From: Polytrichum commune
Lineage: Eukaryota; Streptophyta; Polytrichopsida; Polytrichales; Polytrichaceae
Assembly: GCA_950295325.1 (NCBI GenBank)
Contig: OX485807.1
Location: forward strand, 50,312,440 to 50,376,439
DNA: 64,000 nucleotides
Direction of reading: 5' to 3'
Shown: positions 1 through 64,000 of the stretch, piece by piece
How positions within the stretch are numbered: the first letter of the stretch is position 1
How the letters are laid out: each line of letters opens with the position of its first letter
Translations under genes and position numbers: made by a program
Notes under the pieces: model-generated
The model's database searches: none
Seen by the model: the letters and a program-made list of their open reading frames with translations, nothing else
What the model was told of the DNA's origin: nothing

Positions 1-122
1 GGTATGGTAGTCCATCACTTTGTCAATGAGACATGTCGGTCATCTTGACAAGTAGTTCACCAAAGTTTAAATTTTGTATTCTATAAGAGTGTGCATCTTG
101 ATCGCCATTTCTGGTTGTGTAG

Positions 123-2198
123 GTACCTATTGCAGACCTTATGGCCACGAGAGAGGTTACCTACTCTGCATGTTTTCAACAGTTTCTTCTTTCCAAAGTT
201 GGCGGGGACTGACACAAGTGAGCAAAGCAGGTCTGCGTTTGAACGAGTGAAGAAGTGGACCAAGAAAATTCCAATTTTTGAGAAAGATTACATCTTCATC
301 CCTATCAACCAGAGGTGACAACGGTTTGTTGCAGTCTTATATTGTGTGCTTTTGAACCTCTATTAACGGAGAAAGTACTTGATCTTGCCTTCCACTCGAA
401 AATAACAACATCCTTGAATTTACAGTATTTTGTACTGAAACAAGATTTCTTGCAGGTCACATTGGAGTCTCATCATCATTTGTCATCCGGGACACATGTG
501 CAATGCTGATGGTAAGGATCGGTCCAATCACTTTGCATAAATTCGAGGTTGAACAATTCTTTTCACCAAGGTATCAATATTTGTGCCATACCTTGCGCTT
601 TTTGCCAATATCATTGCTTTCTAAGGGTAAAGAATGGCTGAGCCAAGTTGTTTTGGATGCAGGTCCATCTGGTGTCCCCGTTGGAGATCCTTGCATTTTG
701 CATTTAGACTCGTATGAAGGAACTCACCATATTGGCTTGGAAGACTGCATCAAAAGGTTTGCACTAGCCTACATGCTCATGTCCATTGATTTCTATTTTG
801 TTTGCTCTATTTCCTTCCTCGAAACCACAACTATTTCTCAGGTTGGTTGTTTAATCTGAATTTTGCAGCTATCTTGAGGAGGAATGGAAAGAGCGAAATC
901 AAAATGCAGATGCTAGAGGATATTTTGATGAAATACACTTTATTAGTACGAAGGTCCCTCAACAAGATAACCAGTGTGACTGTGGCATCTTTCTGTTGCA
1001 CTATGTGGAGCTTTTCCTAAAAGTAGCACCTACGAGGTTCAGCTTGAAAAGCATTCGTAATTCGGAACCAAACTTTGTAAGTATGGGGACCCATCATTTA
1101 TATTTCCACTCATATGTGCTTCTGTTCCACTTGTTAGCTCTTAGTGATGTAAATATAATATGACCTGACCTCCTGTTTGGTGGGTTCTTCAATAGCTCAG
1201 AGAGGGTTGGTTCAAGCCATCTGAAGCCTTAGCAAACCGCCTCTTCATTCAACAACTCATTATTTCCCTTGCAGAAGGGAGAAGTGCAGCTTCTTCGAAG
1301 GATGCTGAAGAGGCAAGCGACTTTGAGGCTAATGGAGAGTTAGCAGGAGTGAGTGAATCTATTAATTGCTGACAAATGGGATCATGAGAAGCTGAGAGGC
1401 TTCAATATTCAAAAGAGAAATGAGTTTCTTCTGTCATTGAATGTGCAATCTCTAACGTACTAACCCGTAACAAGGATGGCACAAAGGTAGTTCTCGATAC
1501 AATCAGTTGTTGAATTTGGGATTCTTTGAGGAGTTGCAATTTTCGAGTTCTCAAACTTGAAGTTTGTGGCTTTCAGAGTTCTATGGAATGTGAACACGAC
1601 ACCCACAAAAGTGGAAGTGACTTCTTCCCAGAGGTATCACAGGTCCTTGGCCCACATACGAGGTGAGAAATCCTCAACTGAATATTTTGAATCAAGCAAC
1701 AAATATATTTCATTGGACATATAAAAGAACCTCTTAAGAAATTTGACTGAAAATCAATGGATAATAATACACAAATTTTCTAACATTCTTAAGCCTTCCT
1801 AAGGGTGCAACCTTGGAGTCCTCTAGCTTGACTTGCAAAATTGTTCGTCAACACTGATCTAAATCGGATTTGAATTGGGTGGATATTAGATATTGGGTGT
1901 AATTAAAACTTATTTTAGAATATAAAATAGATATGTGCTTTGGAACACATAATTTTGACATATGATATAATTATTATATTCTTCTATATTCTTATTATAT
2001 GATATCATAAGCCTATATCCCAGTATGTCTTGACATATCCTCTTGATCTCCCCCTTAGATAATATGGGAGTTGCCAGCTTAGGGGTTTTACCATCCAATG
2101 AAGCCGAATGTAGAGACGTGGAAATTAATGTGAATCATAGTATTGCAGAGAACGAAGGGATTCTCAAGAAGAAGAGATCTTGCCCGATACGGAAGTAG
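123..2198 (+). CDS. ULP2-like SUMO protease (C48 family), 3' part, multi-exon
   Basis: SUMO-specific cysteine protease that removes SUMO from nuclear proteins; the gene begins upstream of the window. Exons deduced by phase: 123-314, 456-511, 663-756, 869-1076, 1196-1348, 1577-1662 and 2078-2198 (stop). Seen: the conserved stretch FNSFFFPKLA and RVKKWTKK..FEKDYIFIPIN, then HWSLIIICHPG (catalytic His, codon 460-462), CILHLDS (catalytic Asp, codon 707-709) and DNQCDCGIFLLHYVE (oxyanion Gln at 972, catalytic Cys codon 981-983). The exon at 1196 encodes the family's WF.P.EA helix. Every junction up to 1348 is GT-AG and phase-compatible. The acidic Ser-rich tail from 1577 onward is less certain; a 12-nt microexon at 1475-1486 is possible, and the 2078 acceptor is one of two phase-compatible choices (the other is 2149). 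The catalytic residues are intact, so this part looks functional. Confidence 0.87.
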
Positions 2199-2348
2199 CA
2201 GTAACTTTTCATGAGATGCTCGTTGGTTCAGGTAAGTGATTGGAAGCATGATGAAACTCAAAGCTTCCAAATTTGAGTGACTTTTCCATGCAAAAAGATT
2301 GATTTGTTGCTATAATCAAATTCTAAAATGAAGTTATCTTTGGTCCAG

Positions 2349-5300
2349 GAAGAGAAACTTTCCCCTCGGAAACACATTACAAAGAAGTTGGACCTAGGCA
2401 ACAAGATTTGCAAACTATGGGATACACCCGTAGCCTTCGTAATACACTACATCAAAAGCCATGCCGGTTGATTGAGGATCCCACAAAGTGCCAAACCACT
2501 ACAATTATAATACCTATGTTGGGCACGATGAGAGAAGTATACTTCATTTCCCTTTTTGATGTTGATGTATTTTGTTTAGTGAGGAAGAGAAGTGGACATC
2601 AATCCTTAACTCTTGAAGGTCCAAGATCTCGTTTGGTTAGTTGAGCACTTAAAACACAAAAATCCTATATCTCATTCTATAGAAAGATATGTCATTATTA
2701 TGTTGAACAAGCAAGTCACAAATTGACATACAATCTTCATCAATAGTTCAAATGTATGAACCTTAACAAAATCATCCACTCTATGTCTTGTAGTCCCTAA
2801 ATTAAGATAGAAATTTTCAAACACAAAGGATTAAGTGTATGTAACATAGAATCATTTTTAATTGTGTTATCATATATGTATCCAACATTTTGTTTGGTTC
2901 TAGAGGCATGTTGTGGGGATTAAGATTTCAAGCACAAGTAGAAAGTTGTACATTAGTCAACATGTATTTAATGTTTCTTAGGTGTTAATCTCCAAAAATC
3001 ATTGATAATGATTCATGCATTGCACAAGTGTGAAAACAACTTGTAATGTGTAGATGTTATGTTTAAGGTGTTTTTAGCAACTTTCGTATTTGTTTCGGAC
3101 GAGGAGATTTAGATCCAATTAAGACTTTCATCTTAGTTACTTGAGAAAATAAAATCATAACGCAAGTGAATAAATGAATGAGAGTTGTACACTAACTCCC
3201 CTCTAGACTTAGATTACGTTTACCATTTCACTATATATTTTTATTAATTATAGTTTTGCTAAGTACCACCTTTAATTAACTCAAGGCCTTAGCTTATGCA
3301 AGTACCATAAGCAAGTGGAGTTGATACTCTTGAGTAGCCTATAGACTATAATAATAGTGCTATGATACCTATTCGAATATATTTGAAATTGTTGCAACAA
3401 TTGACCTTAACCATTTTGACATTTATATGTTTGATTCTCATCAATAATTAACATTTTGAAATTAAGGATTGATGAATATTGGAAATGTTTACCTATAATA
3501 GAAAGAGAGAAACATCTGACACATGTATGGTTTTTGACCACGCGATTTGACTTTCTAATTTCAACAGGTTCACACACTAGATTATTTCGACCAAGGAGAT
3601 TCATTGCTGCTTTGGGGTGCACAGTCCTCTTACATGCTCAAGGATTGGAAGCATGTGAGTTTTGAAAAGGTTTAGGAAAATTTTGAGTTATTATTTACGT
3701 GCCATGGACATTTCTACAATACGTAAAGTGTTGAGTGTTGTTCATGTGATAAAGATAATAAGTTGAAAATGAAATTGTGGTTTATTCTTTTAGGGCACCC
3801 CTATTCCTGTATCCTCATGGCAACTACTTTGTGATGGAGTTGGTATGCCTCGGAGCCATTGCCTTCCAAATTCTAAGCATTGTAGGCATGGCACGCGCGT
3901 AGTGGAGGCTACATCAACAACCATTGGTATTTATGATGTTTTTGACCGTAAGGTAAGGGTCATACATAGCTTTGAGGATGAATAGTTTTCTCTCTTTACA
4001 CATTATTTTATCACATACAACTTTTCTAATGATGTTTCTCATAGTTGCTTTTTTTAAAAGATCATGGCCCCTTTCATTGCAATGTAAACACATTTGTGGT
4101 AGAACATGGTAATCATCTCCATTAATGTATGTCTTTGATTGATTGTAAAGGAAAATCCCCCACACTTCAAGGATTGGTCACCTTTGCGGAATATCAAGCT
4201 TGGTTATCCAAGGTTGGATGAGGTATTTATATTTCATTTCCTTTTGCCTATGATGTGAGTTTGAAGGGTTGGGGAATTTACCATGATGGTAAATACAACA
4301 TTCACTATATTGGTGTTGTTATTTAGTATTGGTTTGAGAATATTGACATGTGTGGTATGTCACCACCAACACATCATGACAAACAACACAAACGGCACAA
4401 GCTTACTTAGACATTTGACAACTTGATTATATGTATAATCATATACATAATAATATTAAGTGTCATTTCAATATATCTTTATTTTAGTTGGATATTATAT
4501 TTGGATATACTAAAGTTGTTATTGCAACCAACATTCATATTAATTGTCATTAGAAGTGTACATCAATGTCATTTAAGTTGAAAATAATATTATGATATAA
4601 GTCTATACTTTGACATTGTGGTAGTTTTAAAATAATGCTATTAAACTTTATCTGGCATATCCAAAATAGGTGTTTAAACCGAGAGTTAGATTTTGACATG
4701 TGATAATCTATATGAATATGTCAGGGAATATGTAGTCCTCATTCTTTAATTTATTTTTGACATCATTCATAGATCCATGCCATAATTTCAAAATTTTAAA
4801 CATCATAAAAATGCATACTAGAATCACATAATTGTATTCAAACCAATACTGAATCTTGGAAGTCCTTCCAATGTCTTCAAAATATAATGAATGGTACTTG
4901 CAATATCTTCATGAAAATCCACATATTCAAATTATTGGAAGGATAATATGTCACAATCTATATGTCTAGACGAACCTATGTGGTATGAACTACGTAACCA
5001 AGAGCTATGCAGAGAATGTTTGAACAACATGAAGATGAAGAAGGGATAATAGACAACCTTTTGCTCTCCTCTTCTGAACTTCCTTACATCTTAGCTAAGT
5101 ACACTAAATAGGTAGATTAGTGTTAGATGAAGATTAGTGTTAGATGCAATAGTTACCTAAAACACTAATTTTCAACTGAAATTACAATTAGTGTTTGAAT
5201 AGGGTTTGAACAAATTATACCTTTTACGAGGTTCTCATATTCTTCTTCCTTCAATTCTTCATTCCAAGATTTACAAAATATCGTCTAACACTAAATGCGC

Positions 5301-8300
5301 TCATGTAAATATTTAAAGTTACTACTTGGTACAAATAGTGTTAGAGTTGACATTTAGTGTTCTAACACTATAGAGACAATTTACATTTAGCGTTTTCGTC
5401 GACTATTAGTGTTTCCAACACTAATCTACCTATTTAGTGTAGTTACATTTACAAATGAAAAATATGACCCAATATATTTATGCATTGTATCTAAAGTGCG
5501 GTGTTTTAGTGGAGTGATTTGAGGTTTTAGTGCAATCCTACTTACATGGAACCTTACACGTGACACCATAGTGTAGGTTGATGGTGGGATTGGTAAAAAT
5601 CCAACCCTACACCAATTTTTGGAGGAGGTTTACTTTCCACGAAGATCTAAATGAACAAGTTTTGAATTTCTAATTCTTGATGGACAAACATAGTTTATAA
5701 AATTTCACACAAATGAAAACATAATTCATACTGTCAAGAAACAAATAAACAAATAAAGATTGGACCATGAAATTCATGGAGTACTACATAGGGGGTGATC
5801 TTAAGATGCTTTAAAATCAATAAAATGTTGATCAATTGTTCCGTGGATAATTACATTTGTAGGTTGTACAATAAGCAAATTCACACATTTTAGCTTTGAT
5901 CAAACTTATGGGTGTAGAAGTAGTTGTTAATTCACACACTTTTGGTTACTCACAAAAGAAAAAGAAAAATATGGTGAAAGATAATAAATACATGTTATAT
6001 TCACCAAATACATAATATGAGTGTGAAATCATGGGTGTGCAATTGACTAAACTTGGATTTTACATCAATGCATCAAGTGTTGCAAGGTGTTGGTTTAAAT
6101 GATGTCTAAATTTGAAAATGAAATTTATACTATCTTTAGTTGTGTGATATTGTTGCATTCTTCCCATCCTACCGTACATATGCATACATGAATATAAATG
6201 ATCCATATTCAAATACATAGAACATATATATGATAACCATTGTCAAATGTCATATATTATTTCCACATTATTTTTTTAATAAGTTTCAATTTCGGCATAT
6301 ACAAAGGAAAAGCTCGCTTTAATACTCATAGGGGTTGGATTAAACATACCATCTAGAGAACAAAATTAATAGTAGGGTCTTTATCACACAAAAAAAAAAT
6401 CAAATGATTGATTGTTTTATTCCATTGTAGTGGTTCATGTGATGATAATCGTGGACTATTTCAAATTAAATCTACTTTATGAAGGTTAAAGTGCATATTT
6501 AAAGCATGAAACGTTCATCATCAGAACATGAAACATACAAAGAGTAGAAGAAATCTTCGTCACCTTCAAGGTGTTGGTTGTTGGCTCAACCACTCCAATA
6601 TCTCATGAAAGAATGGTTATTGCTATTTGACTTGCAAGGAAAAAAAACGGATAGGGAGAAAAGTAAAAACACGTTAGAGTGTGGTTTTGTCCCTTGCTTG
6701 AAGAAAACCCTTTTGTCTTTCGGGACAACATGTGCGTGACACATTTAGGTTTCTTGAAGATCACTACTTAGTTGTTTTGGAGACTTGAATCTTTACGATA
6801 AGAAAATCCCAATCATCACTCTATGAAAACTTGGATTTTGGTAGTTGTGTTATGAATGTGTACAAACAAATATGATTAATGTTCCATCACCATGATAAAA
6901 TTTGCTTATATAAATTTTATTTAAATAAAAGCAATATCTTCATTAAATGGATTGTTATATGTTTTTATTCTTTGAATGTTGTTTTTCAATGCAACTAATA
7001 TATGAATTGAGGGGTTTTCTAAACTCAAATGTTATACAAAGTAGTTTTGGAGTTGGTGCTAAGATGACATCAATATGTATGAACATTAATCTAGTTGAAA
7101 CATTAATGTGGAGGGTTTCATAATATGGCATTTGGATTTAACATATTGGTCTTCCATCAATGATTTTAGTCGTGATATATACATTAAACCCAAATATAGA
7201 AATAATTGTTTGATAGTCATATAATTTTATTTTATAGTAAGTCTACGCCAAATGCTAATGTTCAAACCAATAGAGTTTGAACATTAGCATTTGGAAACAA
7301 ACTTGCGATTGGCATGGATCTCTTCAAATATTGATTGACTTTCCATTGAAGATTTGTGTGGGAAGGCCGGTGTAGATCTTCATGTTCACACAATATGTGA
7401 AATGTTGTTAACAGTTCTATAGAATGTGATATCAAGTAAGTCCAAATATGTAGTGGATTTAAATAGCATGTTGGTTTCCTCTAGGAAACATGGGAGGACT
7501 CTTGAAGTCAAAATGGAAATTATGCTTGAATATTCAGCCTCATAGCTTGACAATTTGTTTGTTTCGGTTAAATTTGTCATTAGTCGACATGAAATGTAAG
7601 GTAGTTATATACACATCTCATAGTATACCAATTGACTTTGAGTTCCATACTTGGATATTTTTGTAGCTAAAATTTATAGAGAGAAAATGATTTTGAATTG
7701 ATGATAAATGAAGTGGAGTATTCTAGATTAACAACGGCACAATGTATCAAAGTGCTTCATGTTTAGGTGATTGCATTATTTTGTATGTGCAGGATGAAAT
7801 TACCAATGTCCACCTACATCCACATCTTGACATTGTATTTTGGGGTACAAAGCATGGTGTTATTGGGGCCTATGATTCCCAAAATGAGGTACAAAATTAC
7901 TACCAAAATCATACATGTGGAATACAAAAATATGCGTCGATAAATGATAACTTATTAAAGAACTAAAGATTATCTTATTTACGAGAGTCACTTTTGTAGT
8001 CCAAAGAATGTCAATATGGCACATGAGTTAGACCTACGTGATGGTCTTAACTTCCTCTTGAATAATTTGTTGTTGACTTGTAGTTGCAAATAAGATGACC
8101 CAAGATAGGCACACAGTGGGAATCAATTACACGATTTGCAAAAAAAAAAGTTGATGTACGCATAATTTGAAGATGATTAACTAAACCATCTCAAGCAAAG
8201 TCCAATGCATGCACTCTACCGTGCACAGGGGTGCTTAACAAAGGTGCTTATTTGAATAAATGTGCACATTGAACACATAAGGTGATATCGTTGAAGGTAT

Positions 8301-10442
8301 AGTTTGTATGCATAATTTGGGTGATTAATATGATGTGTATAATATGTAAAATGACAATAGGCCCATGATTCGAACATGAATGCAAAATCACAACAATAGC
8401 CATGAACAAGTGCATATGTTATGGGATACTACATATATTTAAAGCTCTATGTAATATCTACGCTTGGATTTGAAGGTGGAGCAAACACGTTACTTCTAAG
8501 TTTGTTGAAGAGTGCACCCCTCCAAATAACTATTATTCGCATTGGACTATTTTAACGTAGGTTGATTAATACATGGAAAATTTATCTTGGATCGCAGGAT
8601 TTCACTAGAAGAGTGCATCTCCCTCAATTAGGGAAGTATGCCGTAAAGCATCCCATACAGGGCCTAATTTTTTCCATCGTTCTAAATATGTTGGTTATTT
8701 GTTGCAATGACGAACACAAGGTAATTTTTCTCATATATGAAAGTCATCCATACACTTGAGTTTCCATTTATGTTCATGCCAAAGTCCCCTTAGAAAGCTA
8801 CAACTTTGTTATCATTTCACCTTTTGATTATGATGATGTGTATTGAATCATGTTGAAATACAATTGAATAAAAGCTCGTGTTCTTTTTTGTATAGTTTAT
8901 ATCCTATGACTCCGATCCCAAACTATTGGGTTCAAGTAAATTAACACTTAGTTATGTTCTAACATGCATGTTTGTGGTGTCATTAGTGGGGTATATTTAC
9001 ATGGACACTCAATGATGAGCACATGGAGAGAATAAATGGATTGGACTACCACGATTCTTGTGACCTCCACAATGACCAAGTTCAACTCCTTGTTACAAAT
9101 ATAGACAGCTTAGCCATTTGGGATTTGCAACAACGAAAGGAACTCCACATGGTAAATATTAAATTCTTCTTAAGACCTTGATTCATTCATTGCACTTTTT
9201 TAGCAATCACGCCTTATTGCGATCATGATGCATGGTACACTTAAAATTGTTTTTTGTGTCACCAATTCTATTCAAATTCAAATTCTTTTTGGGATCTTGA
9301 TTCGTCCATTGCACTTTGTGAGCAATCATGCCTTATTGTGATCGTGATGCATGGTACACATAATAGTGCATTTTGTGTCACCAATTCTATTCATCTTGCT
9401 CAATATTAATTGTAAACCACCCATGTAGTGTCACCAGCACTGAATATGAATTTAAATTTATTTGTCATTCCTTGTAAAATAAATTCTGCATTACAAATTT
9501 ACTATGTTGCAATTATTGTCACTCACTAAGTGATTTTTCATCCAAATGTCAATCATCCATGACAATAATATTTCATTTCCGAATTATTAGGATGCAAGAT
9601 ATACCAAACTTTGTTTCAATAAATGGCAAATTTGGATGGACTAAAGTAATTTGGGATGAAAGTATTTAGTAAACTTACTCACAAGAAGTGTCATGAGAAC
9701 AATTACCAGAGTGACATGAAATACCACATGAAAGTGCATCCAATATATGGTGTAGTATGTTGATGTGGTAGCTATTATACTTATGTGTCCCTACTCAACC
9801 CATAATGAAATTCCCACCTCCCGTTCGTTGACGTTTGGAATTCGTTCTCCGCAGTGGGACCTCAACGACACAAATGTCGAAGCATGGATACGTTGTGCTA
9901 AGTACTCATGTGACGGTGAGCTTGTGTATGCCGGCTTTGCCAACGGTTCGATTGGCGTATTTGATGCCACTGCTTGTTTACAACTACGTTGTCGAATTGC
10001 ACCATCCGCATACAGCCCAAATCATCAGTCTCCCATGTACATATACTAATACCCCAATCCATGCGGAAGTCATATCCAGATTTTCCTTCTCTGCTAGGCT
10101 GCAGTAGAACATGAATTGTTTGTGGCTGTGGAGCATAATATGTGTAGGTGTGGATGTTACTGTTTGCAGATATCATCTATAGTTGCAGCAGTTGGAGCTC
10201 TTCATAAATTCAATGCCATGCTTGCGATTAGATGGAGTTTGCGATGCTTTGATGGAAATTTTGATTCAACTTTTGTTGTCGATGCCAGGATCTTTTGGAA
10301 GATTGTAGCGCATCCTCAAAAGCGCAACCAATTTGCAATTCATTTGTGGTACGATTGTGTCGTATATGTAATTGAGCCATCACATGAGTTGGGAGGAGAG
10401 TGGGTTTGCAAGGCCAATGAAGGAGTTGGCAGACAAATTTGA
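2349..10442 (+). CDS. TOPLESS/TPR-like WD40 co-repressor, C-terminal half, multi-exon
   Basis: Exons resemble the WD40 half of plant TOPLESS-family transcriptional co-repressors. Probable exons: 2349-~2540 (contains TRSLRNTLHQ, like the family's K-T-V-A-R-T-L-N-Q), 3568-3654 (SLLLWG blade), 3794-3952, 4151-4222, 7793-7888 (VHLHPHLDIVFWGT), 8598-8720 (HPIQGLIFSIVLNMLV), 8987-9151 (HNDQVQLLVTNIDSLAIWD), 9855-~10043 (YSCDGELVYAGF then LRCRIAPSAYSP) and a last exon of uncertain start ending at 10442 (KIVAHPQKRNQFAI then VIEPSHELGGEW). Six consecutive exons are phase 0, open and flanked by GT-AG, and their order matches the family. The LisH/CTLH N-terminus is absent, and a large part of the propellers, expected between 4222 and 7793, was not found. 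Sequence is far diverged. It could be a diverged 5'-truncated gene, a fusion with the upstream protease, or a pseudogene decaying slowly. Splice sites are inferred, not proven. Confidence 0.62.
2645..3567. other. Intron or intergenic AT-rich stretch
   Basis: No ORF, RNA or repeat that I recognise. It is AT-rich and lies between the ~2349 exon and the 3568 exon of the TOPLESS-like series, so it is probably intron. Short overlapping ORFs near 3407-3665 are shadows of the 3568 exon region. Confidence 0.5.
5102..5439. mobile_element. CACTA-like MITE with 24-bp perfect inverted ends
   Basis: The outer ends are exact inverted complements: the left end begins CACTAAATAGGTAGATTAGT and the right end reads its reverse complement up to position 5439. 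TA lies directly outside each end. About a dozen copies of the 8-mer AACACTAA or its complement (some imperfect) are scattered through the 338 bp, the pattern of subterminal transposase-binding repeats in CACTA elements. The flanking duplication (TA, not a clear 3-bp repeat) does not settle the superfamily. There is no coding capacity. It sits inside a long intron of the TOPLESS-like gene. Confidence 0.75.
7248..7294. repeat. Perfect 20-bp inverted repeat with 7-nt loop
   Basis: Left arm 7248-7267 reads CCAAATGCTAATGTTCAAAC; right arm 7275-7294 is its exact reverse complement; loop 7268-7274. It lies in the presumed long intron. It could be a small fold-back element or a hairpin in the transcript. 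The stem is short for a typical plant miRNA precursor. Confidence 0.85.
9157..9392. repeat. Tandem duplication, period about 119 bp
   Basis: Two head-to-tail diverged copies containing CTTGATTC.TCCATTGCAC, then TGATGCATGGTACAC and TGTGTCACCAATTCTATTC. Both lie inside the intron after the 8987-9151 exon. Confidence 0.8.
9440..9770 (-). repeat. Diverged fragment of the TTAGTGTCA MITE family
   Basis: Shares with 23350-23636 the blocks ATTTGTCATTCCTTGTAA, GTGATTTTTCATCCAAAT and CACAAGAAGTG in the same order. These are the reverse complement of internal blocks of the full copies at 11094 and 31067. Its ends are eroded. Confidence 0.6.
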
Positions 10443-10566
10443 ACTAATTAGACTTGATTGCATGCAATCACACTTTATTAGTTTGAATGTATGTAAATAC
10501 TTTTGGAAATAGAAGGCATTAACTAGAATATATTAAGCTAAATATTCTCAAACAAAACACTAATTT

Positions 10567-10990
10567 TTGTTCCATTTTAGGATGACAAAGACCCTTTCAA
10601 TGGTAAGTCATAAAAATGTTGACCTCAATGTTGATGAGGGTTTCGTAATATTTTTGACTTCCAAGTTAATTACATGCTTTATTGACGGTTTCACTTCGAA
10701 CATGAAATCCCAATCAATTGCTTATTTACTCAATGAAAGTGAACATATATATTGGATTTTGGACCTTGAAGATGAAGTGCACTCAATATGGGTTACATGC
10801 ACAAGCGGCCCTCAAGAATGCAAGGGCAATTTTATTTTTCAAAGTCGGGCTGAGTGGGTAGCACGAAATAAATTTTAATTTCTTTTTAGATTTCTTTTGT
10901 GGGGGCTGCCCGAAAGTGCCAAATCGCAGGCCCCGGCCCCTATCCACCTACCCCTAAAAGTTCGTAGGAGTCAACGCCCGCCGTCTATAA
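10567..10990 (+). repeat. Element 'b': dispersed repeat with conserved reading frame, copy 1
   Basis: Translates to a peptide with FLTSKLITCFIDGFTS, MKSQSIAYLLN, WILDLEDEVHSIWV and QECKGNFIF. The same peptide is recognisable in copies at 30548-30935 and 37508-37905 (+) and 29711-30075 and 35325-35712 (-). A GC-rich end follows with GGGGGCTGCCCGAAAGTGCC and a TTCGTA.G motif. I do not recognise a protein family. Similar reading frames in several copies suggest a once-coding source, but individual copies carry stops and shifts. Confidence 0.65.
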
Positions 10991-11093
10991 CTAGCGGTTG
11001 GACCTTCCTAATTTGCAATTACTTACATGATAAAACAATTCACCAATTGAACGTGTACCCTTTAAAACCATATTTGAACCTTTTTTATAACTA

Positions 11094-11470
11094 CGCTAAA
11101 TAGGTTACTTAGTGTCATATGATATTTTATGTCACTATGGTAACTTCTCGGATGACACTTCGTATGAATAAACTTACAGATGTTGTCATGGGTGATGGAT
11201 GAGTTCATCCATTGGCCAAAACCCTACCTTCTCTTGTCAGCAACTTGTGATGAGATGTTGCCACAGAAGATTTAAATTTGAATGAAATTTTGTTTGGTAA
11301 ATGACAAGAATTGCAACACTGTAAATTTATAAGCCCAAAAAGGAATTTACATGGAATGACAAATAATGTTGGGCTAACATGAAGTGTTGGTGACACTATA
11401 CCATAGCCTACAATTAGTATTGAGCAAGACAATTAGAATTGGTGACAGTGAATATCATATTTAGTGTACT
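11094..11470 (+). mobile_element. TTAGTGTCA MITE, full copy 1
   Basis: Ends are inverted: left GCTAAATAGGTTACTTAGTG, right CATATTTAGTGTACTA. Compared with the copy at 31067, the end consensus is C(A/G)CTAAATATGATATT(T/C)AGTG. The internal part is non-coding. The left end shares about 17 of 20 bases with the end of the MITE at 5102, so both probably belong to one CACTA-like group. Confidence 0.7.
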
Positions 11471-12960
11471 AAGGGGGCTACTCAACCTTGCAAGTACGTG
11501 CCGAACCTCATTTCTTAGTTACATACTAGCCACCAAACCTCACCAAGTAGGCATTGAACCTCACTCACAATTCATTACCAGTCGCCAAGCCTCGCCACTA
11601 GGTGCCGTGCCACGTTACTAAGGCCCAAACCACACGGGAGGAAACTTGCATGAACGGCGGTGAGTTGGATGAATAGCATTGGTTCAAATGAGCAAGTGGT
11701 TGCCACATGAGAGAAAGTATGGGGAGTGGCAACAATGACTTTTTAGCTTTGGATTTTGCTTCGGAATCTACTTGGCAATAAAGTAGAGTGACATGGCACA
11801 ATAAATGTAGCTCACAACTACCAGGCACTAGTGCCCGGAATTCCACAGTATAAGGAGAAAAACAAGGAAAAGGAGACTTTTTAAAAGCAAAGTGCCATGT
11901 TGGAGGAAGTTGTGAAACTTCCTCTGGCTCTCGTGTGGAATGCACCTTAGTTACCAGAGCACAAGATGACAGTGAATTTTCAACACAATCCAAAATACGG
12001 GACACAATAATCTGTCATATTTGGTAGTGTCAGCATAGGCTACGTAAGTGACATTTGATGCAAAGCCAATTGTAACTCACTGGGAAATGTTGCCACCGGT
12101 GCAAGTTTTTGCCCCTATTTTTATAAGTTTTTGGTTCATTTGAGAGAGAAAAAGGTATAAAATAAGAATTAATTACAAAGTGAAACTCACCTTATTATAT
12201 TTGGTGCCATCTATCATCATGGAGTGAAGAAATAGACCTTTAACCATGTGTGCATCTGAATGCTTCAAGGCTTCTATGACAACAGTTGTGAAGAAGTTAG
12301 CAAATTTGGGGCGATCGAGAAGGGATAGAGAATTGGAAACTTTACGATACTTGAGGAGCCATTTTGCAAGCAAACAATTCATGAAACACAACAATTCTTG
12401 CACTCAACAATCCCTCTTTACTCTAGAAAATTTTGCACCTAACAATGCTAATCCATGCAATCCCACTAACACCGAAGAGTTGCCCCCTATTGCAAGCCAA
12501 CTCGGACTCTAAACCCACCCAATCCACTGATGGAGAATGTTTGTTCAAATTGCACATACACTCCAAGCATGCACCAAAAAAATTTCGAACATAAAAAGTT
12601 TTGTATGCAAAACAACCAACTCCCAACCAAAAAGTTTAGTTGAATCAAAAAATAACTCCAATCATGTCTGGAGAGATTTTCAAAAAAAAATCAGATGAGA
12701 TCCAAGTGTTTTCAAATCCAACTGGTTACATGTTGATATCTTCCGATTATCCTTTTGGTAATTTTCTATAGACTCCCGTGAAATGGTCGATGATTTGCCT
12801 AAAGTCTTGAACTTCAACCAATTATTTCTCAAGCTCAACGGGCCCTTCTCTCCCCAACCGTAAGTTGGCCCTGGGTGAGGAAGAAGTATGCTATGCTTCA
12901 TCTTCCATGGTATGCTATGCTATGCTATGCTTCTTGGTACTTGTAGGTATTATATTCTCT
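11471..12960. other. Composite-repeat blocks e, g and h, no clear gene
   Basis: This stretch holds repeat blocks shared with 29.1-29.7, 31.4-33.0 and 40.9-42.5 kb. On the minus strand block h gives a short ORF (12173-12403) with KWLLKYRKVSNSLSLLD..FANFF and EALKHSDAHMVKGLFLHSM. The copies at 32287-32499 and 41697-41915 keep the same peptide, so it may be a captured exon of an unknown gene. I cannot name it. Confidence 0.5.
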
Positions 12961-13577
12961 GCTATGTTTTCTGCTAACTTAAGGTTGCTTCACACAATGG
13001 CCGGTTTGCATGATCGGTGAGTTAAAAACGGTTTATGATAGCATCAAGGGTGACAAAATTAATATTTTTTAAACAAAAGTAAACATTTTCTAAGACATGG
13101 TAAAATAAAAAATGTTACATTATACACAAATGATGACTACTCTCATTGAATAAAAAATGATAAAAGTAAACATTATTACTTCTTCTCTATTACCAAATAC
13201 CACTCATGCCCATTATTTAAGTGGTGGGAAGGTATTGGTTATAAGAATCAAAGAAATAACATCTCATTGAAAATTACAAAAACTTTGTGAAAATTATTAA
13301 TATAGAAAAACCTTTTGAAGACATCATCTCATATGTTATCGTACACAGGTCAAAACATATGACTGAAGCTAGCTTTACCAGGAACATGGATGTATGTGCG
13401 GTTAAAGAAAATGAAGTAATAAACACCTCACCAAAAAGAACTACATGAGCTCTAGTAACCATAATCCAAAAGAAAGCTAAAAGCAAATAGAACCTAGGAT
13501 CAAAATGTTTTTCCTTTTGGCTAGGATTCCAAGCCTTAAACCTTTCCAACAAAAAAAAAGAATTACCAAAGGAAAGT

Positions 13578-14522
13578 GTGGAAACAACAAGAGAGTTAAT
13601 GAAAAAAATGATAAATATTGATGAAGCAAAGAAAATGAAAAATGTCAAACTTTCTTTTTCACATGTCCCTCAGATAGAGTGGCCCTCCAAAAGGCAAGAT
13701 AGAATAGATGATTACACTACAATCTCACTCAAGTTCCCTTTGTTGTGGAAGTTGATGAGAATGGATTCTTCTTTTACTACCAAATATCAATCCATTTTGA
13801 ACTTTGAAAATAAATATGGGAACGAAATATAGTCATATACAAGGTTAAAAAGAGAATGTCCACAATGAAAATAGAACTTGGTGAGTTGATTGTTGAACCT
13901 ATTGTGATCATGTGCTTTCATAAATCTACCTCATGAAGTGATACGATTAAACCTCGCCTTAAAAATCTACTAGTTGATGTAAAAAACCTTCTCCAAGGAA
14001 CCAAGGCCTTCATCTTGAATTTGGATGATGAAAAACCATAGAGAAAAGAAAACCTGCAAATCCTATGATGTATTAGCATTCAACAACCTACTTTCAGTCA
14101 AAATTTCAAACGACACACTAATTGGCAAAGATTGGTACAACATTTTTAAAAAGGTAGTAAACAAAGGATTCGACCGTGCATATGACTATGAGATCTCTAA
14201 TGTCCAAAAGAAGAAAAAAAAAAAAGAATTTTGCATGGATAGAAGCAACATCACCAGAACAAGAAAAAATAACATTTATAATTTATCACTTTACAATGAA
14301 ATTTTCGATGTTAAATGCACATTAAAACATAAACTTACCGAGGATGATAAAGCAAGGAAAACTACTTCTATCCTCATAGTAAAAAGTCTAAACAAAATAA
14401 TTAACACTCAAACAATTGAACTTGGATTAAGAAAACATATGGAAAAAAATGTGGTAAACATCTTTTTCAAAATTAACAACGGTAAACACATGGGGAGTTG
14501 CAATATACAATATCTATTTTAG
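13578..14522 (+). pseudogene. Degenerate ORF series of unknown, probably transposon-derived, protein
   Basis: Fragments in different frames read in one direction: 13578-13832, a stretch around 13856-14030 (with LKNLLVDVKNLLQGTKAFIL) and the best piece, 14025-14522 (165 codons), containing KTTSILIVKSLNKII and HMEKNVVNIFFK. The pieces are separated by stops or frameshifts. The protein is very Lys/Asn-rich and basic. I do not recognise the family with confidence; a gag-like or other transposon accessory protein is possible. Confidence 0.35.
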
Positions 14523-14683
14523 TATGCAAGGGGAAAATACATTTGAGTGTATGTAAGGCCAAACCCACCACCCTTAAGCGTCCTAGTCCGGGTAATGGGT
14601 TTGGATATCACATGTGTAACATAAAAACTTGTAGTAACGTGGAATGTACGTTCTACCTTGGTGGATTCACAACTTATTTCAAG

Positions 14684-14872
14684 TCATGACATTTTATTAG
14701 TGTGATCCTCTTGCATAGGTACATCCTTGGCTTTCTCAAGAGTCCACCCCGCCGCCTTTGTCACACATGCCCTCAAGGATTTCCCTCTTGCAAACTTAGT
14801 CATGGCTGACGATTCTTCACTAGTGCATGACACCTCGCTGAGGCTATGGCTTGTTGATTCCATGAGGCACAT
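14684..14872 (-). CDS. Small conserved ORF of the dispersed repeat, copy 1 (62 aa)
   Basis: Contains ARGKSLRACVTKAAGWTLEK followed by AKD. The motif RG(I/K)SL(R/K)ACV(A/T)KAAGWTLEK recurs in the copies at 26672-26866 (-) and 44047-44271 (+), while flanking residues differ. Conservation of the motif in three diverged repeats suggests it was once under protein-level constraint. The family is unknown to me. Confidence 0.5.
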   Translation of the reverse strand: MCLMESTSHSLSEVSCTSEESSAMTKFARGKSLRACVTKAAGWTLEKAKDVPMQEDHTNKMS

Positions 14873-15059
14873 AAGTCTTTAATACAAGTGTTGAAAAACA
14901 CTAATATAACTTATCATTGCCTCCTTGTCCACAAGTTCCTCACAACTCCTCTCCAAGTTCACACCTTAATGCGTCTAGTAACCCAACTAGTTTAACCCAA
15001 GTAGCCTAACTATCTAGCTTAACTAACTAGCCTATTAACTAGCCTACTAACTAGCCCCT

Positions 15060-15330
15060 TATCTCAGCCGTAAAGCAGCTGGGTTGAACTAGAGTAAACC
15101 AACAGTGAGGCAGCTTAGTCAAACTGGCTTGAGCCGCGGTAAACCAGCTTAGTCCAACTAACTTGAGCCGCAGTAAACCAGCTTAGTCTAATTGGGTTGA
15201 GCCTCAGTAAACCAGCTTTGTCCAACTAGCTTGAGCCTGCAGTAAAACAGCTTAGTCTAACTAGCTTGAGCCGCAGTAAACCAGCTTAGTCTAACTGGCT
15301 TGAGCCTGCAGTAAATAAGCTGGATTGAAC
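15060..15330. repeat. Degenerate minisatellite, unit about 37-39 bp
   Basis: About seven units of AGCTTAGTC.AACT.GCTTG, followed by AGCCGCAGTAAACC. A shorter ACTAACTAGCCT repeat lies just before it (14990-15060), and a block of TAAATCTAAA(T/C)(A/G)CTA repeats follows at 15355-15480. Confidence 0.75.
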
Positions 15331-15671
15331 CAGCGTTATACTAAACCCCCAAAATTAAGTGTTATTAATCTAACATAATTCTAAATGCTATAAATCTAGA
15401 TGCCACAAGTTTAAATGTGATAAATCTAAACACCATAAGCCTAAACACTATAAATCTAAATACTATAAATCTAAATGCTAGAAGTTGAACAATATAAGTT
15501 AAGCTCTTGTTTCTAAATGCCTTAAATACAAGACTACATCCAACAATGTGAAGCTAATTTCAAGACTAATTAGTCTTGGTTCTTCACCTTGGAACCTTGC
15601 ACACACACGTGCTTCTCTTTTGCTTCCCACACACCCACACTTATAACACATGGGGTGTCAAGAAGCACGAA

Positions 15672-15695
15672 GGAAAGAGAGAGAGAGAGAGAGGA
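15672..15695. repeat. GA microsatellite
   Basis: A GAGAGAGA run close to the TATA-like CTATATAA (minus strand). As seen on the minus strand it is a CT-rich tract just downstream of the TATA box, a usual plant promoter/5'-leader arrangement. Confidence 0.7.
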
Positions 15696-16548
15696 GAGTG
15701 AGGGTTATATAGTGAGGTGAAAGGGAGGAGGTGAGCACCCCCAAGGCTCAAGATAAGCCTTTTGATCATTTCCTATTTTGTAGGCTCTCATCCTATCCTT
15801 TAAGCCTTCAACTCTTAAACCAACAACATAGATCTTAATTCAAACATTTAACTCAAGGAGCTACCCTTGGTTCACCACACACTACGCTCACCTAACTAAG
15901 GAACTTTCTTCACACCGCTAAACTTCTAATTAACCACTCCACACAAGCCTAAGGCCTAAACATAACTTCACTCAAGCCTCACTCTGTTTATATTTTTGTG
16001 AATAATCATAAAACATCAAAACATAACTTCTAATGGTTTCAAAGGGTTAAGAACACATGTGGGCACCATTTTGGGCTCACAGTGTACTAATGACAAACAT
16101 CATGTCTTTATATTTTAGTATACAAGAGGAAGATATTCTCGAGCATACTTATGACAAGTGTCATTTGCGTATACTTTAGTCAACTTGTAGACCATTGTGT
16201 AACATAGGCATCCACCTCACAACACTATTGAACATCCTCATGCCAAGATATTAGCAAGCACGCTTGAACGCCAAGTGTCATAAGATGACACTTACGGTGA
16301 AATTGTTAATGATCGGTGTAACCTAGCATATGCCTCAAAATAGGACAAGTGACACTCTTACGCATGTGACACTAAATACCATTAATTATGTAGAGCTCTG
16401 ACGTGGGTTGAAGCATGACTTCATCAACATCAATTCTCAACACAAGAGTTTGCGTGGGTTCAATACTAATATATACAATCAAGTTGCCCTGCCCTAATTT
16501 ATCAATATTCCACATTATTTTTAGTATTCATTATCACTGTAAGGCCAT

Positions 16549-16801
16549 CGCCACCGTTCCCCCCAACGGCCACGCCAACGGCAGGTGGCCGGGACAGATC
16601 CCGGTACAGCCGCCACCACCCTCCCGGCAACCCTAAACCCACTGTCGGTCACGCCATCCCAGCTGCCTTGGACGGCAGCTTGGTGTGCAATTTTTCCACC
16701 CTCCAAAACTTGATTTTTTCAGTCTGACAGTGTTGGAGGTTTTGTCAATGGCTGGTCGGAGGGAACAAGGTGGTGGAATGGGATCACCGGAAGGGGGGCC
16801 A
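16549..16801. mobile_element. GC-rich MITE-like island
   Basis: Begins GGCCATCGCCACCGTTCCCC right after TAA, with abrupt GC enrichment compared with the AT-rich neighbours, and ends near GGAAGGGGGGCC. The start resembles the reverse complement of the end of the GC island at 18231-18459 (GGGCATCTCCACCCATTCCC). ORFs inside are composition artefacts. The TAA border hints at PIF/Harbinger, but the two ends are not clearly inverted. Confidence 0.45.
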
Positions 16802-17128
16802 GTAAAAGGTCCAATAAAAATATATATTAAATATAAAAGCAATATATTAAAGTAAAAGAACATAAAGTAAAAACATCATATATACAAATGTTAAGTATAA
16901 CGTAACTTATAGTTATTTAATTTAATATTTTAAATGATTTCAATTACTAAATAATTGAACGCTATCATGGTAGTTTTTAAATAACCTCAAATTTAGCTTA
17001 AATTAAGAGAATAATAGAACGGCCAAACACCTATAGGTATGTGTTGGTTTTTGTCATTGTCAAGATAAGAATGCTTTGCGTGCAATTTTATATAATATAA
17101 TATAATACAATATAATACAATACAATGA
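16802..17128. other. AT-rich spacer
   Basis: No gene seen. It contains a (TATAA)n-like run near 17090-17125 just before the hairpin. Confidence 0.5.
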
Positions 17129-17179
17129 TGTGACTAATGTGTCTAATACCCTGCCGAGGTATTAGACACATTAGTCACA
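17129..17179. repeat. Perfect 22-bp hairpin, copy 1
   Basis: Arms 17129-17150 and 17158-17179 are exact inverted complements (TGTGACTAATGTGTCTAATA plus CC) with loop CTGCCGA. The sister hairpin is at 17985-18035. Confidence 0.9.
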
Positions 17180-17205
17180 ACATTATAAAATCTTGCACAA
17201 CTCAT

Positions 17206-17697
17206 GGGTAGATCACTCTAAGGCATTTTTGTACACCACGTGCGGCTGGGGTTTTTTTTGTTTTGGGGCTATTTACCTTCAAGGGCTGAATTAAAGCCTC
17301 CCTATAATTACTTAAATTTAAAAAATGACCCATTTGTTTGCACCCTTCCATTACTTATATTGTCCAAGTCACTGCAATTTTTTGTACTCTATATTCATTT
17401 TAAGTAATTTTGGATAGACGGAAATCCCAATTATCATCCATCCCCATGAGTCCTAAACCCATTTACATACTATACTAAACATACCTTCTAGGATCCTTAT
17501 CTTCAGCCCCTATATTAATTTTACAAAAAAATAATGGCCCACATTTTATGTCCATCTAATTTACTTATAATGGGATTGTCTACATTTAATGGCCCCTTCA
17601 TTATTTGGAATTCCTTTATAATTTTTATTTCAAATGATTTTAATCCTCTCTATATTATGCCGCACGTCGTTTTTAAAATGCACTAAGTGATCTACCC
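17206..17697. mobile_element. MITE with GGGTAGATCACT inverted ends
   Basis: Left end GGGTAGATCACT and right end AGTGATCTACCC are exact inverted complements. A further GCATTTT and ACG(T)GCGGC inside both ends extends an imperfect match to about 39 bp. Similar sequence (GCACAACTC) lies outside both ends, but a clean target duplication directly abutting the ends is not visible. Non-coding. A 61-codon ORF at 17687 spans the right end and is not credible. Confidence 0.65.
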
Positions 17698-17984
17698 GTG
17701 GCACAACTCTCATACCTCGAGGCCTAAGTTTGTGATATTTTTTTGTATAGTTGCTACATCAAGGAAGTTTGGATTTTGGAAGTTTTTACGGTCATTTGAT
17801 ATTGTGACATATTGTTTTGATTTTTTGATTTTTATTCTCTTTAAATTGAATTTCAAATCAAGAAATCGTTAAAATGGTCTAGTACATGTTGGAGTGTGTT
17901 GGTGTTGGTCATGGTTATGATAGGAATTTCTTCACATGCAAATTCATATACAATAAAATGAAATTAGAGACGATTGTATAAGGA

Positions 17985-18035
17985 TGTGACTAATGTGACT
18001 AATACCCTGCTGAGGTATTAGTCACATTAGTCACA
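17985..18035. repeat. Perfect 22-bp hairpin, copy 2
   Basis: Arms 17985-18006 and 18014-18035, loop CTGCTGA. It differs from the copy at 17129 by one base in each arm, and the two changes keep the base pair. The downstream flank (ATTATAAAAT.TTGCAC.ACTC) is shared with copy 1. Confidence 0.9.
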
Positions 18036-18075
18036 ACATTATAAAATGTTGCACGACTCTCATATCTTGAGGCCT

Positions 18076-18230
18076 AAAAATATGCTAAAGATGTTTTGAA
18101 ATTTATGGCTAGCCAAGGTTCCCAGATTTTCGACATTCAGGTTTTGTTAGGAATGGGAAAAATCCATGACAAACTCATGGGAATTGGTGTTGGACATTTA
18201 ACATCACTAAAACAATGTGACATTAGAAGG
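18076..18230 (+). pseudogene. pogo-like transposase C-terminal fragment, solo
   Basis: Translates to FMASQGSQIFDI, GKIHDKLMGIGVGHLTS and KQCDIRR. This is close to the C-terminus of the transposase at 18806-20206, which reads LNFMASQGSRIFN and KQCDIRSFF, but on the opposite strand. Homology stops abruptly at the GC-rich island that follows. Confidence 0.8.
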
Positions 18231-18459
18231 GGTGGAGGGGAAAGTGTAGGGAAGGGGGTGGAGGATGGTGGAAAGCACAAGGAAGGGGGCCTTGTCAATG
18301 AACCCCCTCCGCAGTCCGCCACATGTGCGGTTGGCAGGCCACTGCCCGGGCCCGCTGGCAAAGAGCACGGGAGCTGCCCCGGCACAGTGGCCGGCCCACG
18401 CCATCCAGACCCTCCCCCTGTTGGCGTTGGGGGGAATGGGTGGAGATGCCCTAACAACA
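18231..18459. mobile_element. GC-rich MITE-like island, second copy
   Basis: An abrupt GC-rich block between the truncated transposase fragment and AT-rich DNA. The right end GGAGATGCCC is followed by TAA. On the minus strand it begins GGGCATCTCCACCCATTCCC. It is related to the island at 16549. The overlapping ORFs on both strands are composition artefacts. Confidence 0.45.
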
Positions 18460-18568
18460 TTACATAAATTGTTGTTGGTTTCTTTTTTGTTGTGGTTGCT
18501 ACATGGATGAATAAAGTAAGCTAATAATAAGTTTTTGTGATTTGATTTTGACCCAATGTATGCACTTA

Positions 18569-20485
18569 CCGTCTAACCTTGATAATGTCACACCATCCGT
18601 TTCACCAAAAAGAGTGATATAAACAAGGTGTGACATTTTTGATAATGTCACATTTTGAAGATTTGTGCATAATGTGATATTATCAAAAAAATAGGTAGAA
18701 AATTAAAATAAAATTACAATGTAAGAAAGAAAAAAACAAATACGAGACTTCAATGTTTTTGAATGTAAAATCTAATTCAAAATTGTGAATAACAACAAGA
18801 GCACATCATAATGTGTCATTGAGATCAGGTAAAGACCTCTTACTAGAGACAAAGAAGCTTCTAATGTCACATTGTTTTGTTGATGTTAAACGTGCAACAC
18901 CAATTCTAATGAGTTTGTCATGGATTTTTTCCATTCCTAACAACTCCAAAGTGTTGAAAATCCGAGAACCTTGGCTAGCCATAAAATTCAAAACATCTTT
19001 AGCATATTTTTGTGCATCACTTAGCTTCACTACTTTAGACTCTTCATCACTGCTATCAACAATCAATGGGTCTACTTTCATGAAATCAAGAACATGTTCG
19101 CCATCTTGCATTAATTGCACAAGCTCCTCAGTAGAATATTCCACCTCAAAACCATCTTCACCTTCCATGTTTATGTACTCCAAAGGACAAAGCTTTTCTA
19201 CAGGCTTGCCTTCGACATCCAAACCCAAATTCAATGCGGCGATGAGATTGCCCGATTCCAAAGCTGCTTCCTCCATTTTGGACTTCATACATTCATCAAA
19301 ATTGTTGATATCTGCATTCCACTCAATAGGCAATATGGCGGACTTTCTCCAACAATTTCTAATGGTTTGATCATCTAATTCATGCCATGCCGCCACACAC
19401 CATAGCATAGCTTGAAATAGATCAACATTCAGTTTCCCCAAATCTTCATTTGAGTTGTTATCAATTTGTTGCAAAGTCCAGGCAACAAGCTTGCCCTTAT
19501 AGCACATTTTGAATGTTGCAATCACTCCTTGATCCAAAGGCTAACAACTGAAGTCACATTTGGTGGAAGGAACAAGATAGTGATATGGGAGAGTACAAAA
19601 GCATTAAACCCATCTATAACTTTCTTGACCTCACCATGAATATCATGGCTTCCTGCATTATCCATAATAATGCAAATCTTTCTGTCTTTCAATGCCATTC
19701 TTCGGTTGTCACTCTTCACCCAATGTGTAAAAAACATCACCATTCATCCAGGCTGAATTGTTAGAATAATAGTACTATGTACTATTTGGATCAAAACTCC
19801 GAGGAAAGCATCTGGGATGCGCTGATTTGTGAATGAAAACAAGCTTCAATCGCTCCTTCCCTGAGATATTAGTGCAAAGCCCCAATGTCACACGGTCCTT
19901 CTGTTTCTTATTTCCTTTCACCTTCCCAATATTCAAAGTCTTGGAAGGAGAGGCTCTATAATACAAACCTATCTCATCAAAATTGAAGATGTCTTCTGGA
20001 TCATATTTCTTCAATATGAATGGGATCTTTGCCATGGCCAATGCAACTACAACTCCATCTACATCTCCACTTTCTTCATGCAGATAATAACACTTTATTC
20101 CATGTCGAGTTTTGAAATTTTGCAACCACCCATGAGAAAACTTGAACTCGGTATCAGATATGCCAAATGAATTCCTCAATTCCTTAGCCTTTTGCATAAT
20201 GACCATTCATTTTGAGAGGTCATTCAATGACCCCTTCCAATATGCTTTGCTTTAGCCCATGCTCACCCATGAACAATAATATCGAACCCATGCCCACGCA
20301 TACAATCCACCCATACTTGATATTATCACATTTACACTACGGATTTTGGAAAAAAATAGTGACATTATCAAGGGTGATAGGGATAATAACGAGGGAGATT
20401 TACACTACGAAAATCGGTTTCAAACTTTTAGGTGACAATATCAAGGTGTTCTATTAACAAGGGTGACATTATCAAGGTTAGACTG
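18569..20485 (-). mobile_element. pogo/Tigger-like transposon, both ends present
   Basis: Inverted ends: left C(C)GTCTAACCTTGATAATG from 18569, right CAGTCTAACCTTGATAATG read inward from 20485, one mismatch, each flanked by TA. The TA target and CAGT-type end are typical of the Tc1/mariner-pogo group. The 1917-bp element carries a broken transposase on the minus strand. The N-terminal helix-turn-helix half is missing between the end and 20206. Confidence 0.88.
18806..20206 (-). pseudogene. pogo/Tigger-like (CENP-B/DDE_1) transposase, broken
   Basis: Order on the minus strand: CENP-B-type helix (FSHGWLQNFKTRHGIKCY), first catalytic Asp (FNFDEIGL), second Asp (ICIIMDNAGSHD), LPPNVTSVV and PLDQG, then a long C-terminal region with an acidic tail ending in LPDLNDTL. 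There is a stop at about 19775, a frameshift between the 19775 and 19743 pieces, and a one-base loss in the codon between TSVV and PLDQG (about 19535). The DDE-type residues survive, so inactivation is by a few recent lesions. Confidence 0.88.
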
Positions 20486-20489
20486 TATT

Positions 20490-22080
20490 AGGGGAGCGGC
20501 CCAGGGATTGTTTAATTTACTCTTGGGTTGCAACTTGCCAAGTCCAAGTGGGACACGGAATGTTGGGCATTGGTCCCTCCAACAGAAGTGCCGACTGAAT
20601 GAATGAGTCTCCCATGACTTAGTAGGTTCCGTTTTTCACTGGTACATCACCACACAGAATAGATTATTACACCGTTTAGGGTACTTAATGCCACATGCAC
20701 TATTTGTGAAGGGCTTAAACTAGATGCCTAGAGGCTACCTAGAGGTCTCGAAGTGCCACGCGCATTAATTGTCAATTCGATTCTGTTCGTCAACATAAGT
20801 AATTTTTTGGAGTGAAAAGTTATCATAGTGACCTAAAATATCATATCACACTAAGTATCATATTTAGTGTGCTAGCATGCGAGTTCTATGCAATTCTTCC
20901 ACATCAAGGAAAGAACAATGCAAATCCACCTCCATGATAGATTCCCTTTCTTTGCCCTTTATGTACATTGTCTTTGGCTTAACAACTTGACCAATCTCAA
21001 GCTTAGCATTTCATTGAACAATTTTGGATGCAAAGGTATATTGTTATCCATATGTGGCTTCATCACTCCAATGATTGTAGCCAAAACAGTTAGCTTGAAA
21101 ATATGAAAAAAAAAATCACTACTATTGTCCACCTCATTGAGTTCACATACAATGATCTCCATTGATTTTCCTTCCCCTTTTAAGACATTGTTTGTTGTGC
21201 TTGTGAAGATTGAGTTTGTCCCACGTGCCCTTGCAGATGCATGCATTTTATCCAATCATGTTCTTTTCATAAACTTTTGTGCACCTCGTCTGGGATTATC
21301 TCAACATTGAAGAACTTCACACATCTTCGAGGCAGGTCCTTCAACTTGCAACATCAACCTATGACCAAAAATGCAAAAGAAGACAGTGCATTCAAAGTCT
21401 TTGGTGTCTCCTCCAAGTTCACACAATTGATGGTCACCCAAAAAATACAAATCTTCCCAATGAATCGGGTAGCTTTTTCAAGTTAATACATGCATACATG
21501 TTGAGGGGTACCAAAGAAGTCTATGGTAGATGAACCATATTTTCATATCAACATAAATCAAGCAAACAAATAAGTAGAAAAGGTGGTGACTATGGTGGAG
21601 AAGAAAGGTTTGGACGGCTATGGGGACTCGTAAATAGAGAACATGCTTGGAGATTGATTAACTTGCTCTCATTTAATTGCAACTTGCCAAGTCCAAGTAT
21701 TTGTATCATCAATATTTGGAGATAATATATCTCACTCCACCATTCTCAACCTTAATGAAAGGTGTATACGCAACCTTAATGGAAGGCTTGATGCCAAGCA
21801 ACGGACATGCTTGCCATATATGTGTTTCACACTTGTCAAACATTTATCATCATTTTGGTAACTTATCTATTGTGTAGTATTATGTAAACTTCAATTTAAT
21901 ATTGGAAATTATGTACGTAACACTAGTAAGAGGTGGACATGTTGCATGTTATAGAGGCCAACATGGATGCGAGTGTTACCACACTCTCATGTTCTCATAT
22001 TCATAATGCAATAAGTTCACATGTTCCCGTGTGTTGTTCCCATGTTCCCACAATTGTTCTCATGCACCATCAAATTATAC
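20490..22080. other. Repeat-rich region without a recognised gene
   Basis: Contains a fragment of the TTAGTGTCA MITE (20818-20872). The minus-strand ORF at 20959-21255 and overlapping plus-strand ORFs show no motif that I recognise. A degenerate stretch at 21985-22060 repeats short variants of CATGTTC(C/T)CA. Confidence 0.45.
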
Positions 22081-22082
22081 TA

Positions 22083-22448
22083 ACGTATATGTTATTGAGC
22101 CATCATATGAGTTGGGAGGAAAGTTGGTTTGCAAGGCCAATCAAGTGAACGGGTAGTAGTTTTCAATCCGGATTTGAAAAAAAATAGATTTGTTTTGTGG
22201 GCACTGCCCGAAAGTGCCGGATCACGGGCCCCGGCCTCTATCCACCTCCCCTGAAAGTTCGTAAGGGGAGGGTTAACATCCGCCATCTGTAAGTAGCGGT
22301 TGGACCTTCTTGATTTACAATTAACTTACGTAGTAAAACGCTCCACCAATTGAATGTGTACCTTGTAATACCAGATTTAAACATTTTTGAGAACTACGCT
22401 AAATATGATATTTAGTGTCACATGATATTCTATGTCACTATGGTAACT
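22083..22448 (+). repeat. Composite-repeat scrap
   Basis: Carries the end of block a (GTTATTGAGCCATCA.ATGAG), joined directly to block c (GGGCACTGCCCGAAAGTGCC) and the left end of MITE d (22397-22448). Most of element b is deleted. Confidence 0.75.
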
Positions 22449-22884
22449 ACTTCTGCTCAAACAAACTCTCCACCATTCCTTATGTTGCGCCCCGAGTGCT
22501 CGTGTGAGCGTTTCCTCCGAGAATTACTTCACTAACGTAAGCCAAGTAAGCGTTTGTCCCAAAGGTTTTGTGTTTTGGGGAGAATCCTGTTCCCACAAGC
22601 TTACGGCCGGGCTCGCCTGCCAGTTTTAGTGGAACTTAGTGAGAATTACAGTAATCTCCTGCTTAAGTACGCAACCCGGTTAGGTGCGCAATTATTTTGA
22701 CAAAAATCAGGGCTCACACTTTATTGTTTGAACATGTCATGTAGACTCAGCCATTTCTCGTGAATGCATGATTTTTTTACGCTTGACATTCAATGCTAGT
22801 TTATTAACGTTTTGTTGAAACGTCTCAAATGATCATCGAGTTCATCATACATATGTATGGAATACAATATGCACGGCAGCTTGG

Positions 22885-23230
22885 TTGTGTAGGCCCTGCA
22901 CCGACCCCATCAGCGCCTTGGCTCAATCGCCTTCGCTGTCGCAGCCTCGCCGTCGCGGTCGCAGGATGGCATTGGCGGTTGCGGGATGGCGCTCGCCGTT
23001 GCAGGATGGCACTCGCGGTTGCCACATGGTGCAGGCGGTTGGTGAGTCACCTCGTCCTTGTTGACGGGTGGCTACCGGATACACCGGCAGTGCTTGGGAG
23101 TACTAGGGCAGCTAAGCCTGCCCTAAGAAAATTTCACTAGGAGTACTTGGGCAGCCAAGCTTGCCCAAAGAAAAATTCTCTGGTCCCTGCCATCGCGCCC
23201 ATCACAGCCACAAGTACTTGGTAATGTTAA
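22885..23230. repeat. GC-rich stretch with imperfect tandem GCAGGATGGCA units
   Basis: Around 22960-23035, units like GCAGGATGGCA(T/C)T.GCGGTTG follow each other about four times. Two copies of a GGGCAG.CAAGC.TGCCC motif lie near 23105-23170. The ORFs on both strands are Arg/Ala-rich artefacts of this composition. Confidence 0.6.
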
Positions 23231-23349
23231 CTTAGCTTCTACTAATTCTGAAAAAGCTATGTTAATCAAGAAAGTCTACTATACAATTTGTCGGCCCCAT
23301 GCAATGGCTAAAATTATATGTGGATTTGGAAGTGCATGCAATAGGCCTA

Positions 23350-23636
23350 GATGTTAAGTTAACATTATTTGTCATTCCTTGTAATATTTTTGGGAGATTA
23401 AAGATTTATAGTGTTACAATTATTGTCACTAACCAAGTGATTTTTCATCCAAATTTTAGTCATCCATGACAATATTTCATCACGTCACTAACAAGAGAAT
23501 GTAGGGCTTTGAACAATGGATGAAATCATCCATCATCAATGACAATATTTGTTGACTTATTCACAAGAAGTGCCATCCAAAAAGTTACCATAGTGACATT
23601 AAGTACCATATGACACTAAATATCATGTTTAGTGTA
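23350..23636 (-). repeat. TTAGTGTCA MITE, truncated inverted copy
   Basis: Ends GACACTAAATATCATGTTTA then GTG, the inverted left end of the family. Internal blocks match the full copies; the other end is missing. Confidence 0.7.
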
Positions 23637-23942
23637 GTTGGCACATGCGAACCCTACCCCACTAGATTCCCTCTACATTTGGGCGGGTTTGTCCTTATTA
23701 ATACTAGAATATGGTAGGCAAGGGGCCTACATGAAAACTCATCCATTTATGAACTTGCAACACACGAGCTTTTGCATAGAAAAATGGAGCTAAGATTCTA
23801 TTTGGTCAAAGATTACAAAATATTGATGGTTGATTCCTTTATATAGGGGTGAAGATCTCATACACTCCATATGTTGCATATTTGAAGGGGAGAAGCCAAC
23901 TTCTATTTTGCGAGGATGGATCATGGGAACATGTGAATGACT

Positions 23943-24144
23943 CGGTCCGAGATGACCTTAAACTACCGGATGATGGTGGAGAGATTCCCAAATCTCAAGG
24001 AAGAGGTTGGCGGTTCAAATCCCGGCTGTGAAATCTCCTCTCTACTTGACGGAAAACTTGCCAGGTGGTCAACTACCTCCTGTGCTTTGGCGATGGCCTA
24101 TAGGCCTTCTGTCTCAAAAAAATAAAAAAATAAAAAAATAAAAA
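23943..24144 (+). mobile_element. tRNA-type SINE with 12-bp target duplication
   Basis: ATGTGAATGACT occurs exactly on both sides (23931-23942 and 24145-24156). The body has a box-B-like GGTTCAAATCCCGG, a possible box A upstream (GATGGTGGAGAG), and a 3' tail of repeated AAAAAAAT. About 200 bp, no ORF of note. These are the marks of a Pol III-transcribed retroposon moved by a LINE. A scrap of similar head sequence (CTCAGGATGACCTTAAGTG) is at about 25155-25190. Confidence 0.82.
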
Positions 24145-24616
24145 ATGTGAATGACTGCTCTTTGGTTCAAATTCGACCTTCAACATACAATTGGAGATGT
24201 TGGTATTGACAACATGTCCCAACAATGTCTAGTGCTCTAACCATGTTTTAGGATTGCCAAGGTGAGATTTTACAAAGTAGGTATGCACACACTGTCGTTA
24301 TTTGCAAATTAGAGATGTTATTTCCATTTTTAACTCTCCCAACCCCTTCAAAATGCAACATAGAGGGGGGACAATATCAACTCTTATATAATAAGAGAAT
24401 CATTCCCCACTTATGTCATGATTTTGAGTAATATGAAGTCATGGTTTCAAAGCTCATACAACACTTGTCCATACACCAAGATACAACCATGTGTAGTCAT
24501 TAAACCCTTAAACTCTTTGAACCGTTATTTTGTGATTTTATGGGAGGGTTTGCAATTTTGAGGCAATGATGCCACAATTGCCCACCTTCCACATGGATTT
24601 ACACCCACCAACACAT

Positions 24617-25110
24617 AGTCATAGTCCTTCATAGCAAAATTAAGATGTCATACTTCTAAGAGAATTACCAAAATAAAGTATCAGAGTTAACAAAAGTCTA
24701 GTGACAAGTAACGCGACCCAATATCCGACTCTAAGACCGAAGCAAACGAGTCGAATCCCCAGGCCATAGTCTAAATCGCAGAGTCCATAGTCGAGCATGT
24801 ATCGGCCATAGTCTAAGTATCGGTCACAAATTCCCCCGGCCATAGTCTAAATTGCAAAGACCATAGTCCATTATGTGATGGCCATAGTCATAGTCCTTCA
24901 TAGCAAAATTAAGATGTCATAGTTTAAGATAATTACCAAAGTATGAGAGTTAACAAAAAGTCTAGTGACAAGTAACACGAACCAGTATCCGACTCTATGA
25001 CCAAACTATGCGAACGAGTCTAATACCCCGGCCATAGTCTTAATCGCAAAGACCATAGTCAGGCATGTATCGGCCATAGTCACAAATTCCCCTGGCCATA
25101 GTCTAAATTG
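24617..25110. repeat. Tandem repeat, period about 269 bp, CATAGTC-rich
   Basis: Two copies, each beginning CATAGTCCTTCATAGCAAAA and containing GTCTAGTGACAAGTAAC.CG and several GGCCATAGTCTAA motifs. The second copy is shorter. Confidence 0.85.
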
Positions 25111-25990
25111 GTCATAGACTAGTGAAATTTCTTCCAAGCCTCGCACTTCGAGGTTGTCTTATTGATACCGGCTCAGGATGACCTTAAGTGACAGATGAGA
25201 GTTGTCCTCCAAGAATTAAAGAGATTAACATGCAAATTCATCCAAACCGTGATCCAAACAGAACATGAATGTCATTATTGTTCACCCTCTTCAGTATGAC
25301 ACGTGTGAGAAACACAAAAAGGTAGTGTTATCTAGGTGTCGTCTTCTCATTCATATGACAAGTGGCGTAAAGTTGTCATATTATTGAGGGAATACGAAAA
25401 TATGAGCTTAAACATATATATACAATAAGTTTAGGCAATATAGATGGTATGAAATAAGAGCTTATAACTCCAAACAAATACAAATATTTTCAAGAACTCT
25501 TGACAAAGGAGTCCAAAGAGTGTAGTTGGATTGACATCCCCCCGCTGCCTCATTTTATCATTAAAACTCTCAAATGAGAGGCAAGCAATTGGGCCTCATG
25601 GTTGGACACATACACCTTCATTTCCATTGGGTTATAGCCATGTATATATTGATTGGGGACAAGGAACGGTTTTTGGATTAAATTTGGACATAGTTCCAAG
25701 ATTTGAACTCTTTGGTTAATTCATAATTGAATTCTATGGGCGGACCCCCAATATGCTAGCAATATACTTACTTTTTATGATGATACATGAGTTGACAATA
25801 GATATTTGAATAATATAATATTTGAATATGATTATATTATGCCAAAAGGATATACGTTGAATAGAGATTGGACTATATCCTTAAAATTAAAGATCCATTC
25901 TATTTTAAGGATCAATTCCCCCCCCCATAATATGCTCCCAAGCCTAGTGTTGAATAATACCTTGGCCTTGGAGCGAAGGCATGAACACGG
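25111..25990. other. AT-rich spacer, no gene seen
   Basis: Short ORFs only (for example 25531-25719) without recognisable motifs. Confidence 0.45.
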
Positions 25991-26300
25991 GCCTGCGGGA
26001 CAAGGTGGTCCGCTCCTTTTTTTTTGAAACGGGTAGGTCCCCGAAGCCCGTCCGGCACGATGTCCTATGTTGACCTGCAGTGGCCGGTCTTGCAAATGCA
26101 CTTCACCTGCAATGGCCGGTTACCGCTGTCAAAGTGTAACTGGTCCTTTCTCCAGGCTGCAGCAACGAGCGCCAGGCTCTGGCAGCAAGCGCTAGGCCGC
26201 GAAAGCCAGACAGCCGTGCATATTGTATTCCATACATATGTTCAACTTCCGTTTAAACATTGGAGCAAAACAATTGGTCATCAATGTCAAGGACAATTCT

Positions 26301-26420
26301 CTATAGAGCTTCAATGCCTTTGAAGTCAGTAGCACTTTCAGATTCAACAATGATTTCACATCGTTGGGCTTTGGTCAAGCGGGTTGCCTTAGCTTTCATC
26401 CGTTTTCCATCGCAATTCAT
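26301..26420 (-). pseudogene. pogo-like transposase N-terminal fragment
   Basis: 39 codons from an ATG at 26420; RLTKAQRCEIIVES matches the start of the helix-turn-helix in pogo-type transposases. A TAG ends it at 26301. It lies just inside the right end of the second pogo-like element, in the expected orientation. Confidence 0.6.
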
Positions 26421-26671
26421 CGAATTAGAGGATCTAGATAGCGATATGAGTAAGTACACACCCACCAACTAAGTGCGCACCAACAACTCCAGTTCAAAGT
26501 GCATACTTAAGTGGGAGATTATTGTATCTGTCACCAAAAAGCCTCTACCCTTCAATTTCGTCCTAGCCCGAATGAAGAAGTTTATAATGACATGTAGAGA
26601 TTTTTCTCTTTGTAACACAATGTATGATTCCAATCTATCGTTGGAATATACGCAACTTAGCCAAGTCTATA

Positions 26672-26866
26672 CTATGTCTTCTTACACTCCTTAATCTCGG
26701 GTAATGTCACATCCTTATATTTCTCTAAAGTCCACCCGGCCGCTTTGGCCACGCATGCCTTCAAAGATATCCCTCGTGTGAATCGAGTCATCGCCGTTGA
26801 TTCCACACTACTGCACGAACCTTCGCTTGTTGATTCCATGAAGCACATAAGTTTAAGTATTAACAA
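26672..26866 (-). CDS. Small conserved ORF of the dispersed repeat, copy 2 (64 aa)
   Basis: Contains RFTRGISLKACVAKAAGWTL then EKYKDV, and upstream SCSSVESTAM, comparable to SCTSEESSAM in copy 1. Also CFMEST/CLMEST near the start. Function unknown. Confidence 0.5.
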   Translation of the reverse strand: MLILKLMCFMESTSEGSCSSVESTAMTRFTRGISLKACVAKAAGWTLEKYKDVTLPEIKECKKT

Positions 26867-28135
26867 ATACTTGTGTAACTTATGGTGGCCTCTCCTTTAC
26901 AGGCCTTCACATTTCATTACTAAGTTCAACCTCAATGGTCAATCACCAATACATTCAAAAATTACACACACCCCTTCCTACTTAATGAATCCAACACTTT
27001 AAGTCTAAACATCATAAGTCAAAAACTATAAGAGTGTGTCACTAGTTTTTTGGAAGTTTGGACATAGTCTCAGTTTTTTGGCTCTCAAAAATTCATATGA
27101 AGTCCAAAAAATGAGTTCTTGGTATCCATGGATAGGTAATGAAGTCCTCTACATGAATATGCATTAATATTTCTACTTCCACAAAGTATATGGTCGCAAT
27201 TCTACGCTGTTCCCTTTGAATCTGCATTTTTTTCACTAGTTTTTGGAAGTTTGGACATAGTCTCGGTTTTTTGGCTCTCAAAAATTCATATGAAGTCCAA
27301 AAAATGAGTTCTTGATATCCATGGATAGGTAATGAAGTCCTCTACATGAATATGCAATAACATTTCTACTGCCACAAAGTATATGGTCGCAATTCTACGC
27401 TGTTTCCTTTGAACCTACACTTTTTCACTAGTTTTTGGAAGTTTGGACATAGTCTCGGTTTTTTGGCTCTCAAAAATTCATATGAAGTCCAACAAAACTA
27501 AATGCTCCAATAAGAGACTTTGCACATCCGCATAAGTATAAGGCTAATCAATGTAAATCCAAGTATTCAAACAAAGCCATAAATTGAACTTTAAATCATT
27601 CACGCCCAACTATTACTAACAAGAGGTCAAACCCTCTTCAAGGCCAACTAGCCTTGGCTCCTAACCTTACATCCATGCACACACACGTGCTCCTATCTTG
27701 CTTCCCACGCACCCACACTTATAACACGTGGAGTGCCAAGGAGCACAAAGGAAAGAGAGGATGAGTGAGGGAAGAATGAGGGATTATATAGTGAGTTTGA
27801 GGGGGTGAACACCCTCAAGGCTCACGATAAGCCCTCGAGATTTCCTCCTACTTTGTAGGCTCTAATCCTATCTCCTAAGCCTTCCTCCCTGAAATGATCA
27901 ACAAAGATCCTAATTCAAACATTTAACTAACATTGGCTTTCTACCTACCACACTTTACCAAGGTTTGTCTTTCTCCTACTTAAATCCACTCCACAAAAGC
28001 CTAATGCTTCAAACTAAGCTTTCTTCAAGCTTCACTCTTTTTATATTTTTGTGAATAATCATAAATCACCAAAACACCACTTGTAATGTTTTACAAGTGT
28101 TAACAACCAATGTGGGCATCAATTTTGGGCTCACA
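26690..28135 (-). repeat. Small-ORF dispersed repeat, copy 2
   Basis: On the minus strand it starts TGTGAGCCCAAAATTGATGC at 28135, then has CTATATAA near 27788 and CT-rich leader sequence, a 193-bp tandem array (27041-27495) and the small ORF. Layout is the same as at 14543-16081. Confidence 0.65.
27041..27495. repeat. Tandem array, unit about 193 bp, 2.3 copies
   Basis: Units start ACTAGTTTTTTGGAAGTTTG at 27041, 27235 and 27427; spacing 194 and 192 bp. Copies are very similar, so the array is young. It lies inside copy 2 of the small-ORF repeat and not in the other copies. Confidence 0.92.
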
Positions 28136-28559
28136 GTATCCCACTCCGTGGTTAGATTCTTGGACGTGAGATATACTCCACGAGTAGTCGAGGTGAACTT
28201 ATATGATCTAGGCATATAGAAGATGGATTTGCTTCTCAAGATTCATTATCTTATATAGATGTTGAAAAGTGTGACTTGTGAGCCTTGCCTACTGGGAAGA
28301 TTTGTATATTTAAGCCCCCAAAATATATTTCATTAAAAATATATTTTAACAACCATTTCTCTTCCATGGGCCCTTGCATTTTCCTAATAAACCACCTCTC
28401 TCACCGCAAACCCATTGGACCATGTCAATGCATTTTTAGGCCTTGAAAATTGTATTTTGGGGTCCTTGACCTCCATGGTCCCTCTGCCATTTTTTCCTTA
28501 CTATAAACCGAAGTGGTCTCGAGATGAGTTCAACAACCAATCACCACTCTTATAGCATC

Positions 28560-29010
28560 CTAGTCCAAAATCATGGTCCATAGTGTAAACCGAGAGTTTA
28601 CACTCAAACCTAGTTTGTGTCATATGTGGTTGTCATGAAAATACCTTATTTTTACAAGTGATTCCTCCACCGTTTGGGTTCTTTCCATATGGCATGCATG
28701 CTCCCACATGATTTCTCGGCCTTCCCTTGACCGCACTAGTAGGAAATTGGGGGGGGGGGGGGGGGGGGAGGGGGGTTATGTCATTGAAATGATTGTGGAA
28801 TGACATTGTTTTGTTGTTTTTGAATGTTGTCAAGGGCCTCTAAAGATACATATAAGCGTTATTCAATTGCTCTTCTTAATCAAACCCCTATATTTGATTG
28901 GTATGTGGTTAGGTGAGGATTAAAGAACAAATGCCATAAGGGCACATGTCTAAAAGAGATTGAATTGTGTCTTCATATTTTATTAACTAATCCATAGTCA
29001 ATAGTGTACA
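28560..29010. repeat. Dispersed repeat R2, copy 1, with poly-G expansion
   Basis: Shares GTGTCATATGTGGTT.TCATG, GGCCTTCCCTTGAC.GCACTA and TTGATTGGTATGTGGTTAGG with 31675-32075 and, in part, 58975-59130. A run of 20 G, an A and 6 G occupies 28749-28775. Non-coding. Confidence 0.8.
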
Positions 29011-30179
29011 CAATTGGGAGGACCTATGTATTTGATGAAAGAATCAAGAACCACACATTTTTGGCTTTTGTGTATTTTATTGAAAGTGTAGGTTGGTAAT
29101 AGGCTGCATATTACTCATGAACATCAAAGTGTGGTCTTATGGGAGACAATAATCTGGCAAAGTTGTTGGTGTCAGCATAGGCTATGTAAGTGACATTTGA
29201 TGCAAAGCCAATCGTAACTCACCGGGAAATGTTGTCACGGTGACTTTCTTGCCCCTATTCTTATAAGTTTTCAGTTCGTTTCAGAAAGAAAAAATGATAA
29301 AATAAAAATTAATTACAAACTAAAAATCACCTTATTCTTTTTGGTGCAATCTATCCTCATGGAGTGAAGAAATAAACCTTTAACCATGCGTGCATTTGAA
29401 TGTTTTAAGTCTTCTACGACGACAATTGCCAAGAAGTTAGCAAATGTGGGGAGATCAAAGAAGGGATAGAGAATTTGAAACCTTGCGATTCTTGAGAAGC
29501 CATTTTGTGAGCAAACTATTCAAGAAAGACAAGATCTTGCACTCAACAATCCTTCTTTACACTAGAATTTTAGCACCTAACACTGCTATACCATGCAATC
29601 CCACTAACACCGAAGAGATAACCCCTGTTGCAAGCTAGCTTGGACTCTAAACCCACCCAATCCATTGATAGAGAATGTTCGTACAAATTGCACATGCACG
29701 GCAAACATTAAACACCCCCGTACGAACTTCCGGGGGTGTCAAATTTGGGGCGGGGCAACTCTCTCGGGAAATTTTTGAACCCCACCGTAAATTATTGCCT
29801 GCCCCGTCCAACTTCAAAAAAACTTTGTCCTTGCAATTTTGAAGGCCGCTTGATTACAAATCCCATATTGAGTGCACTTCACCTTCAAGGTCCGAAATCC
29901 AATATATATGTTCACTTCCATCGAGTAAATAAGCAATTGACTGGGATTTCATTATCAAAGTGAAACTATCAATAAAACATGTAATTGACTTGGAAGTCAA
30001 AAATATTACAAAACCCTCACTAGCACTGAGGATATAATTTTTGTGACTTACAATTTGAAATTGTCTTTGTCATTCTAAAATGACACTTAAATAAGTGTGA
30101 TGATTTAGTATGTGTATTTTATAATATTTTAGGTAATGTTGTGTACTCTCACATGTATTCATACGCATCCATTAAATGT

Positions 30180-30410
30180 CGTGTTTGTCAATAGATGGAG
30201 TTTGTGATGTTTTGGCGGAAATTTTGATTCAACATTTGTTGTTGATGGCAGGGTCCGGAAGATTGTAGCACATCCTCAAAAGCGCAACCAATTTGCAAGT
30301 CTTTTTTGGGGCAAGACAGTTGTATATGTTATTGAGCCATCACATGAGTTGGGAGGAGAGTGGGTTTGCAAGGCCAATCAAAGGAGTTGGAGACAAATTA
30401 GGATTAATTA
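30180..30410 (+). pseudogene. TOPLESS-like last-exon fragment
   Basis: Encodes DSTFVVDGR, KIVAHPQKRNQFAS and VVYVIEPSHELGGEWVCK, clearly related to the last exon at 10442, but in a frame with an upstream stop and without the preceding exons. Another copy is at 36700-36900, with a downstream scrap at 37255-37340. Confidence 0.8.
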
Positions 30411-31066
30411 AGATTAATTACATTTAATTACATTCAATCACACTTCATTGGTTTGAATGTATATAAATACTTTTGGAAATAGAAGGCATTAACTAAAATA
30501 TTATAAGCTAAACATTCTTAAACAAAAAACTAATTTTAGTTCCATTTTAGAATGACAAAGACCCTTTTAATGGTAAGTCACAACAATTATAACCTCAGTG
30601 CTAGTGAGGATTTTGTAATATTATGACTTCCAAGTTAATTATGTGTTTTTTTGACGGTTTCACTTCTGAAATGAAATCCCAATCAATTCTTTATTTACTC
30701 AATAGAAGTGAACATATACATTGGATTTGGACCTTGAAAATGAAGTGCACTCAATATGGGTTATATGGACAAGCGGCCTTCAAGAATGCAAGGGCAATTT
30801 TATTTTCAAAGTTGGGCGGAGCATGTAGCACGTTTCGATCGTGATCTGGAAATTATATATTTGTTTTGTGGGGGCTACAGAAAGGTGCCGGATTGTGGGC
30901 CATGTCCCCTATCCTCCTCCCTTGCAAGTTCGTAGGGGAAGGGATAACGTCCACCATCTGTAACTAGCGGTTGGGCCTTCTTGATTTGCAATTACTTACC
31001 TGATAAAACAATTCACCAATTGAACATGAACCCTATAATACCATATTTAAACTTTTTTGATAACTA

Positions 31067-31439
31067 CGCTAAATATGATATTTAGTGTCATATGGTATTT
31101 TGTGCCACTATGGTAACTTCTCGAATGACGCTTGTTATGAATAAGCTTACAAATGTTGTCATGGGTGATGGATGAGCTCATCCATTGGCCAAAACCCTAC
31201 CTTCTCTTGTTAGCCACTTGTGATGAAATATTGCCATGGGTGAATAGAATTTGGATGAAAATTCACTTGGTAAATGACAATAATTGCAACACTGTAAATC
31301 TGTCATCCCAAAATGAATTTAAAAGGAATGACAAATAATGTTGGATTAACATGTAGTGTTGATGACACCATACGGCGGTTTACAATTAGTATTGAGCAAG
31401 ACAAATAGAATTGGTGACACTGAATATCATATATAGTGT
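31067..31439 (+). mobile_element. TTAGTGTCA MITE, full copy 2
   Basis: Left end CGCTAAATATGATATTTAGT and right end inverted (GAATATCATATATAGTG). Internal sequence co-linear with 11094-11470. No coding capacity. Confidence 0.75.
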
Positions 31440-33072
31440 GCTAAGGGGCTAACCCAACCCTGCAAGTAGCTGCCGAACCTCATTTATTAGTTATATACTA
31501 GCCACCAAACCTCACCAAGTAGGCACTGAACGTCACTCACAATTCATTACTAGTCGTCAAGCCTCGCCACCAGGTACCATGCCACGTTACTTAGCTACCA
31601 AAGCACAAATGACGGTGAATTTTAAACACAATCGAAAATATTGTCAACAAAAGCATCCAAAGCCAACTTTCTCGAGAGTTTTAACTCAAACGTAGTTTGT
31701 GTCATATGTGGTTCTCATGAAAATAGCTCATTTCTACAAGAGATTCCTCAATCGTTTGGATTCTTCCCATATGGCATGTGGGCTCCCACATAATCTTGTG
31801 GCCTTCCCTTGACAGCACTAGTAGGAAATGGGAGGTTACATGTCACCGAAATGATTGTGGAATGACATGATTTTGTTGTTTTTGAATGTTGTCAAGGGCC
31901 CCACTAAATACATGCGAGTGTTAATCAATTGTTGTATTTAATCGGACCCCTATATTTGATTGGTATGTGGTTAGGTGAGGATTAAAGAACAAACACCATA
32001 AAGGCACATGTCTAAAAGATATTGAAATGTGTCTTCAAATTTTATTGACTACTCCACAGTCAATAGTGTACACAATTTGGAGTGTACACAATTCATGAAC
32101 ACCAGAGTGCAGTCATAAGGGAGATGGTTATGTGACAGGTTTGTTGGTGAGAGCATAGGCTACGTAAGTGACATTTGATGCAAAGCCAATCGTAACTCAC
32201 CAGGAAATGTTGCCACCGGTGATTTTTTTGCGTGTATTCATATAAGTTTTTGGTTCATTTGAGAAAGACAAAGGATAAAATATAAATTAATACAAATTGA
32301 AACTTACCTTATTATTTTTGGTGCAATCTATCCTCATGGAGTGAAGAAATGAACCTTTAACCCTGCGTGCATTTGAATGTTTCAAGGCTTCTACGACAAT
32401 AGTTGCGAAAAAGTTAGCAAATGTGGGGAGATCAAGAAGGGATAGAGAATGTGAAACTTTATGATACTTGAGGAGCCATTTTGCAAGCAAACAATTCAAG
32501 AAAGACCAAATCTTGCACTCAACGATCCTTCTTTACATTATAAATTTTGCACCTAACACCGCTAATCCATACAATCCCACTAACATCGAAGATTTGCCCC
32601 TTGTTGCAAGCCAACTTTGACTCCAAACCTACCTAATCCACTGATATAGAATGTTTGTTCAAATCGCACATGCACTCCAAGCATGCACCAAAAAGTTTTC
32701 GAACATGAAAAGTCTCGTATGCAAAACAACCAACTCCCAACCAAAAAGTTCGGTTGAATCAAAAAATAACTCCAGTCATGTCTGGGGAGATTTTGGGAGA
32801 AAATCATATGAAATCCAAGTGTTTCCAAATCCAACGAGTTACATGTTGATATCTTCATGTTATCCTTTTGTTAGTTTTCTTATAGACTCCTTTGAAACGG
32901 TCGACGATTTGCCTAAAGTCTTGAACTTGAACCGGTCATTTCTCAAACTCAACGGGCCCATCTCTCGCCACTTGTAAGTTGGCCCCGCATGCTATGCATC
33001 ATCTTCCAACTAGCACTTGGGTTCATGGTACTTGCAAGTATTATATTCTCTGCTATGGTTTCCTCTAATTTA

Positions 33073-33563
33073 GGGCCGCTTCACACTATGGTTGTCCAAG
33101 TTGAGAGGTTGTGGGATTGAATGGCCAAACGTTGTTGAGAGTCCAAAGGGATGGGCTGAAAATAGCCGATATAATATAGGAATTGGAGCCTTCCGCTGGG
33201 CACAGTGTGAAGCCTCCGAAGGTCAAGCCCAAAGTCCACAGGCAGAAGGAGCATCCCACTTTACTCCTTGTCCAAAACAACCCCTCCAATCCAACGGTCA
33301 AGATCTTGTCAATGCTTGATTTATTATGGAATTTTTAAAATAAAAAAATCAACGGCCTCTTGACCATAGTTTGGGTTTCCATTCCCGTCCCACCCAAAAT
33401 TCCTTCAAGAGTCCATCACCTCTGTCAAAAAGTAGGCATTTTAAATTGCGACGGCCTTTGGACTTTGGCTTGTAGTGTGAAGGTTTGAGAAACCGAATTC
33501 TTGGTTTCTTGCAATCTGATTGGTGGAAATCGACGGCCTCTCGACCTTCGTGTGAAGCGGCCC
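33073..33563. mobile_element. PIF/Harbinger-like MITE with TTA target duplication
   Basis: Inverted ends GGGCCGCTTCACAC and GTGTGAAGCGGCCC are exact and flanked by TTA on both sides. 491 bp, non-coding. A second, right-truncated copy starts at 42492, and a stub of the left end is near 12990. Each lies at the end of a composite repeat. Confidence 0.85.
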
Positions 33564-33884
33564 TTATCGCGTGCACACTTCACTGGGTACATGGCTTATT
33601 CACTAAACAGGGAAATTTAAACATGGGTACGTGGCGTGAGTCACTGAACAGGGAGATCTAACAGCTAGACTTCACACGTGAACAGGTTGAGTATGAGCAC
33701 TCACCGGTTTAACAAGTTCAAGACTTCAAGGAAATTCGGATCATTTCACAGGAACCCAGAGAATACACAGAGCTCAACTTAATAAAGGAAAAGCCGAAAG
33801 ACATTGACATGGTGTAAGCAGTTGGACTTGAAGACACTGGGATCTCCACCGATTACGTATGCTCAAAAATCTCCCCGGTCATTG

Positions 33885-34850
33885 CTGTGAGTCCAGTGTG
33901 GTGAGTGGGGGATAATCCAAATGAACCGCGAGCTTAGCTTTGGGAAGGCGCCTTTAGGTCTTACTACTGTTTATTTACAGATAGTCATGAATTGTTGGAG
34001 GATGGTGCGTATAGTACCTGCAACAAGAAATGTTGACTTTGCCCTAGTTGATGAAAGGGGGAAGAATAGAATGCAAGAAGAATCACATGAACTTGGTGTT
34101 GTCATTTCAAAGTTGCGATTGGGTGATGATGAGATGTCAATCGAGACTTACATTCAGATGGAAGGGAAAGAGATTACTGAGCTAGAATTGAGTACCGATG
34201 AGTTGGTGGATGTTGCTTTGGGAATCAATTATGCACAAGGCTTTCATCTTAATGTTGATCTACATTCATGAGATGTGGATGATGTTGCTCCACCTACAGT
34301 AAAGCTTAGTGATGCTAAACGTCATGCATCATTGTTGTCTAATTTCTTATCATACAACTCTTAACATTTTGGTGTCAAAGAAATCATAAGTTTTCAAAAG
34401 CTAGTAGGGAATTTAGATAAGACGACAGTTGCTAACACAGGTAGGCAACACCAAAGATCTTTGAACTCCTATTTCAAGAGTTCTTCAAAATATTTGTATT
34501 TGTTTGGAGTGATAAGTTATTATTTTATACAATCTATATTGCTTACACTCGTTGTCTATATTTGTAAGCTCACATTGTTTTTGTTTTTGTATTCCCTCGA
34601 TAATACAACAATTTTACGCCATTTGTCATATTAACGAGAAGACGGCACCTCGAAAATGCGACTTTTTTTTGTGTGTTTCCCAAACGTGTCATACTAAAGA
34701 GGGAGAACAGTATGTGCAAGGGCTGACCACAGAATCCCTGGCCGAATTGTTCCAGAGAGAGGTTTAGCAGAAAGGCACGTGCACAATGTTGAAGCTCCGC
34801 CTCCCTGCACCCAAGTTGCCGGTTGAGTGGTGAGGGGAAGGCGTGCAGGC
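33885..34850 (+). pseudogene. pogo-like transposase C-terminal remnant with shared flanks
   Basis: Encodes NCWRMVRIVPATRNVDFALVD, SKLRLGDDEMSIETYIQMEG and ELSTDELVDVALGINYAQGF, then KLSDAKRHASLL with stops. This matches the element at 44992-46690 (about 45960-46470). The left flank (GTGGTGAGTGGGGGATAATC) and right flank (GCACGTGCACAATGTTGAAG) are also shared with that copy, so flank plus transposon was duplicated and about 1 kb of transposase was then deleted here. The right end reads AAACGTGTCATACTAAAGAG. Confidence 0.8.
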
Positions 34851-35320
34851 AGGCTGAGTTATGCTTGCCCTGCAGCCGTCCGTGGCTCAACGGTGCAGAT
34901 TCATCCCAATGCTATGGTATGCGGGCCCCGCAGGGTTTCCCGGACTTCAGAGCCAGAAGCTGGGGACTTTGCAGCGCTGGCCTAAGCCTACTTCCATGTA
35001 CGTATGGCACAGGAGGGCCGATTTGGGGCCGCGGATTCGTGGCACTCATGTATTCTCATTAGTGAGAGTTCATTCATCTTTGCGGATGAGATGAACCACT
35101 TTAGACATTTTCATACGTCGTCGGTTCCTTGTCTCAAGGGTTTCAAAAATATCAAGTTTTAGAAGTTTTAAAAATCCTCGTCTAATCTAATGCTTAAGGC
35201 ACCAATATAAAGGGGTATAGACATTAAAAAATAAATAATGCCTCATATAGAAGCAAGTGGGGGCATCTTGTGTTGCCAACCTATCACTACTAATCCGGTT
35301 ATTTTAAAGAAAAATTAACA
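34851..35320. other. GC-rich then AT-rich spacer
   Basis: 34770-35050 is GC-rich with overlapping ORFs on both strands and no recognised protein. The remainder is AT-rich. Confidence 0.4.
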
Positions 35321-35324
35321 TGGG

Positions 35325-35712
35325 CGCACGTTAAATACCCCCTCACGAACTTTCGGAGGTATCAAATCCGGGTTGGGGCAACCTTCTAGAGAAATTTTCT
35401 AAACTCGACCGAAAACTGTTGTCTGCCTCGCCCAACCGTGTGCCCAACTTAAAAAAAACATTGCCCTTGCATTCTTGAAGGCCACTTGACTACAAATCCC
35501 ATATTGAGTGCACTTCACCTTCAAGGTTTAAAATCCAATATATATGTGCACTTCCAATTAGTAAATAAGCAATTGATTGGGATTTCATTCCGGAAGTTAA
35601 ACCATCAATGAAGCACGTAATTAACTTGGAGGTCAAAAACATTACAATATCCTCATTAACATTGAGGTTATAATTTTGTGATTTACCATTTAAAATGATC
35701 TTTGTCATTCTA
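35325..35712 (-). repeat. Element b, inverted copy
   Basis: On the minus strand it reads MTKIILN..., then FLTSKLITCFIDGLTS, MKSQSIAYLL and NLEGEVHSIW, ending with a CGAACTTTCGGAGG-type terminus. Same terminus as the inverted copy at 29711. Confidence 0.75.
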
Positions 35713-35715
35713 ATG

Positions 35716-36016
35716 ATAGATTAGTGCAAGTGTTCATAAGATGACCAAAATGAAACAATGAAGATAGAATATAAAACATATAACAATTTTTTTATAAATA
35801 TCAAATTTATTTTTTAGGTAATATAATATAAGGTATAAATAAATGATATGTTATTTGGAATTAGACTTGTGGGACAACGTTATGGATGGGGTATACTCAA
35901 AAATCATATGTTTCTAAATATAGCCTATCTAAACTGTTGTAATAATTTATCCTCATCACATATTATATTATCTTTAAAATCACATGGTGTATAGTAGTTA
36001 TTTTAAAATGAATATC

Positions 36017-36049
<33 letters not shown>

Positions 36050-36499
36050 ATTGATTTTTTTAGTTCACCGATTTATCATAAGGTGATATATATTATTTTG
36101 ACATATTACAAATGTTTGAGCAATCAAACCCGTGCAAAATAAATGAATTATGAACAAAAACAAAATGTCTATGACAACATGTCATAATTATATATTGCAC
36201 ACGTTGATATCTTGCGATATTTATCAAAATAACCATGTGGAATTCGAAGCCACATCATGGCCTTGGAAACAACTCATGGAAGGTTAGAAAATAAGCTTAG
36301 AGCATCCAAGGCCACATCATTGCCCCTTGCCAACTAATTAATATTTATAAAATAACGATGAGGGAGAAAATAGGTCTTACATGCCAACTCGGAGGTGTTT
36401 CACTAAAGTAAGCTCCATCCAAGCTTCTTGATGGACTCATCTGATTTTCGTTACTAGATGACTTTACTTGAGTGTCACGAATCCCCGGCCAAAATCGGT
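35716..36499. other. AT-rich spacer with an (AAT)n microsatellite
   Basis: About ten ATA repeats at 36020-36048. No gene seen. Confidence 0.6.
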
Positions 36500-37994
36500 G
36501 TCCCATGTACATATACTAATACCCCAATCCATGTGGCAGTCTTACCCGATTTTGCCTTCTCTGCTAAGCTGCAGTAGAACATGAATTGTTTGTGGCTTCG
36601 CAGCATAATACGTGTAGGTATGGATGTTACTGTTTCCAAATGACTATAGCTGCAGCAGTTGGAGCTCTTCATAAATTACATGCCGTGCTTGTCAATAGAT
36701 GGAGTTTGTGATGGTTTGACGCAAATTTTGATTCAACAGTTGTGGTTGATGGCAGGATCTGGAAGATTGTAGTGCATCCTCAAAAGCGCAACTAATTTGC
36801 AATTCGTACGTGGGGCAATGGAGTATATGCTATTGAGCCATCACATGAGTTGGGAGGAGAGTGGGGCTTGCAAGGCCAATGAAGGAGTTGGCGGACAATT
36901 TCTAGGGCTTAAGGCCTTCTTCAAGTGGTTGTAGAGATATGTGGACAAATGTATATGACGACAATGTTGCTATCGCACAATCGCATAATTACACACAAGG
37001 ATCATTTCAATTTATCATGCAATTAATTATATTGATAGCAACATGCAATGTGGCAGTAACCTAAAAAGTTGAATCATTGCGAAAAAACTTAGATTGTCTC
37101 TTCATAAGAAGCAAGGCTTATGAATTCTAGTCAAAATCACAATAATGATTCATGCATGCAATTCGAATTATACTTGAACATTGTAATGTATTCATCTTTG
37201 CAGTCACATTGTTTTTTTCTCCACAATATTCCATTTTATGACCACATATCGTATGTTGCGCAATAGAGTTGTATATGTAATTGGGCCATCACATGAGTTG
37301 GGAGGAGAGTGGGTTTGCAAGGCCAATCAAAGGAGTTGGCAGACAAATTAGGATTAATTAGGATTCATTGAGTGTAATTAGACTTAATTACATTCAATCA
37401 CACTTATTAGTTTGAATGTATATAAATACTTTTGGAAATAGAAGGAATTAAGTAGAATAGTTTAAGCTGAACATACTAAAACAAAACACTAATTTAAGTT
37501 CCATTTTAGGATGACAAAGACCCTTTCAATGGTAAGTCACCAAAATTATAACCTCAGTGCTAATGAGGGTTTTGTAATATTTTTGACTTCCAAGTAAATT
37601 ACATGTTTTATTGACGGTTTCACTCCGAAAATGAAATCCCAATCTATTCCTTATTTAGTCAATGGAAGTGGACATATTTATTGGATTTTGGATCTTGAAG
37701 ATGAAGTACATTCAATATGGGTTATATGGACAAGCGGCCTTCAAGAATGCAAGGGCAATTTTATTTCTCGAAGTCAGGTGGAGCGAGTAGCAGTTTTCGA
37801 TGGTGATCCAAAAAACTTTAGATTTGTTTTGTGGGGGTTGCCCAGAGGTGCCGGATTGCAGGCCTTGTCCCCTATCCACCTTCCCTGAAAGTTCATAGGA
37901 GGAGGGTTAACGTTCACCATGTGTAAGTAGCGATTGGTTCTTTTTTATTTGCAATTACTTACCTGATAAAACAATTCACCAATTGAAAGTGTAC

Positions 37995-40546
37995 TAGTAT
38001 AGATCATGGCTTTTTTGAATACGAAAATGAGGCCATTTTTACACAATAAGAGCCATTTTCAGTAGTGTTGAAAACTTGGTCCAGCTGGTCCAAAAAAATG
38101 TTGTCTAGATCGTGTCCTAAGGGTCATGCCCCCTATGACACAAACCCCTCCTATTGTTGTCCTTGCCAGATTTTTCGGGCCCACCCCAAATTTGATGACC
38201 AATTAATTATGATGGCTCCAGACACAAAAGTAGTCTTGTATGCAAATAGTAATCTCACTTTTAGTAATTACCAAATTCATTTGTTGACAGGGTAATTTTT
38301 GGTACGTGGTAGATTTCTGTGGTAAATTTTAGATAATGAATACATTCGTTTTAAAACTAGATCTGACACTCCATTTCAGGTTAGGATTAACAGTTAGATT
38401 ATGGACAAGGGATAAAATTATGAAAGCTCTCCAAAGCAGTACATGCGATTGTGACAGTCTCTCACCTCACTCTAGGAACCCGGTCAATTGTTTGGCAGTG
38501 AGTTCATTTTAGTTTGGACCAAGTGCGGTGCACAATCATAGGCGTAGCCATAGACAATAGCCTTGCATAAGTAACCCATTTTTGTCTTGTCACCAAAGCC
38601 ACAGACACTTTGGTGTGGTCAATAGTCTCTTATTAATTAATTCCCTTTTAATGTAACTTGAAAGGTCCATGGTGTCTTTCCTTACGAACAATTTCCATTG
38701 AAGGGTTATACGTTCCAAGATACTTACCATAACGTCATGGGTTGAAATTGTTGATCATCCTTCACCCTTTCACTGTCAATGGTCTGGGTTATGGCACAGT
38801 GTCTTTTCCTGCCAAAGGTTAAAATAATAGACAACAAATATTCTCTTATGAGGAAGACTACGGACTCTCCAAACTTCATTGGTCTAGCTTAACACACATG
38901 TTACATAATCAAATATTTCATCTTATACGATCATGACATTCCCTCAATTAAATTCTGATAAGGGTTATCATTTCAAAGTTGAACACATGATAATCCACTG
39001 TAATTTCTCTCACACATCTTATGATCTCATCTCTTCTTATAATTCTATGCTCCCTCATATAATAATCTTTCTCATGGGAAAACCACCGATGTCTATGAAT
39101 CACTCATAGAGTTCGCAAGGCCATAAACTTCCCGGTCATTACCAGGAGATTTACCTCTCCACCATTATTACAGGGTGTTCAATATCTTTCGGAAAATCCT
39201 ATTTATTCTAGGCCATAGCCTTACAAATCACTTGTATGAACTACGACCATATGAACTACGACCATAATCTCAAGCTTTGCAGTTATGTCAGATTCGAAAT
39301 AAAGAATGATTCCTCATTCTCCCTCTCAGAGAAATTACTCAAATTACACCCGGGGCTCCATACATACTTATGAACATCGATTTATCAGAAAATATGTTCT
39401 TCTCAAATTCCTTGCTGGTTCCTTTACTAATTCTCAATCATGCCAACAGGAATTACACATCACACTTAGTAACTGTCAGAAGGACGCTATCAGAACTTAG
39501 ACCCATGTGAGCTTTGCTTTGTATAACATTCAATCACCACACTGACTGACACTTCAGAGGCTATAGACTTGTAAGGCAGAGATCTTAATCGAACTGCAAT
39601 CACAGAGATTCTCACTCTGATCGATTTTACTTAATAATTTCATTCACAGGAAATCATATACACACTTATTAACAAATAAAAGATCCTCCAATACATTCAC
39701 CCTGGAGTCAATCACATTTCTCTCCAATCTCTCACATTTACATATGTAGATATCAATTCTTAAAGTCTTGCTTCAAAAGTATATGGTTTTTTTTGGCTTA
39801 TGGGCTATCCCAACCTCTTCTTTCTTCCTCTTCCTAGCCTCTTATAGGCACTAGTCTTAGGAGCTGCGACTCCTCCTATCAGACCATAGTCTTTCCAATT
39901 CACCCTTCTCCATATCTCCTAGACTATGGCCTTTCCTAACACAACAAAGTGAAATAACTAGCTATGTTTTACCTCTATTTACATTCTTTTCCTATTTAGC
40001 TGCGGAAAAAGAAAAAATTGGTTCCACAATGCGGTAATTTTTTCCCCCTTTCGCATTGGTAATAACCTAGGAAGGTGGCTTACATCTAGATCTAGACTAG
40101 ATGTATAAGATCTCTAAAATTAAAGATAGAACATTTTTCCATGGACATTCAATAATAAACATGGAATATAGTGTGTAAGCTTTAATGAGTAGCAAAAAAT
40201 ATAACAATTGGAGGGGACATATATAGACAACAATACGAAGATCTCTAAATTAAACAATGTGAGAACATAAGTCTCTTTATATTGTACATTCGAAAATATG
40301 CATAAAATCTATGAGTGATAAGTAGCTAAAAATATAACAGAAACTTCACAAACCTTACGCATGGCCAACAAAATAGCAAGATGACATCATGGCCCACAAG
40401 AATGTGATTATAATTTATAAGATTAATAACACAAATTTAGTGATGGCCCTTATGAAAAAATGGCTTAATGGCAGTCCAAAATTAATGTGGTCCGAAATGA
40501 CCATTGTGTTCATTCCAAGTATACAAAAGAGCCATGATCTCTACTA
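37995..40546. mobile_element. MULE-like non-autonomous element splitting copy C
   Basis: Ends: left TAGTATAGATCATGGCTTTT, right read inward TAGTAGAGATCATGGCTCTT; about 28 bp of imperfect inverted repeat. Next to them are 9-bp duplicates AAAGTGTAC and ATGGTGTAC (7 of 9 equal). The other composite copies are continuous at this site, which confirms an insertion. The inside has no transposase or recognisable captured gene; ORFs are short. A 9-bp duplication fits Mutator-like elements. Confidence 0.65.
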
Positions 40547-41029
40547 ATGGTGTACCCTATAATACTAGATTTGAACATTTTTTATAACTATGTTAAATAC
40601 TATATTTGGTGTCGTATGGTATTTTATGTCACTATGGTAACTTCTCAGATGACATTTCTTATGAACAAGTTTACAGATGTCCTCATGGATGATGGATGAG
40701 TTCGCCCATTGGCCAAAACCCTACATTCTATTGTCAGCAACTTGTGATGAAATATTGTCATAGATGAATAAATTTGGATGAAAATTCACTTGGTAAATAA
40801 CAATAATTGCAACACTGTAAATCTACCATCCCAAAAAGAATTTTCAAAGAATTACAAATAATGTTGGCAATAGGTTGCACATTTTTCATGAACATTGGAG
40901 TGTGGTCGTAAAGGAGACAATAATATGGCAGATGTGTTGGTGTCAGCATAGGCTATGTAAGTGACATTTGATGCAAAGCCAATCATAACTCGTCAGGAGA
41001 TGTTGCCACCAGTGACGTTTTCGGCCCTA

Positions 41030-41690
41030 TTCATTTGAGCTCGGGGAGGTCACTAGCAAAAATCGTAGAAACAACGTGCGATAAAAAATAAGGTCTAATA
41101 TATTCATTGTAGATAAGTTTTGCAAAAAACGTACATATAATATAGGGGATTTTAAAATAATGAAATATGTTTACATGTAAAATACCATCACATATAATGG
41201 ACTCTTTTATCTAGTCAGTACACGTAAAATAACGTGAAAACAATTATTAGGGGTAGCGGGTCTAGGGTAGGGTTTGTGCTTGTGGATGAAAAGAGGTAAT
41301 TTTTTGTTGAGAAAACTTGGATGGATGACTTCTCAGGTTGGTTGGCTTGAACGTTAACGAACCAACGTATCCAATGTGGAGTTAATGTTCTCTACCTATG
41401 TGCGGGGAGGGATATTTTCAACGCGTTGTTTGTTTTGCAATCTTCTTTCAATTTTCTTTGACAGTATAAAAAAAAAGGTATTTTGATATAATTCCCCCAA
41501 AAAATTATAATTATTGATAGGGTGTATTAACATACAAGCATTTACCATTATTTTGAAAAACACCACACTTTGTAATCTTTTCTAGCAAAGTAAATAACCC
41601 CCGATAAATAGGTCTTGAGCACATGTGTATGCATTAATTAAAGAGAGAGTGACCTCCTTGAGCATTTGAGAAAGGGAAAAGAAAAACTCT
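41030..41690. other. AT-rich stretch inside copy C
   Basis: Not shared with copies A and B between blocks g and h, so probably another insertion. No ends or ORFs identified. Confidence 0.4.
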
Positions 41691-42959
41691 GATATATTAA
41701 AACTTAAAAATCACCCAATTATTTTTGGTGCAATCTATCCTCATGGAGTGAAGAAAAAAAACTTTAACCCTGCATGCATTTGAATGCTTCAAGGTTTCTA
41801 TGACAACAATTGCGAAGAAGTTAGCAAATGTGGGGAGATCAAGAAGGAATAGAGAATTTGAAACTTTACGATACTTGAGGAGCCATGTTGCGAGCAAACA
41901 ATTTAAGAAAGACAAGATCTTGCACTCAACAATCCTTCTTTACACTAGAAATTTAGCACCTAACACTGCTAATCCATACAATCCCATTAACACCAAAGAG
42001 CTGCCCCTTGTTGCAAGCCAACTCGAACCCCAAACCAACCTAGTCCACTGATATAGAACGTTCATTCAAATTGCACATGCACTCCAAGCATGCACCAAAC
42101 TTATCGAACATGAAAAGCTTCGTATGCAAAACAACCAACTCCCAACCAAAAAGTTCAATTGAATCGAAAAATAACTCTAATCATGTCTAGGGAGATTTTA
42201 GAAAAAAATCAAATGAGATCCAAGTGTTTCCAAATCCAACTGGTTACATGTTGATATCTTCCGGTCATCCTTTTGTTAGTTTTCTATAGACTCCTCGGAA
42301 ATGGTCGACGATTAGCCTAAAGTTTCGAACTTTGAACCGGTCATGTCTCAAACTCAACGGGTCCACCTCTCCCCAACCGTAAGTTGGCCCCGCATGAGAA
42401 AGGAGTAGGCTATGCTCCATCTTCCGATTGGCACTTGGATTACTGGTACTTGCAGGTATTATATTCTTTGCTATGTTTTCTGCTAACTTAGGGCCGCTTC
42501 ACACAATGGCCGTCCAAGTCGAGAGGCCGTGGATTTGAATGGCTAAACTTTGTTAAGAGTCCAAAGAGAGGGGCTGAAAATAGCCAATAAATATAGGAAT
42601 TGGAGCCTTCGGCCGGGCATAATGTGAAGCCTCCAAAGGCCAAGCCCAAAGTCCAAGCCCAAAGTTCACAAGAAGAAGGAGCATCCCACTTTATTCCTTG
42701 TGCAAAACAACCCCTCCAATCTAATGGCCAAGATGTTGTCAATGCTTGATTATTTTATGAAAAAAATTCGACGGCCTCTCGACCATAGTTTGGGTTTCCA
42801 TTCCCGTCCAACCCAAACTTTCTTTGAGAGTCCGTCGCCTTGGTCAAAAAGTAGGCATTTATATTGCAACAACCTTTCGACTTTGGCCAATAGTTTCTCT
42901 TATCTTATATTCTCCATTGATGAAGGTTTGAAGGTTATGGATTATTCCATCATGCATGG

Positions 42960-44400
42960 TGTGAGCCCAAAATGGTGCCCACATGTGGTGATTAACTCTT
43001 CGAAACCATTTTTAGTTAGACTTTGATGTGTTATGATTATTCACAAAACATAAAAAGAGTGAAGTGTGGTGTGGATTTAAGTTTAGGCATTAGAATGTGT
43101 TGAGTGGTTATTTCAAGGTTTGATTTCAATAAGAGGATGCCTTGATTATGTGAGTAGGGGGTAAGGTGAGGCAAGGTGAGCTCCGCGGGTTAAATGCCCA
43201 CTTTTGGATCCACCTTGTTAGTTTAGGAAGAAGGAAGCTTGGTGGATGGGGATTAGTCCCTACTTTGGAGGAGAGGGTTAAAGGATTGTGATTGGAGGTG
43301 CTAATCCTCTCACCCTATCCTCACCTCTCTCTCCCTCTCTCCCTCTTTGCTACTTAAGGTGTTTTTTCTCTCATTTACCTCTCTCTCCATCAAGCGCTCT
43401 CAAGGGAGCAAGCTCTTAAGAGCTTGAGCCACGTGTGTGGGTTATTAGTTTCTAGTGAAGTTAATTAGTTAAGCTCTCTCTCTCAAGTGTTCTAAAGGGG
43501 GCTAGCTCTTAGAGCTTGAAAGCCACGTGTGTGGATTAGTTAGTCTTAGTAAGGTTAGGGAGTAATGTTAGTTGAGTAGCCAAAAAAAACACAAAAAGAA
43601 ATTAGAAACAAACATCCGATTAGTAGTTAAGGGTGCACATTATAGTGTGACTTAAGGTGTGGTTAGTATGCCTTTGATTAGTGTGGGTTGAGGACCTTGC
43701 TAGGAGGTCCGGGTTAGATTGTGTCTAAATCTGAGCCGAAGGAGGCTAAGCTGCTGGGCAGCCGAAGTTGGCCAGGAGACCGGGTACCAGGCTGCACCGA
43801 GACCGGGTAATCGATCGGCCAAGGGTGGACTAGGTGATTAGCAAGCTAATCCGAAAAGTGGGTATTGGCACATGAGGCAGAAACAACATTAGGTTGTGAT
43901 TAGTGATAGATAAGTAATTAGGCTCATTAAGCTAGTTAAGATTCACGTGTGGCCTTTAAGGCAATTGTATTTTTGAGTAACCATTGAGGTAGTGTTTTTT
44001 TAACACTTACGTCCTCTTTGGTAAAAATCAATCACTTGCATTATTAATGGAGAAAGCGGAGGACATCCACATTGGCGAGACAAAGGAGGTTAGGCCGATG
44101 GAGAAAGCGGAAGACTCTAGCAAGGTTCAAGTAACGAAGAGGATAATCAAAGGCCAAAGGGGAATATCCTTGAGAGCTTGTGTTGCCAAGGCCGCCGGTT
44201 GGACCCTTGAGAAGGCCAACACGGCCCAAAGCCAAGAGGCTACCACTAATAAACAAAGTGATTCAAAATGACATGAACGCCTTTGGATGCAAAGAGATCA
44301 TTCTTTCGATACAAACAATACATGTGATTCTCAACACCATCACCCGGACTAGGACGCTTAAGGGTGGTGGGTTTGGCCTCACACATGGCGAAGCCGCTAG
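42960..44400 (+). repeat. Small-ORF dispersed repeat, copy 3
   Basis: Starts TGTGAGCCCAAAATGGTGCC at 42960 and proceeds through CT-rich leader sequence (43320-43400), a duplicated ~92-bp segment ending GCCACGTGTGTGG (43390-43560) and the small ORF to the tail with CCCGGACTAGGACGCTTAAG (44345). Opposite in orientation to copies 1 and 2. Confidence 0.65.
44047..44271 (+). CDS. Small conserved ORF of the dispersed repeat, copy 3 (74 aa)
   Basis: The N-terminal part repeats MEKAED twice; then KGQRGISLRACVAKAAGWTL and EKANT. The core motif is nearly identical to copies 1 and 2 while the flanks differ. Confidence 0.55.
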   Translation: MEKAEDIHIGETKEVRPMEKAEDSSKVQVTKRIIKGQRGISLRACVAKAAGWTLEKANTAQSQEATTNKQSDSK

Positions 44401-44904
44401 CTAGTTTGGGATGGTATGCGCCATGTGAATATGTGGTGTGAGGATTTCTTTGTCCTTGGTTGAGCCATTGTTTGTGAGGTTGTCGGCTATTTCTTTGCCG
44501 GATATCCCAAAGTGGGCTCTAACATTTTGTATGGTTATCTTTTGTTTGAATCACTATATTTGATGAACTATGATGACTATAATTAGTGGTTTATATGGGT
44601 GATGATGTTGTGAGGGTTGTTGTCCATTTTGGTTGTTTATTAGGATGAACCTCATATAAATCATTGTTACAACTTGACTCATAAGTAAATGCATTCCAGC
44701 ATGATGTACAATAATCCCAACAACTTTGAAGAATAAGAACTCAATATATTACCTGAAAATCACAATCTCAAATCTATTAACTCGAATTTGATCCAAAAGT
44801 ATGTGCTCCTTTGAACGCTTTTCTTTGAGAAAGATATGAAGGAAGATGTGGACTCCCTATACACTTTTAGCTTCACATACATGTAGCATTCCAGGTCAAT
44901 TTAC
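44401..44904. other. Spacer without recognised gene
   Basis: No motif seen. The left flank shared with the 33.9-kb pogo remnant begins at about 44905. Confidence 0.4.
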
Positions 44905-44991
44905 CACTGTTGTGAGGCCACTGTGGTGAGTGGGGGACAATCCAAATAAACTGCAAGCTTAGGTTTGGGAAGTTGCCTTTAGGTCCTACTA

Positions 44992-46690
44992 CAGTCTAAC
45001 CTCTTTAGTATGACACTCGTTTATACGACACCCTGGATATTATGACACATTATTGCGCGACCAAACTTTTTTAGTTCAAAACTCCCTCTTTTATACGACT
45101 ATGAACACTTAATAATACGGCATTTAGAATCTTCGTTTTGTCATATTAAAGAGGTAACTAATGCTATTTTTTTTTTCATCTATGTTATGTACATTTAAAG
45201 TACATCTATTTTCACTTGGGAACTACTTGGGAATTTCACTATCATCGGGAACTTAATGATAATTAGGGTTACTAGTGTAGAATGAACTTGGTTAGGGTTA
45301 GAGTGGATTCGTTCTTATTCTTTTGTTAGATTATGAGCTTGAAGATGTTTACAACATGGATGAGATTGGACTATGTTTTAGAGCACATCTTAATAAAACA
45401 TGCACAAGGGACGGTGAAGGGTTGGAAATTACAAAAGAAGCATGTAACATTCGCTCTTGCTGTTAATTCACTTGGGACTGATAAGTTGAAGTTACTTATG
45501 ATTTATACGTCTAAGCAACCACGATGTTTTCGAGGGTGGCAACCTCGTGAGTATGTTTGGTGGCACTCAAATAAAACAACTTGGATGTAGGGGGATATAT
45601 TTGAAGCTTAGATTTTGTAGCTCAACAATTAGTTCAAAGTCCAAAATCGAAAGGTGATTTTGATTTTGGATATTGCATCTTCACATGTTATTAGCTTTGC
45701 CAAAGTTGGTAAGTTTCGTGGTTTTTCAACCTTGGAATCGAGCAACATGACTTTGGTATTCCTTCCTCCCAATGTTACAATTGTAGGTCAACCTTTGGAT
45801 CAAGGTATAATAGCATCTTTGGAAACTCAATACAAGAAGAAACTTTTGCAGTGAGTTTTATCACAATACGATGATGCTACATCGAAGGACTTAAGGAAGG
45901 TGGCGCCCAACATCAAACAGGTCATCATGTGGAGTTATGAAGTATAGAGTGAGTTGGATGTACATATAGTCATGAATTGTTGGAGGATGGCGCGTATATT
46001 ACTTGCAACATGGAATGTTGACTTTGCCCTCGTTGATGTAAGGGGGAAGAATAGAATACAAGAAGAATAAGATGAGCTTGGTGTTTTGATTTCAAAGTTG
46101 CGATTGGGTGATGATGAGATGTTAATCGAGACTTACATTGAGATGGAAGGGGAAGAGATTACTGAGCTAGAATTGAGTACCGATGAGTTGGTGGATGCTA
46201 CTTTGGGAATCAATTATGCACAAGGCTTGATCTTAATGTTGATCTACATTCAGGAGATGTGGATGATGTTGCTTCACCTACAGTAAAGCTTAGTGATGCT
46301 AAGCGTCATGCATCATTGTTGTTTAATTCCTTATTAGACAACTCTAAACATTTTGGTCTTAATGAAATCATTAGTTTTCAAAAGCTAGTAGGGAATTTAG
46401 ATAAGATGACAGTTGCTAACTTGGGTAGGCAACACCAAAGATCTTTGAACTTCCATTTCAAGAGTTCTTGAGAAAATTTGTATTTTTTTGGAGTTATAAG
46501 ATATTATTTTATACAATCTATATTACTTACACTCGTTGTATATATTTTAAAGCTCATATAGTTTTTATTTTTGTATTCCCTCGATAGTACAACAATTTTA
46601 TGCCATTTGTCATAAAAACGAGAAGACGAAACCTTGATAATACGACATTTTTGCGTTTTCCAAACGTGTCATACTAAAGAGGGAGAGCAA
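44992..46690 (+). mobile_element. pogo-like transposon with decayed transposase
   Basis: The left end CAGTCTAACCTCTTTAGTAT follows TA. The right end read inward shares CTCTTTAGTATGACAC but has mutated outer bases. The transposase on + is in fragments: VYNMDEIGLCF, HVTFALAVNSLGTDKLKLL, ILDIASSHVIS (Asn after the second Asp replaced), FLPPNVTIVGQPLDQGIIAS, SKLRLGDDEM. Several stops and shifts; the N-terminus is missing. A related end-like sequence (CGTATAAAGAGGTAGGACTT) occurs at about 48970-48990, so an older, larger element cannot be excluded. Confidence 0.75.
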
Positions 46691-46827
46691 TATGTGCAAG
46701 GGCAAAATTGTTCTAGAGAGAGTTTGAGTAGAAACGCACGTGCACAATGTTGAAGCTCTCCCTCCATTCACCCAAGTTGTCGGTTGAGGAGTCGGGGGAA
46801 AGTGTGCAGGCAGGCTAAGGGTTGCTT

Positions 46828-46942
46828 TACACCTAGAGGCTGGGCCAATTCGTTGTGTAAGAGGCTTGAAATCCTCACTTGTGATTGGTGAAAAGGTTGA
46901 AATCGGTCCCAACCCCTTTACACCTAGAGGCCGGGCCGATTT
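46828..46942. repeat. Direct repeat TTTACACCTAGAGGC, spaced about 90 bp
   Basis: CTTTACACCTAGAGGC(T/C)GGGCC occurs at 46828 and 46917, at the break where the kinase sequence ends. Confidence 0.7.
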
Positions 46943-47939
46943 GGTGGTATAAATTTTTTAATCAAAAAATGCATGTTCAGACATGGTTTTCTTCCTTTTT
47001 TTGCTTGATCCCGGATCAAATCAGAAAGGCTCACTTGCATAAGCTCCATCCCTATGAAACATTGTCCCTTCTCCGGGCTATTGCTACAACAAAACAATTT
47101 GACAATATTTGGATGGCTGAGACGAGATAAGATTCCCGCTTCTCGTATGAAAATAGCCATATCCACTTCCGTGCGAAACTCCTTCTTGGCGCACGGAATG
47201 CCAAGCCATTCTGTGCTACAAACACCACTGGAGCCAGACCCACCTCCAAGAAAGGCATCATATATCCAAGTGCCTGGAGGTTCTGTTTCCTTAACCCACG
47301 AAATTGCACTGGTATACATGTCCAACTCATTGGCCTGGCCATGTTGAGGTAGGCAGTCCAATTTTCTCAGCAAGTATTTTGCGAGGCATTGCTCCCAAGA
47401 GTTTGAGGAGTCTTCAGTGTTGGCCAAGCGCTGAAGTCTCTTCTGCAAAAGTTCTCGATCTTCAAGGACCTTATCCGGAGTTGCAGGTGAAAATGTTGAA
47501 GACTGGCGAAGATCCATAATCTGAAAATTCCATTCTCCACGCATTCCCTTGGCTTGCTCAAAAATGACATTGTAACATAAACCCATCGCCAACAAAATCT
47601 CCTGAAATGCCTCATCATTTTGTAACTGAAATATTATTGATGCTTCACACGAATTCTCATTCGAACAGTTAGAAACAAGCCGCTTTGCTTTCTCTGAGAT
47701 CGTACATAAGTTGCGTAAAGCCGGTGTAAAGGGGGTGGAAGATTGCCCACATTTGATATGAGTGCTGTGACATTCTCAAAGATTTCCACAAGTTTAGACA
47801 GCAAATCTCGACACTGAGATTCATTGAGCAGGGTATTGGCGTTTCTTGCGCGGTTGACTGTCTCTTCCGCACTGTCTTTGCAGAGCCTTAAGAAATCGAC
47901 AGGCATAACCCAGTCTCTAATGGCACGGAACGCTTGCAT
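46924..47939 (-). pseudogene. Plant MLKL-like kinase-domain protein, truncated and frameshifted
   Basis: The N-terminal helical domain starts with MQAFRAIRDWVMPVDFLRLC. In one frame it runs to NLPPPL; then a CCCCC run (about 47731) shifts the frame, after which LRNLCTISEKAKRL and NDEAFQEILLAMGLCYN continue. The kinase part has a Gly-rich loop (LGGGSGSSG), the Lys of beta-3 (CAKKEF), the helix-C Glu region and HPNIVKLFCCS, and stops near SDLIRDQAKKGRKPC. The catalytic loop and DFG are missing because repeat DNA (TTTACACCTAGAGGC) replaces them. Known family role: membrane-acting immune or cell-death proteins. This copy should be non-functional. Confidence 0.75.
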
Positions 47940-47956
47940 CTTGAGGTTCTTGATGA

Positions 47957-48106
47957 CTTAGTGTGTCTTAAACCCAACGAAGCATAACGCAGGATAGCCG
48001 GTCATTCATCTGCTACATAGCGGGCCTTGGTGTCTTAGTGTGTCTCAAACTCAACGAAGCATCAGGCTGGTCATTCATCTGCTACATAAAGGGCAGATGA
48101 ATGACC
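47957..48106. repeat. 76-bp tandem duplication upstream of the kinase fragment
   Basis: CTTAGTGTGTCT.AAAC.CAAC and GGTCATTCATCTGCTACATA occur at 47957 and again at 48033. The end of the second copy also pairs with GCAGATGAATGACC (about 48093-48106) as a small hairpin. Confidence 0.8.
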
Positions 48107-48109
48107 TCA

Positions 48110-50240
48110 ATATGAACTAAGAGCTTATACTACATCTGAACATTTCCAAGTTGGGTTGAAGAGAGTTGGGAAATGCGAAAACCGAAGTATTATTGAGGTG
48201 TCACATAATCAATAATATGATAAATTAGACTTCTTTGTCATACTAACGAGGTGCTTCATGATAACACACATAAGATGTTTTGTCACGTGTTGAAAATAAA
48301 TATTCTTTTAATTTTTTTTACAAATATGTATATTTCTCTCATGAAATTTATGTGGACTTGAAGAAGGAATCAACGGTTCGCTGATGTTGCCACTTCAATT
48401 TAGCAACAAACATCTTATTGAGGTTCTCCGATATGGCATGCAATTTCATTATGTGTGTGAGAGTAAACTCTAATGGGTTGTCTTTAAAGAATGTAGATAG
48501 AAAATTATTTAAGCATGATGTTGAGCATTTGCTAGTTACACAATAGGTGGAGGTCTCTCATCAACATCTAAAGAGTCAAAGCAATATGATAGATATTGAC
48601 TTCAAAATGCTCGATAACATAATGTGCACCTTGGTTTAGGGTTATGGTGAAAAACCGTTGTGAATGTAATAGGGGCTAATGTGTCTCTTGATTAGGTTTT
48701 GAGATAGAGAATGTGATTCCCTTAGTTCCCATGTTTTAACACCATTTTACATTAGAATTTCTTTTATCCACATTTCATATGTGCAAATTACATAGAATTA
48801 GTATTAACCATGTAGTTAAACATATGTGAGACCCACCATATGTGCATGTATCACCTCTATATTATGACATTTTGGGGGTCCAGGATCGTTGTATTAACAA
48901 TGTTAGATTTTAACTAGAAAGTTTGGTTTCCAAAATTTGTGTCGTTATGTCAAGGTTGTCGTGTTATCGAGTGTCGTATAAAGAGGTAGGACTTGTGGGG
49001 ATGGGCTATGGCCACATCTAATTTTTGGGCGTCATGTGTCTCTCGATTTCGACGAAGCTTGAGGGTTTATCCACGATGGAGGTTAGGGAGCAGGAAGGCA
49101 CAGTACTGGCTCACTTGATGATTGTGTGCTTGGGTTTGTGGATTTAGGTCTGATGCCGGCGGTTGTCAATTTAAATGTTTCAGAGCATCTATGAATACAT
49201 CTTTGAAGAACTTAGCAACCGTGGGGAGATCGAGAAGGGACAGAGAATTTGAAATATTCTGATGATTGAGGTGATCATGTGCGAAGCAATTTTCTGATAA
49301 TTGAGGTGATCAAGCTGAGAAATCTGTGCAATTCGAACCTTTAAATTGGAAGGAATTCAAGTTCGTGGCGATGAGAGATGAATGGAAAGAAAGAAACAGG
49401 TTTACTGTTCTTCTGGTGTATTGCCAATCGAAGTACGGCCTTTGATTAATGCAGATTACTCCAGTTCAACGCAATCGGAGATTTCACAAGAAGAACGGTG
49501 CTCTTGTCAAAGAGATACAATCTTTCCTTTGAGGTACTTGCCTTCACCACTTTGATGCAGTAGTTGTGATCCTTGACAGCGATACTGTGAGTCATCAACG
49601 TTTTGTAAAATCCACGACCATGGAATTAAGTTTCGATGCAAGCTGAAAGCATACTTCGGTACAAATTCTTGACAACAGAGTTTCGTGGGTGTCATCCAGA
49701 CACTGCATAATCGCCTGAGAGTTCAGTTGCGATGAAGAGGTCCACTACTGATATATCCACCACATACATGGAGCAACAAAAGATCCATACCTGTGACAGT
49801 TCAATGAAATGTTACCAGCACGTTAATTATCCTGCATACTGAACTACACATGGGATTGGTTGGTAAGGCATCAGCTACCCATTGACTCAAAATCGAGTTT
49901 TTCTATAGATTCCTGTTATTCTGCACACATATTCCTAGAGGCTAAAGAGAATTTCGGCTAAGAGTTTCCCTCTGTTTCCAGAATTTCTGGTACTTCCAGT
50001 AGAAGATAATTTCAAATGAGTAGGTTTTGGGGTTTCTTATTCTGCATGGAGCAAATGTGCCTGCAGTTAATAGGTTTGTTTCTATCTGCATTGCCATGGA
50101 ACGTTTTCCTTTGTTTGATGACCTTTTCTGATAATGGTTCCTGTATACAAGCTTCAGGATTCATAATTCATGCTCCATGTTTACTTAACATTAACCCCTC
50201 GATTCTCAGGAGAAATGTAGTATTTTCGGAGTGGGACTAG
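48110..50240. other. Unassigned region with a scrap of block h
   Basis: 49195-49260 matches composite block h (TCGAGAAGGGACAGAGAATT). A minus-strand ORF at 49507-49695 (with FVPKYAFSLHRNLIPWSWIL) may be an exon of an unknown gene. Otherwise no feature seen. Confidence 0.4.
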
Positions 50241-50247
50241 TGTATTA

Positions 50248-50367
50248 CTCCCTCCGTCCCCAAATGATTGTCCTACCCCCGGAGTTTTATATCTCAAAAT
50301 GTTTGTCGGACGAACATTTCGGGATATAAAATTGGGGGGTAGGATAATCATTTGGGGACCGAGGGAG
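50248..50367. mobile_element. Stowaway MITE, complete (120 bp)
   Basis: Starts CTCCCTCCGTCCCCAAATGA and ends with its near-exact inverted complement (one mismatch in the first 20), flanked by TA on both sides. Almost the whole element folds into one hairpin. Stowaway elements are non-autonomous Tc1/mariner derivatives. Confidence 0.95.
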
Positions 50368-50518
50368 TAAAACCCAACGGTATAGCTTATTAATCAAGGA
50401 GAATTGGAAGAGAATATACAGTGTCTTAGCATCACTGAATCGATTGGCCTTTTGGAAAAGTGCATGACATCTCATATGCTTGCTCGCAGCAGTCTGCAGT
50501 GTTTTCCAGTGAGTGCAT

Positions 50519-51165
50519 TCAGGTTGTGCATTTTGAACGTTGTTTTAAAAGAAAGGAAGTCTCAGAGGGGTATTTGAAAGAAAGGTTGTCCTTACCTTTA
50601 TCTGAATTGTCATCTGAATTGCCCACTCCAATCAGTCCATGATACAAGAAATATATATAGACATGGAGGTAAAAACACAAGATCTTAATTGGCCCAATAC
50701 CCTGAAACACATATCAAAGAGAGGAAGTGATTTCAAATCACCTTGGTGAATTCCAGGACATGATAAGCTGCACAAAAGAGGGAGAAGCAAAGAAGATTGA
50801 AGACTCTGTCCTTGTCAGGGATCGATCCTCTTTGAATGCGCATTTGTGTGTCCCGCCAAGAGTGAGATGTGTTAGTCACTATCAGAATGTCGAAAATCTG
50901 TTCTGAATCAATTAACCACACCATTTCCAGTGGTCTAGCGTTTGCAGAAATTCCATGCTTATTTGTTTTACAGAATTTCCGCAGATTTGAGAATTTTCAT
51001 ATGCGTCATGTGGTTCGACATATCCACACTTCAAAGTCCCCCGCTGATGGAGTGGTACAATGCAAAGACACTCTCTGCACAACCTGTGGTTCATTTGTAG
51101 AAGATCTACTAGACATAGTTGAGCACTCACGAAAATAGAAATCCAAACAGCAATGTCATGGCTAT
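50519..51165 (-). CDS. Unknown multi-exon membrane protein, 3' part
   Basis: Three phase-0 exons with GT-AG borders: one ending at 51131 (HDIAVWISIF), 50742-50897 (52 codons: IFDILIVTNTSHSWRDTQMR, and a hydrophobic RVFNLLCFSLFCAAYHVLEF) and the last, 50519-50701 (GIGPIKILCFYLHVYIYFLY, then an acidic/Lys-rich tail ending QRSKCTT). Two or three hydrophobic segments suggest a membrane protein. The start of the gene was not found and I do not recognise the family. Confidence 0.5.
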
Positions 51166-51559
51166 GCAATTGAGATAACAATCATCTTCCTTGTTAGCCT
51201 TCACACAAGTATTCCTACTAAGCAAGTAGTACTTCTTGTGAACATACCTACAAGTTTACGTCTTTTTAAATCCGAAATAATCCACTTGAGTCCAGACCTT
51301 CAAGAATTTGTCTCTCGAAGCGGTAAATTTGACAGCTGATATCCCCTCTTTGTGCCATTGCAGCCATGGCTCTTCTGCGACGTTTCTACTAGAGTTACCG
51401 ATGCTCACTAGTGGCGTATACTCTGCTACAATTCTCACTAAGTGGGCTGCTCCTAAAATACCATCCATCTTATCGTCATCATTGTATTCTTCCCTTGAAA
51501 CTCTCCATTAAAGAGGTGACACCACAACTAAAAAAATATGTTTAGCAGCCATGACTCTG

Positions 51560-51814
51560 CTAGATCTCCACCGAAGTTCGCGGTGCTTGGTACTGGATTC
51601 CACTAAAAGTTCCCGGTATGATAGAGTCGGTTTCTTCTGAGGTTCTGCTTGTGTTTATAATGCCATCGAAAATTGGAGCGGACTCCTCATCAGAGTCCGG
51701 GAAGACAAGAGTAAATTGTGATGACCGACAGGACTGGATATTGGAAGTGATAATTGTAGGTGCAGTTAGAGGCACACGATTTCGTATTAATCTGAGTTCG
51801 ATCCTCCCAGTCAC
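51560..51814 (-). CDS. Possible terminal exon of an unknown gene
   Basis: An 80-odd-codon open stretch following a TTATTCTAG acceptor: RIELRLIRNRVPLTAP, QFTLVFPDSDEESAPIFDG, ending TSVEI. Composition is protein-like (acidic, Ser/Thr-rich). No family recognised and no partner exon identified. Confidence 0.3.
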   Translation of the reverse strand: MTGRIELRLIRNRVPLTAPTIITSNIQSCRSSQFTLVFPDSDEESAPIFDGIINTSRTSEETDSIIPGTFSGIQYQAPRTSVEI

Positions 51815-51864
51815 TAGAATAATACAAATTTGTTGTCAGCAAACTCTGTCAAGATAAGTGTGGG

Positions 51865-53555
51865 GATGGGAGCTTTTGTAGTTGGTTTATAAACTCATAA
51901 AATCAAGTGAAGCCGGCGAATGAAGGACCACAATGGCGAGTCAACCCCTAGAATCTACAAGAGAGGGGGTCGAACGGCATAAACTTCTGAAGCTCTTGTT
52001 TTGTCTTGAATTGCGATAGGGTTGCATGACCTTGAGTGTATTCATTGTTTTGGTCTTCATAATGGATTGGAACGATTGAGCCACTAGCGACGGTGCATTT
52101 CAGTTTAAAGAGATTCTAGTGGACTACATCACACACACGTCTTACTTCCAGGTTTTTCTTCTGTTACAGGTTTCTATGATGTCTTTCCGTTTAATCAAAG
52201 GGTAATCGGAGGCAAGAAATAGGTGAAATTTTAATTTTTTGGGTGAAATCTACAACAGATAACAACAAAACATTGACTCACATTGAACAATTCAACCTTC
52301 CACAAACATAATGCACATGTCTAGGACCTTCAACACTGGACGCTGCAGTGAAGTCTGCAAAACCATATTTTCACATGGAGATGTTCGGATGTGTAGGCAT
52401 TTGATGGAAGGATAAACTCACCATGTTATCTGAAAAATTCAGGTGGCATGTTGTATATGTGTATCCCATGTGAAGCATTTCCAGATTTTTGCAACTTAAT
52501 CAAAAGTTCACAAGGAATGGCAGACTAGCATATTTCACTTGAAAGCTATGATTTCTGCAGAACCTGCATGACCTGTGATGCATGGTACACCTTGCAGATT
52601 GCTGTATTTTGACATGGAATGAAGAATTACTGCTGTTGTATGTAAATGACCTTGGCAATCCATGAAGTGGGTTTTATACAATCCCAATGGCGCTGAGTTC
52701 TATAACATGCCAGGGAAAAGATAAAGATTCAGAATGAGCTGTGAATAACCATTAACACTCGTGGAGTTGAAGAAGAGTAAGAAATTCAAAATCCTACTTA
52801 ATGCTCGTCTCTGTCATACCGGGAACGTTCAATGGAAACTTAGAAGAGCCATGGCTGCAAAACACTGTTTAGCTCTGGCTTTACCACTTGAGTCGAAGCT
52901 TTCAAAGGATGAATACAATGATGAATATTATGAGAAAGATGAAATCCCTGGATGGCATCGTAGGACCAGCCCACTTATTAGTGAGAGTTTTAGCACAGTA
53001 TATGCAACAACGACGCGTAGAGTTAATTCCAGTTGATTTCACCAGCTTCGAAAAGACAAATTTTTGAAGCTCTGAATTAAAGTGGGCGGAAATTAAACTG
53101 GGCTGACTTCGTTTGCATACCTTATAGAGAGAGCGTGTATCCTTTTGCGAATTTATAGATTGTTGCAACTGTGTGCACAATGGGAAGGAGGTGAAATTCT
53201 GCAGAAGGGAACTTGATCGGGACTTGAGCAAGACATTTGCCAGACATAATAGTGAATTCTTTATGGTGTTCTTAAAGCTTGTTGCATCATTGTACACCAT
53301 ATCCCAATGCATTTTCTTCATGAAGTGGAAATGTAGAATCGTCTGGCGTTCATCCATTCACTTATTTTGCTAGTGCATTTCTGCTAGCACTCTCTGGAAT
53401 GATCCTGCTACAAATTCTGCCAGGAGCCGTGAGCCGAAACTACGATTGACTTTTGGAAGTGCGTCGTCTTGCTTGAAATCACATTTTTGAGTGACTGAAA
53501 ACTCCACAAATTCTGTCAAATCCAAATTTGGGTCCAATTTGTGGGATTTTCCAAA
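51865..53555. other. Unassigned region, mainly non-coding
   Basis: ORFs on both strands at 52761-53357 have no recognised motif. GAGCCATGGCTGCA at about 52848 is similar to sequence at 51350 and 60990, part of the dispersed motif set described in the findings. Confidence 0.35.
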
Positions 53556-53560
53556 TTACC

Positions 53561-53857
53561 TATTGTTAGTTTAGATGATTAGCATTGTAGAAGAACTTAG
53601 AAGCTGGTTATAGAATAGAACTTTCTGGAAGGATCGTTACAAGGATGAATGTTCACTGAGAGGATGAACGCACTCAAGGGGTCGTCTCTCCCGTGATTCA
53701 ACCCTTATGGATCTTCCGCTTCTTCACTTCTGTCTGTCTGGTTTTCCGAATGTAAACTGCTCTGATATCAATAAAGTGTACTAAAGTAGAGTTGAGGGAT
53801 TACGGTGTATACCAATGTGTAAGTGTATGTGAGCTTGTCTGGTTCTATCAAACAATA
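53561..53857 (+). repeat. 5' LTR of the copia element
   Basis: 297 bp, same outer ends as the 3' LTR. It carries the non-mutated (G or C) state at all three LTR differences. Confidence 0.95.
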
Positions 53858-54015
53858 GGTTATGGGCGCCGTCTACACTCAAGTTGCGTAGAATAGTTAC
53901 TGTTTAGAGGTAAAGTTAGCCCAGAAAGCAATAGCATAGAGAACTTATTTTCTGAGGATTAGTGTGTCTGTCCAAGAGGAATCATAGTCTTACACTGCTG
54001 GCCGAGACAAGAGCC

Positions 54016-55029
54016 ATGTCAGAAATCCGTGAAGCAAACTCTGTAGACACTTACAATGGCACTAACTTCCAGTTATGGAAGATGCATATGAGGTTTATCT
54101 TTCAGTCCAGGGAGCTTTTCTCTATTGTCAATGGTTCTCTCAAGAAATCTGATCTGACCGATGCTGCAGAGAAATTACTCTGGGAGAAACATGATAAACA
54201 TGCAATTGTTGCTATTCTTGCGACAATCGATTCCTTCCTCAAGGAAGAGGTTATTAATTGTTCAACCTCTCATGAAATGTGGAGTCAACTTCAAGCCTAT
54301 CATGATCAACATTCTGATGAGTGTATCATCGCCTTACAAGGAAAGTATTATAGCTGTAAGCTAGGGGATGGTGAGTCGATTGCTACTTTCATCAGTACAC
54401 TTCAGAGATTGGCTAAACAACTTACTGATTTGAAGCAAACCATCACCGAGCAACAACTCATTAGCAAGATAAAATGTGGGTTACCATCTTCGTTTGACCC
54501 TCTTCTCCTTGTGTGGGAAAGCATTCCTCTGGCTGAGCAAACCCTCATCACATTTCAGACCAGGCTCATCAAATTCCAAAGCAAGCTTCGTGAGCTAGGT
54601 GCACTCATTGATGGACCCAATGACAAGGCCTATTTCACGAAAACTACACCGGCTCATGCGAAACCTTCTCCCTCTGTCGAGCAGAAGAAGGAACGAGCAG
54701 ATCGACATGCGAAGCACAAGAAACACGCTAGATGCTACAGGTGCGGCCACCGAGGTCATTTTGGGAAAGATTGTCCCGAAGACTCTGATAGCTCGTCCCC
54801 TGCTTCTCCGAAACGCATGGTAGTTACACACACAAAGGCCTGGGGCCTCGGAAACATCACCATCACAAAGGCAAACGAAGTCATGCGCACATCACTGCTA
54901 GCGCACCCACACAAGATTCTTCTGATTCTTACTCTTCGGCTTCAAGCGCAGCTTATTGCGTTCAAATTGACACCACCAATGAAGATGATGCTGCATGGTT
55001 CGCCGACTCAGGGGCGACAGAACATATGA
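54016..55029 (+). CDS. copia gag polyprotein (zinc knuckle)
   Basis: Starts at the ATG of MSEIREANSVDTYNGTNFQL; the upstream in-frame part has no ATG. Contains the UBN2-type gag core (WSQLQAYHDQHSDECIIALQ) and a CCHC knuckle, CYRCGHRGHFGKDC. The protease/pol frame lies one base back from gag: from about 54830 the other frame reads into DDAAWFADSGATEHM, so gag and pol are separated by a frameshift somewhere in 54793-54880, perhaps at the GGGG near 54842. Confidence 0.9.
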   Translation: MSEIREANSVDTYNGTNFQLWKMHMRFIFQSRELFSIVNGSLKKSDLTDAAEKLLWEKHDKHAIVAILATIDSFLKEEVINCSTSHEMWSQLQAYHDQHSDECIIALQGKYYSCKLGDGESIATFISTLQRLAKQLTDLKQTITEQQLISKIKCGLPSSFDPLLLVWESIPLAEQTLITFQTRLIKFQSKLRELGALIDGPNDKAYFTKTTPAHAKPSPSVEQKKERADRHAKHKKHARCYRCGHRGHFGKDCPEDSDSSSPASPKRMVVTHTKAWGLGNITITKANEVMRTSLLAHPHKILLILTLRLQAQLIAFKLTPPMKMMLHGSPTQGRQNI

Positions 55030-56825
55030 GGGATAAGCTCCGTTGGTTCACTAATTTTCAAGCAATTGACGATCAATGCTGGAGTGTCACCATTGCAGAT
55101 AACCATCTTTTGTATGTACGTGGCATTGGGGATATACATGTCAATACTCTTGTGAATGGAGAAGTATCTACCATTAAACTCAAGAATGTTTTATATGTCC
55201 CTAAACTTTGCAGGAACCTTATCTCTACAGGACGTCTCACCGAACGACGTGTTGCCATCATCCATGTCCGGAATATGTGCAAAATGATCAACAATCATGG
55301 TGAGGGACACATTATCATGACCAGCCAGAAATGTGGAGGGCTCTGGCGTCTTAACATCTCCACTGTAAACCATCCCAGCACTGCAGATCTTGTAGCCACC
55401 ACTCCTGCCAGTAATCGAGGTTTGTCTAAACCTAATCTCACTCTGCAACGATGGCATGCTCGCCTTGGTCACGTCAGTGTTAACACCATCAAGAAGATGA
55501 GTACCCAAGACTTAGTTCTAGGGTTACCTTCTTTTGACAGTACCACTCCTCCTGTGTGCTCAGGATGTGCTTATGGCAAAAGCCATCGCACCCCCTTTCC
55601 CATAAACACAGAGCGAAAACGCATGCACAAACTTGGATTATTCTTTCATGCTGATATTTCCGGTCCTTTTCAAGTGCAATCATATGGTGGCCACTACTAT
55701 TTCATCACCTATAAAGATGATCACAGCAGTTATCGCTTCGTATTTTTCTTGAAAGACAAGAAGGATATTCTATCCACGTTTCGGACCATCTACAAATAGG
55801 CCAAGAAAGAAACTGGTCGCTCGATGATCAAACTTCGAACCGACAACGGTCGTGAGTTTCTGTCACAAGATTTTCAAGCTTATGTTCAACACAAAGGGAT
55901 CCGCCACGAGTTGACATCACCCTACAGCTCGGAGCAAAATTCTGTCATCGAACGAGATAATCGAACAGTGGTTGAATGCGCACGCAGTATGTTACATCAC
56001 CGCTCTCTGCCACTCGAATTATGGGGCGAAGCTATTAATACAACTATTTACATCCTCAATCGAGTATCCAGTCGCACCCTCCATGGTGCAACTCCCTTCA
56101 CCAAATGGTATGGCGAACCCCCAGATGTTAGCTATTTTAGAGAGTTTGGCTCCATCTGTTACGGCCATGTACCGAAACAAATTCGCCAGAAGTTGGATCG
56201 TAAGGCTCGGGAATGCCTCTTTGTGGGATACTGCACAACAACAAAGGCTTATCGTTTATGGTGCTTAAGCAAACGCAAGATCATCATCACCCGCGATGTT
56301 ATTTTTGATGAGGCAACACCAACTCAACAACAGTTGCAGCCAGCTACTCCACAGGTTCCACCTGATTATTCTCTCCTATTCCCTTTTGACACCTCTGTCT
56401 CCACTAATGTTTCCTTATCGGTGAACACAACCCCATCTACGTCATCACCCTCCACTTCACTGGGAACATCCCAACCAGGGATACACGCAACAGTGGGAGC
56501 CTCTTCCCCACATCTACACGAAGCAGTGGGAGCTTCTTCCCCACATCTACATGAAGCAGTGGGAGCGACTCACTCACGTTTATCAACTTCAGGATTTGAA
56601 TCTCATCAACACTTATCAACATTGAGGGACGTTTCGAACCCTACACTTTCTCCTCAACTTTCTGAATCTTTTCAGACACTACCTATCCCCTCATCAGGTT
56701 CTTCAGACACATCTCCATTACCTGACTCTTTCAACTCTGCCGTGTCATCCACTCATAATTCTAGTTGTGAACAAAGTATCAGCCCACATGTCTCATTCTT
56801 GCTCTCTGGGGAGATGACGGTTTAG
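54830..56825 (+). pseudogene. copia protease and integrase, with in-frame TAG
   Basis: Protease motif WFADSGATEH (Asp near 55008). Integrase: HHCC finger (RWHARLGHVS, then CSGCAYGKSH), then the catalytic core with FFHADISGPF (Asp), LRTDNGREF (Asp) and IERDNRTVVECARS (Glu). A TAG at 55797-55799 interrupts the core between FRTIYK and AKKETG; a CAG to TAG change would explain it. The C-terminal part is Ser/Thr-rich with a short internal duplication (GASSPHLHEAV twice). Confidence 0.9.
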
Positions 56826-57799
56826 CCATGTGTCAGGATAAGTCATTGTTAGCCAAGATGATCACCCATTTGAAAACTAAATTTGAGGTGACCGTCGGCG
56901 ACGCTGACGTTTATGTGGGTCTTCACATAACCCGGGATTTGGCACATCGCAAATTATACATTGATCAACAGCGCTACACTGAAACCCTACTTACAAGATT
57001 TGGTTACGAGGATGCCAACCCTGTTTCGACACCAAGTGACCCTCATGTTCCCCTCTCCTATCCACCGCCAAATGACTGTGATACCCCTGTTCCGAATTTT
57101 CCTTACCAAGAAATTGTTGGGTCCTTACTCTATCTTGCCACTCATTCAAGACCTGACATTGCTCACGTAGTGTCCGTTGTGGCACAGTATTCCACAAATT
57201 TCAGGGAAATTCATTGCACTGCAGTGAAACGAATTCTCAAATATCTCAGAGGCACTACTGATTATGCATTATGCTACTCTTCAGACCCAAATGCTACAAA
57301 CTCTCTTGTTGCCTACACAGATGCTGATTATGCAGGTGATCTCAACGACCGAAAAAGTCGTAGCGGTAGCATTCTTCTACTCAATAATGGCCCTGTTCTG
57401 TGGCTTAGTTGTAAACAGCCATGCACAACGACATCTACTACGGAGTCAGAATACGTTGCCGCATCTCTCACTAGTAAGGAAGCCGTCTGGGCTCGTCGTC
57501 TTCTTGCAGATATAGGGTACTCTCAACCGGTCCCCACACCTCTCTTCTCGGATAATCAATCCGCAATCAGGTTAGTCCAAAACCCTGAGTTTCATAAACG
57601 GACTAAACATATCGATGTGGTTTTTCACCTCATCAGAGAATTTCAAGAGCGAGGGGATATTTCTATCCTTTATGTTCCAACCAAGCTGCAACTTGCCGAT
57701 ATTCTTAGGAAAGCTTTAACCCCTGACACTTTTCACCAGCTTCGGGCTGCACTCAACCTCTCCAAGAAAGTTCTTCATCAAGTGGGAGATTCTACATAG
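56808..57799 (+). pseudogene. copia RT tail and RNase H
   Basis: Begins at DDGLAMCQDKSLLAKMI: only the last part of the YVDD motif survives, so the RT fingers and palm were deleted, with the join near 56810. Then the conserved HITRD, RPDIAHVVSVVAQY and LKYLRGT segments and an RNase H with YTDADYAGD, TESEYVA and SDNQSAI (acidic residues present), ending with the KALTPDTFHQLR tail. It is in a different frame from integrase. Confidence 0.92.
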
Positions 57800-57835
57800 G
57801 AGTGCTTCTGTACGTTCTTGGACAATGAGTGGGAG

Positions 57836-58133
57836 TATTGTTAGTTTAGATGATTAGCATTGTAGAAGAACTTAGAAGCTAGTTATAGAATAGAACTTTC
57901 TGGAAGGATTGTTACAAGGATGAATGTTCACTGAGAGGATGAACGCACTCAAGGGGTCGTCTCTCCCGGTGATTCAACCCTTATGGATCTTCCACTTCTT
58001 CACTTCTGTCTGTCTGGTTTTCCGAATGTAAACTGCTCTGATATCAATAAAGTGTACTAAAGTAGAGTTGAGGGATTACGGTGTATACCAATGTGTAAGT
58101 GTATGTGAGCTTGTCTGGTTCTATCAAACAATA
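57836..58133 (+). repeat. 3' LTR of the copia element
   Basis: 298 bp, ends followed by TTACC. It has A/T at the three positions where the 5' LTR has G/C, and one extra G in CTCTCCCGGTGATTC. Confidence 0.95.
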
Positions 58134-58139
58134 TTACCA

Positions 58140-58970
58140 ATCACCGGCAGAAGAAACACCGTGCCGCACATGGTTGCAGCAATCGAATATTGTGCATTGG
58201 GGAAGGTTTTCGGGACGCACCAAAGCATGATCACTAACCACCACTCCTAAAATTATAGTAGTTATATAGTGGAAGCACTTTGCTACATTGCTGCTACTGG
58301 AGGTATCTAGTGCGTCATCTTCACATTCATCGTATCTTTCAATAAATTATTTGGACACTGAACGGCTACCTTACAGCGACTCAAGCTCCGGACACTGTTT
58401 CTTTGAACCTTCCAGGCTCTTTGCACTTGCAGTCGCCATTGCTTGAGAAAGGAAGGGCTCATCTACTACATGATCTCCCACTAGATACGTTTCTGCTACT
58501 TCATAGTGGGTGATACTCTGCTACGTTTCCGCTTCAAATGCTTGCATGTACATGTAACGTAATAAAACATCACATTTATTTTCCCGTTGAAAAATCATGA
58601 AGTGCGTGAGTGGCAGCCAGAGCTCAGGCTCCCTCGTTCATTGCCACCTTCCAGGTCAACCTTCAAATTCTGCTAGAAGTTCTGCATGCAGAGCTGCTGG
58701 ACTGCTTCCTTTCTACTAGGTTATGGTAGAGTTCCTGGCACGATCCCTTCGTTGAGTGCGCATACTTTGCTACGTTTCTGCTACTGGATGTGGCTAATGT
58801 GGGTCGAGTTTGTGGTGAAAAGGCTACACAGATCTTCAAAGTCAAATGTTGGCAAGGCTTCACCTCTGACTCCATTCGTCTCTTGTCCAGTGGGCTCCAT
58901 GCAGGCAAACCGTTTTCAATAGGTACCTTGGTTATATAAGGTATGCAGGTGTTATTTGGTTGGATTTCTT
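58140..58970. other. Unassigned region with repeated TTCTGCTAC motifs
   Basis: Several GCTACGTTTCTGCTACT variants (58275, 58487-58540, 58765-58795). No credible gene; ORFs on both strands near 58663-58922 are built from these motifs. Confidence 0.4.
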
Positions 58971-58974
58971 AATT

Positions 58975-59130
58975 AGAAACTTGTATTTGATTGGTGTGTG
59001 GTTTGGTGAGGATCAAGGAACAAACACCTTAATGGCACGTGTTTAGAAGAGATTGGACTACCTTGTCTTTAAATTTATTAACTACTTCACACTCACTACA
59101 GTGGTGAATAAAATTGGGAGGACTTATGTA
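58975..59130. repeat. Dispersed repeat R2, partial copy 3
   Basis: TTTGATTGGTGTGTGGTTTG, AAGGAACAAACACCTTAATG and the ACTACTTCACACTCA region match R2 at 28880-29020 and 31950-32085. Confidence 0.75.
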
Positions 59131-60150
59131 TAATTTAGCTAAGAAATCAGTTTACACATACTTTTGATAACTGTAACTAAATAAGGGAAGGTCCCATTTT
59201 CATATTTGTTATATAGATTTGCTAATGCAACAAAAGTTTCATTGTGTAAATTTAATCGATAGAAGTTGGAGAACAAGAATAACGCACTAAATATCATCCA
59301 CAAACCTTAGGTCACCACAACAACGTTCACTCTTGAACCTAGAATAAAACATTAACATGTACTTCAATCTCTTTTGACCAAATATGTCTTTTTGGTGTCC
59401 ATTCTTAGTATCCACACCTAACTACGCACCATACAAATGTAGGTGTCCAATTAAGATAGTAACTGAATTAGGCCCATTCACCTTATGTCCATCATGCTTG
59501 ATTTAATCTTGAAATAGGGTCTTAAACTTTTGCCACCGTAGAGATTAGTGTGGTTTACATGGCGTCCTTCAAGTGTCCTGGTTTATTGTTTGATTTCAAA
59601 ATTCAACCTATCTTTGATTCTCACAGAAGAAGTAACGAAGATGAATCTTCATCTCAGGTCCCTGGTGTAGTTTGCAATGTGCTTGTGCAGAAAGAGAGGG
59701 ATGCAATGGGATGCCAGGCAAGCAAACATATTTCTGCGTAAGCAATATTGAAGTTTGTCATACTGAATTCTTTATTATAGGCTTAAATTGCATATACAAA
59801 GGAAACACGGTTAAAACGTCAACTAAATTTCCTTTCACTAAAGACAGCATGCCAGCCCCTCCAATCCCCCGCGTTACACACTCGAAGCACAGACTCACAG
59901 AGCTACTCGAATTACCAACTGTTGAACTAACAAGGTACAAGCTTACTTTTGGAAAAAAAATTGTAATAGGCTCACTCACATTCATGGTCTTCTGATTCAT
60001 CATTCAGGTTCACTAATTGTAAACAACTTGGCTACTGTATTCCCAAATAATTCCTAGACATCCTCAGTAACAACAAATTTGTGGAAATTGACAAAGCAAT
60101 TCCAGCGCGCAGTAGGTCATAGTTTGATTCGCAATCAGATCTACGCTGAG
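59131..60150. other. Unassigned region
   Basis: ORFs at 59550-59995 show no recognised motif. No repeat ends identified. Confidence 0.35.
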
Positions 60151-60152
60151 CT

Positions 60153-60701
60153 TCAGGATTGGCAGAGGATTACTCTGCAAGCGACGAGAATAATTGCCGA
60201 CACCGCAAGGAGACCTCCAAGCACAGCAACGCAGCTCACCACCTGAAATGTATGGATTGGCACCAGTTCAAGACTGCGTTAGATTGACATCCTCGTCGCA
60301 CAAATCCCCACCAGAAACCACCAGGAGAAAGTGTCTCTAGCTACATGAGGTACATAATACGTTGAGGTGTTTCTCGATTTCAGCAAGTGCGGCCGTTACA
60401 TACCTTTAGAGGACTGCGGGGGAATTTCTTGAGTTGACAAGAAGTCGCGATGGCAACAGCACCTGACACAATGAGAATGAGCGAAAACGGAATCCACCAA
60501 TGCACACAGTGCAACCTCGTTCCCTGGGCCACAACTGTGATCATCCCAGGACAAAAAAACAGCAAGCACCGAGATGAGCTTGAGGATGGAACCATAGGCT
60601 TTGTTGACCTCCGCCTGCTCAGATTCCAGCTGCAGTCCTAGACGCTGTGGAGGCACAACACCACCCATCTCCACATCACCTGGCCAAGGAGGATTCGTCA
60701 T
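60153..60701 (-). CDS. Small three-TM membrane protein, two exons, frameshifted
   Basis: Exon 1, 60404-60701 (ATG at 60701, MTNPPWPGDVEMGGVVPPQR), then hydrophobic SILKLISVLAVF; a TTTTTTT run near 60555 shifts the frame, after which GMITVVAQG and a second hydrophobic segment (WWIPFSLILIVSGAVAIATS) follow up to the donor CTAAAG/gtatgt. Exon 2, 60153-60242, joins in phase 0 after an ACATTTCAG acceptor and encodes a third segment (VVSCVAVLGGLLAVSAIILV) and the stop. Family unknown. The intact intron and TM pattern argue for a real gene or a very recent pseudogene. Confidence 0.6.
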
Positions 60702-60719
60702 TGAAGTCGAGATCAATTG

Positions 60720-61612
60720 ACAAGTCTTAACTGCACTCCTGCGAACAGACCTGCAAGCTCACCGCGTCTACTTCTTCCTGCTATCTAATCTCGACAGTGA
60801 TCTCCCAAATAGCTTGCTCAAGTTCTGTACCCACAGGTGCGATTTATAAATTTGCAATTGGAATAGGCTCTCTCTGTATGCAAACTCTGGATCGACAAAC
60901 CAAATGAACCAAAATATAGTGGCCTTCAAGGATTTGTCCTGATGTGTTCAAATAGAGCTTGACAAGCTCCGTCTTTGCACCTTCGCATCCATGGCTGTGA
61001 CTCTGCGACATATTTCCACCAAAGTTGCTACTTTTCAATGGTGGGTTTAATCTGCTACACTTTCCTCTACCGCAGGAATCTAAAATAGATCATCAAACGC
61101 ATTTTGATGATGAGCTGATTGAGGCCCCCAGATTCCAGCGAGCCATGTCTTGGAGAAAGGGTTCTGCTATGTTTCCACTGGGGTTTCTGCTACTCCGTAG
61201 CAGATATCCAGACTGTGCTGCACGTGCACGATGCACATTGGATTGTGTAGGAGGCAGCTCAGATTTTGAGTCTTGGCCTAACATTCAGATTAATTGTTCG
61301 TAGAATGGTGGATTTCTTTGGATGAACGAGAGGCCCCTGAGAGGTACAATTCCCTCTCGCCCACCACTTGTTCTGTCTGAACCGGCCGTGGGATGTTTTC
61401 AGTATAATATACGGCAACATAGCTCAATCCTAAGTTCCTAACCCCTACACCAATCTGAAGTGGGACAGTTGGAGCCCTGTAATTTAAGGTTTGTTTATTT
61501 ATTTATGAGAATTAGCTCCGGAATAACTTCTAGGAAATCTAATTGTACCAATATAAAGGGAGATGGGGCTTGAAAATGTCTTAGATTCTTCAACTACCTA
61601 CGTGTCACTTTC
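60720..61612. other. Unassigned region with dispersed CTGCTA motifs
   Basis: Contains CTCTGCGACATATTTCCACC (about 61002), TTCTGCTATGTTTCCACTGG (about 61160) and related copies. The ORFs at 60844-61303 follow these and are not convincing. Confidence 0.4.
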
Positions 61613-61615
61613 TAA

Positions 61616-62042
61616 GGGCATCCCCAGGAGAGATAGTAAGCAACCCGCCAAAAATAATATATTATATGGTGTTTAGGGTGTTTGGGGAGCCCTCCATCTT
61701 GGGCGGGGCCGCTCATCTTGAGTCAGAGCCCACCAAAGCCTAGGCATACCCCCGGTATAATTAGGAAGCAATCAATAAGACAACGACACCTATTATCTGA
61801 CATGGGATAAAGTAGGATATCGGAGTATCTGATATTAAAGTAATCTCTTGGCGGGCCGGAGGAGGGCCGCCATATGAACCATTTATGGCGTTGGAAGGCC
61901 TTTACTATACCCGGGCCGCTTCTAAATTATGCCGGACCGGACATTGGTGGGGATCAATTTATGCCGGTACCGCCACCTAAGAACCCGGGATGCCCCATTT
62001 TTGGCGTTGGCATGCCCTATGGCGAGGCTGCTGGGGACGCCC
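61616..62042. mobile_element. PIF/Harbinger-like MITE with TAA target duplication
   Basis: Ends GGGCATCCCCAGGA and, inverted, GGGCGTCCCCAGCA (12 of 14 equal), flanked by TAA on both sides. 427 bp, non-coding, internally GC-rich. Confidence 0.8.
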
Positions 62043-62158
62043 TAAGAGATTAGAACACTCAACACTACTTGAATGTGACTTGAGCAGAGTTTCTCTGCTA
62101 GATCTGTTCTGCTACACAAATTCATTCTGCTAAACTTGTAGGACCACAAGTCCACGAC

Positions 62159-63663
62159 CAGGGCATAAAATTGACACCCTGGGGGGTGTATTTTGCTTCC
62201 TAGAGTGTCCTAGGACACCCAAATCTCAAACAGGGTGTCCCCGAGGACACCCAAAAATCCTATAAGGGTGTCCTTTTTACACCCAAAGAAAATTCAGGGT
62301 GTCCCCTGTACTTGTAGGGCCTATCAGCGTATATGTTTGACAAAGTTTTTGCAAGTTTTTCTTTTTTGACACGCAAAAACTTGCACAAAAAAAAAAATGC
62401 ACGTCAATTGACACGCACATTCTAGAAATTGACACGTACTGTGACTTGTGAAGAAAAAAATCACACGTCAATTGACACACTAGAAATTAAAATGACATGT
62501 ATTACTTGAGTACTATAAAGTGCAGCTCAAGTATCCGGAAAACATAACCCATAACAGTAGGAGAACTTCCTACACTCACTCACATACTTAAGTTCAACTT
62601 TGCTCTTGCAATTTCCTTTGTAACCGGGAGCTAGGACGGTGAATGAAGAGCGAGACTAACTAGGAACATGGCAAGGCAAATGTTTCTATCACCGTGGTGC
62701 CTCCACATCCTCCACTCAATATGAGTTTTTTCTTGCTTCCAACCAATGTGAGTTTTTCTTGCTTTTCAACCAAAATTGTTTTGAGCAATTCCCTTTGAAT
62801 CACATGCTTCTACATATCTGTTGAAGCACCATTGCCTCATGCAATTGAGTTTGGTGGTGATGGTACCCTCCACGGGTGCAAGGTGATTGCACAGGCCTAT
62901 GTGGTTAAGGTGATAAAATCATTGCAGCAACGATTTCCTGATTTGAAGCTCTTCAATGCAGCTAAGCTATTTAGCCCTGTCTGTTTTTCAACAGACTTGA
63001 CACTTCTTCATCGAAATGCTCGTTTATGGCTTCAGAGTTTCATTGACCACTTTTGCACTAATGGAGGAAATCTTTTTGATGAGCGTGGTTTAAAATCAGA
63101 GCTTCGAGGTTTTTTGGATACACTTCATATTTCATGTGGTGGTCTTAAAATGCACCAAGCTTGGATGGTTTATTCTTCCAATTTGGACTATGTTGGAAGA
63201 TATCCTCATATGACAAAGTTGTGGCAAGCTATTCTTGTAATTCCTGCTAGTACAGCTTCTTGTGAGAGAGGATTTTCTACTCAAAATCATATTAAATCTA
63301 CTTTACGGTGTAGTTTGGTATTAGAGACTTTGGAAGCACAAATGAGAGTTGCAATGGCAAAAATCCCCATAGAGGCCATTGACTTTGAACAAGTATGGGT
63401 AAAGTGGTGTGCTATGAAAGGCCGCCGCTTGTAGGTTTGATTTGCATTGCAAGTTATGATATGTAGTGATTTTTTTGATTTTTAATTGAGATTTTGAAAT
63501 GATATTATATATTTTTCAAAATTGTGCCTATTTTGACCAAAAAAAAATTTAAGAGAAATTTATGAGGACACCCAAAAATTGGAGCAGGGTGTCCTTGGGA
63601 CACCCAAAATTTGGGACAGGGTGTCCCCTGGAAATTTGGCTAGGGTGTCAAATTTATGGCCTG
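62159..63663 (+). mobile_element. hAT transposon, internally deleted, both ends and 8-bp duplication
   Basis: TCCACGAC occurs exactly at 62151-62158 and 63664-63671. Ends: CAGGGCATAAAATTGACACC and, inverted, CAGGCCATAAATTTGACACC. Both subterminal regions hold many GGGTGTCC/GGACACCC motifs in both orientations (left 62180-62310, right 63565-63645). The 1505-bp element keeps only the C-terminal part of a transposase. Confidence 0.93.
62832..63434 (+). pseudogene. hAT transposase, C-terminal dimerisation part
   Basis: About 200 codons, open to a TAG at 63432-63434 but without a credible ATG or the N-terminal zinc finger and most of the RNase H-like core. The end has the hAT dimerisation signature VIPASTASCERGFSTQNHIK, followed by LR, LETLEAQMRVAM and DFEQVWVKW. 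It cannot catalyse transposition alone. Confidence 0.88.
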
Positions 63664-63671
63664 TCCACGAC

Positions 63672-64000
63672 TATCCACAAAAGTCACTGCGGATTTGCGG
63701 TGGGACCTGGCAGTCAAATTCCCCACCTTAATCCTATATATAAGTAATGACCGACAAGTTTGTTGGTAGGCTTCTCATCACATTTCGACAAGCAGATGAT
63801 CTTTGCCCAAGTACCTAAATCAGTAAAATACTCCTTCAATCACCTTGGGAAGTGCATGTGGGATTTGCATTCTGCTACAGCCACCCCTTTCTGCTCTCTT
63901 CTTGGAGCCAGGTTTATAGCAGAACTCTTCATCCGGGATGATGTATTCAGAAGTGTATGCAGAGCCAAAAGTGTCTAATCCTCTGAGTCAGTCACCTCGG
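63672..64000. other. Unassigned end of window
   Basis: An ORF at 63760-63978 is open but has no recognised motif. TTCTGCTACAGCCACCCC at about 63870 is another dispersed CTGCTAC motif. Confidence 0.35.

What the first reader, a model, noticed from the sequence alone, without database searches (positions are those of the whole stretch)
1577..2540. Possible SUMO-protease/TOPLESS-like fusion transcript
Seen: the ULP2-like exon ending at 1662 is phase 2. Two acceptors fit it: 2078 leads to a stop at 2198, while 2149 gives an open exon (2149-2231, IFs none) whose phase-1 end at a GTTCAG/gtaagt donor joins the open exon starting at 2349, where TOPLESS-like sequence (TRSLRNTLHQ) begins. The TOPLESS-like part lacks its own N-terminus and only about 150 bp separates it from the protease stop. 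Known: TOPLESS-family co-repressors are linked to SUMO in plants. Inference: one locus may make either a SUMO protease or a protease joined to WD40 repeats.
Basis: partly seen in the sequence, partly recalled or inferred. Interest (0 to 1): 0.7.

Follow-up and report, generated by a model that had tools for sequence, protein, structure and literature searches.

The report
Fast-diversifying TOPLESS-derived WD40 gene cluster
What looked like a SUMO protease fused to TOPLESS is one member of a locally multiplied plant gene family: copies of the last WD40 propeller of the normally conserved TOPLESS co-repressor are changing their protein sequence faster than their own introns, at the propeller positions known to vary in fungal self/non-self receptors, beside protease and cell-death-kinase-like genes.

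Summary
The splice signals and open frames reported at 1577-2540 are present, and TOPLESS (TPL) sequence does follow an ULP2-like protease. The whole unit is repeated in five places on the same chromosome. The TPL part (window 2349-10441) is only the second WD40 propeller, with intron positions as in the genome's canonical TPL. It also follows an MLKL-like kinase with no protease between (C5:47.92 Mb; C2), so its open 5' exons are not evidence of a protease fusion. The window's protease copy is broken just upstream (4-base deletion plus TGA); four sister copies are open there.

The unexpected result: between copies the TPL-like exons differ 1.2-2.4 times more than their introns, gene-wide omega is 1.62 (2dlnL 24.9 against 1), yet frames stay mostly open. 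The canonical TPL pair gives 0.30. Variable residues sit at the propeller positions under positive selection in fungal HET-D/E receptors.

Best reading: a TPL-derived propeller family under diversifying selection, probably decoys or sensors for effectors that bind TPL. A protease-TPL transcript is possible (compatible phases; one copy carries an in-frame genomic fusion) but unproven. No RNA data; single genome; species unknown.

The parts
122..1348 (+). ULP2-like SUMO-protease (C48) exons 122-314, 456-511, 663-756, 869-1076, 1196-1348; catalytic H, D, Q, C present, but the first C48 exon (left of the window) is frameshifted in this copy
   Evidence: Pfam PF02902; exon-by-exon homology to canonical ULP2 at C6:40.46 Mb; 4-bp deletion and TGA
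1577..1666 (+). X exon: last ULP2-linked exon; AGG TGA at 1661-1666 is either stop or phase-2 donor (1662|GTGAGA)
   Evidence: alignment of copies; ~69% similar to a segment behind the kinase in kinase-linked copies
1681..2080 (.). stretch with dispersed low-copy repeats elsewhere in the genome; about 1797-2067 absent from C5_47 and L025
2149..2231 (+). exon B: open in 8 of 9 copies with or without ULP2; in-frame ATG at 2216
2349..2536 (+). TPL-like exon W1 (linker plus start of second propeller), hypervariable 3' half
3568..4222 (+). TPL-like exons W2 3568-3654, W3 3794-3952, W4 4151-4222
   Evidence: GT-AG, phase 0 as in canonical TPL
7793..9151 (+). TPL-like exons W5 7793-7888, W6 8598-8720, W7 8987-9151
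   Evidence: exon divergence above neighbouring introns
9855..10441 (+). TPL-like exons W8 (9855 to about 10036) and W9 (about 10281-10441, stop)
   Evidence: 46% identity to recalled TPL probe; 53% of the combined W7-W8 probe to canonical TPL on C1

Best explanation
The downstream exons are a member of a locally amplified gene family made from the C-terminal (second) WD40 propeller of TOPLESS. Shown: the family lacks the TPL N-terminus and first propeller, keeps TPL intron positions, is repeated in units together with ULP2-like and MLKL-like kinase genes, and evolves with whole-gene omega above 1, exons faster than introns, with variation concentrated at d-a loop and b-c turn positions of the propeller. 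Inferred: the propeller is expressed and its top face binds variable non-self ligands, most likely pathogen effectors that target the second propeller of real TPL; the copies act as decoys or sensors and are driven apart by an arms race, with sequence exchange between copies. The ULP2-like gene is a neighbouring part of the unit, broken in this copy.
For: Units 90-99% identical over most of 9 kb; canonical TPL only on C1; exon boundaries of W1-W9 match TPL; exon vs intron divergence L028 0.152 vs 0.064 (z=10), X_011 0.136 vs 0.070, C2 0.163 vs 0.085, C5_47 0.170 vs 0.137, also for transversions alone and non-CpG sites; omega 1.62, 2dlnL 24.9; canonical TPL pair pN/pS 0.30, exons slower than introns; 2.7-3.9 stops expected per lineage under neutrality, none in W2-W9 of 7 of the 8 copies compared; positions 7, 9, 25, 27 carry mean 3.57 residues vs 1.91 elsewhere (p 3e-9), shift control peaks at 0, as in HET-D/E (PMC1805685); an effector binds TPL's second WD40 domain (Jsi1, PMC8126959); neighbouring kinase best matches 6lba and 6ka4, plant MLKLs by my knowledge.
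Against: No expression data; start codon and full gene model unresolved; some copies damaged (X_011 one stop and a frameshift; C5_47 one net frameshift in the alignment; X_012 and L025 damaged). The position mapping was done by hand after the variability line had been printed. Ligand, decoy role and immunity are inference. One genome only, organism not identified.
Confidence: 0.6

Rival explanations
1. One reading: the ULP2-like exons splice through X and B into TPL exons, giving a SUMO protease joined to a WD40 propeller (in some units, perhaps not in this one).
For: Compatible phases and conserved GT/AG at 1348|1577, 1662|2149, 2231|2349; L028 carries an in-frame genomic join of ULP2-like exon to W1 with W2-W9 free of stops; ULP2-like frames open in four sister copies apart from small in-frame losses.
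Against: TGA 1664-1666; TPL block with the same B exon exists without ULP2; L025 TGA in B; this copy's protease frameshifted; an in-frame ATG at 2216 is available.
Confidence: 0.25
2. Decaying gene fragments: the block is a set of non-functional duplicates and only looks fast-evolving.
For: Some copies carry stops or frameshifts; ULP2-like and kinase parts are not distinguishable from omega 1.
Against: Neutral decay cannot make exons diverge faster than introns nor omega 1.6 with open frames and variation focused on loop positions.
Confidence: 0.12
3. Modular receptor: kinase (or ULP2) exons splice via X into the hypervariable propeller, so the WD40 part is the sensor of a chimeric protein.
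For: X segment occurs behind both kinase and ULP2; in L012 kinase, ULP2-like and TPL-like lie in order on one strand; phase-2 donors and acceptors are compatible.
Against: The kinase frame has its own stop about 430 bp before X; no donor identified; no RNA.
Confidence: 0.15

Closest known systems
TOPLESS/TPR co-repressors (second WD40 domain)
   Same: sequence, exon order, intron positions and phase of the C-terminal propeller
   Different: no LisH/CTLH or first propeller in the cluster; multiplied locally; omega 1.6 instead of 0.3
Fungal NWD/HET-D, HET-E receptors (PMC1805685)
   Same: WD40 propeller diversified at d-a loop and b-c turn positions; exchange between copies likely
   Different: seven non-identical blades of TPL origin, no NACHT domain seen, plant genome
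Plant integrated or stand-alone decoys of effector targets
   Same: duplicate of a known effector target (Jsi1 binds TPL WD40-2, PMC8126959)
   Different: no NLR fused to it was seen here; decoy role not tested
ULP2-class SUMO proteases
   Same: C48 domain, catalytic motifs, exon structure of the canonical gene on C6
   Different: long C-terminal tail missing; 5' end replaced by sequence found downstream of the kinase in other copies; broken in the window copy

Membership tests
TOPLESS/TPR | second WD40 propeller with TPL exon structure | tested here: met
TOPLESS/TPR | LisH-CTLH N-terminus | tested here: not met
   PF21889 only on C1
TOPLESS/TPR | first WD40 propeller | tested here: not met
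   only the two canonical genes on C1 match
ULP2/C48 protease | C48 domain with H, D, Q, C | tested here: met
   (motifs SHWS, DSYEG, PQQDNQCDCG)
ULP2/C48 protease | uninterrupted catalytic frame in this copy | tested here: not met
   4-bp deletion and TGA
ULP2-TPL fusion gene | a spliced mRNA across 1662/2149 | not testable with these tools
   no RNA data
Diversifying recognition family (NWD-like behaviour) | positive selection at propeller top positions | tested here: met
   hand mapping, one genome
Fungal NWD receptors | NACHT domain and near-identical tandem WD40 repeats | tested here: not met
   no NACHT match in the exons and adjacent ORFs scanned; blades differ

The most novel reading that the evidence does not exclude
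A plant immune-receptor family in which exchangeable signalling parts (MLKL-like kinase or ULP2-like protease) are spliced through a shared X exon to a hypervariable propeller taken from TOPLESS: a counterpart of the fungal HET/NWD receptors, with the effector target itself turned into the sensor.
Probability: 0.15. Interest if true: 0.92.

Novelty: new variant of a known kind. Interest (0 to 1): 0.7.

Why it matters
TPL is a highly conserved hub that many pathogens' effectors bind. A cluster that copies one of its effector-binding domains and lets it diversify would be a ready test of decoy evolution outside NLR receptors, and would show WD40 propellers used in a plant for variable recognition as fungi use them. 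It also shows that gene models here should not merge protease and WD40 exons without RNA support.

Tried and rejected
Pfam scan of single exons (C48 clear, WD40 only weak). Pfam on the spacer ORFs between X and B gave nothing, and a dispersed relative on C1 showed no recognisable gene (L034). Codon-position counts could not decide between the 2198-stop frame and the B frame. Transposon capture was considered (5-base CAGGA overlap at the ULP2 left and right joins); no terminal inverted repeats were noticed, but none were searched for systematically. CpG decay as the cause of fast exons rejected by transversion and non-CpG counts. Papers: one search combining TOPLESS, positive selection, WD40 and decoy gave none; one combining SUMO protease, ULP, TOPLESS and fusion listed none on a protease-TPL fusion among the 8 titles shown.

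Full report
What is there. The window lies at C5:50312440-50376439 of a 408 Mb plant genome held as 64 contigs, with contigs C1 to C7 carrying the matches; the organism was not identified. The ULP2-like exons at 122-1348 and the TPL-like exons W1-W9 at 2349-10441 form one unit that recurs four more times on C5 (L009, L010, L011, L012; 90-99% identity over most of 9 kb), with partial copies L025, L026, L027 and L028. The canonical genes are elsewhere: two tandem TPL genes on C1 and ULP2 on C6.

The reported splice structure. Comparison of copies changes their meaning. The 2078 acceptor is lost in four of six relatives that cover it. The 1662 donor coincides with a TGA in the protease frame, which a GTGAG donor in that phase always creates, so this does not decide between stop and splice. 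Exon B with W1 stays open in kinase-linked copies without ULP2, and in-frame indels there (C2, C5_47) suggest it is coding, but independently of the protease. The divergence profile falls sharply just after 2536, which supports that donor.

The protease. In L009-L012 the first C48 exon reads ERF.GLVYP(Q/E)ND; in the window copy a 4-base deletion and a TGA break it, while the other exons are open. ULP2 exons diverge like introns and omega is not different from 1 (1.32, 2dlnL 1.6).

Two different upstream partners. At C5:47.92 Mb and on C2 the same TPL block follows a 577-codon kinase frame whose best solved relatives are 6lba and 6ka4, plant MLKL structures as far as I know. In L012 kinase, ULP2-like and TPL-like follow each other. 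In the ULP2 units the sequence left of the protease is the one that lies between X and TPL in kinase units, so the protease cassette sits inside the former kinase-TPL spacer. L028 lost the protease body and joins its first catalytic exon in frame to W1.

Selection. Nearly every TPL-like exon diverges more than its neighbours: for example W6 0.24 against 0.07 and 0.04 in flanking introns between window and L009. The excess holds for transversions (1.5-3.1 fold) and non-CpG sites. Whole-gene omega for eight copies is 1.62 and rejects 1; without W1 it is 1.71. The canonical TPL pair gives pN/pS 0.30 with exons slower than introns. Neutral drift would have made about three stops per copy.

Where the changes fall. 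Using canonical TPL as a guide I mapped the four WD40 positions found under positive selection in Podospora (7, 9, 25, 27; PMC1805685) to the seven blades. They carry 3.57 residues on average against 1.91 elsewhere, and sliding the map by any step lowers the value. The mapping was made by hand after the variability line had been seen, so the p-value (3e-9) is optimistic; the shift control is the better guide, though it too uses the hand map.

How it probably works (inference). A propeller with a constant frame and variable top loops binds something that changes. Effectors bind TPL WD40 domains: Jsi1 the second, SIX8 the first. Copies of the second propeller could trap or sense such effectors; the MLKL-like kinase next door would suit a cell-death output. 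None of this was tested. The selection signal shows only when copies are compared, so it could not be seen from the window alone; the fusion idea remains open until RNA is read.

Limits. One genome, no RNA, gene starts unresolved, some copies damaged, counts of copies are lower bounds.

Noticed in passing
window 5101-5433: Insertion absent from the sister copies aligned, with inverted ends (ACTAAATAGGTAGATTAGTGTT ... AACACTAATCTACCTATTTAGT): looks like a recent miniature transposon in the TPL intron.
   Followed up: no
window 9354-9576 and 11258-11475: Inverted repeats (about 71-75% in other copies) flank exons W8-W9; two other places (L013, L035) hold just the piece 9517-11463, as if it moved on its own.
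   Followed up: partly
window 22084-22145, 30171-30432, 36489-36901, 37268-37390: Further fragments of the TPL-like 3' region inside the same window (from coordinates).
   Followed up: no
window 46987-47984 (-): Partial copy of the MLKL-like kinase, 54-71% identical.
   Followed up: no
window 2430-2536: The window and L010 are about 99% identical except here, where the window resembles L009: sign of sequence exchange between copies.
   Followed up: partly
L012 with L037 (C5:50452500-50470600): Unit with kinase frame, ULP2-like and TPL-like all present in one order; may be close to the starting arrangement of the ULP2 units.
   Followed up: partly
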